This document shows positions 1 through 64,000 of a stretch of 64,000 nt of DNA, one piece after another. Below the pieces are notes generated by a model. The model searched no databases, had not been told where the DNA came from, and saw only the letters and a list, made by a program, of their open reading frames with translations. Numbering within the stretch: position 1 is the stretch's first letter; each line of letters begins with the position of its first letter. Where the stretch lies: assembly GCF_011047135.1 (NCBI RefSeq), contig NZ_CP049255.1, positions 1,364,001-1,428,000 on the forward strand. The letters are read 5' to 3'. Made by a program: the position numbers and the translations under genes. The DNA comes from Microbacterium endophyticum (lineage in GTDB: Bacteria > Actinomycetota > Actinomycetes > Actinomycetales > Microbacteriaceae).

Positions 1-531
1 GCGTCGGTGGATCGCGTAGGCGAGGCCGAGACCGACGACCACGTATATCGCCCATGCCTGCACACCCCAGTGCAGATAGGTCTGGCTGAGCGCGGACTGC
101 GCGAGTTGCTCCGGCGTACCGGTTACCCCGGGCCGCGGGGTGACGAAGTGGCTGAGGGGCTCGCTGACGCCATAGAAGACCAGGCCGATCCCCATTCCGG
201 CGGCAAAAAGCAGCGAGAACCAGGCCCCGAGTGAGAACTCGGGTTTCTCGTTGTCGGAGCCGAGCTTGATGTCACCGAACCTGCTAAAACCGAGAAAGAA
301 TGCGAAGGCCACGAAGAACGCGGCGATCAGCACGTAGTACCAGTTGAACGCGCTGATGATCGAAGACTGAATAGCCCCGAACATTGCCTCCGCGGCATCT
401 GGTGCAATGAGTGCGAACCCGCTGAAGGCAAGCACCACGACCGCTGCAGGCCAGAAGACCCAGCGTTTGATCGTGGACTTTGGTTCGGGCATTTGTGGCG
501 CAGTCGCGCGGGTGGTTTCAGCATCCGGCAT
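1..531 (-). CDS. BCCT family transporter, N-terminal part (cut by window edge)
   Basis: This is the N-terminal 177 codons of a betaine/choline/carnitine-type secondary transporter; the rest lies beyond base 1. I read it by translating the minus strand. A hydrophilic N-terminus (MPDAETTRATAPQMPEPK) is followed by hydrophobic helices. The family hallmark FSLGAWFSLLFAAGMGIGLV then leads into YGVSEPLSHF, and the stretch ending in LHWGVQAWAIY is also typical of BCCT carriers. Such carriers import compatible solutes or their precursors, driven by Na+ or H+. The start is the ATG at 531-529. It sits 6 nt behind a TACGGT -10 box with a CTGACA -35 box 18 bp further up, so the mRNA is probably leaderless. 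It lies downstream of dcd on the same strand but has its own promoter. The substrate cannot be read from this fragment. Confidence 0.88.
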   Translation of the reverse strand, partial: MPDAETTRATAPQMPEPKSTIKRWVFWPAAVVVLAFSGFALIAPDAAEAMFGAIQSSIISAFNWYYVLIAAFFVAFAFFLGFSRFGDIKLGSDNEKPEFSLGAWFSLLFAAGMGIGLVFYGVSEPLSHFVTPRPGVTGTPEQLAQSALSQTYLHWGVQAWAIYVVVGLGLAYAIHRR

Positions 532-567
532 TCCGACACCGTAACGAACGCTGAGAGCGCTTGTCAG
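532..567 (-). promoter_or_regulatory. Leaderless promoter of the BCCT transporter gene
   Basis: On the minus strand, CTGACA (562-567, one mismatch to TTGACA) is followed by an 18-bp spacer and TACGGT (538-543). The ATG at 531 comes after only 6 more bases. Transcription would begin at or next to the start codon, leaving no room for a ribosome binding site. This is the clearest two-box example of the leaderless arrangement repeated through the window. Confidence 0.55.
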
Positions 568-577
568 CTTGGGGCGG

Positions 578-1183
578 TCAGTTGCCCGCGGATCCCAGAT
601 CTGTTAGGCCGACATTTGTGCGGTGAAAGTTGAGCGCCGAGCGGGATGCCGTCGGCCCCCGCTGACCCTGGTATCGATTGCCGTAGGGGCCGGTTCCGTA
701 GGGGTTGTCGGCAGGCGACGAGAGGCGGAAGAAGCACAACTGACCGATCTTCATGCCGGGCCAGAGTTTGATGGGGAGTGTTGCCACGTTCGAAAGCTCG
801 AGCGTGACGTGACCGGTGAAGCCGGGGTCGATGAAGCCGGCGGTGGAGTGCGTGAGCAGCCCGAGGCGGCCAAGTGAAGACTTGCCCTCGAGGCGTGCGG
901 CGACATCTTCGGGGAGCGAGACCTGTTCGAACGTGGCGCCGAGCGCGAATTCGCCGGGGTGCAGGATGAACGGCTCGTCGGGCGAGACCTCGATGAGGCG
1001 CGTGAGATCGGGCTGATCTTCGGCGGGATCGATGAAAGGGTACTTGTGGTTATCGAAGAGCCGGAAGTACCTGTCGAGGCGCACATCGACGCTCGACGGC
1101 TGCACCATCTCGGAGTCGAAGGGGGCAAGCCCGATACGGCCGGAGCCCAGTTCTTTGCGGATATCGCCATCAGAGAGCAGCAC
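578..1183 (-). CDS. dcd: dCTP deaminase
   Basis: Deaminates dCTP in the supply of dUMP/dTMP; many actinobacterial members are bifunctional and also hydrolyse dUTP. The 201-residue protein has the usual family length. It starts [12 protein letters not shown] and contains [17 protein letters not shown], the core [19 protein letters not shown] and [16 protein letters not shown], which form the substrate-binding and catalytic region (Glu/Ser/Arg of the E-G-K-S-S-L-G-R motif), and ends with the ordered tail [15 protein letters not shown]. The start is GTG at 1183-1181, 6 nt behind a TAGGCT -10 box, which suggests a leaderless mRNA. tRNA-Gly lies divergently 60 bp away. Whether this copy also hydrolyses dUTP is inference. 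Confidence 0.97.
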
Positions 1184-1243
1184 GGGTTCAGCCTATCGGC
1201 GGAGGGGCCTGCTGTTATGCTTGCCGGGCGTCTTCTGGCGCAT

Positions 1244-1317
1244 GGGGCTGTAGTTCAATGGCAGAACTTCTGCTTCCCAAGCAGATAGCGCGGGTTCGAT
1301 TCCCGTCAGCCCCTCCA
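1244..1317 (+). tRNA. tRNA-Gly (anticodon CCC)
   Basis: A full cloverleaf can be drawn. The acceptor strand GGGGCTG pairs with CAGCCCC near the 3' end. The anticodon arm is TCTGC-TTCCCAA-GCAGA, giving anticodon CCC. The T arm is GCGGG-TTCGATT-CCCGT (one wobble pair). The discriminator T is followed by an encoded CCA (1315-1317). Without CCA the gene is 1244-1314. A strong hairpin follows immediately. Confidence 0.95.
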
Positions 1318-1355
1318 AGCTCTCACGTGCGACCAAAGGTCGTGCGGGAGAGCTT
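1317..1355 (+). terminator. Hairpin downstream of tRNA-Gly
   Basis: AAGCTCTC (1317-1324) pairs with GAGAGCTT (1348-1355), and an inner arm (GCGACC with GGTCGTGC) closes on AAA. The T-run after it is short, so this is either a weak intrinsic terminator or a processing hairpin for the tRNA transcript. The rest of the 1356-1596 gap holds no gene; it contains partial copies of the tRNA T arm (see findings). Confidence 0.55.
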
Positions 1356-1596
1356 TCGTGTTGTACCGCGATCGAACCCGCGGGTGGGCCCCATCGCGGA
1401 GGCTCCGCGCGCCGCGCAGCGGCGGGTGGAGTGCGATGGGACGATTCCCGTCAGCTCGACGGTGTCGAGCCCGGGCGCGGTCCGGTAGATTCATCAACAC
1501 TTTCAGCATTTCCCTCGCACAAGACGCTGCGGCGACTGGTCACCGCGTCCGTCACAACCGCACAGAAGACGCGCGCAGCGCGACGAACGGAGAATC

Positions 1597-2181
1597 GTGT
1601 CCTTAATCTCATCCGTCTTGGCAGGGGCCGGAACCTCGTCAGAAGAAAGCGTCGACATTTTCTTCTACATCATCCTCGCCGTGATACTGGCGCTCGTCGT
1701 CTTTGTGATGAGGTGGATATTCGCCCGGCGAGCCAACAAGAAGGTGGCTGGCACGGCTGGCGGAGCATCCGATGGTTTGGCTATTCGAATCGCACCGGCA
1801 CCGCCCTTTCCCGAAGACGTGGCTCGCCTTCGCACGCTGCTGGGTGCGACCTCACCGGCGCCCCGCATCACGCGCTACAGCGTCCCCGTGGTGACCACAG
1901 ACGACTACTCTCTAACGATCCGCGACAAGAAGATCGGCGAGATCGTCTCGATCCCCCTGAAGAACATCGCCTCGATCGAAGCACGGGAGGCCGCGATCAC
2001 CCCAAAGGGCACCTTCATCGCCCTAAAGTACCCGTCGTTGTGGATCACGATCCGACGAGAAACAAGCGAACTGGCTATGGCGCTTACGCCCATCGCCGGC
2101 ACTTACGACAAGGTGCGTCAGTCGGACGTCGAAGCCATGGCTGCTGAGCTCGAATCCCGCCTCAACATGACCCATCCCTGA
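1597..2181 (+). CDS. Single-pass membrane protein of unknown function
   Basis: A 194-residue protein. A short N-terminus is followed by one strong transmembrane helix at about residues 20-41 (IDFF-like FFYIILAVILALVVFVMRW), then a basic ARRANKK stretch (inside-positive) and a soluble domain of about 150 residues rich in beta-type segments. I do not recognise the soluble domain; no catalytic motif is apparent. The start is GTG at 1597, preceded by a GGAGA ribosome binding site. It stands alone between tRNA-Gly and an SDR gene on the same strand. The coding call rests on frame length, start signal and a sensible membrane topology. Confidence 0.75.
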   Translation: MSLISSVLAGAGTSSEESVDIFFYIILAVILALVVFVMRWIFARRANKKVAGTAGGASDGLAIRIAPAPPFPEDVARLRTLLGATSPAPRITRYSVPVVTTDDYSLTIRDKKIGEIVSIPLKNIASIEAREAAITPKGTFIALKYPSLWITIRRETSELAMALTPIAGTYDKVRQSDVEAMAAELESRLNMTHP

Positions 2182-2354
2182 CGCATGGTGAGCGTGGCCT
2201 GACCCGCGGCGAGACGGGATGCGCGACGGTCGCACAACCTGTCATTTCTGTTGATGGCCGGTATCAGCGATCACCCATTCCCGCCCCGACGCACTGGCGC
2301 TAGCGTCGAATCAGAGCGGCATCGCGGCCGCTCAGCAACACTGCGGGAGCGTCA

Positions 2355-3128
2355 ATGACCACTTCGTACTCAGGGCTGACCGACCGCACCGTGGTCGTCA
2401 CGGGTGCCGCTCGCGGGCAAGGACTCGCGGCAGCCATCCTGATGGCGCAATCCGGCGCGCGCGTCATCGCGACCGACGTCGCCGAGACGGCGCCCGAACT
2501 CGATGCGACGCCGGTGACCTACCGCCAGCTCGATGTGCGAGACGAAACCGGCTGGGCAGTGCTTGCCACCGACCTCGCGGCGTCGCTCGCAGACGCGCCG
2601 CTCCTTGGCCTCGTCAACAACGCGGGCATCACTCATCGCACCCGGCTTGGCGAGACAGAGCTCGTCGACTGGGACCGTGTCATCGCGGTCAACCTCACGG
2701 GGGCGATGCTCGGCATTCAGGCACTCGCGCCGCTCATGGCCGAGGGCTCTTCCATCGTGAACGTCGGCTCGTCGGCAGCACTCACGGCGCATTACCCGGT
2801 CGCCTACACGGTGAGCAAGTGGGGGCTACGGGGTCTGACACACGTCGCGGCGACCGAATATGGAGCACGCGGCATCCGTGTGAACATCGTGCACCCCGGC
2901 TTTATCGAAACGCCCATGACAGCAAACGCGCCCGATGCGATGCGTAGCGCCCAACTGGACCTCACGCCGCTCGGGCATATGGGAGCCGCCCGAGACGTTG
3001 CGAGTGTGGTCGCCTTTTTGGTGTCGGATGCCGCGGCCTACATTTCCGGCGCCGAGATCCCCGTCGATGGTGGCTTCACCTCGTCGGCCGGCGTCAAGGT
3101 GATGTCCGACCGCATCAGACGCGGCTGA
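2355..3128 (+). CDS. SDR family NAD(P)-dependent oxidoreductase
   Basis: A classical short-chain dehydrogenase of 257 residues. The Rossmann glycine motif TGAARGQG lies at about residues 16-23, a cofactor-specificity Asp at ATDVAE, the NNAG motif in LVNNAGITHRT, the catalytic Ser in VNVGSSAA and the Tyr-Lys pair in YTVSKWGLRG. The C-terminal part carries the PG-type loop VHPGFIETPM. The ATG at 2355 has GGGAG upstream. It is convergent with ribokinase, only 10 bp apart. The substrate is not evident; an alcohol or sugar-alcohol function is possible. Confidence 0.93.
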   Translation: MTTSYSGLTDRTVVVTGAARGQGLAAAILMAQSGARVIATDVAETAPELDATPVTYRQLDVRDETGWAVLATDLAASLADAPLLGLVNNAGITHRTRLGETELVDWDRVIAVNLTGAMLGIQALAPLMAEGSSIVNVGSSAALTAHYPVAYTVSKWGLRGLTHVAATEYGARGIRVNIVHPGFIETPMTANAPDAMRSAQLDLTPLGHMGAARDVASVVAFLVSDAAAYISGAEIPVDGGFTSSAGVKVMSDRIRRG

Positions 3129-3138
3129 CACCTGCGCT

Positions 3139-3978
3139 TCAGCGGTACGTGGGGAGCTTCGCGAGCGGCGGCTGAGCGCCCAGGTGCGTCACGGCATCCG
3201 CGCCGACAGCACAGGCTGCCGCAAGCGCTTCGGCGGGGTCCCACCCGGCGTGAAGCGCCACGGTGAGCGCGGCGCAAAACGCATCGCCCGCACCCACTGC
3301 GCTGATCGAGTGCACACGCGGCGCTGTCGCACGAGCGATCTCTTTGCCGTGCGAAAAGAGCGCAGCCCCCGCCGCGCCTTCGGTGACGGCAACGAGCTTT
3401 GCCTCTTTGAGAACCGGAAGCGCGGCGAACTCGGTTTCGTTGACGATGAACAGATCTGCCCGGTCGACAACCGGCTGGGGCACGTCCTGCGCGGGAGCGG
3501 CGTTCACCACAAAGTAGCCCGGCACAACGGCGGCGAGCGCTTCAACCGTCGCCATCGGAATTTCAAGCTGCGCCAGCACGGCTTCGTTTTCGTCGAAGGT
3601 CACGCCGTCGATCGACACCGTGGCGTTGGCCCCGGCACACACGACGATGCTGTTCTCGCCGGTTTCGTCGACCGTGATCAGCGCGGTTCCGGTTGCATCT
3701 TCGCCGAGCCAGACATCACTCACGTTGACTCCGACATCGCGGAGGTTCTGCAGCATCGCTTGGCCGTCGCTGTCGTCGCCAACGGCACCGACCATGCGCA
3801 CGGTGGCGCCGAGACGAGCCGCAGCGACAGCCTGGTTCGCACCTTTGCCCCCGGCATCCCGTCGCAACGCGTTGCCCATCACAGTCTCGCCCGGTGCGGG
3901 AAGACGCACCACGGATGCCGTCACGTCAACGTTGATACTGCCTACAACGCAGAGTGTGCCCAGTGCCGAAAGATCCAT
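3139..3978 (-). CDS. rbsK: Ribokinase (PfkB family carbohydrate kinase)
   Basis: Phosphorylates ribose, or a similar sugar, with ATP at the 5 position. The 279-residue protein opens with the beta strand VVGSINVDVTASV. It carries the first PfkB signature in GGKGANQAVAAARLG and the second in ISAVGAGDAFCAAL, which holds the anion-hole glycines and catalytic Asp. It is slightly short for a ribokinase (usually about 300), but all core motifs are there. It is divergent from the nucleoside hydrolase gene 100 bp away. Together they suggest nucleoside cleavage followed by ribose phosphorylation. The start is ATG at 3978. Confidence 0.9.
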   Translation of the reverse strand: MDLSALGTLCVVGSINVDVTASVVRLPAPGETVMGNALRRDAGGKGANQAVAAARLGATVRMVGAVGDDSDGQAMLQNLRDVGVNVSDVWLGEDATGTALITVDETGENSIVVCAGANATVSIDGVTFDENEAVLAQLEIPMATVEALAAVVPGYFVVNAAPAQDVPQPVVDRADLFIVNETEFAALPVLKEAKLVAVTEGAAGAALFSHGKEIARATAPRVHSISAVGAGDAFCAALTVALHAGWDPAEALAAACAVGADAVTHLGAQPPLAKLPTYR

Positions 3979-4078
3979 ACCGCCATTTCATCATGCGATG
4001 AGGGGGTATAACCGAAGGGGTGCTTTTGGCGCCCCTTCCCGGACAACGCGGTCCCCAGCCCCCGATGTGAGGAGCCGT

Positions 4079-5032
4079 ATGAGCACCCCCACCCCCGTAT
4101 TTCTCGACTGCGACACCGGCATCGACGACTCTGTCGCCCTGGCCTACCTCTTGCGCTCGCCCGCGATCAACCTCGTCGGTGTCGGCACTGTAAGCGGAAA
4201 TACTGACTCCGCTCAAGCCGCCCGCAATACCCTCGACCTGCTGGCGGTCGCTGGCCGCGACGACATTCCTGTCGCCGTGGGCGCGCACGATTTCACGAGC
4301 CACCCCTACGACGGCGGCGCACCGCACGTGCACGGCGACAACGGCGTCGGCGATGTCGTTCTGCCCACGTCGTCGCAGCCCATCGACGAGCGCACCGCCG
4401 TGCAGTTGTTGATCGACCTGTCTCACACCTACGCGGGCACACTGCATCTTTTGACGATCGGTCCTCTTACCAACATCGCGGCAGCCCTCGCCGCCGACCC
4501 GACTCTGCCTGAACGCATCGCCGCAGTCACAACGATGGGTGGCACGGCCCTCGCCGCCGGCAACATTTCGCCCGTCGCCGAGGCCAACATCGGCAATGAT
4601 CCCGAGGCGGCATCCGTTGTGTTCAGCGCCGATTGGGATGTCACGATCGTGCCTCTCGACGTCACGATGGAACACACCCTCTCGGATGCCGACCGCCACG
4701 CACTCCTCGAAAGCCCATCGCCGTTGGCACGCACAGTGGGCGAGATTCTCGATCACTACCTCGACTTCTACCTGCCGCAATATGGCGAGCGCGTGAGCTC
4801 GCTGCACGACCCGCTGGCTGCCGTGATCGCAGCCGGGGCCGCCACCATCACGCGCGCGCCGCTCGTGCCGGTTCAGGTCGATACGACGAATGGTCCTGGC
4901 CGCGGCCAGACCGTCGTTGACCTTCGCGGTCAGCGCCTGGGTGACCGCAACCACGAGGGCGTTCGCACCCGGTTTGTGCGCGATGTGAAAAGCGGAACCG
5001 CGGCGCACCTGGTCGAGGTCATCACCAGCTGA
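4079..5032 (+). CDS. Nucleoside hydrolase (inosine/uridine-preferring type)
   Basis: Cleaves the N-glycosidic bond of ribonucleosides to free base and ribose. The 317-residue protein starts with PVFLDCDTGIDDSVALAYLL, whose Asp cluster binds the catalytic Ca2+. It continues with the family patterns VHGDNGVGD, LLTIGPLTNIAAAL and a late Asp-Pro-Leu-Ala (HDPLAAV) that supplies another metal or substrate contact. I chose the ATG at 4079, which has GAGGAG just upstream; the frame is open further 5' but that part runs antisense to ribokinase. It is divergent from rbsK, an arrangement that fits salvage of the released ribose. Confidence 0.93.
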   Translation: MSTPTPVFLDCDTGIDDSVALAYLLRSPAINLVGVGTVSGNTDSAQAARNTLDLLAVAGRDDIPVAVGAHDFTSHPYDGGAPHVHGDNGVGDVVLPTSSQPIDERTAVQLLIDLSHTYAGTLHLLTIGPLTNIAAALAADPTLPERIAAVTTMGGTALAAGNISPVAEANIGNDPEAASVVFSADWDVTIVPLDVTMEHTLSDADRHALLESPSPLARTVGEILDHYLDFYLPQYGERVSSLHDPLAAVIAAGAATITRAPLVPVQVDTTNGPGRGQTVVDLRGQRLGDRNHEGVRTRFVRDVKSGTAAHLVEVITS

Positions 5033-5948
5033 GCAGGCGCGGGTGGTGGTCGATGTCTACCCCGAGACGTATCGCTCATGGGCTGCGGGTCGAATTTCTC
5101 GGGGCGACGTCATCACTGTTTTGCGCACAGGTGCTCCGATTTCGGATGCGAAGGCGCGTGCGCAGTTTGATCGCGATGTTGTGCCGGTAGCTGAGGTCGA
5201 GACAACGGGGCGCTTACGAAAGCGTGCCGAAGCCCTCGCCGAGAAAGCTCAGCCGCACACAATCGCAGAACGCCACGGCGACGCGCGTGAAAACGCTGGT
5301 GCCGAGGTAAATGATGCCGAAGTAGCTGATCCCGCTCTCGAGGGCCAGCCTCGTGATGAGCGCACGACCGATCAGGTCCGTGCAGATCTGCTCGCAGACA
5401 TGTTGTTGACTGCTGGTCCCGTCGCGGGTTATGTGCCCGGCGACAGCAAAGGTGAGGGCGGACGCGGTCTCGGGGCTATCCGGGCGATTGTGCAGGTCAC
5501 TGTTCCGGCGACGATTCTGTGCGGCTCTGTTTCCGCGCCCGGAGATGCGGGGCGTATGGGGCTTGTCGACCCCGAAACCGCCCGTTGCCTCGCCGGCAAC
5601 GTTCCTGGGTGGGATCGCGTGTTCACCGATCCCGTCAGTCTTGATGTGCTCGCCGTTGATCGGTATCGCCCGAGCGAGCAACTCAGGAGACATTTGCGAG
5701 CGCGCGATCAGCATTGCCGATTCGTGGGATGCCGCACGCCCGCGTACCGCTGCGATATCGACCACACGATCGATGCCGCCCTCGGAGGGCAAACCGAAGT
5801 CGCAAACTTGGCCCATCTCTGCCGAAGACACCACTCGTTGAAACATGCCACGGCGTGGAGCGTGAAGCAGAAGCCCGGCGGGGTTCTGGAGTGGATATCG
5901 CCGACCGGTCGAAGCTACATCGACAGAACGCCGGGCGTGATGTTCTAC
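5033..5948 (+). pseudogene. Truncated DUF222/HNH endonuclease remnant
   Basis: The frame matches the intact gene at 32546-33856 but begins at the equivalent of about residue 104 (YPETYRSWAAGRIS against YPETFASWSAGRIS). It also lacks roughly 45 internal residues between AEKAQPHT and RTTDQVRADL. The HNH part is preserved: RARDQHCRFVGC, CDIDHTIDAALGG, LAHLCRRHHSLKHA. The normal stop is lost, so the frame runs on antisense to the EamA gene to about 6425. It starts one base after the nucleoside hydrolase stop and has no ribosome binding site of its own. I read this as a decayed copy. The product of the full gene would be a DUF222-linked HNH nuclease, a family multiplied in Microbacteriaceae. Confidence 0.8.
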
Positions 5949-6895
5949 GGCACCGGGGCACTGAAGGGTTCTTCAGCTGGACCGGGTTCTTCGGCTGGAC
6001 CGGGCCTCTCAGCTGGATCAGACTCTGATGCCGCGCGCGAAGCTCGGCTTGCCCGGCGCGCGGCGAACACGGCGCCCATGCTCGCGACGATCACGAGGGC
6101 GATTCCCACGATTTCGAGCCACACGAGCTCTTGCCCGAGCAGCACCAAGCCCGCAATCGCGGCGGTGGCCGGGCCGAGGCTCATAAGCACGGCGAACACG
6201 GATGCCGCAATCCGACGCAACGCGATGAGCTCGAACGCATACGGAATCGTCGACGACAGCACAGCGACCGCCGCGGCAAGGGCCAGCACGTCTATGCGCC
6301 CAAGCGCCGAGCCCGCGTCGAGAATGCCAAGCGGGGCCGAAATCAGCGCCCCCATCGCCATCGCAAGCGCAAGACCTTGGAGCCCCGGCAGCCCGCTTCC
6401 GACCTTTGCGGACGCCAAAATGTAGCAGGCCCAGCTGGCTCCCGCGCCAAGAGCGAAGATGACACCGAGCGGATCAAGACGATCCCACCCACCGCCACCG
6501 AGAGCCGCGACCCCGGCAAACGCCAGTACTGCCCAGAGCCACGCCGCGCGGCTCCGGCTGGCCACGATCGAAAGAACGAGCGGCCCCAGCACTTCGATCG
6601 TCACCGTCACACCGAGCGCGAGTCGATCGAGAGCGAGGTAGAAAAGCGTATTCATGAGCGCGAGTACGATCCCGAAGATCAAGATTGAGCGCCACGTCGA
6701 CCAGGAGTGCCCCCGCAAGGACGGCCTGGCGACCGCGAGCAGAATTGCCGCCGAGAACGCAAGCCGCAGCATGACCATGCCGAGCGGACCGGTCTGCGGG
6801 AACAACAACACTGCGAAAGAAGCCCCGACTTCTTGGCAGAGGAGCCCCACCCCCACAAGCGTGATCGCTGACGCTGAGCCGAACTTCACTCCCAC
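5945..6895 (-). CDS. EamA family (drug/metabolite superfamily) transporter, RhtA-like
   Basis: A 316-residue inner-membrane protein with about ten hydrophobic helices in two EamA repeats. The first repeat begins near SAITLVGVGLLCQEVGASFA and the second near LGVIFALGAGASWACYILA. The nearest functional analogues are amino-acid exporters such as RhtA (threonine/homoserine); the substrate here is inference. The C-terminal tail (AERPGPAEEPGPAEEPFSAPVP-like, low complexity, 18-bp repeats) overlaps the end of the decayed HNH copy on the other strand, and its stop codon lies within that homology. The tail may therefore have been reshaped when the remnant arrived. Confidence 0.87.
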   Translation of the reverse strand: MGVKFGSASAITLVGVGLLCQEVGASFAVLLFPQTGPLGMVMLRLAFSAAILLAVARPSLRGHSWSTWRSILIFGIVLALMNTLFYLALDRLALGVTVTIEVLGPLVLSIVASRSRAAWLWAVLAFAGVAALGGGGWDRLDPLGVIFALGAGASWACYILASAKVGSGLPGLQGLALAMAMGALISAPLGILDAGSALGRIDVLALAAAVAVLSSTIPYAFELIALRRIAASVFAVLMSLGPATAAIAGLVLLGQELVWLEIVGIALVIVASMGAVFAARRASRASRAASESDPAERPGPAEEPGPAEEPFSAPVP

Positions 6896-6913
6896 GTCGC
6901 GCTCACCGAACGG

Positions 6914-8179
6914 TCACTCCGGCAACGGGCAGACAGCAGCCTGCGCAATAGCGTCGTGATACTGCTCAGCCGTCCAGGGCAGACCCGCATCGGGAGCTGT
7001 TTGACCGGACGCGGCCGGCGCCTTCGACGTAATAGCCGCGATCTGCCACGCCAAGTACGCACCCACGTTTGCATCAGCAGCCGAGTTGTTGAGTACGACC
7101 GAAACCGTCATTCCGGTTGTCGGGTCGGCGAACGATGCCGTGATGTAACCCGGCACCTTGCCGAACTGACCAATCAGGCTTCCGGCCTGGTAAGCGCCAC
7201 CGGTCGATGTGAACCAGGTCGGCCCGCTCGAATCGACGGGCAGCGGCGTGGAAAAACGGTCAGAGCCATCCACACCGAGCGCGTCAACCGCAAGCGCCTG
7301 CGTGTAGTGCCCGAGATCGGTGATACTCGTGACGACACCTGAGTTCGTAAAGCCGATGCTCGACGAGTATTCGGTGACGTCGTCGGGTTCAGCACAGTTG
7401 AGCGCGCCATCTTCGCCCGGAAGCGACAGCGTGCCATCGAGCGCATTCGCCCCGGGCGTTGTCGCGGTGCCGCTCGGCAGAGACGTTGAATCCATCTCAA
7501 GGGGCTCGAAAATGACGTCATCGAAAAGTGCAGCAGCGGTCTTCTGGGTGGCGCTTTCGAGGGCAAGGCCCAGCAGCACGTATCCAGCATCCGAATCGTC
7601 CCAGACGGTACCGGGCACGGCGTCGGTTGCGCGGCCCATTCCGTACGCAACGAGTTCTCTCGGTTCCCAGTTGCGTTCCGGCGTCGAAAGCGACATCGAC
7701 TCGATAACCGGCCAATACGATCCCAGCCCGGACGTACCGTTGCAGAGTTCTTCAAGCGTCGTCGACCCGAGGCCGGCGACGCTCGATACGTAGGTCGATA
7801 CGGGGTCATCGAGCGCAACAACACCGTCATCGACGAGCTGATACAGCGCGTCGCACGTCATCGCACGCGTGACATCGGCGCCGCGGAAAGTCAGTTCGGA
7901 CGCGTCGCCGCTATCGGCCGTGCCGAACCCCGAGACCAATTCTCCGCTCCATGGTGCCCACACACCGACGATGGCGCCCGTTGAGCCGGTCGCCGCCATC
8001 GCGAATTCGACGGCGCTCTGAATTTCAGACGCCGTCTCGTCGGGAAGCTGAGCGTCGACCTGTTCGGGAACATCGACGGTAACCGTGGAGTCGGCTGAGC
8101 ACGCCGAAAGAAGCAGTGTGCTCACTGCAAGAACAGCCCCAAGAACTGCAAAACGACGTCGACCGGATCGGGCCTGCAT
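6914..8179 (-). CDS. Serine-hydrolase (class C beta-lactamase-like) lipoprotein, active site degenerate
   Basis: A 421-residue secreted lipoprotein. It has a basic N-terminus, a hydrophobic helix and the lipobox LLLSAC. The fold pattern is that of the beta-lactamase/DD-peptidase family: YQLVDDGVVALDDPVSTYV, LEELCNGTSGLGSYW, GYVLLGLALESAT and the terminal GKVPGYITASFADPTTGMTV. The catalytic residues are missing. The usual Ser-x-x-Lys is Asp-Val-Thr-Arg (about residue 102), and the usual Tyr-x-Asn is Asp-Ser-Asp just before AGYVLLG. I infer a non-catalytic, possibly binding or regulatory, relative. The start is ATG at 8179, which has GGAGG upstream; a longer start at 8218 is possible but lacks this. 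Confidence 0.82.
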   Translation of the reverse strand: MQARSGRRRFAVLGAVLAVSTLLLSACSADSTVTVDVPEQVDAQLPDETASEIQSAVEFAMAATGSTGAIVGVWAPWSGELVSGFGTADSGDASELTFRGADVTRAMTCDALYQLVDDGVVALDDPVSTYVSSVAGLGSTTLEELCNGTSGLGSYWPVIESMSLSTPERNWEPRELVAYGMGRATDAVPGTVWDDSDAGYVLLGLALESATQKTAAALFDDVIFEPLEMDSTSLPSGTATTPGANALDGTLSLPGEDGALNCAEPDDVTEYSSSIGFTNSGVVTSITDLGHYTQALAVDALGVDGSDRFSTPLPVDSSGPTWFTSTGGAYQAGSLIGQFGKVPGYITASFADPTTGMTVSVVLNNSAADANVGAYLAWQIAAITSKAPAASGQTAPDAGLPWTAEQYHDAIAQAAVCPLPE

Positions 8180-8261
8180 CCTCACCCCTCCGTGATCGTG
8201 CTTCACCGATTCAAACATACGGATATCACGGTCCCATCACATCATTCTTTAGGCTGAGAAC

Positions 8262-8570
8262 ATGCCCCATAACTTTGATGCAGCTGTGCAGACCGGCGTG
8301 CTCGCGCACATGAACGGTGACCACTCAGACGACAATCTGCTCATCGTGCGAGCATTCGCCGACAGCTCAGCGGTGGGTGCGACGATGACCGATTTCGATG
8401 GCGCCGGCGGCACGTGGACTGCAGCGGATGCCGCGGGCAGCACTTCCGACGTGCGTGTCGCCTGGCCGAACGGCCCGATCTCGGAACGACGCGAAGTGCG
8501 TCGCGAGATCGTCGCGCTCTACGACGAAGCCTGTGCACGTCTCGGCGTCGAACCACGGCCACACGAGTAA
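8262..8570 (+). CDS. DUF2470 domain protein (heme/iron-associated)
   Basis: A 102-residue protein matching DUF2470, a small domain found alone or at the C-terminus of heme-utilisation and pyridoxamine-oxidase-like proteins. The typical N-terminal pattern is present: VLAHMNGDHSDDNLLIVRAF, with the HMNxDH core, followed by ATMTDFDGAGGTW and a C-terminal REVRREIVALYDEA helix. It precedes heme oxygenase by 42 bp, which supports a role in heme handling. The ATG at 8262 is 6 nt behind a TAGGCT -10 box, so a leaderless mRNA is likely. Confidence 0.88.
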   Translation: MPHNFDAAVQTGVLAHMNGDHSDDNLLIVRAFADSSAVGATMTDFDGAGGTWTAADAAGSTSDVRVAWPNGPISERREVRREIVALYDEACARLGVEPRPHE

Positions 8571-8573
8571 CTT

Positions 8574-8606
8574 TTTAGTTAGGGCAGCCTAATATCCCAC
8601 TAGACT
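8574..8606 (+). promoter_or_regulatory. IdeR/DtxR-type iron box and leaderless promoter of heme oxygenase
   Basis: The 19 bases at 8574-8592 (TTTAGTTAGGGCAGCCTAA) match 14 of 19 positions of the DtxR/IdeR consensus TTAGGTTAGGCTAACCTAA. The site covers the expected -35 region. The -10 box TAGACT follows at 8601-8606 and the ATG 6 nt after that. The sequence predicts repression by iron-loaded IdeR/DtxR and induction under iron limitation. Confidence 0.65.
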
Positions 8607-8612
8607 GACCGC

Positions 8613-9266
8613 ATGAGCCAACCGATACCGTTCTCGACGGCCCTCCGCGAACGTTCCACGACAGCACACTCCGGCAGTGAGAGCGCTGGCTTCATGTCCG
8701 ATCTCATCAATGGCAAGGGCACCCGCGACGACTACGTCGCACTCGTAGCGCAGCACTGGTTCATCTACGAAGCGCTCGAAGGTGCCGCAGATCGCATGCG
8801 CCGCGACTCGGTGGCATCCGTTTTCATTACCGACAAGCTCACCCGCATTCCCGCACTCGAGGCTGATCTCGAATTCTTGATCGGCGCCGACTGGCGCGAA
8901 CAGATCGCACCCCTCCCGACGACACGGCGATACGTCGACCGCATCAACAAGGTTGCCGCGACATGGGCCGGCGGATTCGTCGCCCACCACTACACGCGCT
9001 ACCTCGGCGACCTCTCGGGAGGTCTCTTCATCGGGCGGCTCATGCAGCGTCGATTCGGCTTCGATACCAACGGCATCGGCTTCTACGTGTTTGCAGACAT
9101 CGCTGATCCGAAACAGTTCAAAGAGGTCTATCGCGACCAGCTCGACGCCGCGCCCTGGGATGACGCCGAGAAAGACCGCGTCATCGAAGAGGTTCTTCTG
9201 GCGTACCGTTTCAACACCGAACTCTTCGAAGATCTTGCTCGCGCCAAGGCCGAGGCCGCGGCGTAG
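8613..9266 (+). CDS. hmuO: Heme oxygenase (biliverdin-producing)
   Basis: Opens the heme ring to release iron, CO and biliverdin. The 217-residue length is normal. The N-terminal helix FSTALRERSTTAHSGSES contains the proximal heme-ligand His (about residue 19). The distal helix shows YTRYLGDLSGGLFIGRLMQR, with the conserved Gly-Asp-x-Ser-Gly-Gly. Phe/Tyr-rich FYVFADIADPKQFKEVYRDQL completes the family pattern. It follows a DUF2470 gene, and an IdeR-like box lies in its promoter, which fits iron acquisition from heme. It ends 7 bp from the convergent helicase gene. Confidence 0.96.
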   Translation: MSQPIPFSTALRERSTTAHSGSESAGFMSDLINGKGTRDDYVALVAQHWFIYEALEGAADRMRRDSVASVFITDKLTRIPALEADLEFLIGADWREQIAPLPTTRRYVDRINKVAATWAGGFVAHHYTRYLGDLSGGLFIGRLMQRRFGFDTNGIGFYVFADIADPKQFKEVYRDQLDAAPWDDAEKDRVIEEVLLAYRFNTELFEDLARAKAEAAA

Positions 9267-9272
9267 CCACCG

Positions 9273-10649
9273 CTACGAAGCTTCGGGCGCTGAGGGCGCC
9301 GGTGGGCGGAGCGCTTGCGCCATGAAACGCTGCACATCGGCGTCGACGCGAATATCGCTCGGCCGAAGAGGTCTCGACAGGTAGAGACCGTCGATCGAAG
9401 TGAGTCGCGACAGCGCAACGTACGTCTGCCCGGGTGCAAACGCGCCAGCGCCGAGATCGATGACGGCCCGATCGTACGTCTGGCCCTGCGATTTGTGAAT
9501 CGTCACGGCCCACGCCAGGCGCAAGGGAAACTGGGTGAATTCAGCGACGATGTCGCGTGAGAGTTTTCGGGATGCCGCGTCATACGCGTACCGGAACCGT
9601 TCCCACACTGCGGGCTCGACGTCGTGCTCCTGCCCATCGACTTCGACGCGCACCGTGCCCCCCGTGATGCGGGTCACCGTGCCGATCGTGCCGTTGACCC
9701 ATCGCGGCGGTTCGCCGTACGTCGCGGCATCATTCCGCAAAAACATCACCTGAGCGCCGACCTTCAACTGAAGCTCGGGATCGGCCGGGTACAGGTCGCC
9801 GCGCCCGAAGTCGCCGTTGATCTCGGCCTTCGCGGTCTGCGAGCGGCCAGGAAGCGCATCGAGGTGCCTTCGGTTGATCGACGTCACGATGTCATTACGC
9901 GTCGCCAGAGTGATAATCGGCGGCTCATCGTCGCTCGGCTCGGGGGGCTTTCGCGCGCCGGCATCATTGAGCACCTGCGCAATATCCGCTGTGACGCGGC
10001 CGTAGCGCACGGCGTTGAGCATCGCCTTGAAAACCGGATCTGCCTGCCGGTGGATATCGCGCAGCTCTCGGATGTGCAGCTCGGCACCGTGCGACCCGAT
10101 GTCGATCAGCCCATCGCCTGATGTTTCCCCGACCCAGACATGCGCGTCGAAAAACCAAAAAGAACGGTAATGATCTTCGATGTAGCGCAGCTCGTCGCCG
10201 CGCGGCGGCACGGGAGCCAGTTGATACGGGTCGCCGAACATCACAATCTGCACGCCGCCAAATGGCTCGGCCCGGCGTCCCCTCGCCTGTCGGAGAGATC
10301 GGTCGATGCCATCCATGAGGTCAGCGTTCACCATCGAAATCTCGTCGATGACGAGAGTATCGATTGCATTCAGTAGCTTGCGCGTGGCATCCGTCTGGTC
10401 AATGACGCCGTTGGCGATCAGACCGATCGGAAGCCGAAACAGCGAGTGGATCGTCTGGCCCTCGACATTGAGAGCAGCAACACCGGTCGGCGCACAGATC
10501 GCTATCTGCTTCGACGTGTTGTACGTGAGATGACGCAGCAGTGTGGATTTTCCCGTGCCGGCGCGACCCGTGACAAACACGTGCTCTCGTGTGTCTTCAA
10601 TAAGTCGATAGAGCGCCTCCTGCTCTGCTGACAGGGACGGCTCGCTCAC
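9273..10649 (-). CDS. Pif1/RecD-like superfamily 1 DNA helicase
   Basis: A 458-residue ATP-dependent helicase. Walker A is VFVTGRAGTGKSTLLRHL, followed by the Pif1 motif IAICAPTGVAALNVEGQTIHSLF, the Walker B-type LVIDEISMVNADLMDGID, VQIVMFGDPYQLAPV, and the C-terminal motif AWAVTIHKSQGQTYDRAVIDLG with YVALSRLTSIDGLYL. This is the compact bacterial Pif1-like form, thought to unwind DNA at stalled forks or special structures. I chose the GTG at 10649, 7 nt behind a TAGCAT -10 box; GTG at 10652 or the ATG at 10688 are alternatives. It is divergent from the membrane protein gene at 10749. Confidence 0.9.
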   Translation of the reverse strand: MSEPSLSAEQEALYRLIEDTREHVFVTGRAGTGKSTLLRHLTYNTSKQIAICAPTGVAALNVEGQTIHSLFRLPIGLIANGVIDQTDATRKLLNAIDTLVIDEISMVNADLMDGIDRSLRQARGRRAEPFGGVQIVMFGDPYQLAPVPPRGDELRYIEDHYRSFWFFDAHVWVGETSGDGLIDIGSHGAELHIRELRDIHRQADPVFKAMLNAVRYGRVTADIAQVLNDAGARKPPEPSDDEPPIITLATRNDIVTSINRRHLDALPGRSQTAKAEINGDFGRGDLYPADPELQLKVGAQVMFLRNDAATYGEPPRWVNGTIGTVTRITGGTVRVEVDGQEHDVEPAVWERFRYAYDAASRKLSRDIVAEFTQFPLRLAWAVTIHKSQGQTYDRAVIDLGAGAFAPGQTYVALSRLTSIDGLYLSRPLRPSDIRVDADVQRFMAQALRPPAPSAPEAS

Positions 10650-10748
10650 CACTCCAATGCTAGGCGTGCCAGCCCCACGCTGCGGCATCGAATGGCCCCA
10701 AATGACATTTGGCTCGGGACCCACTACCAAGTTTCCTAGACTGGTGCT

Positions 10749-11888
10749 GTGGATGCGGGGGTGGACACGAAAGAGCGGGATGCTGCGGCATACCCGCCGA
10801 TTGGTGCGCCCGAGCCGACGCCTGCCACCCGTCGGCGCCGTAAAGTACCTCGAAGCCGCCCGCGACTCCTCCTCGACCTGGCCGTACTCGGAGTAATCGG
10901 AGCTCTGCTGGTGGCGGCAACCGGCGCCTCGTACTCAGTGCTTTACGAGAGGTTCTACAGCCCCACCGCATTCGTTGTCCGCTACCTGAACCTCCTCAGC
11001 GAGGGGCAGGCAGCTGAGGCGCTCGCTGTTCCCGGTGTCGCCCTCACCGAGGCGGAGTTGCAGGCGCAAGATCTCTCGCCCGACGCGTCGGATGCACTAC
11101 TGCGAAAAGCCGCACTCGGCCAACTGAGCGACATCACGCCCGTATCGGAGACCACAGACGGCGACGTCACCGAAGTCACCGTGTCGTACAAGGCGATGGG
11201 AAACCCTGCCACGACAACTTTCGAAGTCGCGCGCGACGGAGTGATCGGGGTTGCCCCCGCGTGGCGATTCACGACGAGCCCGCTGGGCATCATCGACGTC
11301 ACTGTGCTCGGTTCGATGCAGTTCAGCGTCAACGGCTTCGAAATCGATAAGCGCCAGGTTTCTGCTGACGGTGTCGATGCCGACCCCCTCGCCGCGATTC
11401 CGATGCTCGTGTTCTCCCCCGGGATTTACACGGTGTCAGTCGACACGGCGATCTCGGCCACCACCGGCGTTGCGATACTCGCTGATGTGCCCCTCAAAGA
11501 AGTACCGATTCAGGTGCAGGCTGAGCCAACCGACGAATTCGTCGAAACAGCGCAGGAGCGGGTCACCGAGTTTTTGGCTAGTTGCGCACAGCAGCAGGTA
11601 CTTCAACCGACGGGGTGCCCCTTCGGCCTTGTCGAACAAAACCGCATCATTGACCTGCCGACGTGGTCGATCACCGAACAGCCGACAGTCGCGATCCAGC
11701 CAGACGGTGCAAACTGGCGCATCCCAGACACCACCGCGATGGCGCACATCGAAGTGTCGGTGCAATCACTGTTCGACGGCTCGATTTCAACGCTCAGTCA
11801 AGACATTCCATTCATCGTGAACGGTTCCATCACCACTCTGGGCGACGGTTCTGTCTCTATTCGCGTCGGCGGCACGCCGGCCGATTAG
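10749..11888 (+). CDS. Single-pass membrane protein with large extracytoplasmic domain
   Basis: A 379-residue protein. Basic N-terminus (TRRRRKVPRSRPR), one transmembrane helix at about residues 42-65 (LDLAVLGVIGALLVAATGAS), then about 310 residues outside. The first outer part (to about residue 190) resembles NTF2-like/DUF4878 ligand-binding folds (FVVRYLNLLSEGQAAEALAV) and the remainder is beta-rich. I do not recognise a named family, and the fold comparison is inference. The GTG at 10749 is 6 nt behind TAGACT (10737-10742), so the mRNA is likely leaderless. Its 3' end overlaps the convergent copD-ctaG gene by 4 bp. Confidence 0.78.
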   Translation: MDAGVDTKERDAAAYPPIGAPEPTPATRRRRKVPRSRPRLLLDLAVLGVIGALLVAATGASYSVLYERFYSPTAFVVRYLNLLSEGQAAEALAVPGVALTEAELQAQDLSPDASDALLRKAALGQLSDITPVSETTDGDVTEVTVSYKAMGNPATTTFEVARDGVIGVAPAWRFTTSPLGIIDVTVLGSMQFSVNGFEIDKRQVSADGVDADPLAAIPMLVFSPGIYTVSVDTAISATTGVAILADVPLKEVPIQVQAEPTDEFVETAQERVTEFLASCAQQQVLQPTGCPFGLVEQNRIIDLPTWSITEQPTVAIQPDGANWRIPDTTAMAHIEVSVQSLFDGSISTLSQDIPFIVNGSITTLGDGSVSIRVGGTPAD

Positions 11889-13861
11889 CGCGCGGCTCGC
11901 GCGTCTTTTTCTGCGAGAGCCTGCAACTTGGCGTTGTACTCAGCGAGTTCCGCATCGCCCGTACGGTCAGCCTGCCGGTCAGTTCGGCGCTGAAGCCGGT
12001 CATCGTTTCGGCTCCATTGAATTGCCACGGTGATCGCAAGGATGAGGGTGGGAATCTCACCCACCGACCACGCCACACCGCCACCCGTGTACTGATCTGC
12101 GAGCGGGGTGAGCCCCCACTCGCGTCCCATCGATCCGAACCACTCCGCGATGAAGAGCGTCGACTGCATCATGATCGCAACGCCGAAGAACGCGTGGGTT
12201 GCCATCACGGTAATGAGAGTGAGCAGGCGAAACGCGTACGGAAAGCGATACGGAACCGGATCGATACCGATCAGGGACTGCACGAAGAGATAACCCGTGA
12301 TGAGGAAGTGTGCCACCATCCACTCGTGGCCAAGGTGGTCGTACAACGACCATCGGAACAGGTCGGTGTAGTAGAACACCCACAGCGAGCCGACGAACAT
12401 GGCGGCTGTGAAGAATGGGTTGGTCACGACTCGCGCTACCGGGGTGTGAACGGCCCACAGGATCCACTCTCGTCCACCACGGGTGCCGTCCTGGCGCTTT
12501 TCGATTGCACGCGCCGCGAGGGTAATCGGAGAGCCGGGCACCAACAGCAGCGGTATCGCCATCGTCAAGAGCATGTGGCCCATCATGTGCACGCTGAACA
12601 GATAGTCCTGGTAGACGTTGAGCGGGCCGCAGGTGACCCAGAAGAGCAGCGCCATGCCGAGCAGCCACAGCACTGTGCGATAGATCGGCCATGCGTCGCC
12701 ACGGCGATGCATCCGCCAGACGCCGGCGAGGTAGAAGAACACTCCAAAAGCGACGACGAACGCCCACAGCAGGTCGATCTCCCACGAGGTGAACCATCGG
12801 GCGATTGTCAGCTCGGGCGGCAGCGCCGACCCGGTGAGCAGCTCCGCCGGTGTGCGTGTCACGGGCACTGTCTCATCTGCGGGCGGGGCGGTGCGCGCAA
12901 GCGCTGCGGCGACACCGCTCGCGATGCCCATGAAAGCCACTTCGATCGTGATGAGCAACCAAAACAGTCTGGATGCGGCATCCTGCCCGATCCGCGAAAT
13001 CAGCCTGAGTCGGTACCAAGCCGCGAGGATGCCGATGGCAATGAGCGCGACGACTTTGACAGCCAGAAGCGCGCCATACGGCGAGATGAGGCCCTCCCAC
13101 GAGTCGACGCTGACGGTTGCACGCGCGACACCCGACACCGCGACAGCGACGAACGACACGATTGCGAGACTTGAATAGCGCCGCAGCACGTCGCCCATTT
13201 CGTTGCGACTGAGCACGGGACGAATCACGACCAGCAGAACGAGCCCGCCGATCCACACTGCCGCCCCGACCATGTGCAGGATGAGGGCGGTCATCGCGAG
13301 GTTGTGAGTCGAAAGCTCACCGGAGTGGCCCTGTGTGCCCATCGGCACGAGGGTAACCGCGGCAAGGATCGCGACGAGCAACGTCGAGGTCCAGCCGCGC
13401 ACAGCGAACGTGAGCACCGTGAGGACGGCACCGGCGATCGTGGTGATCAGCCATGTACGACCGACCTCTTGCTGAATCAGAAAACGGCCCAGCTGTTCGC
13501 CGAAGAGCGCGTCAGCGCTCGGCGCAGCATTCGTGATGTTGACGAAGGTGAAGAATCCCGTCACGGCGGCCGCGACAGTGAAGATAGCGGCTGATATCGA
13601 GGCGGTATCGAGAGCCACCTCGAATGCGCGTTCGTTCGCCTTCAACCCATACAGCGCAAGCACGAGAGTCCCGAGCATGCCCGCTGCGGAGATGTTGACA
13701 ACCATCGTCGCCGCGGGCAGGCCCCACCTCACGACCGGGCCGGGGTCGGCAATCTGTAGCGGGTCGGCTCCACCGCCATATGCGAGGCCCCAGATGAGGC
13801 CGGCTACTGCGGTGAGCGCGAGGATCGACGGGCCGACGGCCCTCAGCACTCGAGGATTCAC
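11885..13861 (-). CDS. Fused CopD copper-resistance / CtaG cytochrome oxidase assembly membrane protein
   Basis: A 658-residue polytopic protein. The N-terminal half (to about residue 330) is CopD-like, with helices such as ILHMVGAAVWIGGLVLLVV carrying the conserved His/Trp. The C-terminal half is CtaG (caa3-type oxidase assembly), with FYLAGVWRMHRRGDAWPI, YLFSVHMMGHMLLTMAIPLL and LGHEWMVAHFLITGYLF, all rich in putative copper-ligand His and Met. This fusion is common in actinobacteria; it is taken to move copper to or across the membrane for oxidase maturation. The GTG at 13861 is preceded by GGGGGA, which also follows a TAGGCT box, so led or leaderless initiation are both possible. Confidence 0.93.
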   Translation of the reverse strand: MNPRVLRAVGPSILALTAVAGLIWGLAYGGGADPLQIADPGPVVRWGLPAATMVVNISAAGMLGTLVLALYGLKANERAFEVALDTASISAAIFTVAAAVTGFFTFVNITNAAPSADALFGEQLGRFLIQQEVGRTWLITTIAGAVLTVLTFAVRGWTSTLLVAILAAVTLVPMGTQGHSGELSTHNLAMTALILHMVGAAVWIGGLVLLVVIRPVLSRNEMGDVLRRYSSLAIVSFVAVAVSGVARATVSVDSWEGLISPYGALLAVKVVALIAIGILAAWYRLRLISRIGQDAASRLFWLLITIEVAFMGIASGVAAALARTAPPADETVPVTRTPAELLTGSALPPELTIARWFTSWEIDLLWAFVVAFGVFFYLAGVWRMHRRGDAWPIYRTVLWLLGMALLFWVTCGPLNVYQDYLFSVHMMGHMLLTMAIPLLLVPGSPITLAARAIEKRQDGTRGGREWILWAVHTPVARVVTNPFFTAAMFVGSLWVFYYTDLFRWSLYDHLGHEWMVAHFLITGYLFVQSLIGIDPVPYRFPYAFRLLTLITVMATHAFFGVAIMMQSTLFIAEWFGSMGREWGLTPLADQYTGGGVAWSVGEIPTLILAITVAIQWSRNDDRLQRRTDRQADRTGDAELAEYNAKLQALAEKDARAAR

Positions 13862-13883
13862 TCCCCCAGCCTAAGCGGGCAAA

Positions 13884-13919
13884 ACAAAAGGGAGGATGCC
13901 GAAGCATCCTCCCTTTTGT
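13884..13919 (-). terminator. Intrinsic terminator downstream of HU
   Basis: A perfect 16-bp stem (ACAAAAGGGAGGATGC with its complement at 13904-13919) closes on the tetraloop CGAA. The A-run and T-run flanks make it able to work on both strands. It lies 16 bp past the HU stop codon and before the copD-ctaG start. Confidence 0.9.
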
Positions 13920-13934
13920 TGACGACGGTGTCGA

Positions 13935-14222
13935 CTACTTGACAGCAGCCTTCAGCTTCGAGCCAGCGGTCACCTTGACGCGCTTGCCAGCAGGGATCTG
14001 GATCTCTGCGCCGGTCTGGGGGTTACGGCCCGTGCGCGCCGAGGTCTCAACCTGCTCGAACGCGATCCAACCCGGGATCGAGACCTTCGTGCCCTTGGCA
14101 ACGGCCTCAGAAACGGTCGAGAAGAGGGAGTCGAGAACGCCCGAAACGGCGGACTGGCTTTGTCCGGTCGCGCTGGCAATGCTCGCGACGAGTTCGGTCT
14201 TGGTAATGGACTTGTCGGCCAT
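13935..14222 (-). CDS. hup: HU family nucleoid DNA-binding protein
   Basis: A 95-residue histone-like protein that bends and compacts DNA as a dimer. It starts MADKSITKTELVASIASATG and carries the family core VSIPGWIAFEQVETSARTGR and the DNA-contacting arm NPQTGAEIQIPAGKRVKV with Pro at the tip. It lacks the long Lys/Ala-rich tail of mycobacterial HU. I placed the start at the ATG at 14222, preceded by GGAGG; the frame is open upstream but the family N-terminus begins here. Single-gene transcription is suggested by the terminators on both sides. Confidence 0.96.
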   Translation of the reverse strand: MADKSITKTELVASIASATGQSQSAVSGVLDSLFSTVSEAVAKGTKVSIPGWIAFEQVETSARTGRNPQTGAEIQIPAGKRVKVTAGSKLKAAVK

Positions 14223-14423
14223 GTGTTGTCCTCCGAGGCAGCGAGAGCCGCCTTTGATTACTGGTGTCCGGTTGGCGAAGACCTTCCGGCTGGTCGGATC
14301 GACCGCCTCGACTATAGCCAATTTCCCCGGAAATACGCGGATTTACGCTGCTGTGGCCCAAATTCCGCGGCGTGTTGAGCCGAATTCGCCCCTTTTTCGA
14401 GGTTTCGGGCGTCAAACAACGAA

Positions 14424-14459
14424 AAAGACCCAGGAGTTCCGAGGAACTCCTGGGTCTTT
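14424..14459 (-). terminator. Intrinsic terminator downstream of rpsN
   Basis: A 17-bp perfect inverted repeat (AAAGACCCAGGAGTTCC and its complement) with a tiny GA centre, flanked by A- and T-runs. It lies 16 bp past the rpsN stop and ends the rpmB-rpmG-rpsN operon. Confidence 0.9.
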
Positions 14460-14475
14460 CTTTACGCTGTGGTGC

Positions 14476-14781
14476 TTACCAGCTGGACTTGGTGACACCG
14501 GGCAGTTCGCCACGGTGAGCCATGTCACGGAAACGCACACGCGAGATGCCGAACTTCGTCAGCACACCACGGGGGCGGCCGTCGATGACATCGCGGCTAC
14601 GCACGCGGATGGGCGATGCGTTGCGGGGCAGCTTCTGCAGGCCGAGGCGTGCGGCTTCGCGCTGCTCGTCGGTCGAGGTCGGGTCGACCAGGGCCTTCTT
14701 GAGTTCAAGACGCTTTGCCGCGTAACGCTCGACGATGACCTTGCGCTGCTCGTTACGAGCGATTTTGCTCTTCTTAGCCAT
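14476..14781 (-). CDS. rpsN: 30S ribosomal protein S14 (uS14, zinc-independent long form)
   Basis: A 101-residue S14: [40 protein letters not shown], and the C-terminal [20 protein letters not shown]. The long form without any CxxC pair is the zinc-independent (C-minus) type; the zinc-binding form is about 61 residues with four Cys. It is the last gene of rpmB-rpmG-rpsN, 3 bp after rpmG. Confidence 0.97.
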
Positions 14782-14784
14782 GGA

Positions 14785-14955
14785 TCAACGCTCCTCTCGG
14801 AAATCAACGTGCTTGCGCACTACGGGGTCGTACTTCTTGAGCACGATGCGGTCGGGGTTGTTGCGGCGGTTCTTGCGCGTCACGTAGGTGTAACCCGTGC
14901 CGGCGGTCGAACGCAGCTTGATGATCGGACGAACGTCCTGAGACTTCTTTGCCAT
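14785..14955 (-). CDS. rpmG: 50S ribosomal protein L33 (bL33, zinc-independent form)
   Basis: A 56-residue protein found by direct translation of the minus strand: [20 protein letters not shown] at the start, then [20 protein letters not shown] and a [17 protein letters not shown] end. There are no cysteines, so this is the form that does not need zinc. Its ATG overlaps the rpmB stop by one base (TAATG), which suggests translational coupling, and rpsN follows after 3 bp. Confidence 0.96.
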
Positions 14956-15191
14956 TAGAGCTTCACACCCTTCGCAATGAGGTCCTTGACGACCGACTCG
15001 ATACCGCGGGCGTCAATGACCTTGATGCCCTTAGCCGAAACGTTGAGCTTGATGTTGCGGCCCAACGACGGAACGAAATAGGTCTTCTTCTGCACGTTCG
15101 GGTCGAAGCGACGCTTCGTCCGGCGGTGCGAGTGCGAGATGTTGTGTCCGAAGCCGGGAACAGCTCCAGTCACCTGGCACACTGCTGCCAT
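14955..15191 (-). CDS. rpmB: 50S ribosomal protein L28 (bL28, zinc-independent form)
   Basis: A 78-residue L28 beginning [20 protein letters not shown], with [20 protein letters not shown] and a C-terminal [15 protein letters not shown]. Only one cysteine (position 5) is left of the four in zinc-binding L28. A clear AAGGAG ribosome binding site precedes the ATG at 15191. It is first in the rpmB-rpmG-rpsN operon. Confidence 0.97.
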
Positions 15192-15269
15192 AGTAATTTC
15201 TCCTTAGTACCGTGACACCGGACGGTGCCACCCAAGATCCCTTGTCTGCGCTTTTTTCCACAGAACTCG

Positions 15270-15286
15270 TACCCGCAGAACGGGTA
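15270..15286 (-). promoter_or_regulatory. Short hairpin in the rpmB leader
   Basis: TACCCG (15270-15275) and CGGGTA (15281-15286) form a perfect 6-bp stem around five bases. It lies about 80 bp upstream of rpmB within a probable long 5' leader. A second self-complementary element (CACCGTCCGGTG) lies nearer the start. These could be leader structures of a ribosomal-protein operon; no known riboswitch class is recognised. Confidence 0.3.
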
Positions 15287-15337
15287 GGAGGAGGGGAAAA
15301 AGTGCGAACCGCGCGCTGGAGTGCGCACAGACGGTCT

Positions 15338-16042
15338 CTACTCTAACACGCTCGGGCGTGTCGACTTGACTTGGGGCGCAGCATCCCGACCCCAGCGAAA
15401 CGGTGAGACCGTGCGGTCACCCCGGATCCAGAACCGCCATGGAAAAGCGTCGGTCCCCGCCACCCCCGCGACACCGACGCGCGGCCCGGATGCCACCCCC
15501 ACCTGCTGCGCGCTCGCCAGCCAAAGTCGCGCCGTTGCGCCGGCTAACTCACTCCCGGAAATCGCGTCCATTCCGTCATGCACGGGATGGCGAAGCCCCA
15601 GCGCCGCTGCGAGTCGTCCGGGCCCGCGCGCGTAGTCACGCGCAGTGCGAGCTGCTGGTCGGCGGTCGGCTGCGGCATCCGCGCCTTCGACGACGTCACC
15701 GGCGCGCAAAAGGACAGCGCCCGCGACCCCGTCGGGGCTGCACACGATGTTGACGCAGGTGTGAATGCCATGACTGAGGTAGACGTAAAGAAATCCAGGT
15801 GCGCCCCACATCGTCGCGTTGCGAGGTGTGCGACCCATACGCGCGTGCGAGCCCGGGTCTGGCACGTCGCCCGTCCCGAGACCGTGGTACGCCTCAACCT
15901 CGGTGATACGCAGTGCAACCAGCCGCTCGCCGTTGTGTACCTCGAGAACCCCGTCGAGGAGGCGAGGTGCAACGTTGAGCGGCAGCGCTACGAGATCGTC
16001 GCGTCGGGCCGGTCGGCGACCCGACTGCCAGTCCGCTGTCAC
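15338..16042 (-). CDS. DNA-3-methyladenine glycosylase (AAG/MPG family)
   Basis: A base-excision-repair enzyme that removes alkylated purines. The 234-residue protein shows the family signatures ALRITEVEAYHGLGTGDVPD, SHARMGRTPRNATMWGAPGF and YVYLSHGIHTCVNIV, and ends with RGPGRLAAALGL. The catalytic Glu is in EVEAY. The preferred start is the GTG at 16042, whose last bases overlap the upstream gene's TGA (GTGA); GTG at 16060 is an alternative. It may be the last gene of the leftward zinc-operon transcript, although its function has no evident link to zinc. Confidence 0.9.
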   Translation of the reverse strand: MTADWQSGRRPARRDDLVALPLNVAPRLLDGVLEVHNGERLVALRITEVEAYHGLGTGDVPDPGSHARMGRTPRNATMWGAPGFLYVYLSHGIHTCVNIVCSPDGVAGAVLLRAGDVVEGADAAADRRPAARTARDYARGPGRLAAALGLRHPVHDGMDAISGSELAGATARLWLASAQQVGVASGPRVGVAGVAGTDAFPWRFWIRGDRTVSPFRWGRDAAPQVKSTRPSVLE

Positions 16043-17439
16043 TGCAGCGGCACCTGGCACCAGGAAATCGCGAAGCCCGAAAGGGCGACGACTTCATCAT
16101 CGGTGTCGAGGTCGATGACGTGAGTCTCGACCTTCTCGGGAACCGGCAGCAGGTACGTGTCGTATCGGTTCGCGACGATGTCCGGAGCGATGATCACTGC
16201 CGCATAGCGCCCGCTCGGCGACACGCAGCTCTGCAGCAGTGCATCCCCCGCGGCGACCGAGTACACGGGTGTCGTGGTGCCATCGACATCTACCCGCTCG
16301 ATCATGGTTCCCTGCGCGATTCCGTCATCACCGATGAGTGCGAATGGACGCAAAGACCCTTGGTCGCCGGGAAGAGGCAACACCGTGCCCTGAAGCCCGT
16401 CGGTATCGACGGCGTCAACGAGCGGGGATTCCGTGCCGTCGGTCAGGTCGATGGCGAGCATGCCGTCCGTGCGTTCGATGACAGCCACCGATGATCCTCG
16501 AGCGATGCCATCGATACTGACCGCGGAGCCGAGGTCTACCGCGCTGTCACCCGTGGCATCCGTCAAGAGCAGCCGGCCACCGAACGTCAGTACCAGCACG
16601 CTGTTGGTGTCGGGGACGAATCGCCACTGCGCGACACGCGGATCGGCACCCTTGATCGTCACCGGCGTGGGGGCCGCTGTCGGATCATCGAGCGACGCCG
16701 TATAGAGGGCAGAGTTCTCACCCGTGGTGTCGGTGAGCACAGCGTCGGAGTACACATAGCCAACGAGGTCACCGCGATCTGCGCTTTGCAACAGGGTGAT
16801 CTGCCCGTCGCCGGGTAGCGTCATGTCGGCGGGATTCTCGCCGTCGAGATCGGTGACGATGAGCGCAGGTTTGTCGTCGTCGCTTCGCACCGAAACCACG
16901 AGATGGTTGGCCGTGGCACGAAAATCTTCGATGTGGTCATTTTCGAAGACCGGTACCGCCGCTTCGCCCGTGAGATCGGTGCGAAAGATCGTGTCGCCGC
17001 TATCAGTCCGTTTGAGTAGGTAAACGTCGAGTGCTGGCGTCGTGAAGCTCTCGGTGAATGTCGACTCGGGCTCCGAACCAATGCCTGTGACTCCAGTGAT
17101 CGTCACGGTGTAATCCGTTGCATCGTAGAGCGGCAGCGTAAAGCGCACACCGATGCTTCGGCCCGATGTGTCGACAGTGAAGTCCGTCGCGGGGGTTATC
17201 GTGACCTGATCCGCGGTGACGTCGTTGAGCGACTGGTTGGTCGTGATGATGAGGCGCGAGCCCGAGGCTTGAGTAGCGGCTGCCGGATCGACATCGACCG
17301 ACGTCATGCGCGGCCCTTGCAGTGTGCTCAGCAACCCGCCGCCGAGCGCAAGAACGACCAACACGGCGAGCACGGTCGCGAATGCGCCCACGAAAGCGCG
17401 CCGACGACGCTTCGACGCGCGAGTGCGCCTAGTACTCAT
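16039..17439 (-). CDS. Membrane-anchored Ig-like plus beta-propeller protein of unknown function
   Basis: A 466-residue protein. Arg/Lys-rich N-terminus, one transmembrane helix (FVGAFATVLAVLVVLALGGG), then a Big_5/SbsA-like Ig domain (about residues 45-130: SGSRLIITTNQSLNDVTADQ, ATDYTVTITGVTGIGSEPES). A TolB/propeller-like region of repeated blades follows to the end (for example FRTDLTGEAAVPVFENDH, LIVTDLDGENPADMTLPGD, LLLTDATGDSAVDLGS). It is likely extracytoplasmic. The start is the ATG at 17439, which overlaps the stop of the upstream TIGR03943 gene by 11 bp, so it is coupled to the zinc operon. Its role is unknown. Confidence 0.78.
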   Translation of the reverse strand: MSTRRTRASKRRRRAFVGAFATVLAVLVVLALGGGLLSTLQGPRMTSVDVDPAAATQASGSRLIITTNQSLNDVTADQVTITPATDFTVDTSGRSIGVRFTLPLYDATDYTVTITGVTGIGSEPESTFTESFTTPALDVYLLKRTDSGDTIFRTDLTGEAAVPVFENDHIEDFRATANHLVVSVRSDDDKPALIVTDLDGENPADMTLPGDGQITLLQSADRGDLVGYVYSDAVLTDTTGENSALYTASLDDPTAAPTPVTIKGADPRVAQWRFVPDTNSVLVLTFGGRLLLTDATGDSAVDLGSAVSIDGIARGSSVAVIERTDGMLAIDLTDGTESPLVDAVDTDGLQGTVLPLPGDQGSLRPFALIGDDGIAQGTMIERVDVDGTTTPVYSVAAGDALLQSCVSPSGRYAAVIIAPDIVANRYDTYLLPVPEKVETHVIDLDTDDEVVALSGFAISWCQVPLQ

Positions 17440-18208
17440 AGGGGTCCTGCGGCTCGTCGATCGCCGATACGTCACTCGCGACGATCTCTAGCGTGCCGGT
17501 TTCGCTCTCGCGAATCGTGCCGGAGATCTCCACCCACTGCCCTGTCGCGGGCACCGAGGCCTCCGCTGATATCGCGAGACTTGCTTGCTGCGCGTCAATG
17601 ACGCAGTGCGTGATGACGAGGCGCGACAGACGAAAGTCACCCGTGTCATCCGCTGGTGTCACGAAGCCGGTGAGTGTGACGGTGTCGCCTTCGAATGCGT
17701 CGGGGTTCGTTGCGGTGGCGAAAACACTGGCCCAGTCACCGACGCCGAACTGCGATGTGTCGCCCGTCGAAGCTAGGGTGACAGCATCCGAACCGCCAAA
17801 CAATTGCGGCGCACCGACATCACGTGACATCGCAAGCTCGGTCGACAACGTCGCCGCGGGAAACACCAGCATGGAGATCACGATGCCTGACGCCACGACA
17901 CCACCGCTGACAGCGGCAATCCCACCCGGAGTGACGCGCCACGCAGGCTGATCGTGATCGTGATCGTGCTCGGGGTCTGCGTCGCCGTGGTCGTGGCCAT
18001 GTTCTTCTTCGGCGCCCAGCGGCAACGTGAAGCTTGCAACGGCGCCGATCAGGACGAACACCGACATGCCCACCGTGAACCACGTGGAATCGGGGTTGAT
18101 ATATAGCGAGAGCTGACCCGACAGCGTCAACGCAATCGTCACAACAGACAACACAGCTGCCGTGCCGACACCGAGCCAACGCACTCCGATCCACCGCGCC
18201 TTAACCAA
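17429..18208 (-). CDS. TIGR03943-family membrane protein (putative permease subunit)
   Basis: A 259-residue membrane protein of the TIGR03943/YcgQ type. It has four N-terminal hydrophobic segments, then a soluble C-terminal domain with VTLTGFVTPADDTGDFRLSR, LVITHCVIDAQQASLAI and QWVEISGTIRESETGTLEIV, the typical TIGR03943 end. A His/Asp-rich loop (EEEHGHDHGDADPEHDHDHD) between helices can bind divalent metal. It follows the DUF318 permease gene with an 8-bp overlap; the two families regularly occur together. In this operon a metal-related function is likely. The TTG start at 18208 is inferred from the overlap. Confidence 0.87.
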   Translation of the reverse strand: MVKARWIGVRWLGVGTAAVLSVVTIALTLSGQLSLYINPDSTWFTVGMSVFVLIGAVASFTLPLGAEEEHGHDHGDADPEHDHDHDQPAWRVTPGGIAAVSGGVVASGIVISMLVFPAATLSTELAMSRDVGAPQLFGGSDAVTLASTGDTSQFGVGDWASVFATATNPDAFEGDTVTLTGFVTPADDTGDFRLSRLVITHCVIDAQQASLAISAEASVPATGQWVEISGTIRESETGTLEIVASDVSAIDEPQDPYEY

Positions 18209-19220
18209 CGAAGTTCACCACCAGCGCGACAACGAAGGCGAACGGAATGACCACGGCCACGAGGCCGATCAAGGTTCGGGCCGTGAAAGTGGTACGCAAC
18301 AGCGCCAGCATTTTGACATCGACGAGCGGTCCTACCAGCAAGAAAGCGACGATGGAGCCGGGCGTAAACGTCGACGCGAAAGACAGGACGAAGAACGAGT
18401 CGACGTTGGAGCAAATAGACACGACCATTGCCAGCAGGATCATCGCGGCAATCGAATAGACCGGGTTCGAACCGATTTCGAGCAACGCCGCGCGCGGCAC
18501 AATCACCTGGACTGCACCCGCAATCGCCGACCCGATGATCAACGCCGGCATGACAGCGCGCAACTCGATGACGAACTGGGCGATGCTTCGGCGGCCCTTG
18601 CCACCGGTTTCGCCCGAGACAAGTACGCAGGTGTCGCGAAAGCGATCTGTCAGGAGGGCGTCAGGTGAGGGATGCCGGCTGTACAGCCATCCGATGAGGT
18701 TCGCGATGAGATAACCACCGACAAGTCGTGCAATGAGGATGCCGTCACTGAAACCGAACGCGGCATGAGTCGTGATGATGACGATCGGGTTGACGATGGG
18801 TGCGGCGATCAGAAACGCGAGCGTCTCCGCGACGCCGAATCCGCGGATCAGGAGACCGCGCGCAAACGGCACATTGCCGCACTCACAAACCGGGATCAAC
18901 ATACCGAGAAGCGAGAGAACGGCGCGCCGGGCCCACGCTCGGCGCGGCATCCATCGCTCGATCACACCGGGCGGAACCCAGACCTGGACAACGATCGACA
19001 GGATGACACCGAGCGCAACGAATGGCAGCGACTCGATGAGCACGCTGATCGCAAGCGTCAAGCCGTCTTGGGCACGATTCGGCAGCGACGCCGCAAAGAA
19101 TGTTGGTGCGAATCGATCAATCAGAAATAGTGCGGCCACAGCGGCGAGACCAACACCTGCGCCAATCGTCCAACCGCGGGTGGAAACCGACGCACGTGTA
19201 TCAGCGCGCGTCAGACTCAT
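18201..19220 (-). CDS. DUF318-type permease (YraQ/YcgR-like)
   Basis: A 339-residue polytopic protein. The conserved pocket LGMLIPVCECGNVPFARGLL and the matching second-half VSICSNVDSFFVLSFASTF are the hallmarks of this predicted permease family. The Cys/Glu/Asn residues there may coordinate a metal or thiol substrate. It is paired with the TIGR03943 protein, as in many bacteria. The start is the ATG at 19220; it overlaps the zur 3' end by 20 bp. The context (Zur and ZnuABC) favours a zinc-linked role, but no substrate has been shown by the sequence itself. Confidence 0.87.
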   Translation of the reverse strand: MSLTRADTRASVSTRGWTIGAGVGLAAVAALFLIDRFAPTFFAASLPNRAQDGLTLAISVLIESLPFVALGVILSIVVQVWVPPGVIERWMPRRAWARRAVLSLLGMLIPVCECGNVPFARGLLIRGFGVAETLAFLIAAPIVNPIVIITTHAAFGFSDGILIARLVGGYLIANLIGWLYSRHPSPDALLTDRFRDTCVLVSGETGGKGRRSIAQFVIELRAVMPALIIGSAIAGAVQVIVPRAALLEIGSNPVYSIAAMILLAMVVSICSNVDSFFVLSFASTFTPGSIVAFLLVGPLVDVKMLALLRTTFTARTLIGLVAVVIPFAFVVALVVNFVG

Positions 19221-19614
19221 TTGCAGCAATTCGCGTGCACGACTCACACAGTCCGAAGATGTCGACGACGTGTTCGGCGTCGCTGAAACCGTGAGCGGCT
19301 GCCGTATCGTGTGCCCACTGCTCCACGTCGGTTGCGGCGATTTCTACCGTGAGCCCGCACCGGCGACAGATCAAGTGATGGTGGTGACCGCTCGTCGAAC
19401 AGGCTCGATAGAGGCTTTCGCCTTCGGGGCTCTGCAGCGAGTCTGCCTCGCCGCTTGCCGCAAGACCCGCGAGAGCCCGGTAGACCGTCGCAAGCCCGAT
19501 TCCCGTGTTGTCGTCACGCAAACGGGCGTGCAGAGACTGCGCGCTCACGAAACCACTCTCCGAAGCGAGCTCTTCGCGTACACGCTCGCGCTGCCACGTA
19601 TTGCGCTGAACCAT
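19201..19614 (-). CDS. zur: Fur-family regulator, probably the zinc repressor Zur
   Basis: A 137-residue Fur-family protein. The N-terminal winged helix spans about residues 1-80 (SLHARLRDDNTGIGLATVYR is the recognition region). The hinge and metal site are SGHHHHLICRRCGLTVEI, and the second Cys pair is FGLCESC; CxxC plus CxxC form the structural zinc site. The placement between znuB and a permease pair, and a Zur-type box in front of znuA, argue for Zur rather than Fur. The gene is in the operon it would control, giving negative feedback. Confidence 0.9.
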   Translation of the reverse strand: MVQRNTWQRERVREELASESGFVSAQSLHARLRDDNTGIGLATVYRALAGLAASGEADSLQSPEGESLYRACSTSGHHHHLICRRCGLTVEIAATDVEQWAHDTAAAHGFSDAEHVVDIFGLCESCTRIAANESDAR

Positions 19615-19671
19615 AGGCGGGAGTCTATCGGCCGGTCTTGTGGGTCGACCGGGAGCGAGCGGTCACCCGGC

Positions 19672-20532
19672 TCATGCGGCGCGCATCGTGCTGTCTTTGC
19701 GTGCACCGATCACGCGACAGACCAGGTAGATCGCGAATGAAATCGTCGTGATGTACGGGCTCACCGGCAGAGTGCCCGCCACGGCCAGCAAGATTCCACC
19801 GACCGCTGATACCAAGCCGAATACCGCCGAGAGCAGGGGCACGATGAGTGGCCCGTGTGCGACGCGCATCGCTGCCGCCGCGGGGGTGACCAACAGTGCC
19901 ATCACAAGGAGAGCGCCGATGATGTGAACGGCGACAGCGACAACCAAGCCGAGCAGCAGCATGAACAGCAACGAGACGGTTCGAGTGGGAACCCCTCGGG
20001 CCGCGGCGGACTGCGGGTCGAGTGAGTCGAACCGCAATGGGCGCCAAATCACAAGCAGCCCGATGAGGACGACTGCGCTGATCACAATGAGCCAGGTCAG
20101 CTGAGAGGACTGCACCGAGACGATCTGTCCTGTCAGCAGGCTGAACCGGTTGGCACTGCGCCCGCTGTACAGCGAGAGAAACAGGATGCCGAGCCCTAGC
20201 CCGAATGGCATGAGCACCCCGATGATCGAGTTGCGGTCGCGCGCGCGAGAGCCCAGCCATCCGATGATCGCCGCCGCGAGCACCGAGCCGACGATCGAAC
20301 CCGTCACGACATCGAAGCCGAGCAGCAGTGCAGCCGCGGCACCGGCGAACGACAGCTCACTGATGCCATGCACCGCGAAAGCCATGTCGCGCTGCATGAT
20401 GAACACGCCGATGAGTCCGCCGACAAGGCCGAGAGCCGCTCCCGCCCACAGCGAGTTTTGCACCAGCTCGAGGATCGCGCCGTACTGCGCAACGCCGCCG
20501 AAAAGGGCATCGCCGATGTCAGACCAGTTCAT
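19672..20532 (-). CDS. znuB: Zinc ABC transporter permease ZnuB
   Basis: A 286-residue ABC-3 family integral membrane protein with eight to nine hydrophobic helices. The pattern FIMQRDMAFAVHGISELSFAGAAA and LGFDVVTGSIVGS is typical of Mn/Zn permeases; the C-terminal EAA-like loop AAAMRVAHGPLIV faces the ATPase. The ATG at 20532 overlaps the znuC stop (ATGA), and zur follows after 57 bp. Confidence 0.94.
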   Translation of the reverse strand: MNWSDIGDALFGGVAQYGAILELVQNSLWAGAALGLVGGLIGVFIMQRDMAFAVHGISELSFAGAAAALLLGFDVVTGSIVGSVLAAAIIGWLGSRARDRNSIIGVLMPFGLGLGILFLSLYSGRSANRFSLLTGQIVSVQSSQLTWLIVISAVVLIGLLVIWRPLRFDSLDPQSAAARGVPTRTVSLLFMLLLGLVVAVAVHIIGALLVMALLVTPAAAAMRVAHGPLIVPLLSAVFGLVSAVGGILLAVAGTLPVSPYITTISFAIYLVCRVIGARKDSTMRAA

Positions 20533-21350
20533 GCTTGGTCCTCATCGTCATGGTGGTGATGGTGTGATTCTTCAGCATCGGGCGCCCCGACGACCACGAG
20601 CCTGCCACCGGCACGCAGGACGAACACCGGCGCACCGTACAAATCACTCAGCACCTCAGAGGTCAGAACCTCCTCGGGCGCGCCCAGCGTGAAGCGACCG
20701 TTGGCGATGTAAAGGATGCGGTCGACCGCCGCAAGCACGGGGTTGATGTCGTGCGTCACCAACAGCACCGCGGCGTCGCGCTCACGCCGATGCCGGTCGA
20801 TGAGTCGAATAACCGCTTGCTGATTCGCGAGGTCGAGGCTCGTGAGGGGTTCGTCGCAGAGCAGAAGCTTGGGGTCATCCGCGAGAGCTTGCCCCACTCG
20901 AAGACGCTGCTGTTCGCCGCCCGAAAGCACACCGACCGCTCGATCCCCGAACGTGGCGCCGTCGACATCTTCGAGGAGATGGTCGATGCGCTCCCGATCG
21001 CCTCGGCGTGGAAGCGGGAAGCCAAAGCGGTGTCCATCGACGCCGAGAGCTATGAGGTCACGACCTCGCATGGCAGTGTCCCGCGGCAGCGGTCGCTGCT
21101 GAGGGATGTACCCGATTCGCCGATTTCCCGCTCGTCGGACCGGCTCACCGAGCGCTTCGATGCTGCCCTGAGACAGTCTGTCGAGGCCGAGAACCGCCCG
21201 AAGAAGTGTCGTTTTGCCTGCGCCGCTCGGGCCGAGGACCGCGATCATCTCGCCGGGCGCAACTTCGAGGTCGAGGCCCGACCAGAGCTCTCGACCGTCG
21301 CGACGAAGCGCCGCCCCGGTAATCCGAAGCGGCGCCGCGTCAGCGGTCAC
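20529..21350 (-). CDS. znuC: Zinc ABC transporter ATP-binding protein ZnuC
   Basis: A 273-residue ABC ATPase. Walker A is LGPSGAGKTTLLRAVLGL, the Q loop follows in YIPQQRPLPRDT, the signature is VLSGGEQQRLRVGQAL, Walker B is LLLCDEPLTSLD and the switch His is in LLVTHDINPVL. The C-terminus is a His/Asp-rich tail (EESHHHHHDDEDQA), which may sense or bind zinc. I chose the GTG at 21350 because it overlaps the znuA TGA (GTGA); an ATG at 21395 inside znuA is less likely. Confidence 0.94.
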   Translation of the reverse strand: MTADAAPLRITGAALRRDGRELWSGLDLEVAPGEMIAVLGPSGAGKTTLLRAVLGLDRLSQGSIEALGEPVRRAGNRRIGYIPQQRPLPRDTAMRGRDLIALGVDGHRFGFPLPRRGDRERIDHLLEDVDGATFGDRAVGVLSGGEQQRLRVGQALADDPKLLLCDEPLTSLDLANQQAVIRLIDRHRRERDAAVLLVTHDINPVLAAVDRILYIANGRFTLGAPEEVLTSEVLSDLYGAPVFVLRAGGRLVVVGAPDAEESHHHHHDDEDQA

Positions 21351-22336
21351 TTGTCTAGCGCGCCGGCGAGGGCGGCTACGTTCTCCTGCATCCATTGAAT
21401 GTAAGTCTCGCCGTCCGGGAGCGTTTCTGTGAACTCGAGCACAGGAATTCCCTGCGCATTCGCCACATCGATGACCTGAGTCGTTTCGGCTCCACCGGTC
21501 TGCGCGTTGGCGATGAGTACTTTGACGTCACCAGATTCGATCGCGGTCTTCGCTTCGAGCAGTGTTGCCGGTGGCACGTCCTGACCCTCTTCGACGGCTT
21601 CGCTGAAGGCATCCGGTGTGGCATTTTCGAGTCCAGCCGCAGCGACGAGGTACCCCGGCACCGGCTCGGTGTAGAACACAGATTCGCCCTCATGAGCGCT
21701 CTTGATCTCATCGAGGCTCGTTTCGAGTTCCGCGATCTGAGATTCGAAGGCCGCGAGGTTAGCGGCAAAAGTGTCGGCCTGGTCTGGCAGCTGCGTTGAC
21801 AGCTCCTGCGCAATCGCCTCTGCGACATGTTCGATCGTGTGAGGGTCGTACCAGACGTGCTCGTTGAAACCCTCGATGTGGTCGTGGTCGTGCTCTTCTT
21901 CAGCGTGCGGGTCGTCTTCGAGCGAATCCGTCGTGTGCTCGTCTGCTTCCTCGCCCGGCCATGAGTGTGAATACTCGGCGGCGACGATGACGGGAGCCGT
22001 TGAGCCGGAAGCGTCGATCATCGTGTCGATGAACGAGTCGTACCCGCCGCCATTCGAGACGATCAGATCGGCGCTTTGCACCGTGAGCTGGTCACCGGCG
22101 GTCGCCTCGTACTCGTGAGGGTCTTGGGCCGCGGACGCGATGATCGGCGTCACCGTTACGCCGTCGCCTGCGATCTGCTGAGCGATGTCGCCGTAGACGT
22201 TCGTCGATGTCACGAGACTGAACGAGTTGTCGTCAGTTGCCGCGGGGCTGGAGCTTGTCGAAGAGCATCCAGCGAGTGCGAGGGCCGAAACGGCCGCGAC
22301 GGCGACCAACGCGAGGGGTTTGACTTTGGGAGGCAT
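21347..22336 (-). CDS. znuA: Zinc ABC transporter substrate-binding lipoprotein ZnuA
   Basis: A 329-residue lipoprotein. The signal sequence ends with the lipobox ALAGCSS. The metal-binding fold shows VTPIIASAAQDPHEYEAT (His), SNGGGYDSFIDTM, the acidic His-rich loop (DDPHAEEEHDHDHIEGFNEH) before VWYDPHTIEHVAEAIAQEL (His), and the C-terminal VLEFTETLPDGETYIQWM. The His-rich loop is typical of zinc, not manganese, binders. First gene of the operon. The ATG at 22336 is 7 nt behind a TATAGT -10 box, so the mRNA is likely leaderless and Zur-controlled. Confidence 0.95.
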   Translation of the reverse strand: MPPKVKPLALVAVAAVSALALAGCSSTSSSPAATDDNSFSLVTSTNVYGDIAQQIAGDGVTVTPIIASAAQDPHEYEATAGDQLTVQSADLIVSNGGGYDSFIDTMIDASGSTAPVIVAAEYSHSWPGEEADEHTTDSLEDDPHAEEEHDHDHIEGFNEHVWYDPHTIEHVAEAIAQELSTQLPDQADTFAANLAAFESQIAELETSLDEIKSAHEGESVFYTEPVPGYLVAAAGLENATPDAFSEAVEEGQDVPPATLLEAKTAIESGDVKVLIANAQTGGAETTQVIDVANAQGIPVLEFTETLPDGETYIQWMQENVAALAGALDK

Positions 22337-22343
22337 GACTACG

Positions 22344-22370
22344 ACTATACGTTACTGATAATCGTTATCA
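22344..22370 (-). promoter_or_regulatory. Zur box and leaderless promoter of znuA
   Basis: The 15-mer TGATAATCGTTATCA (22356-22370) is a 7-1-7 inverted repeat with one asymmetric pair, the pattern of actinobacterial Zur boxes. On the minus strand the -10 box TATAGT (22344-22349) follows 6 bp later and the ATG 7 nt after it. Zur bound here would cover the spacer and block the polymerase. Confidence 0.75.
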
Positions 22371-22395
22371 AAACCGATAGCGTGCTCGGTGATCC

Positions 22396-23706
22396 CTAGT
22401 CGAGCAGCAGCGCGGGCTCTTCGAGAATCGATGCGATGTCGGCGATGAAGCGCGAGACACCGTCGCCGTCGACGACCCGGTGGTCGAACGATCCCGACAC
22501 TGTCGTGACCCAGCGGGGCCGCACTTCTCCGTCGACGACCCACGGCTTCTGACGGATCGTTCCCAACGCGACGATCCCGACCTCGCCAGGATTGATGATC
22601 GGAGTACCGGCGTCCATGCCGAATACGCCGATGTTCGTGATCGTGATCGTGCCGTTCTGCTGGTCGGCAGGTGTCGTCTTACCCTCACGAGCGGTGAGAG
22701 TCAGCTTTTCGAGCGACTGCGCCAGTCCGCGCATATTCAGGTCCTGCGCGTCTTTGATGTTCGGCACGAGCAGTCCGCGCGGTGTCGCGGCAGCGATACC
22801 GAGATTGACGTAGTGGCGCACGTTGATCTGTGCGCCGCCCCCTTCGGAGTCATCGATCCAGGCGGCGTTGACCATCGGCGTACGCCGCACCGCCCAGATC
22901 ACGGCACGCGCCATGATGAGCAACGGCGAGACCTTGGTGTCAGCAAAATCTGGCGACGCTTTGAGCCGCTTGACGAGTTCCATCGTGCGGCTCGCATCGA
23001 CATCGGTCCACACCGACACGTGCGGAGCGGTGTAAGCACTGCTCGTCATCGCGCTGGCAGTCGCTTTTCGCACACCACGCACGGGAATCGACTCTTCGCG
23101 GGCATCGGTCGTCGCCGCGGGAGCAGGCTCAGATACCGCGATGGTCTCTTCGCGCACCTCGGGCCACTCGGGGGTCTCGATGTTGCGGAAGACGCTCGCC
23201 TGCGATGCGTGGCGAACGACATCTTCGCGCAGCACTTCGCCGGAGGCGCCACTCGGGCTGACTTCGGTGAGATCAACGCCGAGGTCGCGCGCGAGCTTAC
23301 GAATCGGTGGCTTAGCTACGACGCCGACCGCCGAAGTCACGGGCTTCTCAGCGGGCTTGCGGCGACGCGATGCCACCTGACCGCCCGTTCCGTAGCCGAC
23401 GAGTACTGAGCCTCCGGCATCCGCTTCTTCGGCGGGGGCCGCTGGCTGCTCACGAGGCGCAGCAGCGCCACTGCCGATCGTAATGATCGGCGCTCCGACC
23501 TCGACCGTGTCACCCTCTGCGGCGAGAAGATCGCCGACGGTGCCCTCGAACGGCGAGGGCAACTCAACGAGAGACTTGGCGGTTTCGATCTCGACGAGCA
23601 CATCGTTGACAGCAACGGTGTCACCGGGGGCGACGCGCCACGAAACGATCTCGGCTTCGGTCAATCCCTCGCCGACATCGGGGAGGAGAAAGGTCTGGGT
23701 GCTCAT
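22396..23706 (-). CDS. 2-oxoacid dehydrogenase E2 (dihydrolipoyl acyltransferase)
   Basis: The acyltransferase core of a branched-chain-type 2-oxoacid dehydrogenase; 436 residues. One N-terminal lipoyl domain has the lipoylated Lys in [13 protein letters not shown]. The E1/E3-binding domain is at about residues 130-170 ([20 protein letters not shown]). The C-terminal catalytic domain has [18 protein letters not shown] with the active-site His and Asp. Third gene after E1alpha and E1beta. The E3 gene is not nearby. BkdC is the likely name if branched-chain substrates are confirmed, but pyruvate cannot be excluded. Confidence 0.93.
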
Positions 23707-23730
23707 CCGAATTCCTAACTGGGTGCGTGC

Positions 23731-24714
23731 TCAGTACGCGAGCGCGCGGTCGACGGCTTCGAGGATGCGATCGGGGTCGGGCAGATATACGCCCTCGAGC
23801 TTCGCGGGCGGGAACGGAACATCGAAACCCGAAACCCGAAGAACGGGGGCTTCGAGAGAGTAGAAAGCGCGCTCGGTTACGGTCGCCGCCACTTCGCTCC
23901 CGACGCTCGTGAAGCCGGGGGCTTCTTGCGCGTAGACCATGCGCCCGGTGCGACGCACCGAATCGAGAATCGGCGCGTAGTCGATGGGCGACAACGAGCG
24001 CACATCAATGACCTCGCAACTGGTGCCCTCTGCCTCGGCGAGCGCAGCCGCCTGCAGCAGCGTTGTGACCATCGCGCCATGACCGACGAGGGTCACGTCG
24101 GTTCCGCGGCGTACGACACGGCTGGCGTGGAGGTCGATCGCGCGCTCCGAGATATCCACTTCGCCCTTTTGCCAATATTTGGCTTTCGGCTCGAGAAAGA
24201 TCACCGGGTCGTCGGAGGCGATGGCATCCTGAATCATCCAGTAGGCGTCGTTCGCCGTCGAGGGGCTCACCACACGAAGACCCGCCGTGTGGGTGAAGTA
24301 TGCCTCGGGGCTTTCCTGGTGGTGCTCAATTGCGCCGATGTGCCCACCGTAGGGAATTCGAATGACAACGGGCATGCTGACTGCGCCCTCATGGCGGTTC
24401 GTAAACTTCGCAAGCTGCGTTGTGATCTGGTCGAAGCCGGGAAAGACAAAGCCATCGAACTGGATCTCGCACACGGGGCGAAAGCCCGCCAGAGCGAGGC
24501 CGATCGCCGTGCCGATGATTCCGGACTCCGCAAGGGGTGTGTCGACGACTCGCTGCGGCCCGAATTCGGCCTGCAGACCCTCGGTCACGCGGAAGACGCC
24601 ACCGAGCGGCCCGATGTCTTCGCCAGTCAGTACCACACGATCGTTTTCGCTCAGCGCGCGGCGAAGGCCCGCATTGAGCGCCTTGCCGAGGGGCATCGTT
24701 GTGGTTTCGCTCAT
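23731..24714 (-). CDS. 2-oxoacid dehydrogenase E1 beta subunit
   Basis: A 327-residue transketolase-like subunit. MPLGKALNAGLRRALSENDR, VVLTGEDIGPLGGVFRVTEG, DTPLAESGIIGTAIGLALAG and IQFDGFVFPGFDQITTQLAK are close to BCKDH/PDH E1 beta; the Glu in the GEDIG segment helps activate thiamine diphosphate. Its ATG overlaps the E1alpha stop by 4 bp, so the two subunits are translationally coupled. Confidence 0.95.
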   Translation of the reverse strand: MSETTTMPLGKALNAGLRRALSENDRVVLTGEDIGPLGGVFRVTEGLQAEFGPQRVVDTPLAESGIIGTAIGLALAGFRPVCEIQFDGFVFPGFDQITTQLAKFTNRHEGAVSMPVVIRIPYGGHIGAIEHHQESPEAYFTHTAGLRVVSPSTANDAYWMIQDAIASDDPVIFLEPKAKYWQKGEVDISERAIDLHASRVVRRGTDVTLVGHGAMVTTLLQAAALAEAEGTSCEVIDVRSLSPIDYAPILDSVRRTGRMVYAQEAPGFTSVGSEVAATVTERAFYSLEAPVLRVSGFDVPFPPAKLEGVYLPDPDRILEAVDRALAY

Positions 24715-25841
24715 GATGCGTCCTCCCCCATCGATGCTTCATAGCGGGCCAGCCAGGCACGCTGCTCTTCGATCACTGGGTGCGGCTCGGAATAGACGTT
24801 TGCGAACATCGAGTCGGCCGGGATGCCGCCGAGGGCAACCGTGCGCGCACGCGCGTCTTCTGCGAGGTCATCGCCTTCGGCATCGATGTCGGTGAAGAAG
24901 CTCTCCGAAGCGCCGCGGTTCTCGAGGAATGCGCGCATGCGGAGGATCGGGTCGCGAAGTGCCCAGGCCTCTTCTTCTTCTGCGGTGCGGTACTTCGTGG
25001 GGTCATCGCTCGTCGTGTGGGCCCCGCGGCGGTAGGTGACGGCTTCGATCGCTCTCGGGCCGCCGCCCACGCGAGCGCCATCGAGCGCGGCACGAGTCAC
25101 CGCGTAGTTCGCGAGCACGTCGTTGCCGTCGACCTGGATCGACGGCATGCCGTATCCCTCGCCGCGGCGGTAGAGCGGTGCGCGCGACTGGGTTGCCACC
25201 GGCACCGAGATTGCCCATTGGTTGTTCTGCAAGAAAAACACCTGCGGAGTTTGGGTGCTCGCGGCGAACACCATCGCCTCGTGTACGTCGCCCTGACTCG
25301 ATGCGCCGTCGCCGTAGTAGACGATGACGGCTTCGTCGGTGTCGAGGTTTCCGGTGCCCTGCTTCTTGTCGTAGACAAGGCCCGTCGCAAAGCCTGTGGC
25401 GTGCAGCGTCTGCGAAGCCAGCACGAGCGTGTAAATGTGAGTGTTTCCGTTTTTGGGATCGAACGGATCCCATCCACCGTGGGTGACGCCGCGCATTAGG
25501 CGGATGATGTCGAGTGGGTCGACTCCACGAATCATGCACACAGCGTGCTCGCGGTACGACGGAAAAATGTGGTCTTGCGCTCGCGCAGCGCGGGCTGACC
25601 CGACCTGTGCGGCTTCTTGACCGAACGACGGCGGCCACAGGGCAAGCTGCCCCTGGCGCTGCAGGTTCGTGGCCTGGCGATCAAACGCCCTGGCCAACGC
25701 CATATCGCGGTAGAAGGTCTCGAGCTCGGCATCGGTGAGGGCATCGACCGCGTCGAGATAGGGCTCAGCGGCGGCCGTCGGGCTCATCGTCCCATTTGGG
25801 TTGAGGATGCGCACGACCGCGGGGTCATCTAGCGGGATCAC
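24711..25841 (-). CDS. 2-oxoacid dehydrogenase E1 alpha subunit (branched-chain type)
   Basis: A 376-residue thiamine-diphosphate subunit that decarboxylates the 2-oxoacid and passes the acyl group to E2. The TPP-binding motif is YYGDGASSQGDVHEAMVFAA ending in NNQW, and the substrate or phosphorylation-loop region is YRRGAHTTSDDPTKYR. The pattern is closest to BCKDH and heterotetrameric PDH alpha chains. The GTG at 25841 is 6 nt behind TAGCGT (25848-25853), a -10 box that overlaps the stop codon of hisC, so the operon can be started separately from hisC. Confidence 0.94.
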   Translation of the reverse strand: MIPLDDPAVVRILNPNGTMSPTAAAEPYLDAVDALTDAELETFYRDMALARAFDRQATNLQRQGQLALWPPSFGQEAAQVGSARAARAQDHIFPSYREHAVCMIRGVDPLDIIRLMRGVTHGGWDPFDPKNGNTHIYTLVLASQTLHATGFATGLVYDKKQGTGNLDTDEAVIVYYGDGASSQGDVHEAMVFAASTQTPQVFFLQNNQWAISVPVATQSRAPLYRRGEGYGMPSIQVDGNDVLANYAVTRAALDGARVGGGPRAIEAVTYRRGAHTTSDDPTKYRTAEEEEAWALRDPILRMRAFLENRGASESFFTDIDAEGDDLAEDARARTVALGGIPADSMFANVYSEPHPVIEEQRAWLARYEASMGEDAS

Positions 25842-25845
25842 CGTT

Positions 25846-26949
25846 CTACGCTAACCCCCGCGCCGGATGGCGTTCTGGGAGGTTCTTCACAACGGAAGCA
25901 GTGATGTGTAGGACTTTCTCTACAGATTCGTGCTCTCCCACCGAAATTCGGATGCCGTCACCCGCAAATGCGCGCACCACAATGCCGCCCGCCTCGAACG
26001 CCGGTACGAAGTCAACCGTGTGTGCGCCGGTTGCGAGCCACACGAAGTTCCCCTGCGCATCCGGGACGTTCCAGCCCTGAGCGCGAAGACCGTCGACGAG
26101 ACGATCGCGACGCTCAGCGATGACACTCACACGCTCCAGAAGCTCGGGTTCAGCGTCGAGGCTGGCGAGGGCCGCGGCCTCTGCCTGGCCCGTCACTGAC
26201 AGCGGAATGGCGGTGCTGCGCGCAGCATCCAAAATGCGTGAATTGCCGATCGCATACCCAACCCGCAGCCCCGCGAGCCCATACGCCTTCGAGAAAGTGC
26301 GCAGAATCACGACGTTGGGGTAGTCGCCCGCAAGCACCCGCGGACCGCTCACAGCGTCGGGATCAGTCACGAACTCGGCGTAGGCCTCATCGAGGACGAT
26401 AAGGACATCGCGGGGAACGGCTGCAACGAAACTGTCGAATTCGTCTTGATGGACCACCGGCCCCGTGGGGTTGTTGGGGCTGCAGACGATGATCATTCGC
26501 GTGCGATCAGTGACCGCTGCGGCCATGGCATCAAGATCGTGTCGGGCACCCTCAGCGAGCGGCACCTGCACTGTGATCGCTCCGGCGACGGCCCCGAGGT
26601 TCGGGTATGCCTCGAATGAGCGCCACGCAAACATGAGTTCGTCGCGCGGGCCGCACGCCGCGAGGGCGAGCTGGTAAAGAATCGAGACGCTACCGGCGGC
26701 GACGTGCACTTCATCCACCGATACTCCGTACCGGTCGGCGAGACGCTCCCGGAGGCGGGTGGCTGCGGCATCCGGATATCTGTTGACACCTGTCGTCGCG
26801 TGCAGCGCCGAAATGACCGTGGGCAGCGGGTCAAACGGGTTCTCATTGCTCGAGAGCTTGTAGGCGTCAGCTCCCGCTTGGCGTCCTTGGCGGTAGGCAG
26901 GAAGGGCGGCAATCTCTGGGCGGATGCGCACGGGAATCGGCTCGGTCAC
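25846..26949 (-). CDS. hisC: Histidinol-phosphate aminotransferase-type PLP enzyme
   Basis: A 367-residue fold-type I aminotransferase. It begins [17 protein letters not shown], has [34 protein letters not shown] (Asp to PLP nitrogen), the PLP lysine in [17 protein letters not shown], and the C-terminal Arg in GIRISVG. It stands outside a his operon, so it may be the HisC paralogue active on aromatic amino acids, as in many actinobacteria. The GTG at 26949 is 7 nt behind TAGACT, indicating a leaderless mRNA; an ATG at 26985 is upstream of that promoter. Confidence 0.9.
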
Positions 26950-26993
26950 GGGATCGAGTCTAGAGAGCGCAAGGTCGTGGCACACTCGATGTC

Positions 26994-27386
26994 ATGGGCT
27001 TCCTCATCCGTGTCGTCATCAATGCGTTTGCAATCTGGGTTGTCACGCTTATTCCCGCCCTGCAAGTGAGCATCATCGCCTTCGCGCCCGGCGAGACTCT
27101 GCAGCTCGTACTCACGCTGCTGCTCGTTGCTGCGATCTTCGCTCTCGTGAATACGATCATCGGCACCGTGGTGAAGGTGCTGGCTTTTCCGCTCTACATC
27201 TTGACGCTCGGGCTCATCTCACTCGTCATCAACGGTTTCTTGCTGTGGCTGACGGCATGGTTCACGGGCTTTTGGACGTGGGGGCTGCGCGTCGAAGACT
27301 TCTGGTGGGGTGTCGTCGCTGGGGTCGTGATCTCGCTCATCAACTGGATTTTCGGACTCATCCTTCGGCCACAGCGTCAGGACTGA
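26994..27386 (+). CDS. Phage holin family (superfamily IV-like) four-helix membrane protein
   Basis: A 130-residue protein with four hydrophobic helices (FLIRVVINAFAIWVVTLIPA; LQLVLTLLLVAAIFALVNTI; VLAFPLYILTLGLISLVING; WWGVVAGVVISLINWIFGLI). This is the chromosomal actinobacterial/mycobacterial four-TMS holin-like family, which is not a sign of a prophage by itself. It is divergent from hisC and overlaps the convergent hydrolase gene by 29 bp. Its function is unknown. Confidence 0.88.
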   Translation: MGFLIRVVINAFAIWVVTLIPALQVSIIAFAPGETLQLVLTLLLVAAIFALVNTIIGTVVKVLAFPLYILTLGLISLVINGFLLWLTAWFTGFWTWGLRVEDFWWGVVAGVVISLINWIFGLILRPQRQD

Positions 27387-28686
27387 TGTCGAGCGCACCG
27401 TACTCGGTCACTCGCACCGAGTCGGCATCGGCAAGGTCGGCGAAGACGTCGCGTACCTGGTTCATGCGCGGATCTGACGAGTCGTCGAGCATTGCCGCGG
27501 TATCGGCATAAACGGTCATGTGATGGGCCGGGAGCGTGAAGTCGTGAAAGCCCACCTCAGGATCTGCAACGCGGTGAGCTACAAAACTCCCCTCAGCCCC
27601 GACAGCCGCGGCGTGCCCGCCCGCGGCAAGCGCCGAGACAATGTCATCATCGTGACGAACTTGGATGCTCAGGGTTTGCTCCGAAACGGCAGCGTCTACC
27701 GGCGACCCGAAGGTGACGAGCGCCCGCGTATCGAACTCACCAGAGAGCGCAATGTGGCTAGCGACCATCGCACCCTGCGAGTGGCCGAAGGCGTAAATAG
27801 TGTCGCCGCTCTCGGCGCCGGCGTCGTGGAGTGCCGCGAGAGTTGCTTCGTACGAGGCTGAGCGTTTCTCGTCGTAAAGCTCGAGGTTCGACGTCAAGTT
27901 CCAGGGCTCTTGGCCTTTCCTTGACCATGACTGCGTGCCGGTTATATACACCGCGAAGCGCTTCGTACCGTCAGTCATGGCGTACTTTTCCACACGCACT
28001 CGGGCTTGTTCACCGCCGGGAATTCTGGATGCAGCATCGGCGAGACCGCGCGGAGCAACCCCGGTTGTCGCTGTGAGGGGGGTGACCCGCACCGGCGTGA
28101 CGACACCCGTAAGGGTGGTGCCGGAGCCGACTTTTCCGGTAGCAGCGTGCGATATGCCCCACGGCAGTATGAGGGCAGCCAGTGCGGGAGTGAGCCCTAG
28201 TAGGGGAGTCCACGGTCGAGCCAACTGAGACCCCTGGTGTTGCAATTCGCTGGAGCGCTCCCGAGACCACTCCGCCACGAGGTCATCCGCTGCTGCCGCG
28301 GCTTCCGGCCACTCGTGTGCGAGCACTCGAAGCTTGTCGTCAATGAGGCCGATCTCGATCGTGTGTCCACTGACCGCTGCGAGTTCGCGCTGCGCACGAA
28401 GTTCAACGACCTCGTAGACGGCGGCGGACGTGCGTAACGCGGTAGCCATCTCGATTGCCGTGGTCGCGGTATTGTGCGCGCGCTCCACGGCGCCCTGAAT
28501 TCGCGAAAGCACGGTCCAAATGTTGGTGCTGGTGCTGGCGAAAAGACGGAGATGAATCGCTTGAAACTCGTTTTCCACGGCCGTGAGCTCCTGCGCGCAG
28601 GATACGAGACGGTCGGCCGTATCGCGGAGCGCTGCGGTGTCTACTGCGACGACCGCGCCGCTCGTGATGTCGAGGTCATCGCTCAT
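27358..28686 (-). CDS. Lipase-like alpha/beta hydrolase with helical N-terminal domain
   Basis: A 442-residue protein. Residues 1-150 are helical with heptad-like Ala/Leu spacing, similar in style to ESX-type effector N-termini. A hydrophobic stretch follows (LLGLTPALAALILPWGISHA, about 162-180). The C-terminal half is a serine hydrolase: YAFGHSQGAMVASHIALSG (nucleophile Ser303), RHDDDIV (Asp near 347) and LPAHHMTVYADTA (His near 388) form a credible triad. Its start overlaps the end of the WXG-like gene (ATGA). The product could be a secreted or membrane-linked lipase; the target is unknown. Confidence 0.8.
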   Translation of the reverse strand: MSDDLDITSGAVVAVDTAALRDTADRLVSCAQELTAVENEFQAIHLRLFASTSTNIWTVLSRIQGAVERAHNTATTAIEMATALRTSAAVYEVVELRAQRELAAVSGHTIEIGLIDDKLRVLAHEWPEAAAAADDLVAEWSRERSSELQHQGSQLARPWTPLLGLTPALAALILPWGISHAATGKVGSGTTLTGVVTPVRVTPLTATTGVAPRGLADAASRIPGGEQARVRVEKYAMTDGTKRFAVYITGTQSWSRKGQEPWNLTSNLELYDEKRSASYEATLAALHDAGAESGDTIYAFGHSQGAMVASHIALSGEFDTRALVTFGSPVDAAVSEQTLSIQVRHDDDIVSALAAGGHAAAVGAEGSFVAHRVADPEVGFHDFTLPAHHMTVYADTAAMLDDSSDPRMNQVRDVFADLADADSVRVTEYGALDISPDAVAEG

Positions 28687-28961
28687 CGCGCGACGCCGAC
28701 CAGGCGCCAGGGCGCCGCCGCGAGCTCATCGATGATCAGCAGCGTTTCATCTCGGAGCAGATGGATTTCGGCATCCCACGCGAGTGCGCTCTTGCGATAT
28801 TCGTCCATCGCTGTCGACTGCCAGCCCGACACGTCCACGAGCTCGGCAGCGTGGGCTGCGACCGCACGCACAGGTGATTCGAGTGCAACAGCGCGCTGGT
28901 GGAGCGCTTGGAGTTCCGCGAACAGAACCGCGTCGTTATCGAGTAAGAACCCCTGGGTCAT
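28683..28961 (-). CDS. Small helical WXG100-like protein
   Basis: A 92-residue protein, mostly helical. It contains VDVSGWQSTAMDEYRKSALAW, with Trp and following small residues at a turn between two helices, which resembles the WxG turn of ESX/WXG100 proteins, although the glycine is not in the strict place. It overlaps the lipase-like gene by 4 bp, as chaperone/effector pairs do. The ATG at 28961 is the best start by family size; no strong ribosome binding site is seen. The family assignment is tentative. Confidence 0.65.
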   Translation of the reverse strand: MTQGFLLDNDAVLFAELQALHQRAVALESPVRAVAAHAAELVDVSGWQSTAMDEYRKSALAWDAEIHLLRDETLLIIDELAAAPWRLVGVAR

Positions 28962-29075
28962 GCGGCCAGTTTCGAGCGAAACGAGTGTCCGAGATGCGGG
29001 GCGCGTGAGCCGTGGTGGAGAAGTGCGTGGCTGTCTGAAGTGTGCAGAATGCGCGGTGCCCCTCAGAATAGACAC

Positions 29076-29582
29076 GTGAGTGCCGCAGGATCAGATCCGT
29101 TTCGTGTTGTTTTCGTCTGCACGGGCAACATCTGCCGCTCACCGATGGCCGATGTCGTCTTCCGCCGGCTCGTCGCAGAAGCCGGACTCACCGGCCGTGC
29201 CACATCGACAAGTGCGGGCACCGGTGATTGGCATGTCGGGGAGCAGGCCGACCACCGCGCGATCGCCGCCCTGTCGCATGAAGGTTACGACGGCTCCCAG
29301 CACCGGGCACGCCAGTTCACGCCGGCAGATTTTGAGCGAAACGACCTGATCGTCGCGCTCGATCGCACACACGAGCGAATCCTGCGTGGGTGGGCACGAA
29401 GCGAAGCTGATGCCGACAAGATCGCTTTGCTGCTGTCTTTCGGCGGCGGTGACGGTGATCAGCTCGACGTTCCCGACCCGTACTACGCGGGTCCAGAAAT
29501 GTTTGATGACGTGCTCGCTATGATCGAGAGCGCGTGCCGGGCACTTTTCCGGCAACTTCACCCCGCCATTCGCGCCGTCTGA
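29076..29582 (+). CDS. Low-molecular-weight protein-tyrosine phosphatase
   Basis: A 168-residue cysteine phosphatase. The P-loop FVCTGNICRSPMA has the CX5R catalytic core, SAGTGDWHVGEQAD follows as in other members, and the general-acid Asp is in VPDPYYAGPEMFDDV. It removes phosphate from protein tyrosines or small phosphomonoesters. The GTG at 29076 is 6 nt behind CAGAAT (29064-29069), a plausible leaderless promoter. It is divergent from the WXG-like gene and precedes purB. Confidence 0.94.
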   Translation: MSAAGSDPFRVVFVCTGNICRSPMADVVFRRLVAEAGLTGRATSTSAGTGDWHVGEQADHRAIAALSHEGYDGSQHRARQFTPADFERNDLIVALDRTHERILRGWARSEADADKIALLLSFGGGDGDQLDVPDPYYAGPEMFDDVLAMIESACRALFRQLHPAIRAV

Positions 29583-29623
29583 CTCGCACTCGGGCGCAAG
29601 CGTACGACACGACGGGAGCCACC

Positions 29624-31006
29624 ATGTCGTCTTTCCCCGCACAGCCCCTCAGCCCACTCGACGGTCGTTATCGTGCCGCTGTCGCAGGGCTCACCGAGTA
29701 CCTCTCTGAGGCCGGGCTCAATCGCGCCCGTGTCGAGGTGGAGGTCGAGTGGCTTATTACCCTGACCGACGCGTCGCTCTTCGGTTCCCAGCCGTTGAGC
29801 GCTCTCGATCAGGAGCGCCTGCGTGCGCTCTACCTCGACTTCGGTCAGGAAGAAATCGACTGGCTCGCCGAAAAAGAAGCCGTCACCCGCCACGACGTCA
29901 AGGCCATCGAGTACCTCGTGCGCGATCGCCTCGAGACTCTCGGTCTCGGCCACCTCGCTGAACTCGTGCACTTCGCGTGCACCAGCGAAGACATCAACTC
30001 CACCGCGTATGCGTTGACGGTCAAGCGCGCGGCGCTCGACGTCTGGCTGCCCGCGTTGCAGAGCGTGATCTCGACTCTCGAGCAGCTCGCGCACGACCAC
30101 AAAGACGCGGCGATGCTGTCGCGCACTCACGGGCAGCCTGCGACTCCGAGCACGATGGGTAAAGAGATCGGTGTGTTCGCGTGGCGCCTCAAGCGCGTGG
30201 CGGGCCAGGTCGAGGCATCCGATTTTCTCGCGAAGTTCTCCGGGGCCACCGGAACGTGGTCGGCGCACGTGGCTGCCGACCCGAACGTTGACTGGCCCGC
30301 GCTCACGAGCGCCTTCATCACGAAACTGGGCCTCGGATTCAACCCGTTCACGACGCAGATCGAGTCCCACGACTGGCAGGTCGAGCTTTACGACCGGGTG
30401 CGTCACGTCGGTGGCATCTTGCATAACCTGGCGACCGACATCTGGACCTACATCTCGATGGGCTACTTCGCGCAGATTCCGGTTGCGGGCGCGACGGGAT
30501 CGTCGACGATGCCGCACAAGATCAACCCGATTCGATTCGAGAACGCCGAGGCGAACCTCGAGATCTCGGGTGGCCTGTTCACGACGCTGTCGCAGACTCT
30601 TGTGACGTCACGGATGCAGCGCGACCTTACCGACTCGACTACTCAGCGAAACATCGGGGTCGCTTTCGGGCATTCGCTGCTCGCGCTCGACAACCTGCGT
30701 CGCGGTCTTGGCGAAATTTCGCTGTCTCGCGATGTGTTGCTTGCGGACCTCGACGTGAACTGGGAAGTGCTCGCGGAAGCTATTCAGACGGTTGTTCGCG
30801 CTGAGATCGCTGCCGGGCGCTCCAAGATCACCGATCCGTACGCGCTCCTGAAAGACCTCACACGCGGTCGTCGAGTGGGCGCTCTTGAGCTTGCCGAGTT
30901 CGTGCGTGGTCTCGACATCGGGGATGACGCGCGTCAGCGGCTACTCGCGCTCACGCCAGCGACCTACACCGGCCTTGCCGCAAGCGTCGTCGACGAACTG
31001 CTGTAG
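29624..31006 (+). CDS. purB: Adenylosuccinate lyase
   Basis: Catalyses two steps of purine synthesis: SAICAR to AICAR and adenylosuccinate to AMP. The 460-residue length fits the family. SPLDGRYRAAVAGLTEYLSE is the N-terminal signature, FACTSEDINSTAYAL and SRTHGQPATPSTMGKEI (catalytic His) follow, and the flexible signature loop is ATGSSTMPHKINPIRFENAE with catalytic Ser. The ATG at 29624 has GGGAG upstream. No other pur genes are adjacent. Confidence 0.97.
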   Translation: MSSFPAQPLSPLDGRYRAAVAGLTEYLSEAGLNRARVEVEVEWLITLTDASLFGSQPLSALDQERLRALYLDFGQEEIDWLAEKEAVTRHDVKAIEYLVRDRLETLGLGHLAELVHFACTSEDINSTAYALTVKRAALDVWLPALQSVISTLEQLAHDHKDAAMLSRTHGQPATPSTMGKEIGVFAWRLKRVAGQVEASDFLAKFSGATGTWSAHVAADPNVDWPALTSAFITKLGLGFNPFTTQIESHDWQVELYDRVRHVGGILHNLATDIWTYISMGYFAQIPVAGATGSSTMPHKINPIRFENAEANLEISGGLFTTLSQTLVTSRMQRDLTDSTTQRNIGVAFGHSLLALDNLRRGLGEISLSRDVLLADLDVNWEVLAEAIQTVVRAEIAAGRSKITDPYALLKDLTRGRRVGALELAEFVRGLDIGDDARQRLLALTPATYTGLAASVVDELL

Positions 31007-31022
31007 CGGATCTAGCGACTCT

Positions 31023-31418
31023 CTAGCCCTGCGAGCCGAAGTGGCTCGCGAGTCGCTCTAGGTCTGCTGCGACCATCTCGACGTCGCGCGCGAATTCTTC
31101 GTCGGTGAGTTCGATCTGACGAACGGTGAAGACGACCTCGGAACCGTCTGGATGCGCGAGCACGCGCATGGCGTTCGTCACCACGGTGCCCGATGGCAAT
31201 GTGACGTCGTGGTCGAGAACGCCGAGGGCGTTGGGTTCGACGAAACGAATCTTTACTCGACCCATCGGCGAGTCAACGAGCAGAGCGTCACCATCGCGAA
31301 CGACGTCCGCGAGAGCGAGACCGGCGGCCCACGTCGGCAAATTGTCGACGTTCGACGCGAACGCGTACACCTCGTGCGGCGTTGCCGAGATCACTCTGCT
31401 CACGTGATGACTTCTCAT
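31023..31418 (-). CDS. SRPBCC (START-like) family protein
   Basis: A 131-residue protein with the helix-grip pattern of small polyketide-cyclase/SRPBCC proteins: SRVISATPHEVYAFASNVDN, LPTWAAGL, MGRVKIRFVEPNALGVLDHD, and a long C-terminal helix. Such folds bind hydrophobic ligands. The ATG at 31418 fits the family start; the frame is open further 5' but that part is Arg/Pro-rich and unlike the family. It is convergent with purB. Confidence 0.83.
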   Translation of the reverse strand: MRSHHVSRVISATPHEVYAFASNVDNLPTWAAGLALADVVRDGDALLVDSPMGRVKIRFVEPNALGVLDHDVTLPSGTVVTNAMRVLAHPDGSEVVFTVRQIELTDEEFARDVEMVAADLERLASHFGSQG

Positions 31419-31455
31419 CGCACCAGCATCCCACCGCGGCGGGACCGATTTGGGC

Positions 31456-31794
31456 TTACTGTCGCTCGGGTGTCTCGTCGTCGTTCGACGCCGATTCGGA
31501 GGAGTCCGTGGTTTCTTCAGGCGGCAGCAGCACGGCGCGGTCGACGGTTTTCTCGATTTGGGCTGGGTCAACGGCGAGCACGAGAAGCGCCATTATGACG
31601 AGCGTGACGATGAAGGTCACTCCAGCGACCACGAGGCCTACCATGATCGCGCGCTGGATCTCATCGGCTGGGCGCGCTTGAAAGGCACCCATGGAGACCA
31701 GCGCAACAATGCCGCCAAAGAGCGCGGCGACGAACGCGAGACCAACCAGTTGCGCGGGCTTCATGAGGTCTCGACGTGTCGGACGATCTGTCAT
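31456..31794 (-). CDS. Small two-helix membrane protein of unknown function
   Basis: A 112-residue protein: basic start, two transmembrane helices (LVGLAFVAALFGGIVALVSM and IMVGLVVAGVTFIVTLVIMA) and an acidic C-terminal tail (TTDSSESASNDDETPERQ). Similar proteins in Microbacteriaceae carry transporter labels, but two helices do not justify that. It overlaps the upstream gene by 4 bp (ATGA), so they form a two-gene operon. Confidence 0.75.
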   Translation of the reverse strand: MTDRPTRRDLMKPAQLVGLAFVAALFGGIVALVSMGAFQARPADEIQRAIMVGLVVAGVTFIVTLVIMALLVLAVDPAQIEKTVDRAVLLPPEETTDSSESASNDDETPERQ

Positions 31795-32441
31795 GCCGTG
31801 CCTCCCGGCTTTTCGGTCTGCGCGGATTCGACGGATGCTGGTCGGGGCGAAAGTGCCGCGATAGCGAGAAACACTGCCACGAGCGCCGCGTACGCACCGA
31901 GTAATCCGACACCAATAGTGATCCCGGTGAGGGTGAAGGTTTGACCGGCATCCTCGATGTAGTACTGCAGGGCGTACTGGACCGGCACGAACAGGAGCGC
32001 CACGCCGAGAGCGAGAGTCAGGATGCCGACGGTCAGCGAATCCCGAAACTCATTCTTGACGACAGTCGACGTTGCGCGCTTGCGGCCGAGCCATCCGGCG
32101 ATGGTTTCGACGAGGCCTGTCACGAGTGCCCAGCTGATGACAACGCTGAAGAAAAGTGTTGCGGTGCGTAGGCCCGCGATGCCACTTGCCATTCCCGCGA
32201 TTGCGGCGAAGACACCGAGCGTGATTGCGGGCCAGCGTGTGCCGGCCGCATAGACGAGCCATGACGCCAGCAACAGCACAATGCCGGTCGCGATGGCGAA
32301 CCCGCTGAAGACGCTAAGCCCCACCGACGCCGAGTGGTCAGGCGAAAAAGTGATCATCAGGGCAGCGAGCGCTGCGAAAGCGGCGCGCGCCATTTGCACG
32401 TGGCGAACTTCGAAAGTTCGGGGTTCGGGCGTTGATGACAC
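31791..32441 (-). CDS. Membrane protein with DUF308-like helix pattern
   Basis: A 216-residue polytopic protein with about six helices (for example AAFAALAALMITFSPDHSA, VLLLASWLVYAAGTRWPAI, IGVGLLGAYAALVAVFLAIA). The repeated short-helix pattern resembles DUF308/HdeD-type proteins; this is a loose resemblance. Related actinobacterial genes have been labelled acyl-CoA synthetase, but no adenylation motifs are present, so I do not follow that. First gene of the pair. Confidence 0.75.
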   Translation of the reverse strand: MSSTPEPRTFEVRHVQMARAAFAALAALMITFSPDHSASVGLSVFSGFAIATGIVLLLASWLVYAAGTRWPAITLGVFAAIAGMASGIAGLRTATLFFSVVISWALVTGLVETIAGWLGRKRATSTVVKNEFRDSLTVGILTLALGVALLFVPVQYALQYYIEDAGQTFTLTGITIGVGLLGAYAALVAVFLAIAALSPRPASVESAQTEKPGGTA

Positions 32442-32545
32442 GATAATTCCTGGGCGCAGCGGTTTCCCCGGCGAGTTCAGGGGATGACTCCAGTCTAAGT
32501 CTTGACGCGGTGGGCGTTACCCGGGAAGAAGTGGGCGCTATACCG

Positions 32546-33856
32546 TCAGGTGGGCGGGTCTGGTTCGAATGCGACGCCGGGTGGTTTATCCGTGTAGTTG
32601 CGCCCGGTCGGTGATGTCCACTCGAGGACTCCGTCGCCGCGTTGTTTCACCGTCCACCGGCTCGCGTGTTTCAAACTGTGGTGTCTTCGGCACAGATGCG
32701 CGAGGTTGTGTTGATGGGTCGGCCCGCCGAGCGCTGCATCCACTGTGTGGTCGATATCGCACCGGTGGGTGGGCATGCGGCATCCGACGAACCTGCAGTG
32801 CTGATCCCTAGCCCGAAGTTGCCGTTTGAGTTGATCGTTCGGTCGATACCGGTCAACCGAGACCACGGTTCCGGTGACGGGATGCGTGAACACGCGATCC
32901 CACCCCGGCGCAGTACCCGCGAGGCGCCGGGCACTTTCCGGATCTACCAGGCTGAGGCCGGATAGGTCCGCGGGTGTCGATGAGGATCCCGCGAGCGTCG
33001 TCGCGGGAACCGTGACCTGCACGATCGCCTTGATCGCTCCCAGCCCGCCGCAGTCATCCCCCGCGAGTGGGTCGAGGCTCGGTACTGATGTCAGCAGCAT
33101 GTCGGAGAACAGGTCGGCGCGGATCTGATCCGTCGTCCGCCGATCATCCACCGGCTCGTCTTCGGTGTGAAGTTTCGTGCCGTAGTCCGACCGTCCCGCT
33201 CGGAAGTCTTTCAACGCCCGCGCCTGCTGCGTGAGCCGGTTGAAGATCCCATGCGCTTGCACCGACGGCAACACCGCGTTCAGCGCACTCATCCCATCCG
33301 CGAGATCAAACAGTCGCACCGTACGGGTCGCGTTCGCATCATCGAAGCGTTCCTGCAGCGTCCGCGGCTGTGCTTTCTCCGCAAGTGCTGCAGCGAAGCC
33401 TCGCAGCCTGCCCGGGGTCTCGACCTCAGCGACCACCACTACTTCGTGGTCGTACCGGGATTTGGCTGCGGCATCCGTGAGGTTCACGCCCGCCCGCAAT
33501 ACTTCTTGCACATGACGCTCCGAAATGCGACCCGCACTCCACGACGCGAACGTCTCTGGGTACGCCCCAGTCACTTCGATCGCGTCGTCGATCCGTGCCT
33601 GCGCGGTGCGATCCGACAACCGCAACGCCGCCCCAACTTCTGCCGCAACCGCACGCATCGGAATCTCCCGATCACGTGAATCACGCGATGTCATCCGCCG
33701 CATCTGCGCAAGCGCGATGCGTCCCATGTTCGCGAGAACCTCGGCGCGTGCCGCCTGCATCTGAGTGATCTGTTGATCGAACGAAATCAACGTCGCCACG
33801 GACGCAGACAGCTCGTGGGCTTCTGCTTCTTGTTGCTCGGTTTCGTTCTCTGACAT
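32546..33856 (-). CDS. DUF222-HNH endonuclease domain protein
   Basis: A 436-residue protein. The N-terminal two-thirds are the helical DUF222/13E12-repeat region (AEVGAALRLSDRTAQARIDD, YPETFASWSAGRISERHVQE). The C-terminal HNH domain shows LRARDQHCRFVGCRMPTHRC, DIDHTVDAALGG and HLCRRHHSLKH, giving the Cys zinc ligands and catalytic His. This family is strongly expanded in Microbacteriaceae and mycobacteria; its role is not settled. The ATG at 33856 is 6 nt behind GATACT. A decayed copy lies at 5033-5948 in the opposite orientation. Confidence 0.92.
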   Translation of the reverse strand: MSENETEQQEAEAHELSASVATLISFDQQITQMQAARAEVLANMGRIALAQMRRMTSRDSRDREIPMRAVAAEVGAALRLSDRTAQARIDDAIEVTGAYPETFASWSAGRISERHVQEVLRAGVNLTDAAAKSRYDHEVVVVAEVETPGRLRGFAAALAEKAQPRTLQERFDDANATRTVRLFDLADGMSALNAVLPSVQAHGIFNRLTQQARALKDFRAGRSDYGTKLHTEDEPVDDRRTTDQIRADLFSDMLLTSVPSLDPLAGDDCGGLGAIKAIVQVTVPATTLAGSSSTPADLSGLSLVDPESARRLAGTAPGWDRVFTHPVTGTVVSVDRYRPNDQLKRQLRARDQHCRFVGCRMPTHRCDIDHTVDAALGGPTHQHNLAHLCRRHHSLKHASRWTVKQRGDGVLEWTSPTGRNYTDKPPGVAFEPDPPT

Positions 33857-34063
33857 GCTCCAAGTATCGAACATATCTCCGACATTGACCCCGTCGAATC
33901 AGCCCGAAAAGCCCCGGTGTGGATAACTTTCTTGAAAAACTTTTGGGGAGAAGAAGAAGAGAGATATCGATCAGAACCCTTCGCCTCCGCGCAGGCTCAC
34001 GTCACAACGGGGAGGCAAGTTCTGATCACCGAAACATTGATCATTGACGCATATTCTTGGGCT

Positions 34064-35176
34064 GTGCGTGCTCTTTGCTCTTTCGCCGGTGGTGCGGGCC
34101 ATCTACTCCCGCAGATGCCGCTGCTGCGCGAGATGGCCGCGGCAGGGCATGAGCTCACCCTGATCGGACGTTCGTCTGGCGCCCAAGCGGCTCCGGCTGG
34201 CATCTTTCGCCGTATCGTGACGCGCGATGATCGTCGCTCGTCTCCCGCCCAACAGATCACCTCGCTACTACCGGTGAACCGCGAGGCCGAGGTCGACGTC
34301 GTGGCTCAATATTTCGCTGGCGACGCTGCACTCAGCTCATTTGAAGCGGCTGCAGCCTGCGCCGCGACAGCAGACGTTGTCATCTGCGACGAACTCGACT
34401 TTGGGGCGATGGCGGCAGGTGCGGAAGCCGGGATTCCTGTTGTCGTTGTATCCGTCATTGCATCAGGAGCACTCGTCCGCGAGAGCCGTGTCGGCGACGC
34501 ACTGCGACGACTCTCCGTCGATCTGGGACTTTCCGCGCAGCTGAGGCTACATGGTGATCTCTTTGTCATTCCTTTCGCGCCAAGAATGCGTGCGGCGGAG
34601 TTTCCGCCACCTCCACACACAACGTGGATGCGCCCTGACCGCGGGCCAGAACCCCACCCGAACGGGTCAATAGTTGCGACGCTAGGAACCGAATTCAACA
34701 CCGAATCCGGGGATCTCTTCGACCGCATTCTTGGTGCCCTCGCCACGCTCGACGTTCCAGCGGTTGTCACAATCGGTAGTGACCTCGATGCGTCCCGCTT
34801 CGGACGACAGCCAGCGCACATCCGCATAGAGAGGTTCGTCGATCTCGAAGCGTTGATTCCGCGTGCCAGTGTCGTTCTTCATCACGGAGGTAGCGGCATG
34901 TTCATGCGATCAGTATCGGGCGGTGCGCCCCAAATCGTATTTCCGATGGGCGCCGATCAACCCTTCACAGGTGACCGCGTGGAATACCTTGGTGTGGGAA
35001 CTGTCCTCAACGCACTTACTGCGGATTCCGCCCTGATCGCATCGGCTGCGGGAGCGCTGATGGAGGATGCCGCAACTCGCGCACGCGTGTTGGACCTGCG
35101 CGCAGAGGCTCTCGCTCTTCCGGCTCCAACAGCCGCATTCAACGCGGTGCAGGCTCTCGTCACCCGCCCCCATTAG
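34064..35176 (+). CDS. UGT/GT1-like glycosyltransferase
   Basis: A 370-residue two-domain GT-B enzyme. The N-terminal acceptor domain opens with VRALCSFAGGAGHLLPQMPL and the C-terminal nucleotide-sugar domain holds SIVATLGTEFNTESGDLFD, FVDLEALIPRASVVLHHGGS and GAPQIVFPMGADQPFTGDRV, the His-Gly-Gly and Asp-Gln signature of UDP- or TDP-sugar transferases. The acceptor is unknown. I chose the GTG at 34064: it begins right at the first beta strand and lies 6 nt behind TATTCT. The frame upstream to 33917 is probably not coding. Confidence 0.87.
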   Translation: MRALCSFAGGAGHLLPQMPLLREMAAAGHELTLIGRSSGAQAAPAGIFRRIVTRDDRRSSPAQQITSLLPVNREAEVDVVAQYFAGDAALSSFEAAAACAATADVVICDELDFGAMAAGAEAGIPVVVVSVIASGALVRESRVGDALRRLSVDLGLSAQLRLHGDLFVIPFAPRMRAAEFPPPPHTTWMRPDRGPEPHPNGSIVATLGTEFNTESGDLFDRILGALATLDVPAVVTIGSDLDASRFGRQPAHIRIERFVDLEALIPRASVVLHHGGSGMFMRSVSGGAPQIVFPMGADQPFTGDRVEYLGVGTVLNALTADSALIASAAGALMEDAATRARVLDLRAEALALPAPTAAFNAVQALVTRPH

Positions 35177-35185
35177 CCCTTCGGC

Positions 35186-36967
35186 CTATTGCCCCTCGAT
35201 CGCGCGAATGAGCGATGCTGAATCGTACGGGCCGATGTGGCGTTTCTCGCCGATGAAGAACGTAGGGGTGCTGTGTAGGTCCATCAGTTCGGCATCGAGT
35301 CGATCATCTTCCACTCGACGAGCAGCGTCGGCAGAATGCAGATCGGCGCTGAATCTCGCAATATCGAGCCCGATCTCTTCGGCTCGTCGGCGCAAGCCAT
35401 CTTCGTCGAGTTCGTCTTGGTGTGCGAACAGCAACGGTGCGAAATCGAAGAATCGGTCCTGCAACGCTGAAGCCTCTGCCGCCTGCGCGGCAAGAGTGGC
35501 ATGGGGGTGCACACTACTGAGCGGCAAGTGCCGGTAGACCCAGCGCAGTTCTTCGCCGAAGTGTGCGAGCACGGCGTCCACTGATCCGGTCGCACGACTG
35601 CAGAACGGGCACTCAAAGTCGGCGTATTCCACGATTGTGTAGCGCGCATCGACCGGCCCGCGAATGTGGTCGCGTGCCGGGTCAACAGGTCGGTTGAGCA
35701 CGGCACCAACTGCCCGCGGCGGCCGCAACCGGTCGCCCACGAACAGGATCGCCCAGCCCAGAGCGAAGGCAATAACGGATGCCGCCAACACCCCGACCCG
35801 GGCAAGATCCTGCTGATCGGGGTCACTGATCGCCAGTGGCACAAGGAACAGCGCAATGGTGAACCCGATGCCCGACAGTGCGGCACCACCGCCGACACGT
35901 CGGAGGGTGAGCCCGGGGGCGAGCTCGCCGACGCCGAGGCGCTTCATGAGCGTTGTCGCACCGGTGATACCGATGAATTTTCCTCCGACGAGGGCCACGA
36001 TGATGCCCCACGTGATCGGCGAGGTGACGGCGGCTGTCAGAACCTCGACGTCGATGTGGACGCCTGCGTTCGCGAGGGCAAAGATCGGCAGCACCCCGAG
36101 CTGAATGTACGGCCGCCACGCTGAGTCGATCCGCTCGTTGATCGAGAGCGCACCTCGCACCGTGCGCTGCAGGGCAGACGCATACGCCGGGTTCGGCGAC
36201 TCACGGAAGGCCTGCGTGAGGTCGGCTGTGCGTTCGACCTCGGCGCGACGCGGCGAAAACACCGGAATGATAAGCGCTACCGCAACACCCGCGAGCGTTG
36301 CGTGCACACCCGACGCCGACACGGCGACCCACAGCGCGATGCCACCAATGGCGTAGGCGATGCCGGTGCCAGCAGGCAACCAGCGCACAAACGCAAGCAA
36401 AACCAAGAGCACAATGGCGATAGCCAGCGGCAGCAGGCTGATGCCTTCGTTGTAGAACACAGCGATCACGATGAGCGCGCCAACGTCATCGACGACCGCG
36501 AGCGTCAACAAAAAGGTGCGTAGGCGTGCCGGATGCTTCGGCCCAATCAGTGCGAGGGCACCGAGTAAGAACGCGGTGTCTGTCGAGATGACAACGCCCC
36601 ACGCATGCGCGGACCCACTCGATGCGTTGATCGCGATAAAGATCAGTGCCGGCACCGCGAGCCCTGCGATGGCCGCAACGATCGGCACGATCGCCCGCGA
36701 GCGTGAGGTCAGCTCACCGATCGTGAACTCACGCTTCACTTCCAAGCCGACGAGAAAGAAGAAGAAGGTCATGAGACCCTCGTTCACCAGTTCGTGCGCC
36801 GTGAATTCGGCGCCGAAGTCGCCCACCGAGATATCGATGCTCGTCGACCAAAAGCCCTCGTAGCCGCCCGTCGATACGTTCGCCCAGACCACGGCGGCAA
36901 CTGTCGCGAGCAGCAGCAGCGCTGCCGCCACCCGGTCGCTGCGCGCCGCCGACGAGGTTGTCACCAT
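35186..36967 (-). CDS. nhaA: NhaA Na+/H+ antiporter fused to a DsbA-like thioredoxin domain
   Basis: A 593-residue fusion. Residues 1 to about 410 are NhaA, with about twelve helices, HELVNEGLMTFFFFLVGLEV, DTAFLLGALALIGPKHP and the Na+-binding Asp pair in FLLTLAVVDDVGALIVIAVF. Residues from about 430 are a thioredoxin fold with YTIVEYADFECPFCSRATGS (active-site CPFC) and the cis-Pro segment STPTFFIGEKRH. It exchanges Na+ for H+ in pH and salt homeostasis; the thioredoxin half may act on its outer-face cysteines or on other proteins. The ATG at 36967 overlaps the stop of the zinc-ribbon SDR gene, so they are coupled. Confidence 0.94.
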   Translation of the reverse strand: MVTTSSAARSDRVAAALLLLATVAAVVWANVSTGGYEGFWSTSIDISVGDFGAEFTAHELVNEGLMTFFFFLVGLEVKREFTIGELTSRSRAIVPIVAAIAGLAVPALIFIAINASSGSAHAWGVVISTDTAFLLGALALIGPKHPARLRTFLLTLAVVDDVGALIVIAVFYNEGISLLPLAIAIVLLVLLAFVRWLPAGTGIAYAIGGIALWVAVSASGVHATLAGVAVALIIPVFSPRRAEVERTADLTQAFRESPNPAYASALQRTVRGALSINERIDSAWRPYIQLGVLPIFALANAGVHIDVEVLTAAVTSPITWGIIVALVGGKFIGITGATTLMKRLGVGELAPGLTLRRVGGGAALSGIGFTIALFLVPLAISDPDQQDLARVGVLAASVIAFALGWAILFVGDRLRPPRAVGAVLNRPVDPARDHIRGPVDARYTIVEYADFECPFCSRATGSVDAVLAHFGEELRWVYRHLPLSSVHPHATLAAQAAEASALQDRFFDFAPLLFAHQDELDEDGLRRRAEEIGLDIARFSADLHSADAARRVEDDRLDAELMDLHSTPTFFIGEKRHIGPYDSASLIRAIEGQ

Positions 36968-38463
36968 GAACCCGGAGCGTAGTCCTTCAGGAAGACGCCG
37001 AAAACGTCTTCGCCAGCTTCGCCGCGCACGATCGGGTCGTACACGCGCGCTGCACCGTCGACGAGGTCGAGGGGCGCGTGAAAGCCCTCCTCGGCCAATC
37101 GCACCTTCGTCGGGTGCGGGCGTTCGTCGGTGATCCAACCGGTGTCGACACTGGTCATGAGAATGCGATCCGACTCGAACATTTCGCGCGCGCTCGTGCG
37201 CGTCAGCATGTTCACGGCAGCTTTCGCCATGTTGGTGTGCGGATGCCCCGGCCCCTTGTACCCGCGACCGAACACGCCCTCCATCGCACTGACGTTGACG
37301 ACGTATTTGCGGTGTCCGTCGCTGGCGGCAAGGGATGGCCGCAGCTTCGATATGAGAATGAACGGGGCCGTCGTGTTGGCGAGCTGCACTTCGAGCATTT
37401 CAAGCGGGTCGACCTGATCGACATGCTGAGTCCACGAGTTGATGTCGTGGAGGTCGGGCACGAGTCCGCCGGCATCGATTGCGGTACCGGCAGCAAGCCG
37501 CTCGAGCGAACTCGACCCGGCAGCCATCGCCTGCTCTGTCAGTTCTTCGGCTCGAGCGGATGCCGCCGCCAAAATCGGGTGCGAGGTCACCGACTGCGCG
37601 AGAGCCTGCGGGTGGCGGTCGTTCGTGTGCCCGAAGGTGATGAGCTCGGGCAACGGACCGTCGGGCAACGGTGCGAGTTCGGCATCCACGAGGGGCTGAT
37701 ACGCACCCGTCGATCGGCGCACCGTCTGCGTGGCGTTGTTGATCAGAATGTCGAGGGGCCCGGCTGCGGCAACATCTTCGGCGAGACCGATCACTTGGGC
37801 CGGGTCACGCAGGTCGATTCCGACCACTTTCAAGCGGTGCAACCATTCCGCTGAATCGGGAAGGCTGCTGAATCGACGCACGGCGTCGCGGGGAAAGCGC
37901 GTCGTGATCGTGGTGTGCGCGCCGTCACGCAGCAAGCGAAGCGCAATGTACATACCGATCTTCGCTCGTCCACCGGTGAGCAGTGCACGCTTCCCCGTGA
38001 GATCGGTGCGGGCGTCGCGCTTTGCGTGGCTCATCGCGGCGCACTCTTGGCACAGCTGGTGGTAGAACGCATCGACAACCGTGTACGGCTTTTTGCAGAT
38101 GTAGCATCCGCGCGCTTTCAAAAGCGTGCCGGCAGTAGGTGCCGTCGTGGCCGTTGAAATCGGGATGCCGCGGGTCTCATCGTCGATGCGGTCGGGAGCG
38201 CCCGTCGCGGTCTTTGCCACAACAGCTTTGTCGGCAGCAACGATGGCGTCGCGAATTTCTCGGCGACGAACGCGCTTTACGGCCTTGAACATTGCCGCGG
38301 TCGCGCGGCGCACCTGCACGTAGTCGGGGTGCTCTTCGTCGATGCTCGACATCCCGGCGAGCACCTTGAGAGTGATCGCCAGCTCGTCGGGGTCGATCGC
38401 GGGCGTGTAGTCGCCTGGCGTCTCGCTACCGTCTGGCTGCGGTTCTGTCGTCTCGGAGGGCAC
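36961..38463 (-). CDS. SDR-like oxidoreductase with N-terminal zinc ribbon
   Basis: A 500-residue protein. An N-terminal helical region (to about 110) is followed by a CxxC...CxxC zinc ribbon (Cys120, 123, 138 and 141: GCYICKKPYT and CQECAAM) and a Rossmann SDR domain from about residue 158 (RALLTGGRAKIGMYIALRLL, DILINNATQTVRR). The usual Tyr-x-x-x-Lys is Thr-x-x-x-Lys (TNMAK), so the catalytic Tyr is absent. I recall the same domain order in other bacteria and in some eukaryotes. The GTG at 38463 lies 5 nt behind TAGAAT; the frame is open upstream but there it reads antisense to a tRNA-like element. Confidence 0.82.
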   Translation of the reverse strand: MPSETTEPQPDGSETPGDYTPAIDPDELAITLKVLAGMSSIDEEHPDYVQVRRATAAMFKAVKRVRRREIRDAIVAADKAVVAKTATGAPDRIDDETRGIPISTATTAPTAGTLLKARGCYICKKPYTVVDAFYHQLCQECAAMSHAKRDARTDLTGKRALLTGGRAKIGMYIALRLLRDGAHTTITTRFPRDAVRRFSSLPDSAEWLHRLKVVGIDLRDPAQVIGLAEDVAAAGPLDILINNATQTVRRSTGAYQPLVDAELAPLPDGPLPELITFGHTNDRHPQALAQSVTSHPILAAASARAEELTEQAMAAGSSSLERLAAGTAIDAGGLVPDLHDINSWTQHVDQVDPLEMLEVQLANTTAPFILISKLRPSLAASDGHRKYVVNVSAMEGVFGRGYKGPGHPHTNMAKAAVNMLTRTSAREMFESDRILMTSVDTGWITDERPHPTKVRLAEEGFHAPLDLVDGAARVYDPIVRGEAGEDVFGVFLKDYAPGSW

Positions 38464-38562
38464 ATGCGATTCTAGGCCGAAGCCGCTCACCCGCGGGCGA
38501 TGAGACGCTATCGTTCGCTCGCTTAACCAGCTAGACCGGCAGGGCAAGTGAGCGCGAGGGCC

Positions 38563-38610
38563 CACGCCTGAAAATCGTGAGGTCACGGGATCGACGCCCG
38601 TCGGAGCCAC
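38563..38610 (+). repeat. tRNA-like 3' half, left boundary copy of the accessory region
   Basis: The bases resemble the anticodon loop, variable loop and T arm of a tRNA: CTGAAAATCGTGAGGTCA (38568-38585), T stem ACGGG/CCCGT (38585-38589, 38597-38601), and CGGAGCC-A as an acceptor 3' strand. The 5' half cannot be matched, so it is not a complete tRNA gene. The 18-mer recurs exactly at 45495-45512. A terminator follows at 38640. The rest of 38464-38933 has no gene. Confidence 0.55.
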
Positions 38611-38639
38611 ACGGGTGATCATTACGTCACCCCAGAAAC

Positions 38640-38676
38640 CCTCGCGGAGCTTCTATCCGCGGAGGTTTTGCTTTTT
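38640..38676 (+). terminator. Intrinsic terminator after the tRNA-like element
   Basis: CCTC-GCGGA pairs with TCCGC-GGAGG (one bulged G) around GCTTCTA and is followed by TTTTGCTTTTT. The U-rich tail is strong for this GC-rich genome. It implies a rightward transcript across the tRNA-like element, past or present. Confidence 0.7.
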
Positions 38677-38933
38677 CCTGGTGAGACGCGGTTTCTAGGT
38701 GGCACTCTCGCCTGCTCCGGCTGATCGCTGAGCGAGCGAAAGCTCCCGCCCATTGAGCGAGCGCGGCGAGACGAGATGTCCTCGGCATGGAGCTTGGGCC
38801 GGTCTGGGGCCGGTTGCGTCCCAGGTTTTCGTCGGTTTGACGACGCCGATCCTGGCGAATTCTCTCGCACGGCCGGATCGATAGGCTCGTAGAACCCGGC
38901 ACGGTTCCGGCATGAACTTGGGCGGGAGACGCC

Positions 38934-39686
38934 ATGGTCGACGAAGAGATCGCGTACGAGACGAACACAGTTCGCGCAATCCGCGGGATGGAGGCGCGGA
39001 CCGTGGCGAAATGGGAGTCCGAGGGCTGGGAACTCGTTTCACAGAAGCCGGGCAAGTTGCAGACGGAGATCACTTTCCGGCGCCCCAAGAAAAAGACACG
39101 CTGGGTCCCTTGGGCGGTCGGGGGCGGAGTGCTCGCGATCGCACTTGCTTTGATCATCACCTTCGGCGTCATCGGAGAACGCAACGCAGCTCTCGACGCG
39201 ACTCCAAGCGCTGCGCCATCAGAGCCCTCCGTGACCACAAGCGAGGCGGCGACCCCGGAGCCGACGACACCCGAAGCGGAACCGACGGAGGAAGCCGACG
39301 TTGTGCTGACGCCGGAGACCAACGCTGAGCTGGCAGCCCTCCTAATACTCACCGACTACTGCGACCCCTCGATCGCGACATTCGCAAGCACTTACCGTGG
39401 CCAGACGATTGCATTCCCGGGATATATTGGCGCGCTGGCTCCTCACGACGGCGCGACGACCCGGTATGACATCCTCATCGGCGCCGGAGACTTCAGCGAG
39501 ACGTCCGCACCTGGCCCCGCATTTCAGTTCCGTGACGTGAACACAACGAATGACCTCAACTTCGCCGGCGCCGTGCCCGACACGATCGGTGTCGGAACCA
39601 ACCTCAACGTCACGGCTGAGGTCGGCACCTACGAAACCAGCTCATGCCTGTTCTTGTTGGACCCCATCTCGACTGCCGTTCGGTAG
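38934..39686 (+). CDS. DUF4839 domain protein, membrane-anchored
   Basis: A 250-residue actinobacterial protein. Cytoplasmic N-terminus (about 55 residues), one transmembrane helix (WAVGGGVLAIALALIITFGV), a Ser/Thr/Pro/Glu-rich linker and an outer DUF4839 domain with STYRGQTIAFPGYIGALAPH, TRYDILIGAGDFSE, GPAFQFRDVNTTNDLNFAGA and SCLFLLDPISTAVR. Its function is unknown. The ATG at 38934 is preceded by GGGAG. It is the first gene right of the left tRNA-like repeat. Confidence 0.83.
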   Translation: MVDEEIAYETNTVRAIRGMEARTVAKWESEGWELVSQKPGKLQTEITFRRPKKKTRWVPWAVGGGVLAIALALIITFGVIGERNAALDATPSAAPSEPSVTTSEAATPEPTTPEAEPTEEADVVLTPETNAELAALLILTDYCDPSIATFASTYRGQTIAFPGYIGALAPHDGATTRYDILIGAGDFSETSAPGPAFQFRDVNTTNDLNFAGAVPDTIGVGTNLNVTAEVGTYETSSCLFLLDPISTAVR

Positions 39687-39973
39687 TCGAGCAGCAAGCA
39701 TCCCTCGGCGTCGGATCTCGGCGATCACCGGGCTGCGGGGTTACTTCTTGCCGCTTGAACGAGAAATGTAGGGATCGACGCTGAACGGCCGAAGCTCAGT
39801 TGAAACTGCCTCACAGACGACGAAGGCGCCGCGGGAAAAGAACGCGTCGAGGCTGACCGGGATTGGTGGCTAAATCGCCATCTCTAGTTCCTCTCAATTG
39901 GCTCAGATTGCAGCTTATGCAAGCGCCTCTGCTTTACCCCTTTATTTTCCGTAAGTACTTACGCGCTTGAGGA
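39687..39973. other. Non-coding stretch with a perfect 14-bp palindrome
   Basis: No gene is seen between the DUF4839 stop and the next small gene. The end of the stretch is AT-richer than its surroundings and holds the perfect palindrome CGTAAGTACTTACG (39950-39963), 10 bp before the next start. It may be an operator for that module. Confidence 0.45.
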
Positions 39974-40363
39974 TTGCACGATTGCAGCGTGGTCATTGAC
40001 ATCGCGCAGGACATCCCCTCTGGGGTCGCTGGACTGATCTCTCTCCTCACTGCGGTGAGCACGAATCTCGATCTCGGCATGCGCAACCGCACCCGTCCTG
40101 GGTGCGCTCCCGTCAAAGTGGATCTACCCGCCAACGAGACCGAGGCGTGGCTGTTTCGCGCGACGGGCATCAGCACGCAGTTGGCGGGCCGATCAGCTGA
40201 TCTCAGAGTGCTAGTCACGGCGTACAGCCAGGCGGTTGCAGTGAAGCGCCCCGAGCTTGCACAGCTAGCCCAGTGGCAACAGATCTCTCCTAGTGCGCTG
40301 CGGCATCGATACACGCCCCTGCACGTGCAAGCAGCCCAAGAGCTCACCAAAAGGACCCACTGA
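39974..40363 (+). CDS. Orphan small protein, possible HTH
   Basis: A 129-residue frame starting with TTG at 39974. I do not recognise a family. The C-terminal part (LAQLAQWQQISPSALRHRYT) has the spacing of a helix-turn-helix. It is followed at once by another small frame that is interrupted, so both belong to one orphan module inside the accessory region. Support is moderate: codon use is sensible and a palindrome lies in front, but no homology is evident to me. Confidence 0.5.
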   Translation: MHDCSVVIDIAQDIPSGVAGLISLLTAVSTNLDLGMRNRTRPGCAPVKVDLPANETEAWLFRATGISTQLAGRSADLRVLVTAYSQAVAVKRPELAQLAQWQQISPSALRHRYTPLHVQAAQELTKRTH

Positions 40364-40386
40364 TCGACATCGTCCTCGAGCCGTTC

Positions 40387-40727
40387 GTGGCGGTCGTGGA
40401 TAGCGACTTCAAAGGAATCTCACCGTTGCTGGATACGCAGCTCAGCATCCGCTCGAGCATTCGAAGCCTCGCCACCGATGCATTCCTCGAGACGTTCGGT
40501 GATGATGCACCTCAGAAGCTCGGTTTCGTCCGCAACCCCCCGACGAGCGACTTACCCGACCGATCGCTGACCTGGCCGCCTTCATGGTCCGGACACTCGA
40601 GCAACGCGACCCGTCGTTGTTAAACGTGTTCGAAGAGTGGCGCAGTCGATTCGACGCACGCGAGATCAAGGGGGACGAAGACAGTTCGAACGCGACACGC
40701 GTCCGCCGACCAGCGGGCGCCCGTTGA
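40387..40727 (+). pseudogene. Orphan small gene with a frameshift in a C-run
   Basis: The frame from GTG at 40387 (AVVDSDFKGISPLLDTQLSI) reads well to KLGFVRNPP and then becomes Ser/Trp-rich nonsense. In the +2 frame a coherent continuation appears directly after the C6 run at 40536-40541: DERLTRPIADLAAFMVRTLE, QRDPSLLNVFEEWRSRFDAR, ending at the TGA 40725-40727. One extra C would join both parts into a protein of about 114 residues. This is either a real inactivating frameshift or a base-calling error in a homopolymer. The function is unknown. Confidence 0.6.
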
Positions 40728-40768
40728 CTCCGTCACCTAGAGCTGTGAGAACTTTCTTTACTCATTCA

Positions 40769-40845
40769 AGGTCGGCCTCCGGCCGGCAGCGCTGCCTGCG
40801 GTGCGTCCGGTCCTCGCTCCGCTGCGGTCCGGGCGCTCCTCAGCG
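40769..40845. repeat. GC-rich cluster of palindromes
   Basis: Several short perfect inverted repeats lie back to back, for example GGCCTCCGGCC, GGCAGCGCTGCC and a CCGGTCC...GGTCCGG arm. They sit between the frameshifted orphan gene and the 3' end of the OLD-like nuclease gene and could act as a two-sided transcription stop. No T-run follows. The rest of 40728-40871 has no gene. Confidence 0.45.
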
Positions 40846-40871
40846 GCACACCCGAGCATCTTGTAACCCCA

Positions 40872-42710
40872 TCACGCATCAACTCGCTCGCCGTTCGCCA
40901 CACGGCTTCCAGCCAATCGACGCCCCACTTCTGTTACACGGACGATGTGTTCCTGCGTAGTCGCATTACGGTGCTGCTCGCTCCGGAAGGCCTCCTCGAG
41001 CCAAGCCGGTCCCTTTCGCGCGATGACGTCCGGAGCGAGCCTCTCGAGCTCCCCTGCGCGCACGAGCACCAACCCAACTGTCTCCATTCGCTCTAACAGC
41101 TGAAGCAGCGCCGCTCGCGCTTGGCCATTGAAGGCAGCGATGCCGTGCTTCTTGACCTCCGCCCAAGGAGACTCACGTGAGCGAATTTGGGAGAGCACCT
41201 CGTCGCGGACGACCGGGGTGTAGATCTCATCGCGCCGAGGAGTCAATGTTCCTGCGACCGCGTCGAGTACGTGAGCGATCTTGACCGGCTCCCGTGGCGC
41301 ACGCTGAGCGGCCGTCGCCGTGGACCATAGTGACGAAAGATCGTCGTCCCACTGGCCACCAAGGGCGTTGAACAGCCGCTTCGTCTCGCCTTCGTCGGAA
41401 ATGATATCCATGTCGGGGGCGGCGACGACGGGGACATCGACGGCACGTAGCGCCTCAGCAAGCTTCCACATCCCTTGCTTGCCAGCGCTCGCAACGAAGA
41501 GCGCTTCGCCGCTGGGCGAAGCCCCAGCACTTTCATTGAGGACTCCAGCGGCCGCGGCCAAGTACGCACAGTCACCCTCGGCTTCGGCAAGGACCACCAC
41601 CTGATGGAATAAGCCGTCGAGAACATTCGAGTACTTCAGGACCGGATCCGTCCATATGCTCCTCAGCTGGGCCGCGTCGAGTTGGCGCACTGCTGAGCTG
41701 GTGTCGCTCCGACTCACACGAACCACGGAGACGTCACCACCGGAGTCGAGCAAACCCGTCAACAGATGACGATCATGGGTCGCAACGATGATCTGCGTGC
41801 CGCGCTCAGTAGCGATCTTCCCCAGCTCGACACCAAGTGCATGCGCCTGCGGGGGATGCAGGAACGCCTCCGGCTCATCCAAGAGGATCAGCGGATAGGT
41901 TGCGGTGACGACTGGCAGGAGCTGCCCGAAGAAGCTCCGCATGCCGTCTCCTTGCTCGTCGAGCGCGGGCAAAGCACCCATAGCCTCGCGGTACTCGCGC
42001 GACACATCGTTGTATCGCGGCGCCTCGCCCGGAAGCGATCCGACGCGAAGCCGAACAGTACGTGCCAACGTGTCGAGCGTGAGAGTGCGGCCGAAAACTC
42101 GCTGGCTAATGTCACTCAGACGCTGGCGCAGGTCGACGGAATCCTCGAGATAGTGGACAGGGTGCGTTGGAGGCATCAGTACAGAGTCCCGCAGCTCGGC
42201 TGATGCTCCGAGGCTAAGGCGCCCCGACGCGTCTCCATAGAAGGTCAAGAAGGCACAAAGCCCGCCTATCCCTCCGGTGCCACCACGCTCGACAGTTCGG
42301 ATGTTCCAGTAGTACTCGAAGGACTCCGCGTTCTCTTGCGACGCCCGCGCGCGGGCAAAATATGTGTTGGGTCCGTCCACGACTGGTGTTGAGTTCTCAA
42401 GCATCCACGCGACGAGATCAGCAGGACTGTCCGATCCCGCTATCGACACCGCCTCAACCAGGATACGTGGCGGTTGAATCTGTCCTGGGTGGACTCCGAT
42501 GTATGTGTGCGCTTCTCGAAGGAGAGTCGACTTTCCCGCGTTGTTGGCGCCAACAATTGCTGTGACCCCAGCACGCTGCGGTCTAATGACGTCGCCACCC
42601 TGAACGCGGATCTCCTCCAGAGAAAAGCTGAAACCTGCCGGGTCGCCACCCAAGAGATGCGAGTGACGGGCGCTGTACAGCGTTTCAAACTCTGCCTTAT
42701 CGATGCTCCG
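40872..42710 (-). CDS. OLD-like ATP-dependent nuclease (AAA ATPase plus TOPRIM)
   Basis: A 612-residue protein. The ABC-type ATPase has Walker A TAIVGANNAGKSTLLREAHT, a Q-rich middle, and Walker B LILLDEPEAFLHPPQAHALG with the H-loop VATHDRHLL. A TOPRIM-like domain follows: VVVLAEAEGDCAYLAAAAG (acidic first strand) and VPVVAAPDMDIISDEG (Asp-x-Asp). This is the class 1 OLD family, known in phage P2 and in anti-phage islands. No partner gene such as a UvrD-like helicase is adjacent, so it would be a single-gene system. The ATG at 42710 is preferred; 42773 is possible. Confidence 0.85.
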   Translation of the reverse strand, partial: RSIDKAEFETLYSARHSHLLGGDPAGFSFSLEEIRVQGGDVIRPQRAGVTAIVGANNAGKSTLLREAHTYIGVHPGQIQPPRILVEAVSIAGSDSPADLVAWMLENSTPVVDGPNTYFARARASQENAESFEYYWNIRTVERGGTGGIGGLCAFLTFYGDASGRLSLGASAELRDSVLMPPTHPVHYLEDSVDLRQRLSDISQRVFGRTLTLDTLARTVRLRVGSLPGEAPRYNDVSREYREAMGALPALDEQGDGMRSFFGQLLPVVTATYPLILLDEPEAFLHPPQAHALGVELGKIATERGTQIIVATHDRHLLTGLLDSGGDVSVVRVSRSDTSSAVRQLDAAQLRSIWTDPVLKYSNVLDGLFHQVVVLAEAEGDCAYLAAAAGVLNESAGASPSGEALFVASAGKQGMWKLAEALRAVDVPVVAAPDMDIISDEGETKRLFNALGGQWDDDLSSLWSTATAAQRAPREPVKIAHVLDAVAGTLTPRRDEIYTPVVRDEVLSQIRSRESPWAEVKKHGIAAFNGQARAALLQLLERMETVGLVLVRAGELERLAPDVIARKGPAWLEEAFRSEQHRNATTQEHIVRVTEVGRRLAGSRVANGERVDA

Positions 42711-43007
42711 CATGTAGACATAGTCCCATGACTTGTCCGGCCGGTCCCGAGAAGGGAACCCGGGTGAAACCACCCACCCAGCTCACGCCACGGCTGCGGA
42801 ATTAAGCCTCGTAAGTAGATGCGGGAGGGCAGCTCAGAAGCGCGGGCATCGATCGCGTCCGCGGGTCTGCTTCACACGCCGCCCAACGCCGGAAACGCAG
42901 CCCATCCTTCTCTAGAGGGTCACTGACGCCGATGTTCGTGTCTGGCGCTTGCAAGCCCTCAGCCAAATCTCTGTGGGATGTCCGAGGTGTGAAGTATGGT
43001 GTGAACC
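42711..43007. other. Divergent intergenic region between the nuclease and the TIGR04255 operon
   Basis: No gene is seen. It must carry promoters in both directions. On the plus side TATGGT (42995-43000) lies 7 nt before the ATG at 43008. It is embedded in a direct repeat GGTGTGAA (42986-42993 and 42998-43005, 12 bp apart) that could bind the HTH protein of the operon. Confidence 0.5.
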
Positions 43008-43823
43008 ATGACTGATCGAGAGCGTTACCGCCCGTTCACGAACGACCCAAACGCGCGAGTGCGCTTTGATGCTGCCCCGCTCGAGTTCGTTCTCTGCCAG
43101 ATCCGGTGGCCTAGTCTGGCCGCCCTGCAAGGTGACATTAGTCCAGTTGCGAAGAAGTTCGGCTCACTTCTGTCCGGCTTTCCTCTCTACACCGAAGCCC
43201 AGGAGATGTCGATCGAGGTGACACCCGAAGGTGTCAAACAATATCCGGCCGGAACGGTGTACCAGTGGAGCTCCGCCGACAGGACGATTGGAGTGAGTTT
43301 CACGAAAGACTTCGTGGCCCTCACGTCCAAGAATTACGCAGGGTACGAATCGTTCAACGCCCAGCTCCGTGATGTACTCACAGCCCTCGATGAGTCCGCC
43401 GATATCCCTCTCATCGAACGAATTGGTGTGCGCTACCTAAATCGAATCACCGATGAGAATCATGTGGCCCGCATTGACGAGCTTGTTCACCCCGAATTAC
43501 TTGGGCACCAGGCGTTGAAGCCGGCCACTTCCGAGGTCCATCTGGTGCAAGCCCTTACACAATCGCTTTTCCAAGTCGGAAGTGGACACCTTCAGGCCCG
43601 GTCAGGCATGTTGGCTCCCGGCGAAACACTTGATCCGACGGTGGAATCTCTTCCGACCCAGTCTTGGGTGCTGGATATCGATTCATTCCGACAGCACGAG
43701 CTGGTCTTCAGCGTGGAGAACGCGCTTGCTGAGGCCGGCCGCCTCTCAGACGCGGCCTACGATTTCTTTAAGCTCGTTATTCGTCAGGGATTCGTCGAAG
43801 CGTTTGAAGGGAGGGAGCTTTGA
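43008..43823 (+). CDS. TIGR04255 family protein
   Basis: A 271-residue soluble protein of the sporadically distributed TIGR04255 family. Typical segments are VRFDAAPLEFVLCQIRWPSL near the N-terminus, TVYQWSSADRTIGVSFTKDF, and IPLIERIGVRYLNRIT. No catalytic motif is known. It is the first gene of a three-gene operon: the next start (TTG 43820) overlaps its stop. The ATG at 43008 lies 7 nt behind TATGGT, consistent with a leaderless mRNA. Patchy distribution and location next to an OLD-like nuclease point to a defence or mobile-element role, which is inference. Confidence 0.85.
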   Translation: MTDRERYRPFTNDPNARVRFDAAPLEFVLCQIRWPSLAALQGDISPVAKKFGSLLSGFPLYTEAQEMSIEVTPEGVKQYPAGTVYQWSSADRTIGVSFTKDFVALTSKNYAGYESFNAQLRDVLTALDESADIPLIERIGVRYLNRITDENHVARIDELVHPELLGHQALKPATSEVHLVQALTQSLFQVGSGHLQARSGMLAPGETLDPTVESLPTQSWVLDIDSFRQHELVFSVENALAEAGRLSDAAYDFFKLVIRQGFVEAFEGREL

Positions 43824-44380
43824 GCACCGCCGCCCCACCAATCCGGAATAGGCGTCGGCCGCAGCACCCAGCCCGGATCGCACAGTTCAGCATCGCAGCA
43901 GCAGCGATCACGTCATCGATAGCATTCGCGGGCGTCCCCGCCGTCACTTGGTCCGGTACCACCGCTGCACACCAACGCCCGTCCGCCCGCGTCCCATTCG
44001 CCGACATCACGGCAATGGGCTCTACGTACCGAACCGTCGTGGAACTTAACGACCGCTCAGCCTCAGCAGGTAACTCAGTCACTCGGCTACGCGAACTCTC
44101 TAACCTGACAGCAGACCAGCTAGCACGCCTCTTTGACGTCTCCCGCCGTTCTATCCAGAACTGGATTAGCGGTGAACCGATGGCGGCGACCCATGAGGAG
44201 CGCCTTAGCCACCTGACATCGGTGATCAGCGCGGCGGGAGCGACCCCTGAGGAACGCCGCAAGAAACTTCTCAGCTCGGCGAACGGTATGAGCCTTTTCC
44301 ACCAGCTAGTCGGCGAGCTTGAGGATGAGGAAATACTCGATCCTGCACCTGTCTCGGCCCGAGATCGCCTCCTCGCCTGA
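43820..44380 (+). CDS. Helix-turn-helix protein with N-terminal hydrophobic segment
   Basis: A 186-residue protein. Residues 18-42 (ARIAQFSIAAAAITSSIAFA then GVPAVTW) form a probable membrane helix or signal anchor. The middle holds an XRE-type helix-turn-helix (about 92-115: LTADQLARLFDVSRRSIQNW), followed by a charged helical C-terminus. A membrane-tethered DNA-binding protein would be unusual. The start is TTG at 43820, overlapping the TIGR04255 stop, and its own stop is 1 bp before the next ATG, so all three genes are tightly coupled. Confidence 0.75.
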   Translation: MSTAAPPIRNRRRPQHPARIAQFSIAAAAITSSIAFAGVPAVTWSGTTAAHQRPSARVPFADITAMGSTYRTVVELNDRSASAGNSVTRLRELSNLTADQLARLFDVSRRSIQNWISGEPMAATHEERLSHLTSVISAAGATPEERRKKLLSSANGMSLFHQLVGELEDEEILDPAPVSARDRLLA

Positions 44381-44381
44381 C

Positions 44382-45398
44382 ATGGAGGCCGGTGACCACC
44401 TTGAGGATATTCGATCCGCACGGCAAGGGGACGTGCTGGCAATCCCGTGGATTCCGACAGTTACGGCGGGACTGCCAGCCCAGCTCCCCACACCTCATGG
44501 AGTCGTAGTCCTCAGCCAAACCTGTGATGTTGTTCGAGATCCCGGCTTCAGACCGAACATTCTGGTGGCTCCAATACTCGATTCTCCCACGCAGCAACAA
44601 TTCTCCGACGCCCGGCGAGGACGCGCACCGCTGTTGCTTCATCTGCCGGCTGTAGGCGGATCGGCGGAGAGGCTCGCCGATCTCCAGCACGCGACTTCAG
44701 TCACCAAGAGCAGCGCGATCGGAGCGCTGCTGACTAGTCGTCACACAACCGCCGACAGCTCTGCCGATGCGGCACATCTGGGAGCGCGCGTCGGCAGAAC
44801 GTACTCAAGATTTGCTTTCCCCGACGAGGTCCACGCCTTCACGGACACTCTGTCCAAGAAAGCGAGGGAAACCAGTGGCTCTTCGAAACCCTTTGGGCGC
44901 GTAATCGACTACGTCGAGGATCTGCGACTCAAGGCAAATCAATGGGATCGGCCAGCTCGAGTGCTGACTCTCTACATTGTCGTGCCAAGTAGGCTTCTTA
45001 TTCACCGCGACGACGTCGACCCTGACTGGAAATGGGCGACAGGTCGACCAGAGAAGTCAAAGCAGACGGAAGACATGAACACGGTCCCGCTCGCACGAGT
45101 TTCGGAAATACTCGCCGATGCGTGCGATGCGTATGAAGCGGACCCGCAAACTGCGAACCTGACCACGCTGTTCCGCCTGTGGCACGCGTGGTCACAGAGG
45201 ACACGTACTGAACTCCTGGACCCACTCATCGGTGAGGAGATAGCGGAGGTAAGGCTAAACCTGGAAAGTGACGATCAGTTCTCGCTGCGGCAGATGAGAC
45301 GCACGGCAAGCCTCGATCTCGAGGATCTCTCCGATTCACGCGGCGCAATGGAAGGAAAACAAGAAGCCGGGCCGGCCCCGGGCCGGGAAATCGATTGA
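44382..45398 (+). CDS. Unrecognised protein with conserved-looking Ser-Gln-Thr-Cys-Asp motif
   Basis: A 338-residue soluble protein I cannot assign. Near the N-terminus it has RQGDVLAIPWIPTVTAGLPA and then HGVVVLSQTCDVVRDPGFRP. The hydrophobic strand ending in SQTCD has the look of a catalytic or metal-binding loop. The rest is mixed alpha/beta with a charged C-terminal tail. I chose the ATG at 44382, one base after the HTH gene's stop; the open frame begins earlier (44319) but inside the HTH gene. It is the third gene of the TIGR04255 operon. Confidence 0.75.
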   Translation: MEAGDHLEDIRSARQGDVLAIPWIPTVTAGLPAQLPTPHGVVVLSQTCDVVRDPGFRPNILVAPILDSPTQQQFSDARRGRAPLLLHLPAVGGSAERLADLQHATSVTKSSAIGALLTSRHTTADSSADAAHLGARVGRTYSRFAFPDEVHAFTDTLSKKARETSGSSKPFGRVIDYVEDLRLKANQWDRPARVLTLYIVVPSRLLIHRDDVDPDWKWATGRPEKSKQTEDMNTVPLARVSEILADACDAYEADPQTANLTTLFRLWHAWSQRTRTELLDPLIGEEIAEVRLNLESDDQFSLRQMRRTASLDLEDLSDSRGAMEGKQEAGPAPGREID

Positions 45399-45484
45399 AA
45401 CCACCCAGAACCAGCCACCACCAACGAGCACGACTTCCGCGGAATCACGCAGCAAACGAGCACTCGTGAGCACCCGTAAACCCG

Positions 45485-45540
45485 GTGCATACGACTGAAA
45501 ATCGTGAGGTCAGCTTCCGGACGCCCTTCCCGGGGCACAC
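45485..45540 (+). repeat. tRNA-like 3' half, right boundary copy of the accessory region
   Basis: CTGAAAATCGTGAGGTCA (45495-45512) repeats 38568-38585 exactly, and after a diverged T arm both copies share GACGCCC. Here the ACGA/TCGT anticodon stem is intact but the T stem is not, so this copy is more decayed. It lies 97 bp past the last gene of the TIGR04255 operon. The remainder of 45399-45593 has no gene. Confidence 0.55.
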
Positions 45541-45593
45541 CTCACACCTACGCGATGCCGTGTCCTGAAGAAACAGACAAATGATGCCGCAAC

Positions 45594-46103
45594 CTATTCG
45601 ACCAACGACCTCGTGGTGAATGTATCTTCCGTGACGGTCAGCGCATTCAGAGCACTGTCCAGACCGACATCCTTCGGTGCACCGCATCCGGTTGTGGGGA
45701 TCGCGACGCGCACGACGTTTCCGCCCACGTCTTCGACCCAGAGCTCGGGAAAAACGTATCCGACAGCTGAGCAGGCCCCGAGTGATCTCGGGTCGCTGGG
45801 CGTAGCGAGAGCAGCGAGCACCGGGCCCAAATCTCCTTCAAGCCGCTCGAGACGTGCTCCCGTCCAGGTGCCATCGGTGTCTTCCCACGTTGCGTCTGGA
45901 TCACATCGAAGAACAGCGGCCGCGGTGAAATCCGGCGGCACGAGTCCCGGCTCGGCATAGCCGTCTTCGTAGGTTTCGGGGCACGTCACTGCCGCGACGG
46001 GCTGAGCTTCGATGCGAGGATCGGGGCCGACCCCAGGAACGATCCCGCATCCGGCCAGCATCATCATGAGGCAGAGGGCCGCAACCACTCGAATTCGTCG
46101 CAT
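45594..46103 (-). CDS. Lipoprotein of unknown function
   Basis: A 169-residue protein with the signal MRRIRVVAALCLMMMLAGCG, a clear lipobox (LAGC). The mature part has several Cys (TCPETYE, LRCDPDATWED, LGACSAVGYVFPELWV, TGCGAPKD) that may form disulfides. No family is recognised. The ATG at 46103 is chosen because it begins the signal peptide; the frame upstream is not signal-like. It is the first chromosomal gene right of the accessory region. Confidence 0.78.
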   Translation of the reverse strand: MRRIRVVAALCLMMMLAGCGIVPGVGPDPRIEAQPVAAVTCPETYEDGYAEPGLVPPDFTAAAVLRCDPDATWEDTDGTWTGARLERLEGDLGPVLAALATPSDPRSLGACSAVGYVFPELWVEDVGGNVVRVAIPTTGCGAPKDVGLDSALNALTVTEDTFTTRSLVE

Positions 46104-46267
46104 CCACCCACCTCCGATATCGACGCTAAACCGCCTTTGACGACGCAACACAACAAGCGCGTAACGATCAGCCCGATACGAACTCGAGGTCGCTGACGAT
46201 TCGTACTGCCGCGCCACCAATCCGCCGCCCAATGGGTCGTGCGCGGCTCAGCACCTATCGTGAAGGG

Positions 46268-46681
46268 GTGACTTCAGCCTCTCCCGATGCCCCACGCCAG
46301 ATCCATGTTTCTGCGGCCGTGATCACTGACTCCGACGGCCGACTGCTGCTCGTGCGAAAAAACGGCACAACGGCATTCATGCAGCCGGGGGGTAAACCCG
46401 AGGCAGGAGAGTCAGCGAGCGAAACTCTCATTCGAGAGCTCGAAGAAGAGATCGGTGTGCGGCTGGGTGCCGATGATCTTGAGCCCCTTGGCACGTTCAC
46501 CGCCGTCGCTGCGAACGAGGCCGGCTTCGATGTTGTCGCCGACGTCTTCGCGGCCAATATCGGAGCGCACCGACCTCAGATCGCGGCCGAGATCGCAGAA
46601 CTCCGCTGGATCACCCGCGCTGATGCCGACCTCATCGAGGTTGCACCTCTTGCCCGCGAGTATTTTCTCCCCGAGGCGTGA
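46268..46681 (+). CDS. Nudix hydrolase
   Basis: A 137-residue Nudix enzyme. The Nudix box is complete, from GGKPEAGESASETLIRELEE to EIGV, with the Glu residues that bind Mg2+. HVSAAVITDSDGRLLLVRKN precedes it and WITRADADLIEVAPLAREYF follows. It hydrolyses a nucleoside diphosphate linked to another moiety; MutT-like or NADH-like use is open. The GTG at 46268 lies 6 nt behind TATCGT (46256-46261), indicating a leaderless start. It is followed by a membrane protein gene after 15 bp. Confidence 0.92.
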   Translation: MTSASPDAPRQIHVSAAVITDSDGRLLLVRKNGTTAFMQPGGKPEAGESASETLIRELEEEIGVRLGADDLEPLGTFTAVAANEAGFDVVADVFAANIGAHRPQIAAEIAELRWITRADADLIEVAPLAREYFLPEA

Positions 46682-46696
46682 CGGGAGGCGTTTCGC

Positions 46697-47482
46697 ATGA
46701 ACGACGAGGTGAATGTCGAACTTCGCGCGCTCCGAGCGCGGGCGTACGGCCCGAATGCCGATCTTCACGACGACCCTGAAGCGTTGCGGCGGTTGCAGGA
46801 ACTCGAAGCGATGTCGCGCGGTGCCGACGCTGCACCGGACCCAGACGAAATGACCCGTGCGGCGCCCTCCCCCGCCGAGGAATTTCTTGCCTCGCCCGAG
46901 CTGCAACCGGACCCCGAACCCGCGCTCGATGTTGAGCCCGCACTCGCCGACGAATCCACGCAACGCACGAAGTGGAGTGCACGACGGATCGGCATGGTGT
47001 GGTTGGCATCCGTTGTCGCAGCGGTCGTCGTCGCAACCGCTGTCACCGCCGTTGTGAGCCGCCGAGTTCAGGCCGATCCGCAAGAGATCGCCGTGTTGAC
47101 AGTTGATCCCACTGCCGAACTACCTGGAATTCTCGTCGGATCATTCGGTGATGCACCACCCGAGGCCTCTCAAGACGAGCAGGGCCGAGGGTTCACTGAC
47201 TTCTTCGGGCTCTCGGCTTTCGCAGTCTCGGGGCAACTGTGGGGGTACAGCGGTGACGACGAGTGTCTGGTTTTGGGTGCGACCGCGGGTTTCTCGCCCG
47301 AATCCGACTCTTTCGAGGGCCCCCTCTACAGCGGATGCAGCGCCGGCGGCTTTCCCGCGACACTGCAATTCGTCGTATCGAACTCGGTCCCGCAAGAGCT
47401 CCGGGACGCATACCCCGAGGGCACAGCCTTTCAGTTCATCCTCGATGGTTCCGAAGTAATCGTGCTGAGCGACGCCGAATAA
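46697..47482 (+). CDS. Single-pass membrane protein of unknown function
   Basis: A 261-residue protein. Acidic cytoplasmic N-terminus of about 95 residues with a helical start (NVELRALRARAYGPNADLHD), one transmembrane helix (RIGMVWLASVVAAVVVATAV), and an outer domain with two Cys (DDECLVLGATAG, YSGCSAGGFPAT). The N-terminal segment resembles proteins attached to the division or wall machinery of actinobacteria, but I cannot name a family. GGGAGG precedes the ATG at 46697. Probably co-transcribed with the Nudix gene. Confidence 0.78.
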   Translation: MNDEVNVELRALRARAYGPNADLHDDPEALRRLQELEAMSRGADAAPDPDEMTRAAPSPAEEFLASPELQPDPEPALDVEPALADESTQRTKWSARRIGMVWLASVVAAVVVATAVTAVVSRRVQADPQEIAVLTVDPTAELPGILVGSFGDAPPEASQDEQGRGFTDFFGLSAFAVSGQLWGYSGDDECLVLGATAGFSPESDSFEGPLYSGCSAGGFPATLQFVVSNSVPQELRDAYPEGTAFQFILDGSEVIVLSDAE

Positions 47483-47491
47483 CCACGGCCT

Positions 47492-48052
47492 TCACATGTT
47501 CCAGCGGATGACGGCCGCCGACTCCTTCTCGTAGCCCAAGACCGAGACACTCGCTGTTTGGATCGGAAAGCTCTGGCCGAAGACGAGGGGAAAGTCGAGC
47601 CACGTGAGCGCGAGAACACGCAACGCGTGGCCGTGGGCAAAGCAGATCGCCTTGTCGACTCCGGAGTCACGCACGCGACTCATCACTCGCGTGAGTCGAG
47701 CGCGCACCTGATCGGCCGATTCGCCACCCTCGCAGCCCGTGAACCAGATTCGCCAGCCCGGGTGGGTCTCGCGAATCTCGTCACTTGTCATTCCCTCGAA
47801 GTCGCCGTAATACCACTCGGAAAGATCGTCGTCGGTGGTGACGTCATCGAAGCCTGCGAGTTCTGCCGTGCGCCTGGCCCGCAGACGCGGACTCGACAGC
47901 ACCAGATCGAAATCGTTGGGGTTCAGCTGCGCCTGCAGTGCCTGCGCCTGCTCGACGCCCCGCTCTGTGAGGTCGAGATCAGTGATCGATGTGTGTCGAC
48001 CCGACTTGCTCCACTCGGTTTCGCCGTGGCGGACAATGTACAACTCAGTCAT
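47492..48052 (-). CDS. Histidine phosphatase family (phosphoglycerate-mutase-like) protein
   Basis: A 186-residue enzyme. The phosphohistidine motif is ELYIVRHGETEWSKSGRHTS, followed by LTERGVEQAQALQ and the second His in ICFAHGHALRVLALTWL. The small size fits a broad phosphatase (2H branch 1) more than a glycolytic mutase. The ATG at 48052 starts directly before the first beta strand. It is convergent with the upstream membrane-protein gene (9 bp gap) and divergent from budA. Confidence 0.92.
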   Translation of the reverse strand: MTELYIVRHGETEWSKSGRHTSITDLDLTERGVEQAQALQAQLNPNDFDLVLSSPRLRARRTAELAGFDDVTTDDDLSEWYYGDFEGMTSDEIRETHPGWRIWFTGCEGGESADQVRARLTRVMSRVRDSGVDKAICFAHGHALRVLALTWLDFPLVFGQSFPIQTASVSVLGYEKESAAVIRWNM

Positions 48053-48126
48053 GCGCGGACCCTTTCGATCACTCCGGTACCCAGTGTGTCGCGTTTTGAC
48101 ACCTTCCGGCGAGATAGCCTCGCACC

Positions 48127-48861
48127 GTGACGACTGAACAAACCCTGACCGACGCCGCAGTGACGCAATTCGCGGTGCTCGATGCGCTTCTTGCCGGCGC
48201 ATACGAATCCGGCGTCGCGGTTTCTCGAGTGCGGCAACGCGGTGATTTTGGCATCGGATGCTGCGAGCACCTGGGCGGCGAAGTCATCATCCTCGACGGC
48301 GACGTTTTCGAATGCACTGTCGATGAGGCACCCGACCGCATGAGAGACGAGCAGATCCTGCCCTTCGTCGACGTGTGCCACTTTGCCTCGCCGACTGTGC
48401 GGGAGGTCGCCGGATCAGATCTCGCCGAATTCACCCGGAGCGTCGAGAGCGCACTGCTCAGCCGCAACCTCTTCCACGCCGTGCGCGCGGACGGGGTCTT
48501 CGCGTCAGTGCTCGTTCGGGTGACCCAGCGGCAAGAGCATCCGTATCGTCCGCTTGCCGAAGTAACCAACGGGCAGATCGAGACTTTGCTGACCGATGTT
48601 CGCGGCACCCTCGTCGGCTTTTGGGCACCCACGATCTATCAGGGCATCACCGTTGCCGGGCTTCACATCCACTTTCTCGCGGATGACCGTAGCGTCGGCG
48701 GACACGTACTCGATGTCACTGTCGATCAGGCCGAACTGGGGATCGCGGCCTACGCTCGGTTCGATCTGCACCTACCGAGCGATGACCACTTTTTGCGCAC
48801 CGAACTCACTCACGACGAAGACCACCGCATCGTGACCGTGGAAGGTGGCGGCAAAAAGTAG
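48127..48861 (+). CDS. budA: Alpha-acetolactate decarboxylase
   Basis: Converts 2-acetolactate to acetoin in butanediol-type overflow metabolism. The 244-residue length fits. Conserved parts are GDFGIGCCEHLGGEVIILDG, ILPFVDVCHFA, GTLVGFWAPTIYQGITVAGL and HIHFLADDRSVGGH, whose three His bind the catalytic zinc. No budB or budC gene is adjacent. The GTG at 48127 is 6 nt behind TAGCCT (48115-48120), so a leaderless mRNA is likely. Confidence 0.95.
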   Translation: MTTEQTLTDAAVTQFAVLDALLAGAYESGVAVSRVRQRGDFGIGCCEHLGGEVIILDGDVFECTVDEAPDRMRDEQILPFVDVCHFASPTVREVAGSDLAEFTRSVESALLSRNLFHAVRADGVFASVLVRVTQRQEHPYRPLAEVTNGQIETLLTDVRGTLVGFWAPTIYQGITVAGLHIHFLADDRSVGGHVLDVTVDQAELGIAAYARFDLHLPSDDHFLRTELTHDEDHRIVTVEGGGKK

Positions 48862-48892
48862 TCCGGCCCCCGCAACCGCTTATCGTGAACCC

Positions 48893-50125
48893 GTGAAGAA
48901 TCACGACATCGTCATCATCGGAGCAGGGCTCGCCGGTCTCCGCTGTGCGGCGAGCGTGGCCGCTTCCGGACGCGGCGTCACGGTCCTCGAAGCCGAAGAT
49001 GTCGTCGGCGGTCGACAGCGCACAATCGCGCGCGACGGATTTTTGCTCGATCGGGGTTTCCAGGTGCTCAATCCGGCATACCCCGCCGTCAAACGATGGG
49101 TCGACATCGACGAACTCGACCTGCGTACCTTTCCCGTTGGCGTGCGTGTTCGCCGCGAAAGCGGCATATCTGAGCTGAGTCATCCGCTTCGGCATCCGTC
49201 GACGATCATCCGCACTCTCCGAAGCGGCCTCGTCTCGCCGCGGGATGCCGCAGCACTCCTCCGCTGGATCGCGCCGGCGCTGATTCGCCCCCGCGCCGTT
49301 ATCTCCGGCACCGACCGCACGCTGACCGAGGGCCTTGACCGGGTCGGACTCCACGGACCACTTCGCACTGAGGTGCTCGAAACCTTTCTTTCGGGCGTAA
49401 TCGCCGATGACTCGGGTCAAACATCCGATGCTTTCGTGCGGCTCCTTGTGCGCATGTTCGTTTTGGGAGCCCCCGGCGTTCCCGCAGCAGGCATCGCGGC
49501 GCTTCCAGCGCAACTTGCCCGAAAGGCAACCGCAGCCGGTGCCGATATCCGGCTCGGGATGCGGGTGCAGAACCTCCGCACGCACACCGACGGCGTCGAG
49601 CTTGATGTCGCCGGGTCCGACCCCATCCGCGCGCGCGACGTCATCGTCGCCGTCGGCCCCGGGGCGGTCACCGACCTGCTCGACATGCCGCGTCCGGCGA
49701 CGAAGGGATTGCAGACCTGGTGGTTCAGCGCAGACAGCGCGCCGACGGCATCCGCTCTGATCTCAGTAGATGGCCGCCGGAACGGACCCGTCGTCAACAC
49801 TGTCGTGATGTCGAACACAGCACCGAGTTATGCACCAGCGGGTAAGCACCTCATCGAGGCGACCTGCCTGCTGGCATCAGCGGCGACCGAAGCCGACGTG
49901 CGCAGCCATCTCGCAGAAATTTGGGGAGTCGCGATCGCCGACTGGCAACTCTTGCAGCGCGACGACATCCCCGATGCCTTGCCCGCGCAGCCCGCGCCGC
50001 TCAGCACCGAGCGCGTGCCTCGACACAGCGAACATGTCTACTTTGCGGGTGACCACCGAGACACCGCGTCGATTCAGGGCGCGCTCGTCTCGGGCGAACG
50101 CGCAGCGCACGCACTTCTCGGCTGA
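48893..50125 (+). CDS. FAD-dependent oxidoreductase (amine oxidase/phytoene-desaturase-like)
   Basis: A 410-residue flavoprotein. The dinucleotide-binding motif is DIVIIGAGLAGLRCAASVAA, with the ribose-binding Glu in VTVLEAEDVVGGRQRT, and the C-terminal FAD motif is HVYFAGDHRDTASIQGALVS. The middle holds the substrate domain. This pattern fits the NAD(P)-binding Rossmann-like amine-oxidase group; the substrate is not known. The GTG at 48893 is 6 nt behind TATCGT (48881-48886), the same layout as the Nudix gene. It ends 12 bp from the convergent hydrolase. Confidence 0.9.
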   Translation: MKNHDIVIIGAGLAGLRCAASVAASGRGVTVLEAEDVVGGRQRTIARDGFLLDRGFQVLNPAYPAVKRWVDIDELDLRTFPVGVRVRRESGISELSHPLRHPSTIIRTLRSGLVSPRDAAALLRWIAPALIRPRAVISGTDRTLTEGLDRVGLHGPLRTEVLETFLSGVIADDSGQTSDAFVRLLVRMFVLGAPGVPAAGIAALPAQLARKATAAGADIRLGMRVQNLRTHTDGVELDVAGSDPIRARDVIVAVGPGAVTDLLDMPRPATKGLQTWWFSADSAPTASALISVDGRRNGPVVNTVVMSNTAPSYAPAGKHLIEATCLLASAATEADVRSHLAEIWGVAIADWQLLQRDDIPDALPAQPAPLSTERVPRHSEHVYFAGDHRDTASIQGALVSGERAAHALLG

Positions 50126-50137
50126 AGCTAACCGCGC

Positions 50138-50953
50138 CTAGCTTGCGTCGCGTTCGCGAGAGAGAAAGTCGATCGCGTCGTGGCGAAAGTCGCGCGAACC
50201 GGGCGTATTGAAGTGGTGCCGACCCGGAACCTCAAGAAATGACCCGCGCGGAGTCGCCGCCGCGAGCTTTCGAGAGTCGTCGAGAATCGCATCTTCGCTC
50301 CCCGTGACAAACAAGACCTCCTGTTGCGGCGGGTGTGCCGCGTCGGGGTCGCCTTCGCCGTGCCGCATTCCCTCGGCGAGCGCTATCAGCGCATGCAGGT
50401 CGTTTCCGGGGACCCGTTCAGCCAGCGTGACGTAGTTGTTCGTCACGCGGTCTTCGACCGGCACACCATCGTCTGCGTATGCGCGCGCTTGGTCGATCTG
50501 CAGGCGCGCGAGCGGGCGACCATCAGGGATACCGCCGAGCACCGCCTCGCTCACGCGATCAGCGTCATCAACGGCAAGTTGCCATCCCACCCTCGCGCCG
50601 AGTGAGTACCCGATGTACTGCACTGTGTCGAGCAAATAGGTGTCTAAGACATTGACCAGGTCGCTCACGAGCGCCGTCATCTCGTACCCGCTCGGGTCAC
50701 GCGGCTTGTCACTCGCACCGTGACCGCGCTGGTCAACACCCAGCACGCGAAATCCCGCGCGTGTGAGGTCGCGCACCCAACCGGTGTTGACCCAGTTGTC
50801 GCGACAGCTCGACGCAAACCCATGCACGCACAGCACGGTCGGCGCGTTGTCGTCACCCCACGTGTAGGTCGCGATGCGATCAGCGCCCGCCATCACGAAC
50901 TGAGGCTCCGGCATCTCGGTCAAGGGGCGAAGCGCACTATCCATAGGTGCCAT
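50138..50953 (-). CDS. Alpha/beta hydrolase
   Basis: A 271-residue alpha/beta hydrolase. The oxyanion segment is VLCVHGFASSCRDNW, followed by RVLGVDQRGHGASDKP, the nucleophile elbow YIGYSLGARVGWQLAV (Ser), an acid in FVTGSEDAILDD and the His in VPGRHHFNTPGSRDF. The triad is complete. It may be an esterase or C-C hydrolase; the substrate is unknown. The ATG at 50953 has AGGGGG five bases upstream; GTG at 50959 is an alternative. Divergent from the YdeI-like gene. Confidence 0.9.
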   Translation of the reverse strand: MAPMDSALRPLTEMPEPQFVMAGADRIATYTWGDDNAPTVLCVHGFASSCRDNWVNTGWVRDLTRAGFRVLGVDQRGHGASDKPRDPSGYEMTALVSDLVNVLDTYLLDTVQYIGYSLGARVGWQLAVDDADRVSEAVLGGIPDGRPLARLQIDQARAYADDGVPVEDRVTNNYVTLAERVPGNDLHALIALAEGMRHGEGDPDAAHPPQQEVLFVTGSEDAILDDSRKLAAATPRGSFLEVPGRHHFNTPGSRDFRHDAIDFLSRERDAS

Positions 50954-51001
50954 TGTCACCCCCTGGCTCTACACTCGGCGACATATCTCCCGGAGGAAGA
51001 C

Positions 51002-51571
51002 ATGGATGCAGCGGCAATCGTTCCATTCGTGGTGGCCGATGCCGCGGCTTGGCGCGCGTGGCTCGACACCAATGAAGAGTCCTCCGACGGCGTCTGGTTG
51101 ATGCTGGCAAAAAAGGGCATTGTGCATCCGACATCGCTGACATACGCCGAAGCGCTCGACGAAGCGCTCTGCAGCGGGTGGATCGATGGACAAAAACGTT
51201 CGTACGATGCCACAACGTTTCTGCAGCGATTCACTCCCCGGCGCGCCCGCTCGACGTGGTCGCAGCGAAACCTTGAGCACATCGATCGACTCACGCAAGA
51301 GAGTCGGATTCGGACGCGCGGTCAGAACGAGATAGACCGCGCACAGGCCGACGGCCGGTGGGATCGGGCGTACGCCGGTTCCGCCACGATCATCGTGCCA
51401 GAAGCACTTGAGCGTGCGCTTGACGCATCACCATCCGCCCGCGCGCGTTTTGACGCCTTGAGCCGCAGCGAGAGATTTTCGGTGCTGCACCCTCTCGTCA
51501 CGGCCCCCAACGACGACACTCTTGCGCGGAGACTCCGTAAAGCCATTGATCGCCTTGAACGAGGTGCGTAG
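51002..51571 (+). CDS. YdeI/OmpD-associated (DUF1905-like) family protein
   Basis: A 189-residue soluble protein. Family segments are WLDTNEESSDGVWLMLAKKG, TYAEALDEALCSGWIDGQKR, FTPRRARSTWSQRNLEHIDR and a C-terminal helix pair. Despite the historical name, no membrane segment is present; the biochemical role is unknown. The ATG at 51002 follows GGAGGA. It is convergent with the SDR gene, 6 bp apart. Confidence 0.92.
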   Translation: MDAAAIVPFVVADAAAWRAWLDTNEESSDGVWLMLAKKGIVHPTSLTYAEALDEALCSGWIDGQKRSYDATTFLQRFTPRRARSTWSQRNLEHIDRLTQESRIRTRGQNEIDRAQADGRWDRAYAGSATIIVPEALERALDASPSARARFDALSRSERFSVLHPLVTAPNDDTLARRLRKAIDRLERGA

Positions 51572-51577
51572 TTCGCG

Positions 51578-52561
51578 CTACCCACTAAAGGGATCGAGGC
51601 CCGTTGCCGCTACCGAGAGATCCCAGAGGCGGTCCGCGAAATCGACGTCGATGGCCCATTCCTTCACGCCACCGGTCGTCATGTCAGCGTGATCTGCCGG
51701 CACAACGCCCTTGATGGATGAGTCTTCGCAATACACACCGCCGCGGCTGAGAAGTTCGGGCGCTGTCGCGGCCCAAAGCCCAGTGGCCGCGCCCTCGGCC
51801 GGGGTCTTGAACAGGGGGTTGGCGTTGCCGTCAGCGTCGATCCACTGGCGCTTGATCAGCTCTTCCTTGGGCATGTGACGCTGAAGACCGGTCATGATTC
51901 CACCCGGGTGCACGGAAAACGCGTGAATCCCGCGGCTGGCAGCACGGGCATCGAGGCCCACAGCGAACAGGGCGTTGGCAGTCTTCGCCTGCCCGTAGGC
52001 CACCCATGGGTCATACGGTGTCGACTCGAAATTGATGTCGTCGAACAACACCGGCGAGCGATAGTGCCCCGTCGACGAGTACGACACGACACGGGATCCC
52101 TCGGCCAGAAGCGGCGCGACACCGCCGACCAGGGCGAAGTGTCCGAGGTGGTTCGTTCCGAACTGCGTGTCCCACCCCTGTACAGTGCGGCCCTGCGGGG
52201 TGGCCATCACACCCGCAACATCAATCACAAAATCGATTGGTTTGGCCGCGTCTCGCATCGTCGCAGTGAATGCGGCAACGGAGTCAAGGTCACTCAGGTC
52301 CATGGCTTCGATCTCGACGCCAGCAACGCCGGTGAGAGCGGATGCCGCGGCATCCGTTCGACGCGCAGGCACGACGACAGTCATGCCAGCATCGGCGAGC
52401 GCCTTGACGGTTTCGAGACCGAGCCCCGAGTACCCGCCCGTAACGATGGCACGTTTGCCCGCGAGATCGTGTCCCGCAATTACCTCGGCGGCTGTCGTGC
52501 GGTAGCCAAAGGAGGTGGCGAGCGGCTGTTGCCGGGCGATCATGTCGTGCGTAGTGGTCAT
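51578..52561 (-). CDS. SDR family oxidoreductase (retinol-dehydrogenase-like)
   Basis: A 327-residue short-chain dehydrogenase. Cofactor motif AIVTGGYSGLGLETVKALAD, then VIDVAGVMATP (in place of NNAG), catalytic Ser in VVSYSSTGHYRS, and Tyr-Lys in VAYGQAKTANALFAVGL. The N-terminal extension and long substrate loop are like the RDH/WWOX group. The physiological substrate is unknown. It lies behind the terminator of the large surface-protein gene. Confidence 0.92.
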   Translation of the reverse strand: MTTTHDMIARQQPLATSFGYRTTAAEVIAGHDLAGKRAIVTGGYSGLGLETVKALADAGMTVVVPARRTDAAASALTGVAGVEIEAMDLSDLDSVAAFTATMRDAAKPIDFVIDVAGVMATPQGRTVQGWDTQFGTNHLGHFALVGGVAPLLAEGSRVVSYSSTGHYRSPVLFDDINFESTPYDPWVAYGQAKTANALFAVGLDARAASRGIHAFSVHPGGIMTGLQRHMPKEELIKRQWIDADGNANPLFKTPAEGAATGLWAATAPELLSRGGVYCEDSSIKGVVPADHADMTTGGVKEWAIDVDFADRLWDLSVAATGLDPFSG

Positions 52562-52626
52562 GCCTTAACGCTCGATCTTGAAGCACCTCGAAGTCAAGCT
52601 GCCAGCTCGACTATCAGCAACAAAAG

Positions 52627-52668
52627 AGGATGCTGGGACGCCCCGCAGAGGCGGCGTTCCAGCATCCT
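52627..52668 (-). terminator. Intrinsic terminator downstream of the surface hydrolase gene
   Basis: AGGATGCTGGGACGCC (52627-52642) pairs with GGCGTTCCAGCATCCT (52653-52668), a 16-bp stem with one G-T pair and a 10-nt loop. On the minus strand it is followed by CTTTTG. It lies 12 bp past the stop of the 1412-residue protein and separates it from the SDR gene. Confidence 0.85.
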
Positions 52669-52680
52669 GTTTTCACGCCC

Positions 52681-55600
52681 TTAGCTCAGCGCGTTACGGC
52701 TTCTGCCTCGGATCACCAGCAGCAGTGCGATACCGATGGCGAGCAGCATGAGCCCCACGATGATGCCCATTGTCCAGATCACACCACCCGTCGTCGCCAG
52801 CGGGTTTGCCGCGGAGACAGTCACGTCTGCAGTCGCTACCGAGGTGTCACCGAGGTAGGCATGCATCACGTGTGCTCCCGCAGCGGTTGTGGCAGGGATC
52901 GTCACTGTTGTGCTGATTGTCCCATCCGCCGCAGCGAGTGCCTCACCGAGCACGACAGGTGTCGAGTGCAACTCAATGCGCACTGTGACACCGGGTGCGA
53001 ACCCAGAACCACTCACAGTGATCTTTCCGCCGGCCTGCACCGTGATCGCGGAGAGCGCGATGCTCGGGGTTGCCGCTCCGGGTTCTTCCGTTCCCGGCTC
53101 TTCAGTTCCTGGCTCCTCGGTGCCAGGCTCCTCAGTTCCGGGTTCTTCATCGCCCGCAACCTTCACGGAAACGACGTCCGACGTTGTCGACTGACCCGAA
53201 GAGTCAGTGACGACAGCCGTCAGGGCGACAGTCTTGCCCTTGTTGGCATCGGTTGCACTCCACGAGAAGGTGTACGGAGAGGTTGAAGAACTCGATACCG
53301 ACTCGCCGTCGACCAGCAGCGACACCGAAGTGACGGCGAAGTCGTCGTTGGCACGCACGAGAGGTGCGATCGTGTCGCCGGATTCGAGCTCGAGGCCCGT
53401 CCCCGGGTCGATGATCATGCTCGTCGGCGCGTTGTCGGTGACAGCACCAGCAGTCATCGGCACGCCAGCCGGCTCGCTCTGGGCAGGATCCAGCACGGTG
53501 AGGGTCGAGCCGTCTGCAGACAGCCCATCCGTCATGCTGCCGCGCACGGTAGCCGGTGCATCGGTTCGCGGAGCCGTGCCCGCGGCATCCCGGTTTGCGA
53601 CCGCGACGCCGTTTCCGGTGATGACCGAGTCACTTACTTCGACAGCACCAGAGTCGCGCAACTCCACACCCACACCACGGGTGGCGTCAGCGGCAGAAGT
53701 GTTGCCGGTGATGCGGCTACTCGAAACGAAGCCATCGAAGCCGCTCGTGAAGCGCACTCCAACCTGCGGGTAGAGCGGGTTCGCAGATCCCGTCACAACG
53801 GTGCCCGAAACGTACCCATGCTGGCGGATCCCCGATCGCTCGAGGTTCGCTGCGTCACCGTCGGTGCCGCGCGCCCCGTCGAACAGGATGCCGCCCGACT
53901 GGTATCCGGTCACAACACTGTCGGCGACGGTGAGCTCGGTTTCGACTGTGCCGCTTCCGGCGCCCTGCAGATAGTTTGTCTTCACGATTCCCCAGCCGTG
54001 CGGGTTCGCTGCGAGTTCTTCGGATGTTGCCGCGGTCTTCAATGGACCAACAACGCTGTCCGAGACACGCCCTGCAGTGTTGAGGAACGCGATACCAGCC
54101 TCAGCGAACACCGTGCCCGATGTGACGGTCACGCCCGAAATGTCAAGGAACAACTCGTTTGTGTCTGTCGAGCCAAGCGACTGGCGCGAGACAGTGATCA
54201 CGTTGCCGCCACCGTCACGCAGGTACGGCGTGGTGCCTGCGAGAGTCGTGAGGCTCTGGTCGGGCATGATCGTCACCTTGTCGGCGCCGGCACCCTTGAT
54301 CTTCAGCGGCTTGTTGATCGTCAGGCCGTTGAGAGCTCCGGATGCCACCGGCACCCGTGCGCTGTTCACTGGCGTCGAGCTCTCCTCGTAGGTGCCCTCA
54401 CAGACAACGATCGTGTCCCACGGCGCCGCGTAGTCGACGGCATCCTGAATCTTCGTGAAGTTCGCATTCGGGCACTGCACGCCGTCGTCGTCGTCCACAA
54501 CCCACGTGGAGTTCGATGCCGTGTCAGACACTGTGTCGGGAAGCGAAAGCTCGCCGGCGGTGATGTCGAATTCAGCGAGGTACGCCTCCGGGTCCGGCCC
54601 GGAGGTCGGTGCACCGGAGCCTGCGCCCTGGTTCAGCGCCGTTCCGTCCGAAAGGATGAGCGGGGCATCCGTCGCGGCTTCTTGGAACCGCACATCTGCA
54701 AGCTGGATCGAGCCCGATGTGGGCGTTCCGTCGGTGCCGAATCGCAGTTCGAGCGAAGCGAGCGACGACACGTCGACACCCTCTGACGAGAACTCCGTCA
54801 ACGGCACTCGCAACTGCTCGAGCACGATGTGCGTCGAGGGCGTCACGGTACCCGTTGTCATGTGCAGCGCGTTACCCCAGCGTGGATCACCCGCGTTGAC
54901 GGATGCCTCGTTGCCTTCGGTGTCCGTCAGAACGATCTTGAAGTCCTGCGTTGTGGCGGCGGGGTTCCAGTTCACCGGCGTTAACTCTCCCAGGTCGTTC
55001 AGGCGAGCAGACCCGGGGTTTCGAGAGTCGAAGTAGTTAACGTCAGCGTTCAGGGCGAGAGCCTTGAGGCCGCTGGCATCCTTCGATGCGTCGGGGATCT
55101 GTGCTTTCAGCGTGGCGGTGCTTTCGGATTCCCATGCCAATGCGAGCTGACGACCGTAGGAGTGGTTGATCGGCGCGTTTTCACGTGTGCTGTTCTGTCC
55201 ACCCTGGTCGGCTTTGCCCGGCAACGGACACGCCTTGGCGCCGGTGGGCTGAGTCGACTTTCCGAGCACGCCCGGGGCGAACTCGTCGGGTTCAGGGTCA
55301 CACCAGTCGAATCCCTGATCGGTCGTTTCGGGCAGCGGGTTCACCGCACCATTGTCGAGATACGGATTCACAAAGCCCGAGCCCGACAGCGAGCCACCCA
55401 ACGCATTAAGCGTCAACGGGTTCTCGATTTCGGGGCGAACAATGTCAATGCGTTCGTTCGACGGAGCAAAGTACGACGTCGAGACACGCTCGGCGCAATC
55501 AATCCGCGTTCCGCTCTCGCTCGTGGGGCACGCAGACGCCGGCACCTGCTCGTGAGTTGCCGTGTCAGAGAGCTCTCCGGTCATGTACGGCTCGAAGGCA

Positions 55601-56919
55601 CCTTCACCACCGACATAGCGGCGGAAGAATGCTGCCATCGTCGCAAGCCCCAGCTTCTCCTGGTCGCCCATGCGCTCCGGGTCGCCCGAGATCTTGGTGT
55701 TGACCAGCGGGTTGTACGTGTCGGAGTTGTCGCGAACGTACGACATCGGGTCGTAGCTCGCTGCGCCGCTCAAGCGAAGGTTGTTGGTGGCGACGTTGCG
55801 ATCACTCGTCGGGAGCGTGTTTCCGCACGCCGCATCCCCGGTGCTGTTTCCATCCTGGCCGTCTGCGAACCACACTGAGTTGTACCAGTTGTGGTTCGCG
55901 CCGAGGTGCGAGACCTGAATAGACGGGAACGGGTTGGTGCCATTGATGTACTGGCTGCGCTCAAAGAACCGCGCGCCTTGGAGGTTCGAGACATCACCGT
56001 CACAGAACGGCAGGATCGTCATAAACGGCACGCCGTACGGCGCCTTGCGCTCGTAGTCAACGGGCGCAAGCGCAATGATTCCGCGGATCGGGTACCGCGG
56101 GCCGTCGGTGCGGATGCGGTTGTAGTCGATGAAGCTCGTCACAGCGTCGCCGCCGCGCGAGTGGCCCATGAGACCGATGCGCGTCATGTCGAGCTTGCCG
56201 GCCAGAGCGTCACCGATCGTGGTGTGCTCGTCGACGACGAGTCCGCCCGGCTGGTTGGCCGCCGTGAGAGCGTCAAGAGCCGCCGCGATCAGCGTGCGGC
56301 GCTGGTGCATCCCCTTGCCGCTCGTGCCGTCTTGACGCATCATGAGCTGGTCCTGCGAGAGTGAGAACACTGTGTATCCCCAGCTCGCGAGGTTTTCGCC
56401 GAGGTACGCGTATCCGGCCTCGTTGCGCTTGAACTCAGCACACGATGCCGTCGAGCTGCTCTGCCCTGAATCACACGAACCGTGGTTGCCGTGCACGAGC
56501 ACGATCAGCGGCGACGGCTCGGTGCGGTCGGCGGGGTAGTAGAGCGCGCCACGAATCTCCAGCGATTCGGCGGCTTGCGAGGTGCCGGCTGTCGGAGCCG
56601 CGCCGCTTGAGTTGGGTTCTTGCAGTTCGGCCAGGCCGAGTTTTGTCTCTTGAATCGTGAGCGGCGTGTAGGTTCCGCGGTCGAGGGGATCGGGCAGCTC
56701 GCCCGTTTCGAGTGCCGTGGCGACCTTGTCGACCGACGGCACCTCTGCCGCAGTCGTTGGGGAGGCAAGAGCGGGGGACGCTGGCAGCAGAAGCGCCATC
56801 ACGACCGGAATCGCAATCAGCGCACGGCGCGCAAGCCTCGGTCGGGATGATGTCGTGTACGAGGGCGCGGAGGTCTTTTCGGTGACCGACCCGGCCCGTG
56901 AAGGCATGCGAAATCTCAC
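52681..56919 (-). CDS. Large secreted hydrolase with beta-helix, wall-anchored by a LAXTG signal
   Basis: A 1412-residue surface protein. Domains in order: signal peptide (about 30-52, ending ALA-S); alpha/beta hydrolase (about 120-460) with oxyanion loop LVHGNHGSCD and nucleophile IGLMGHSRGGDAV (Ser254); beta-rich jelly-roll-like region; right-handed beta-helix (about 830-1130), starting CPNANFTKIQDAVDYAAPWD; Ig-like domain; five PGTEE repeats; a further Ig-like domain; and an anchor: LATTG (from residue 1374), a hydrophobic helix, and RGRSRN. LAXTG is the class E sortase motif. The product probably acts on an ester or glycan at the cell surface. The start is GTG at 56919 with GGAG five bases upstream. 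Confidence 0.88.
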   Translation of the reverse strand: MRFRMPSRAGSVTEKTSAPSYTTSSRPRLARRALIAIPVVMALLLPASPALASPTTAAEVPSVDKVATALETGELPDPLDRGTYTPLTIQETKLGLAELQEPNSSGAAPTAGTSQAAESLEIRGALYYPADRTEPSPLIVLVHGNHGSCDSGQSSSTASCAEFKRNEAGYAYLGENLASWGYTVFSLSQDQLMMRQDGTSGKGMHQRRTLIAAALDALTAANQPGGLVVDEHTTIGDALAGKLDMTRIGLMGHSRGGDAVTSFIDYNRIRTDGPRYPIRGIIALAPVDYERKAPYGVPFMTILPFCDGDVSNLQGARFFERSQYINGTNPFPSIQVSHLGANHNWYNSVWFADGQDGNSTGDAACGNTLPTSDRNVATNNLRLSGAASYDPMSYVRDNSDTYNPLVNTKISGDPERMGDQEKLGLATMAAFFRRYVGGEGAFEPYMTGELSDTATHEQVPASACPTSESGTRIDCAERVSTSYFAPSNERIDIVRPEIENPLTLNALGGSLSGSGFVNPYLDNGAVNPLPETTDQGFDWCDPEPDEFAPGVLGKSTQPTGAKACPLPGKADQGGQNSTRENAPINHSYGRQLALAWESESTATLKAQIPDASKDASGLKALALNADVNYFDSRNPGSARLNDLGELTPVNWNPAATTQDFKIVLTDTEGNEASVNAGDPRWGNALHMTTGTVTPSTHIVLEQLRVPLTEFSSEGVDVSSLASLELRFGTDGTPTSGSIQLADVRFQEAATDAPLILSDGTALNQGAGSGAPTSGPDPEAYLAEFDITAGELSLPDTVSDTASNSTWVVDDDDGVQCPNANFTKIQDAVDYAAPWDTIVVCEGTYEESSTPVNSARVPVASGALNGLTINKPLKIKGAGADKVTIMPDQSLTTLAGTTPYLRDGGGNVITVSRQSLGSTDTNELFLDISGVTVTSGTVFAEAGIAFLNTAGRVSDSVVGPLKTAATSEELAANPHGWGIVKTNYLQGAGSGTVETELTVADSVVTGYQSGGILFDGARGTDGDAANLERSGIRQHGYVSGTVVTGSANPLYPQVGVRFTSGFDGFVSSSRITGNTSAADATRGVGVELRDSGAVEVSDSVITGNGVAVANRDAAGTAPRTDAPATVRGSMTDGLSADGSTLTVLDPAQSEPAGVPMTAGAVTDNAPTSMIIDPGTGLELESGDTIAPLVRANDDFAVTSVSLLVDGESVSSSSTSPYTFSWSATDANKGKTVALTAVVTDSSGQSTTSDVVSVKVAGDEEPGTEEPGTEEPGTEEPGTEEPGAATPSIALSAITVQAGGKITVSGSGFAPGVTVRIELHSTPVVLGEALAAADGTISTTVTIPATTAAGAHVMHAYLGDTSVATADVTVSAANPLATTGGVIWTMGIIVGLMLLAIGIALLLVIRGRSRNALS
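53078..53149. repeat. 15-bp tandem repeat in the surface-protein gene
   Basis: Almost five copies of a 15-bp unit (plus-strand CCGGGTTCTTCCGTT and variants) encode the Pro-Gly-Thr-Glu-Glu linker. The copies differ mostly at third positions. Such a repeat can change length by slippage and so alter the reach of the surface domains. Confidence 0.85.
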
Positions 56920-57123
56920 GGTTCTCCAGAAAAAAGGCGCGCAAAAACAGCGGTGTGCAGAGTGCAGCGCAAAAGGGGGATGGAGCTGGATCGAGATGAT
57001 CCTGAGATGAGGTTATGGATAACCTGTGTGCTCACTATGCCGTTTTACACTCCTGTAACAAGACCTTAACTGCCTGGTTCATTTTTGGATCCAAAGCACT
57101 CTCGCTGGGAAAAGCGCGTGTGT
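56920..57123. other. AT-rich intergenic region upstream of the surface hydrolase
   Basis: No gene is seen. It is markedly AT-richer than the flanks and must carry the leftward promoter. It holds the inverted repeat GGTTATGGATAACC (57011-57024), a candidate operator, and possible -35/-10 boxes TTGTTA and TAGTGA (minus strand, near 57035-57060). The evidence for any single site is weak. Confidence 0.35.
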
Positions 57124-57972
57124 TCAAGCTCGGGACGATGCCCCTATCACCGCAAGCAGCTGAAGCTTGTCGTGACTCTCACTGCCCGGCTCTGCCGTAT
57201 ACACAAGCAAACGATGAGATTGATCGGGGTCGAACAGTGTTTGACAACTCAACTCGAGGTTTCCCACCTCGGGATGGATAAATCTTTTGATTTCGGGCGG
57301 TCGAACCCCTACTTCATGGGTTGACCAGAGTTCCCGAAATTCGTCACTGTGCTGTGCGAGCAACTCCGCGAACTGTTGAGCTTTCGAACCGGGGCCCCGC
57401 ATGGTCGCGATTTCTCGAAGACCGGCCGCATACACGCGCGAGAGGACCTTCTGCTCAGCAAGCGGGTACGTTTCGCGGAACACCGGGTTCGTGAACCAGC
57501 GGTAACCCAGACTGCGCTCCGGGCCGGTGAACCGGCCCGCATCCCCGGTAAGCGCAATTCCCATCGGCGTTTGCCGAAGAGTCTCGCCGAGCTCCGTAAC
57601 GATTTCGGCGGGGGTATCGCTGAGCCGGTCGAGGATGCGGAGGAGCCCGGGGCTGATGTGGTCACTCGTCGCGCCACGCGGAGGCAGGTTGTGCCCTGCC
57701 AACCGGAACACGTGATCACGCTCGTCGAGCGAAAGGTGCAATCCTTGCGTGATCGCGGCGACCATCTGTGCGGAAGGCTGAGGTCCCGTCCCACGCTCAA
57801 GACGTGCGTAATAGTCAGTCGACATATGACAGAGCGCAGCGACCTCCTCCCGTCGCAACCCGTCCGTCCGCCGCCGCGGGCCCCGTGTCAGCCCTACGTC
57901 CTCCGGCTGCAGCGACTCACGCCTGTGCCGCAGGAATGTTGCTAGCCCGGCTCGATCAATCACGATGCCCAC
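57124..57972 (-). CDS. XRE/MmyB-type transcriptional regulator
   Basis: A 282-residue regulator. The N-terminal helix-turn-helix (about 10-75) has RRESLQPEDVGLTRGPRRRT, GLRREEVAALCHMSTDYYAR and LERGTGPQPSAQ. The C-terminal MmyB-like ligand-binding domain has TPAEIVTELGETLRQTPMGI, RWFTNPVFRETYP and FIHPEVGNLELSCQTL. This family is commonly divergent from a short-chain dehydrogenase that it controls, as here. Start: GTG at 57972, preceded by GGAGGA. Confidence 0.94.
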   Translation of the reverse strand: MGIVIDRAGLATFLRHRRESLQPEDVGLTRGPRRRTDGLRREEVAALCHMSTDYYARLERGTGPQPSAQMVAAITQGLHLSLDERDHVFRLAGHNLPPRGATSDHISPGLLRILDRLSDTPAEIVTELGETLRQTPMGIALTGDAGRFTGPERSLGYRWFTNPVFRETYPLAEQKVLSRVYAAGLREIATMRGPGSKAQQFAELLAQHSDEFRELWSTHEVGVRPPEIKRFIHPEVGNLELSCQTLFDPDQSHRLLVYTAEPGSESHDKLQLLAVIGASSRA

Positions 57973-58176
57973 TCTCCTCCGTGCTCAGCGATGTGGGCAC
58001 AATCCGTTTCTACCTCGGGCCGAAGACGGGAGCCAGGGCTTCCCAGAGCACCCCTCACGAAAGACACTGATTGGCAAACAGTGGATATGCCGGCCCTGAA
58101 TCCGCGTGCAATAAGCCATCACGCTTGATCCCACACCACAATATGTGGCTGATCTCCCCTCGACGAAGGAAGCACA

Positions 58177-59109
58177 ATGCCTCACGCCAGCAACATCTCA
58201 ACGCCGCACCTGCAGAGTTCGCTCGCTGTTGTTACGGGAGGGAGCGACGGTATCGGTGTCGTGATCGCGACCCACCTCGCGAGATACGGGGCTGAAGTCA
58301 TCCTGCCGGTCCGCTCGACCGCGAAGGGAGAACTGGCGATCGCTCGTATCCGTGGCGACGTCCCCGGGGCAAAAGTCAGCACGCGGGCGCTCGATCTGTC
58401 ATCGCTCGATTCGGTTGCTGAGCTCGTCGACGAACTCACGCGCGAAGGTCGTGCCGTCAACATTCTCGTAAACAATGCGGGAGTGATGACGCCCCCGAGT
58501 CGTCAGGTCACAACTGATGGCTTTGAATTGCAGTTCGGCACAAACCATCTGGGTCACTTCGCCCTCACCCTCGGGCTTCTGCCGCTCCTGAAAGCGGGGG
58601 GCGCCCGCGTTACCCATCAGACGAGCATCGCGGCACGAAGCAGTGAGATCGATTGGGTAGATCTGAATTCAGGGCACAACTACGACGTCATGAAGGCGTA
58701 CAGCCGGTCAAAGCTTGCCGTCGCACTCTTTGCACGCGAACTTGATGCACGTAGCCGTGCACAGGGATGGGGTATTTCGAGCAATTTCTCTCACCCGGGG
58801 GTATCACCCACCAATCTGCTAGCCGCTCAGCCGGGTCTCGGGCGAGACAGGGACACGGGCGCACGCCGCATCATCCGCGTGATGTCCCGGCTCGGTCTCA
58901 CGGGCACAGTGGCGAGCGCCGCGCTTCCCGCTGTGAGGGCAGCCGCTGATCCGACTTCCAGTGGTGATCAGTTCTACGGTCCGAAGCGCGTTCTTAGCGG
59001 ACCGCCCTCCCTGCAGAAAAAGCTGTGGGCCCCGATGCAGAACATGTCGAATGCGCGGAAGCTCTGGGAAGCATCGGAAGCGCTGGTCGGCTCGAGGTTC
59101 GCAGTCTGA
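58177..59109 (+). CDS. SDR family oxidoreductase (divergent from the MmyB regulator)
   Basis: A 310-residue short-chain dehydrogenase. [20 protein letters not shown] is the cofactor site, [16 protein letters not shown] the NNAG motif, [11 protein letters not shown] holds the catalytic Ser, and [16 protein letters not shown] the Tyr-Lys pair. It is probably the target gene of the adjacent MmyB-type regulator; 204 bp separate the two starts and must hold the operator. GGAAG precedes the ATG at 58177. Confidence 0.93.
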
Positions 59110-59127
59110 TCGAACCGGGACCGTCTC

Positions 59128-59829
59128 TCACGGGTTGGGCAGCGGCGGTGGGGTTGTCGACGACTCGATAATCGAAAAGCCTCGCCCACGAAGCCGACGG
59201 TGCTCTTCCGAAAGGTGCGCCATCAGACGATCACGAGTTCCTCGAACATGCGCTGAAATGAGCGTGTCAGCGCGCTCAGCATCGCCCGCACTCATGGCGG
59301 CGATAATCGCAACGTGTTCAGCACGGGCTAGCGCCCGCGACTCGGCCGTTCGTACTTCAAGCCACCGCGTGCGACTGAGCCGCGTGAGCGACGCACCGAC
59401 TGCGTCGGCCAAGAAGCTGTTTCTCGATAGTCGTGCGAGAGCAAGGTGAAAGTCTCCCCCATCCCGAAGGCCGGATTCTTCGCTGTCATCTCGCGGCGCT
59501 GAGTCGACGAGTGCCCGAAGTGTCGCCAGCTCTTCGGCATCTGCGCGATCGATGGCGAGAGCGACCGCAGCTTTCTCGATCGCTTCTCGATACTCCATGA
59601 CCGCCCGAATTTCGGCGAGGTCGATGGGAGTCACCTGCCACCCCCGACCCACACGCTCCGTGAGTCCTTCGTTTTCGAGCCGCATCAGTGCGGCTCGAAT
59701 GGGTGTGCGTGAAGCACCGAGAAGTGCTTCGAGCCCGCGTTCGCTGAGCTTCTCACCCGGAACAAGATCAAGCGACAGTATTGCCTCGCGCAGCGAAGCG
59801 TAGATCGTGCCGTCAGTCTGCGTTGCCAC
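59128..59829 (-). CDS. GntR family regulator, FadR subfamily (FCD domain)
   Basis: A 233-residue repressor. The winged helix is IYASLREAILSLDLVPGEKL, SERGLEALLGASRTPIRAAL and MRLENEGLTERVGRG. The helical FCD domain has VMEYREAIEKAAVALAIDRA, DFHLALARLSRNSFLADAVG and EHVAIIAAMSAGDAERADTL, whose Asp and His positions bind a metal and carboxylate ligand. The GTG at 59829 has AAGGGGG upstream. It is divergent from an MFS transporter, and the shared intergenic region has three operator-like repeats, so it likely controls that transporter and itself. Confidence 0.92.
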   Translation of the reverse strand: MATQTDGTIYASLREAILSLDLVPGEKLSERGLEALLGASRTPIRAALMRLENEGLTERVGRGWQVTPIDLAEIRAVMEYREAIEKAAVALAIDRADAEELATLRALVDSAPRDDSEESGLRDGGDFHLALARLSRNSFLADAVGASLTRLSRTRWLEVRTAESRALARAEHVAIIAAMSAGDAERADTLISAHVRGTRDRLMAHLSEEHRRLRGRGFSIIESSTTPPPLPNP

Positions 59830-59840
59830 TCGACCCCCTT

Positions 59841-59874
59841 GGTATACCACTATCGTATACCGAAACGGTGTACC
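59841..59874. promoter_or_regulatory. Three GGTATACC-type operator repeats, 13 bp apart
   Basis: GGTATACC (59841-59848), CGTATACC (59854-59861) and GGTGTACC (59867-59874) are evenly spaced by 13 bp between the GntR and MFS genes. The first is a perfect palindrome and GGTATAC/GTATACC also form a larger inverted repeat. FadR-subfamily regulators are known to use GT-x-x-AC-type half-sites and tandem GGTATA repeats (NanR). Confidence 0.65.
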
Positions 59875-59890
59875 TGGAACGGAGGGGCTT

Positions 59891-61096
59891 GTGGCAAACG
59901 TAACGACGAGTGGAGTCGAGCGCGTTCCTTTCGCCGCATGGCGGATGCTGGGATTCGGCGTCGCCGCGCAGTCAGCGGGCACGTTCGTCGTCAGCACTCC
60001 CGCATTTCTCATCCCGATGCTGCATCTGCAGCAGGGAGTGTCTCTTGCGGATGCCGGCATGCTCGCCGCCGCTCCCACCTTCGGCATGGTGCTGACTCTT
60101 GTCGCGTGGGGCGCACTGGCCGATCGCATCGGCGAGCGCTGGGTCATCGCGGGCGGGCTGGCTCTGACGGCGGTCCTGACCGCGATCGCCGCGTCGACGT
60201 CAGGTTTCGTCGCTTTAGGGCTGCTGCTCGTGCTCGCCGGTGCTGCATCCGCGAGCACGAATTCCGCGAGTGGCCGCATCGTTGTCGGTTGGTTTCCGCG
60301 GCAGCGGCGAGGTCTTGCGATGGGAATCCGCCAGATGTCACAGCCGCTCGGCGTCGCGCTGGCAGCGATCGTCGTGCCGACTCTCGCCGAGAACTACGGG
60401 GTTGGTGCGCCGTTCCTGGCGGCAGCAATCGCGCTCGCTGTGCTCACTGTCGCATGCGCCGTCGCGATTGCGAACCCGCCGCGTCCGGTGCGTGCAGCTA
60501 CGTCAACCTCGCAGTCCAGGAATCCGTATGCCAACGGGCCGTTCTTGGTTCGGATTCATATCGTGTCGATTCTGCTCGTCATTCCCCAGTTCACGCTGTC
60601 GACCTTCGGGCTCGTGTGGCTCGTCGGTGGCCTGCAGTGGAACGCGACAGCCGCGGGCGTGCTCATCGCGGTGTCTCAATTCATCGGCGCGCTCGGTCGA
60701 ATCGTGGTCGGATTCGTGAGCGACCGCGTCGAGACCCGAGTGGGCGTCTTGCGGTGGGTAGCGGTCAGCTGCGTGGGAGTCATGCTGCTGCTCGCGGGAG
60801 TCGGAGAGCTCCACTGGAGCGCAGCTGCTGCGGTGGTGCTGATCCTCGCGAGCACTGTCACCGTTGCCGACAACGGGCTCGCCTTCACCTCGGTTGCGGA
60901 GGCGGCCGGTCCCGCGTGGGCTGGGCGAGCACTCGGGGTACAGAACACGGGGCAGTTCGTTGCGGCATCCGCTGTCGGGCCAGGCATCGGCGCGCTTATC
61001 GCGCTGGTCGGTTATCCACTGACCTTCGCCCTTGTTGCGCTTGCGCCGCTCGCGTCCCTCGGGCTTATCCCGAAGCGCGATCAGCACTGGAGTTGA
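59891..61096 (+). CDS. MFS transporter
   Basis: A 401-residue major facilitator with twelve predicted helices. FLIPMLHLQQGVSLADAGML, the conserved loop 2-3 motif WGALADRIGERWVIAGG, and the second-half equivalent VGFVSDRVETRVGVLRW are visible. GIRQMSQPLGVALAAIVVPT resembles the nitrate/cyanate and anion-symporter-like groups. The substrate is unknown; control by the adjacent FadR-type regulator suggests an organic acid. The GTG at 59891 has GGAGGGG just upstream. Confidence 0.92.
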   Translation: MANVTTSGVERVPFAAWRMLGFGVAAQSAGTFVVSTPAFLIPMLHLQQGVSLADAGMLAAAPTFGMVLTLVAWGALADRIGERWVIAGGLALTAVLTAIAASTSGFVALGLLLVLAGAASASTNSASGRIVVGWFPRQRRGLAMGIRQMSQPLGVALAAIVVPTLAENYGVGAPFLAAAIALAVLTVACAVAIANPPRPVRAATSTSQSRNPYANGPFLVRIHIVSILLVIPQFTLSTFGLVWLVGGLQWNATAAGVLIAVSQFIGALGRIVVGFVSDRVETRVGVLRWVAVSCVGVMLLLAGVGELHWSAAAAVVLILASTVTVADNGLAFTSVAEAAGPAWAGRALGVQNTGQFVAASAVGPGIGALIALVGYPLTFALVALAPLASLGLIPKRDQHWS

Positions 61097-61129
61097 GCGG
61101 TAATGTGCCGAACACCGGATAATAGGCCC

Positions 61130-61399
61130 ATGACCTACCCCGTCGAACGCCGCTCCAATCCGACCGCCTGGGCCGCCTTCTGGTTCGCGTTGGTCGGCCT
61201 CGTGCTCATGCCCATCCCCCTGTTCATCGGCCTGATCCTCGGCGGCGGGCTCTCCGTTGTCGCTGCGATTTTCGGCGTAATCGCGCTCCTGAAGGGCCTC
61301 GCGCGCAGCGGCAAGGGCATTGCGCCCGTCGTGTTCGCCGCGATCTTCATCGCGCTCACGTGGGGCGGCATTTCCATCGGCGGCGGCACCATCTGGTAA
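61130..61399 (+). CDS. Small membrane protein, DUF4190-like
   Basis: An 89-residue protein with two to three helices (AAFWFALVGLVLMPIPLFIG, GGLSVVAAIFGVIALLKGLA, IAPVVFAAIFIALTWGGISI). The overall pattern is like DUF4190 proteins. Its function is unknown. The ATG at 61130 lies 6 nt behind GATAAT (61118-61123), with TTGAGC 19 bp further up, a clear leaderless promoter. A C9 run follows at 61487-61495 in the intergenic space before the FNT gene. Confidence 0.78.
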   Translation: MTYPVERRSNPTAWAAFWFALVGLVLMPIPLFIGLILGGGLSVVAAIFGVIALLKGLARSGKGIAPVVFAAIFIALTWGGISIGGGTIW

Positions 61400-61505
61400 G
61401 TCGTAAGTCCAAGAGAGCCATCCTTCTTCGGAGCTACATCGCTCGGATCAATCCGCACCGGCGGCGTGATCGCCTCAGCCGTACCCCCCCCCAGCCCCGA
61501 TGCGC

Positions 61506-62339
61506 CTAGTCGCGGTGGAAGCGGCGGTCGTCATTCGCGTAGGCGTAGTAGAACCCGATCAATAGTCCGCCGCCGACGTAGTTGCCAAGAAGAACGATTC
61601 CGAGGTTTCCCAGAACAAGTCCGATGTCGAGGCTCTGTTGCAGGCCGACGATCATGAACAGAACCGTGTTTGCAACGGAGTGCTCGAAGCCGACGAAACC
61701 GAACACGAACACACTCGCAATCATCACGAGCATCTTGCCGACGTCGCTCTTGATCAGGCCGTTGTAGACCAACAGCATCGCGAGGTTGATCATGAAGTTG
61801 CAGAAGATGGCACGGACGAACAAGTCACCCCATCCGGCGAAGCTCTCGCCCAGGTACGCGAGCTTGTGGTCCACCGCCTCGCTCATCTGCGCACCGACCT
61901 CTCCGCCGCCAAGCGTCGAGAGTCTCACCATCAGGGCGACGAACAGCCCGCCGATGATGTTGCCTGCGTAGCAGAACACCAGGATGCGCAGAAGCCGCCA
62001 CCATGCGGCGCTGCGGTAGTAGGCACCGACTGTGACGATCATCATGTTCGAAGTCAGCAGCTCGGACTTGCTGTAGTAAATGAACACCAGCGCAAACCCG
62101 AACACTACCGCCCCGACCATGTGGCCGACTCCGACGAGTTCCCCGCGCGCGATGCCGTCGAACGCCGCAAGCACCGTGTAGTACGTGAGGTACATCACGC
62201 CGATGATCGTGCCCGCCATGGCCGCACGCATCAGATATATGCGGATCAGAGCGCCGCTCATGACCGTCTTGGTCTCCAGCGCACCCAGCACTGTCGAAAT
62301 GAACTGCTTGCCGGGGAACAGCTGACTTTGATCGGCCAT
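61506..62339 (-). CDS. Formate/nitrite transporter (FNT) family channel
   Basis: A 277-residue FNT protein with six helices. Family features include FVCYAGNIIGG-like FCYAGNIIGGLFVALMVR, RAIFCNFMINLAMLLVYNGL, GFEHSVANTVLFMIVGL (the central His region) and VLLGNYVGGGLLIGFYYAYA. FNT pentamers pass formate, nitrite or related weak acids. The ion here cannot be told. No formate or nitrite enzymes are adjacent. The start is ATG at 62339. Confidence 0.93.
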   Translation of the reverse strand: MADQSQLFPGKQFISTVLGALETKTVMSGALIRIYLMRAAMAGTIIGVMYLTYYTVLAAFDGIARGELVGVGHMVGAVVFGFALVFIYYSKSELLTSNMMIVTVGAYYRSAAWWRLLRILVFCYAGNIIGGLFVALMVRLSTLGGGEVGAQMSEAVDHKLAYLGESFAGWGDLFVRAIFCNFMINLAMLLVYNGLIKSDVGKMLVMIASVFVFGFVGFEHSVANTVLFMIVGLQQSLDIGLVLGNLGIVLLGNYVGGGLLIGFYYAYANDDRRFHRD

Positions 62340-62443
62340 GTCGTCAGGCTCTCATATACCGGCCGACTTGCTCTCCCGATCGCAGAAACGCCCGCCTGGT
62401 TGCTTCGCAACAGAGGGCACCGCAGCGAGAACCTTCAACAGTG

Positions 62444-63811
62444 TTACGGCCCGACTGCCATGTCGGTGAAGCGGGAGAAGTGACCTTGGAACGCGACAGT
62501 TATCGTGTCGGTCGGGCCGTTTCGGTGCTTCGCCACGATCAGGTCAGCTTCGCCCGCACGCGGACTGTCTTTCTCGTAGGCCGCCTCGCGGTGCAACAGC
62601 ACCACCATGTCGGCATCCTGCTCGATCGAGCCCGATTCACGAAGGTCGCTCAGTGCTGGCTTCTTGTCGGTACGCTGCTCCGGACCACGGTTCAGCTGTG
62701 ACAGCGCGATCACGGGCACGCCGAGCTCTTTCGCCAGCAGCTTCAGCGCACGTGAGAACTCGCTGACCTCTTGCTGACGCGACTCGACACGCTTACCGCT
62801 CGTCATGAGCTGCAGGTAGTCGATGATCACCATCTTCAAACCGACGCGCTGCTTGAGACGACGGCATTTCGCGCGAATCTCCACCAGGGTCATGTTGGGG
62901 CTGTCGTCGATGTAGAGCGGTGCATCGTTGATGCGGCCGCGGGTTGCCGCGATCGTCGTCCAGTCACGCGAGTCGAGCGTTCCCTTACGCATCGCCTGCA
63001 GCGGGATTGCGCCCTCGGCACTCATGAGGCGCATTGCGATCTCGCTGCGGCCCATCTCGAGCGAGAAGACGATGGTCGGCATGTTGTGCTTGATCGCGGC
63101 GGCACGCGCGAAGTCGAGCGCGAGCGTCGACTTACCCATTGCCGGACGAGCCGCAATGATGATCATCTGGCCGGGGTGCAGCCCGTTGGTCAACTGGTCG
63201 AGTCCCGAAAAGCCGGTCGGGATGCCGGTCATCTGACCATCCCGTCCGCGGGCTGCTTCGATCTCATCGACAGCCGCGTCAACGGCGATGGTCAACGGAA
63301 CGTAGTCTTCGGCGGCATCCGCGCCGGTGACGCCGTAAATCTCCGCCTGGGCGTTGTTGACAAGGTCGAGCGCTTCACCCTGGCCCGAATAACCCAACTG
63401 CACGATGCGCGTGCCGGCCTCGACAAGGCGGCGAAGCAGCGCTCGCTCAGAAACGATCGACGCGTAATACCCAGCGTTTGCCGCCGTCGGAACGATCGAC
63501 GTGAGGGTGTGGAGGTAGTCAGCGCCACCGGCGCGCTGCAGCTCGCCGGTCTTGATGAGCTCGTCTGTCACAGCGACGACGTCGGTCGGTTCACCGTGCG
63601 AGTAGAGGCTGAGGATCGCTTCGAAGATCAGCTCGTGCTTTGGAACGTAGAAGTCGACACCGCGCAACGTCTCGATGACATCGGCGACGGCATCCTTCGA
63701 GAGGAGCATTCCTCCGAGCGCGCTCTGCTCTGCCAAATTGTCGTGGGGTGGGGTGCGCTCATGCTCCCGGCGGCTGCCCATTCGGTCTTCAGAGATGTCG
63801 GCGATTGACAC
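62444..63811 (-). CDS. dnaB: Replicative DNA helicase DnaB
   Basis: A 455-residue hexameric fork helicase. N-terminal domain: HDNLAEQSALGGMLLSKDAV and GGADYLHTLTSIVPTAANAG. RecA-like domain: GLHPGQMIIIAARPAMGKST (Walker A), KHNMPTIVFSLEMGRSEIAM, VIIDYLQLMTSGKRVESRQQ (Walker B) and VIALSQLNRGPEQRTDKKPA, ending with KHRNGPTDTITVAFQGHFSR. No intein is present. The GTG at 63811 has GAGAGGAG upstream. The bases after it (63812-64000) show no gene I can support. Confidence 0.97.
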   Translation of the reverse strand: MSIADISEDRMGSRREHERTPPHDNLAEQSALGGMLLSKDAVADVIETLRGVDFYVPKHELIFEAILSLYSHGEPTDVVAVTDELIKTGELQRAGGADYLHTLTSIVPTAANAGYYASIVSERALLRRLVEAGTRIVQLGYSGQGEALDLVNNAQAEIYGVTGADAAEDYVPLTIAVDAAVDEIEAARGRDGQMTGIPTGFSGLDQLTNGLHPGQMIIIAARPAMGKSTLALDFARAAAIKHNMPTIVFSLEMGRSEIAMRLMSAEGAIPLQAMRKGTLDSRDWTTIAATRGRINDAPLYIDDSPNMTLVEIRAKCRRLKQRVGLKMVIIDYLQLMTSGKRVESRQQEVSEFSRALKLLAKELGVPVIALSQLNRGPEQRTDKKPALSDLRESGSIEQDADMVVLLHREAAYEKDSPRAGEADLIVAKHRNGPTDTITVAFQGHFSRFTDMAVGP

Positions 63812-64000
63812 AGTGGTGACGCTCCTCTCAGAAGACTGCCCAGTAACCCGGGCACAAGTGTTGGGGGGTAAAAAACGATCGTGCTGGTGCCCGGCTTAAC
63901 CCCGCGTAACCACTTGACCATCACCCACCGACATCGTTGTCTGCATGTGCGTGCCGGAGCCCCTCGCGCCCGACCGGGACCACGCTATGGGCGAGTCTTC

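Follow-up and report, generated by a model that had tools for sequence, protein, structure and literature searches.

A three-gene operon within a chromosomal insertion

Three genes lie in tandem on the + strand of the window, the 64,000-nucleotide stretch of the Microbacterium endophyticum chromosome that was analysed. Gene 1 (43008-43823; 271 aa) belongs to the TIGR04255 family (NCBIfam, 4e-37), gene 2 (43820-44380; 186 aa) encodes an HTH_3-type DNA-binding protein (HTH_3, 5.4e-5), and gene 3 (44382-45398; 338 aa) encodes a candidate effector with a predicted fold (model pLDDT 86.9). The TTG start of gene 2 overlaps the TGA stop of gene 1 by 4 nt and a gap of 1 bp separates genes 2 and 3, confirming the three-gene operon proposed in an earlier, sequence-only reading of this DNA. 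Gene 3 starts with ATG 44382, which is preferred over a longer alternative in the ORF list, TTG 44319, because the closest homologues listed start at the ATG position.

Relative to same-genus genomes, the operon sits in an extra segment with approximate ends at 38398-46294. The flanks of this segment (36.96-38.4 kb and 46.29-46.68 kb of the window) lie only 114-173 bp apart in all five same-genus genomes examined, which were picked for their well-conserved left flank, so that about 7.9 kb is extra in the source genome. A 22-nt direct repeat on the + strand (38564-38585 and 45491-45512; 21/22 identical) encloses 6.9 kb of the insertion, and its 18-nt core has just these two copies genome-wide at one mismatch or fewer. 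The sequence-only reading had placed tRNA-like repeats on both sides; what is present instead is the direct repeat, and neither of its copies yielded a tRNA. An OLD-like ATPase gene, on the - strand at 40872-42773 (AAA_21, 4.5e-16), lies in the insertion as a neighbour of the module, outside it, and its match to PADLOC Old (3.2e-18) bears out the neighbour named in that reading. A DUF4839 protein (3.3e-37) is encoded within the same insertion at 38934-39686. A further direct repeat of 38 nt, 79% identical, lies where the OLD-like gene starts (42739-42776) and where gene 3 ends (45370-45407), with both copies ending in TGAAACCACCCA.

Conservation and distribution of the unit

A 46-row alignment of gene 3 (A1) was used to collect 34 loci from species-representative genomes. 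The TIGR04255 gene, the middle HTH gene and gene 3 occur in the same order and on the same strand at all 34, the middle gene being detected by phmmer at 33 and by eye, as an HTH-like segment, at one (L034); as the search was seeded with gene 3, this count is uninformative on gene 1 alone. By record title, the hosts are actinobacteria, alphaproteobacteria, one gammaproteobacterium and one planctomycete. Protein searches returned at least 69 homologues of gene 3 among the best 7998 candidates scored, and 14 of gene 2. Gene 3 also matches three of 72,556 plasmid records at E 1e-3, from Kocuria, Sinorhizobium and Chroococcidiopsis; all three copies have the same three genes on plasmids typed as conjugative or mobilizable, with TIGR04255 annotated in each and the other genes annotated as transcriptional regulator, hypothetical protein or not at all. 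On viral contigs all three genes are present at five of six loci, and the sixth (L153) starts at the contig end just before gene 3. In the phage collection, gene 3 has no match and gene 1 has one partial match. A conserved fourth gene was rejected, given that the downstream genes examined vary (LanC-like, histidine kinase, AMP-binding enzyme and GH123).

Within the genus, the gene-3 profile was found in two of 99 genomes, the source and G071, where a partial match (E 5.7e-4) sits inside a larger ORF and was not counted as gene 3. The genes do occur together elsewhere, the lack of which would have refuted the sequence-only reading, and the data support the conclusion that the three genes constitute a conserved, sporadic and horizontally mobile unit.

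Gene 3 has a predicted toxin-type fold around a conserved Cys-Asp site

Searches of Pfam, NCBIfam, PADLOC and PHROG, with E allowed up to 1, returned no match to gene 3, in agreement with the earlier statement that only the first protein belongs to a named, uncharacterised family; a match to a housekeeping family, which would have spoken against the sequence-only reading, is likewise absent from these collections. Residues about 8-146 are predicted by Foldseek and VIA-align of the model to adopt a MazF/Kid/CcdB barrel fold, and a further C-terminal part follows. SQTCD, at residues 45-49 and a putative active-site loop in the sequence-only reading, lies within this predicted domain, and Q46, C48, D49 and R143 are invariant in all 35 rows of the loci alignment. 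The sequence-only reading had envisaged a nuclease, protease or NADase fold around SQTCD; what stands of this is a MazF/Kid/CcdB fold predicted around the motif, from which the MazF catalytic residues are absent.

MazF catalysis uses an Arg and a Thr, and for a toxin of the MazF type a length of 338 aa is large. None of the MazF catalytic Arg/Thr positions is conserved in gene 3, as judged from the family and from a weak colinear alignment of uncertain register. Pfam PF02452 (MazF/PemK/Kid) has no match to gene 3 and matches one of 46 homologues, at E 0.12. Sequence homology to MazF was rejected following hhalign of the 46-row alignment against 13 of 14 MazF-cluster proteins (E 0.093, prob 0.6), and a second MazF-like set was likewise not significant. 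Foldseek against the PDB gave no match at E 0.001 for the gene 1 or gene 3 model. Since the catalytic residues are unconserved and the profile comparison is not significant, it is the predicted structure that links gene 3 to MazF. The toxin-type predicted fold agrees with the effector role first suggested for the third protein, and gene 3 is a likely effector on the basis of the model.

The TIGR04255 family and its partners

Gene 1 matches TIGR04255 over residues 19-266 at 128.4 bits (NCBIfam cut-off 30 bits) and has no PADLOC match at E up to 1. A two-repeat TBP-like fold contains the beta-alpha-beta(n)-alpha unit twice, and the element order in the gene 1 model (pLDDT 92.9) fits this. Several TBP chains are among the Foldseek matches, with prob 0.80-0.98, yet with E >0.001, a TM of about 0.25 and an rmsd of 10-12, together with weak viral TBP-like matches, and no TBP is among the 50 VIA rows listed. 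On modelling grounds, gene 1 may have a TBP-like fold. A SecB-like chaperone, considered from a resemblance seen by eye, was set aside, the fold searches having listed TBP, AdoMetDC, guanidino-kinase and Mediator chains; as SecB is missing only from the listed fold-search rows, this reading is unproven rather than excluded.

TIGR04255 is present in 31 of 396 genomes of the phylum and in none of 14 control genomes. Of 36 listed places, 34 were read, the two exceptions being the window's own and a fragment. At 17 of these the third gene carries one of three kinds of Cys motif (SQTCD, SHxC or HPC), although the middle gene of three such operons (L121, L124 and L140) is unlike an HTH protein and the third gene of L140 is split into two ORFs. 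Another unnamed pair accompanies TIGR04255 at six loci (L137 by its middle gene only), a HEPN-like gene at two, and a similar middle gene at two, followed in one by a HicA-like gene; one locus has an HTH gene only, one is cut off and one is of another kind. The remaining four (L112, L113, L114 and L123) have no recognisable operon partner, suggesting that the family may have another role.

By profile, HPC-type third proteins match A1 at E 3.6e-7 (prob 93) and 4.7e-5 (prob 68) in the two directions, and match the loci alignment at E 6.7e-5 (prob 64) and 0.008 (prob 5); the remaining group of third proteins is strongly linked to gene 3 (E about 1e-31). The SHDC-type third proteins (L120 and L125) gave no usable profile link to gene 3 (E 0.01 or weaker). 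At L111 and L129, TIGR04255 is followed by a gene of 174-186 aa and then by a HEPN-like gene of 126-127 aa. The HEPN assignment comes from L129 (PDB sequence match E 3.3e-4; Pfam 0.048); L111 has no Pfam HEPN match and the PDB comparison covered L129 only. These loci possibly represent a further toxin-antitoxin-like type with TIGR04255. The HicA-like gene of L126 has a Pfam E of 0.045, below the cut-off, matches nothing in NCBIfam and has no relative among PDB chains, and perhaps some other TIGR04255 operons end in such genes. The unnamed pair (L110, L135, L136, L138, L139 and perhaps L137) consists of a gene of ~170-220 aa and one of ~140-160 aa after TIGR04255; a PAHA-like motif occurs in several of these pairs, and that of L136 has no family match above cut-off. 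A full-text search of one paper library for the name TIGR04255 found no paper.

A conserved, putative direct-repeat operator precedes gene 1

The motif TGTGAAGTAnnnTGTGAA first emerged when the 70-base stretches ahead of gene 1 were compared. In the window it takes the form TGTGAAGTATGGTGTGAA on the + strand at 42988-43005, a putative operator with two TGTGAA half-sites 12 bp apart. Among 35 loci, the window's own and the 34 found from gene 3, TGTGAAGTANNNTGTGAA lies near the gene 1 start in 30 with two mismatches or fewer, counting both strands; this count is partly circular given that these loci also supplied the motif. At 24 of the 35 it lies exactly 20 bp before the annotated start codon (-20), and L007 would join these if an upstream ATG were used; at L026 and L031 the match falls inside an over-long gene 1 ORF. 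At the same mismatch limit, L027, L034 and L035 have no TGTGAAGTAnnnTGTGAA-type match. Three mononucleotide shuffles of 515 kb contained no match, and the real loci contained one extra match away from gene 1 (L005, two mismatches). Outside the loci used for motif discovery, the exact operator occurs at L119 (-22) and L144 (-20); it occurs with one mismatch at L151 (-20), L143 (other strand), L148 (-48) and L149, with two at L150, and not at L145 or L152.

The source genome contains one perfect operator (42988-43005) and three copies with two mismatches. Across the 396 phylum genomes the exact operator occurs twice, at the window's own locus and at the L119 module; the third module with a VSRR recognition helix among these genomes, L131, is cut at a contig end. 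The alphaproteobacterial TGTGAA loci (L025, L026 and L031-L033) have the operator on the opposite strand, suggesting that it works as DNA and not as an RNA leader.

A putative -10 box of the TAnnnT form, TATGGT, is read within the operator at 42995-43000 (+ strand), 7 nt before the start codon, and in actinobacterial loci TAnnnT lies in the motif at the same seven-base distance. This position would suit the promoter of a leaderless transcript, with the operator lying over it. Of the single promoter claimed earlier, the -10-like element within the conserved operator stands, whereas scanning for the sigma-70 consensus turned up no promoter at this site. Upstream of gene 1 at L115 and L130, other direct repeats with a period of ~12 bp (CGTGTAA and GTTACAG) are seen by eye, and class-specific operators of the same geometry may exist.

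The putative operator covaries with the recognition helix of gene 2

The recognition helix of gene 2 carries VSRR, as do most others in the family. At L027, L035, L125 and L120 (second half-site TGGGAT) the half-sites, again 12 bp apart, read TGGGAA, and all four loci have VDRR in the helix. This tally was corrected by hand: L130, whose letters lie outside the HTH, was removed, and L035, missed automatically because of an over-long ORF, was added. TGTGAA-type sites occur in 33 of 34 VSRR loci, the window's own included, and L131 has no upstream sequence; among the variants, one half-site of L014 reads TGAGAA, while L022 and L148 have one further mismatch. L025 and L031-L033 have other helices and TGTGAA-type sites, and the nine loci classed as having another helix comprise two with a TGTGAA-type site and seven with none. 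The rows are limited to loci where genes 1 and 2 were both detected, and are kin by descent and not independent events, with VDRR loci spanning alphaproteobacteria and the window's own phylum. Conservation and covariation together provide strong comparative evidence for operator binding by gene 2, in support of the regulator role assigned to it earlier, and make the protein a candidate operator-binding autoregulator and antitoxin. PADLOC matches to gene 2 are weak only (best E 0.01).

Gene 2 had also been described as membrane-anchored, a claim that is weakened by the family. One moderately hydrophobic N-terminal stretch spans residues about 25-43, but a Kyte-Doolittle mean of 1.6 is reached by only 11 of 34 members, some with uncertain ORF starts, and six of seven alphaproteobacterial members fall under it, so that anchoring is not conserved. 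The stretch could lie in a membrane or serve to bind a partner. In actinobacterial members it often precedes Thr/Ser-rich letters.

A probable tripartite toxin-antitoxin-like system

The module is probably an autoregulated, horizontally mobile, tripartite toxin-antitoxin-like system, a reading that fits the toxin-type fold, the operator-linked HTH protein, the interchangeable partners of a shared component and the sporadic mobility. Gene 2 would bind the two TGTGAA half-sites that overlap the promoter region immediately ahead of gene 1 and, once bound, would repress its own operon. Gene 3 would be the effector, presumably toxic, and would combine a MazF/Kid/CcdB-fold domain containing the conserved Q-T-C-D site with its C-terminal part. 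The TIGR04255 protein would be a third component common to several effector pairs, comparable to SecB-like chaperones in TAC systems, and would probably restrain the effector or sense a trigger, possibly nucleic acid.

TAC systems are the nearest working analogy for the module. In them a SecB-like chaperone accompanies HigBA, HicAB or MqsRA (PMC5105189, part of the text), and they share with the module a three-gene make-up and one accessory protein common to different toxin-antitoxin types. The module differs in that its accessory protein was not recognised as SecB in the fold-search rows listed, its order is accessory-HTH-effector and its effector has a predicted MazF fold. A TAC antitoxin carries a chaperone-addiction segment; gene 2 has the hydrophobic N-terminal stretch described above. 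Gene 3 resembles MazF, PemK, Kid and CcdB in its predicted barrel and has an N-terminal QGD similar to the RGD or RGE of MazF proteins; it differs in having Q-T-C-D instead of the MazF Arg/Thr, a large C-terminal part and no Pfam match. RNase LS (RnlA family) and RNase HIII also tie a TBP-like domain to an RNase or toxin (PMC3710099, part of the text), whereas here the TBP-like part would be a separate protein and the likeness is weak. As in type II toxin-antitoxin systems with XRE-type HTH antitoxins, the HTH gene is beside the effector and the operator lies over the promoter region, but this operator is a direct repeat of 12-bp period kept across phyla, and the genes number three. The module is not described in the titles and abstract openings listed by searches of a paper library, or in passages of PMC3710099, PMC2701414 and PMC10865869.

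Two special cases of the tripartite reading differ in what the system would do. Anti-phage defence, in which TIGR04255 would sense infection and free the MazF-fold effector for abortive infection, is a serious contender but falls short of being probable. It is consistent with the sporadic, mobile module, the OLD-like neighbour and the precedent of CmdTAC, where the chaperone CmdC senses a capsid protein and the toxin CmdT is released (PMC11618068, part of the text). In a PADLOC and Pfam scan of 107 of 147 listed neighbouring genes, made with a simple gene caller and with 25 of 86 matched families listed, single neighbours match type II/III methyltransferase, type II restriction enzyme, MADS and patatin-effector models among the matches listed; the scan had no control set and so gives no enrichment figure, and many neighbours serve ordinary metabolism or regulation. 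The lack of PADLOC matches to genes 1 and 3 also counts against defence. Somewhat less likely still is an addiction module that maintains a plasmid or island and is not specifically concerned with defence: the toxin-type predicted fold, the conserved operator, the conjugative or mobilizable plasmid copies and the chromosomal insertion in the source genome favour it, but just three of the 72,556 plasmid records contain gene 3.

Outside the toxin-antitoxin-like reading, a non-toxic regulatory or repair operon, with gene 3 as a nucleic-acid-binding barrel and TIGR04255 as a nucleic-acid-binding protein, is unlikely. The absent MazF catalytic residues would suit it, as would the binding of DNA-RNA hybrids by the TBP-like domain of RNase HIII (PMC3710099, part of the text), but the sporadic distribution and the HEPN-like alternative partner argue against it, and most toxin superfamilies, Kid/CcdB/PemK/MazF included, seem to act only as toxins, taken in a broad sense (PMC2701414, part of the text). 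Least likely is a membrane-anchored gene 2 with the module signalling at the membrane, which the hydrophobic stretch at residues 25-43 would allow but which its poor conservation across the family, above all in alphaproteobacteria, opposes.

Within the tripartite toxin-antitoxin-like reading, a bolder and rather improbable proposal is that the module represents a new class of conflict system, in which a TBP-like sensor (TIGR04255) would restrain interchangeable HTH-effector pairs and a MazF-type barrel rebuilt around Cys-Asp, with non-MazF chemistry, would be set free by a nucleic-acid signal, for instance intermediates of phage replication. For the TIGR04255 family, the tripartite reading provides a first functional frame, and it predicts the partner logic, the DNA operator and a two-letter recognition code, in which Ser or Asp in the helix corresponds to T or G at the half-site. 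Should the effector prove toxic, its conserved Cys-Asp site on a MazF-type scaffold would constitute a new toxin chemistry.
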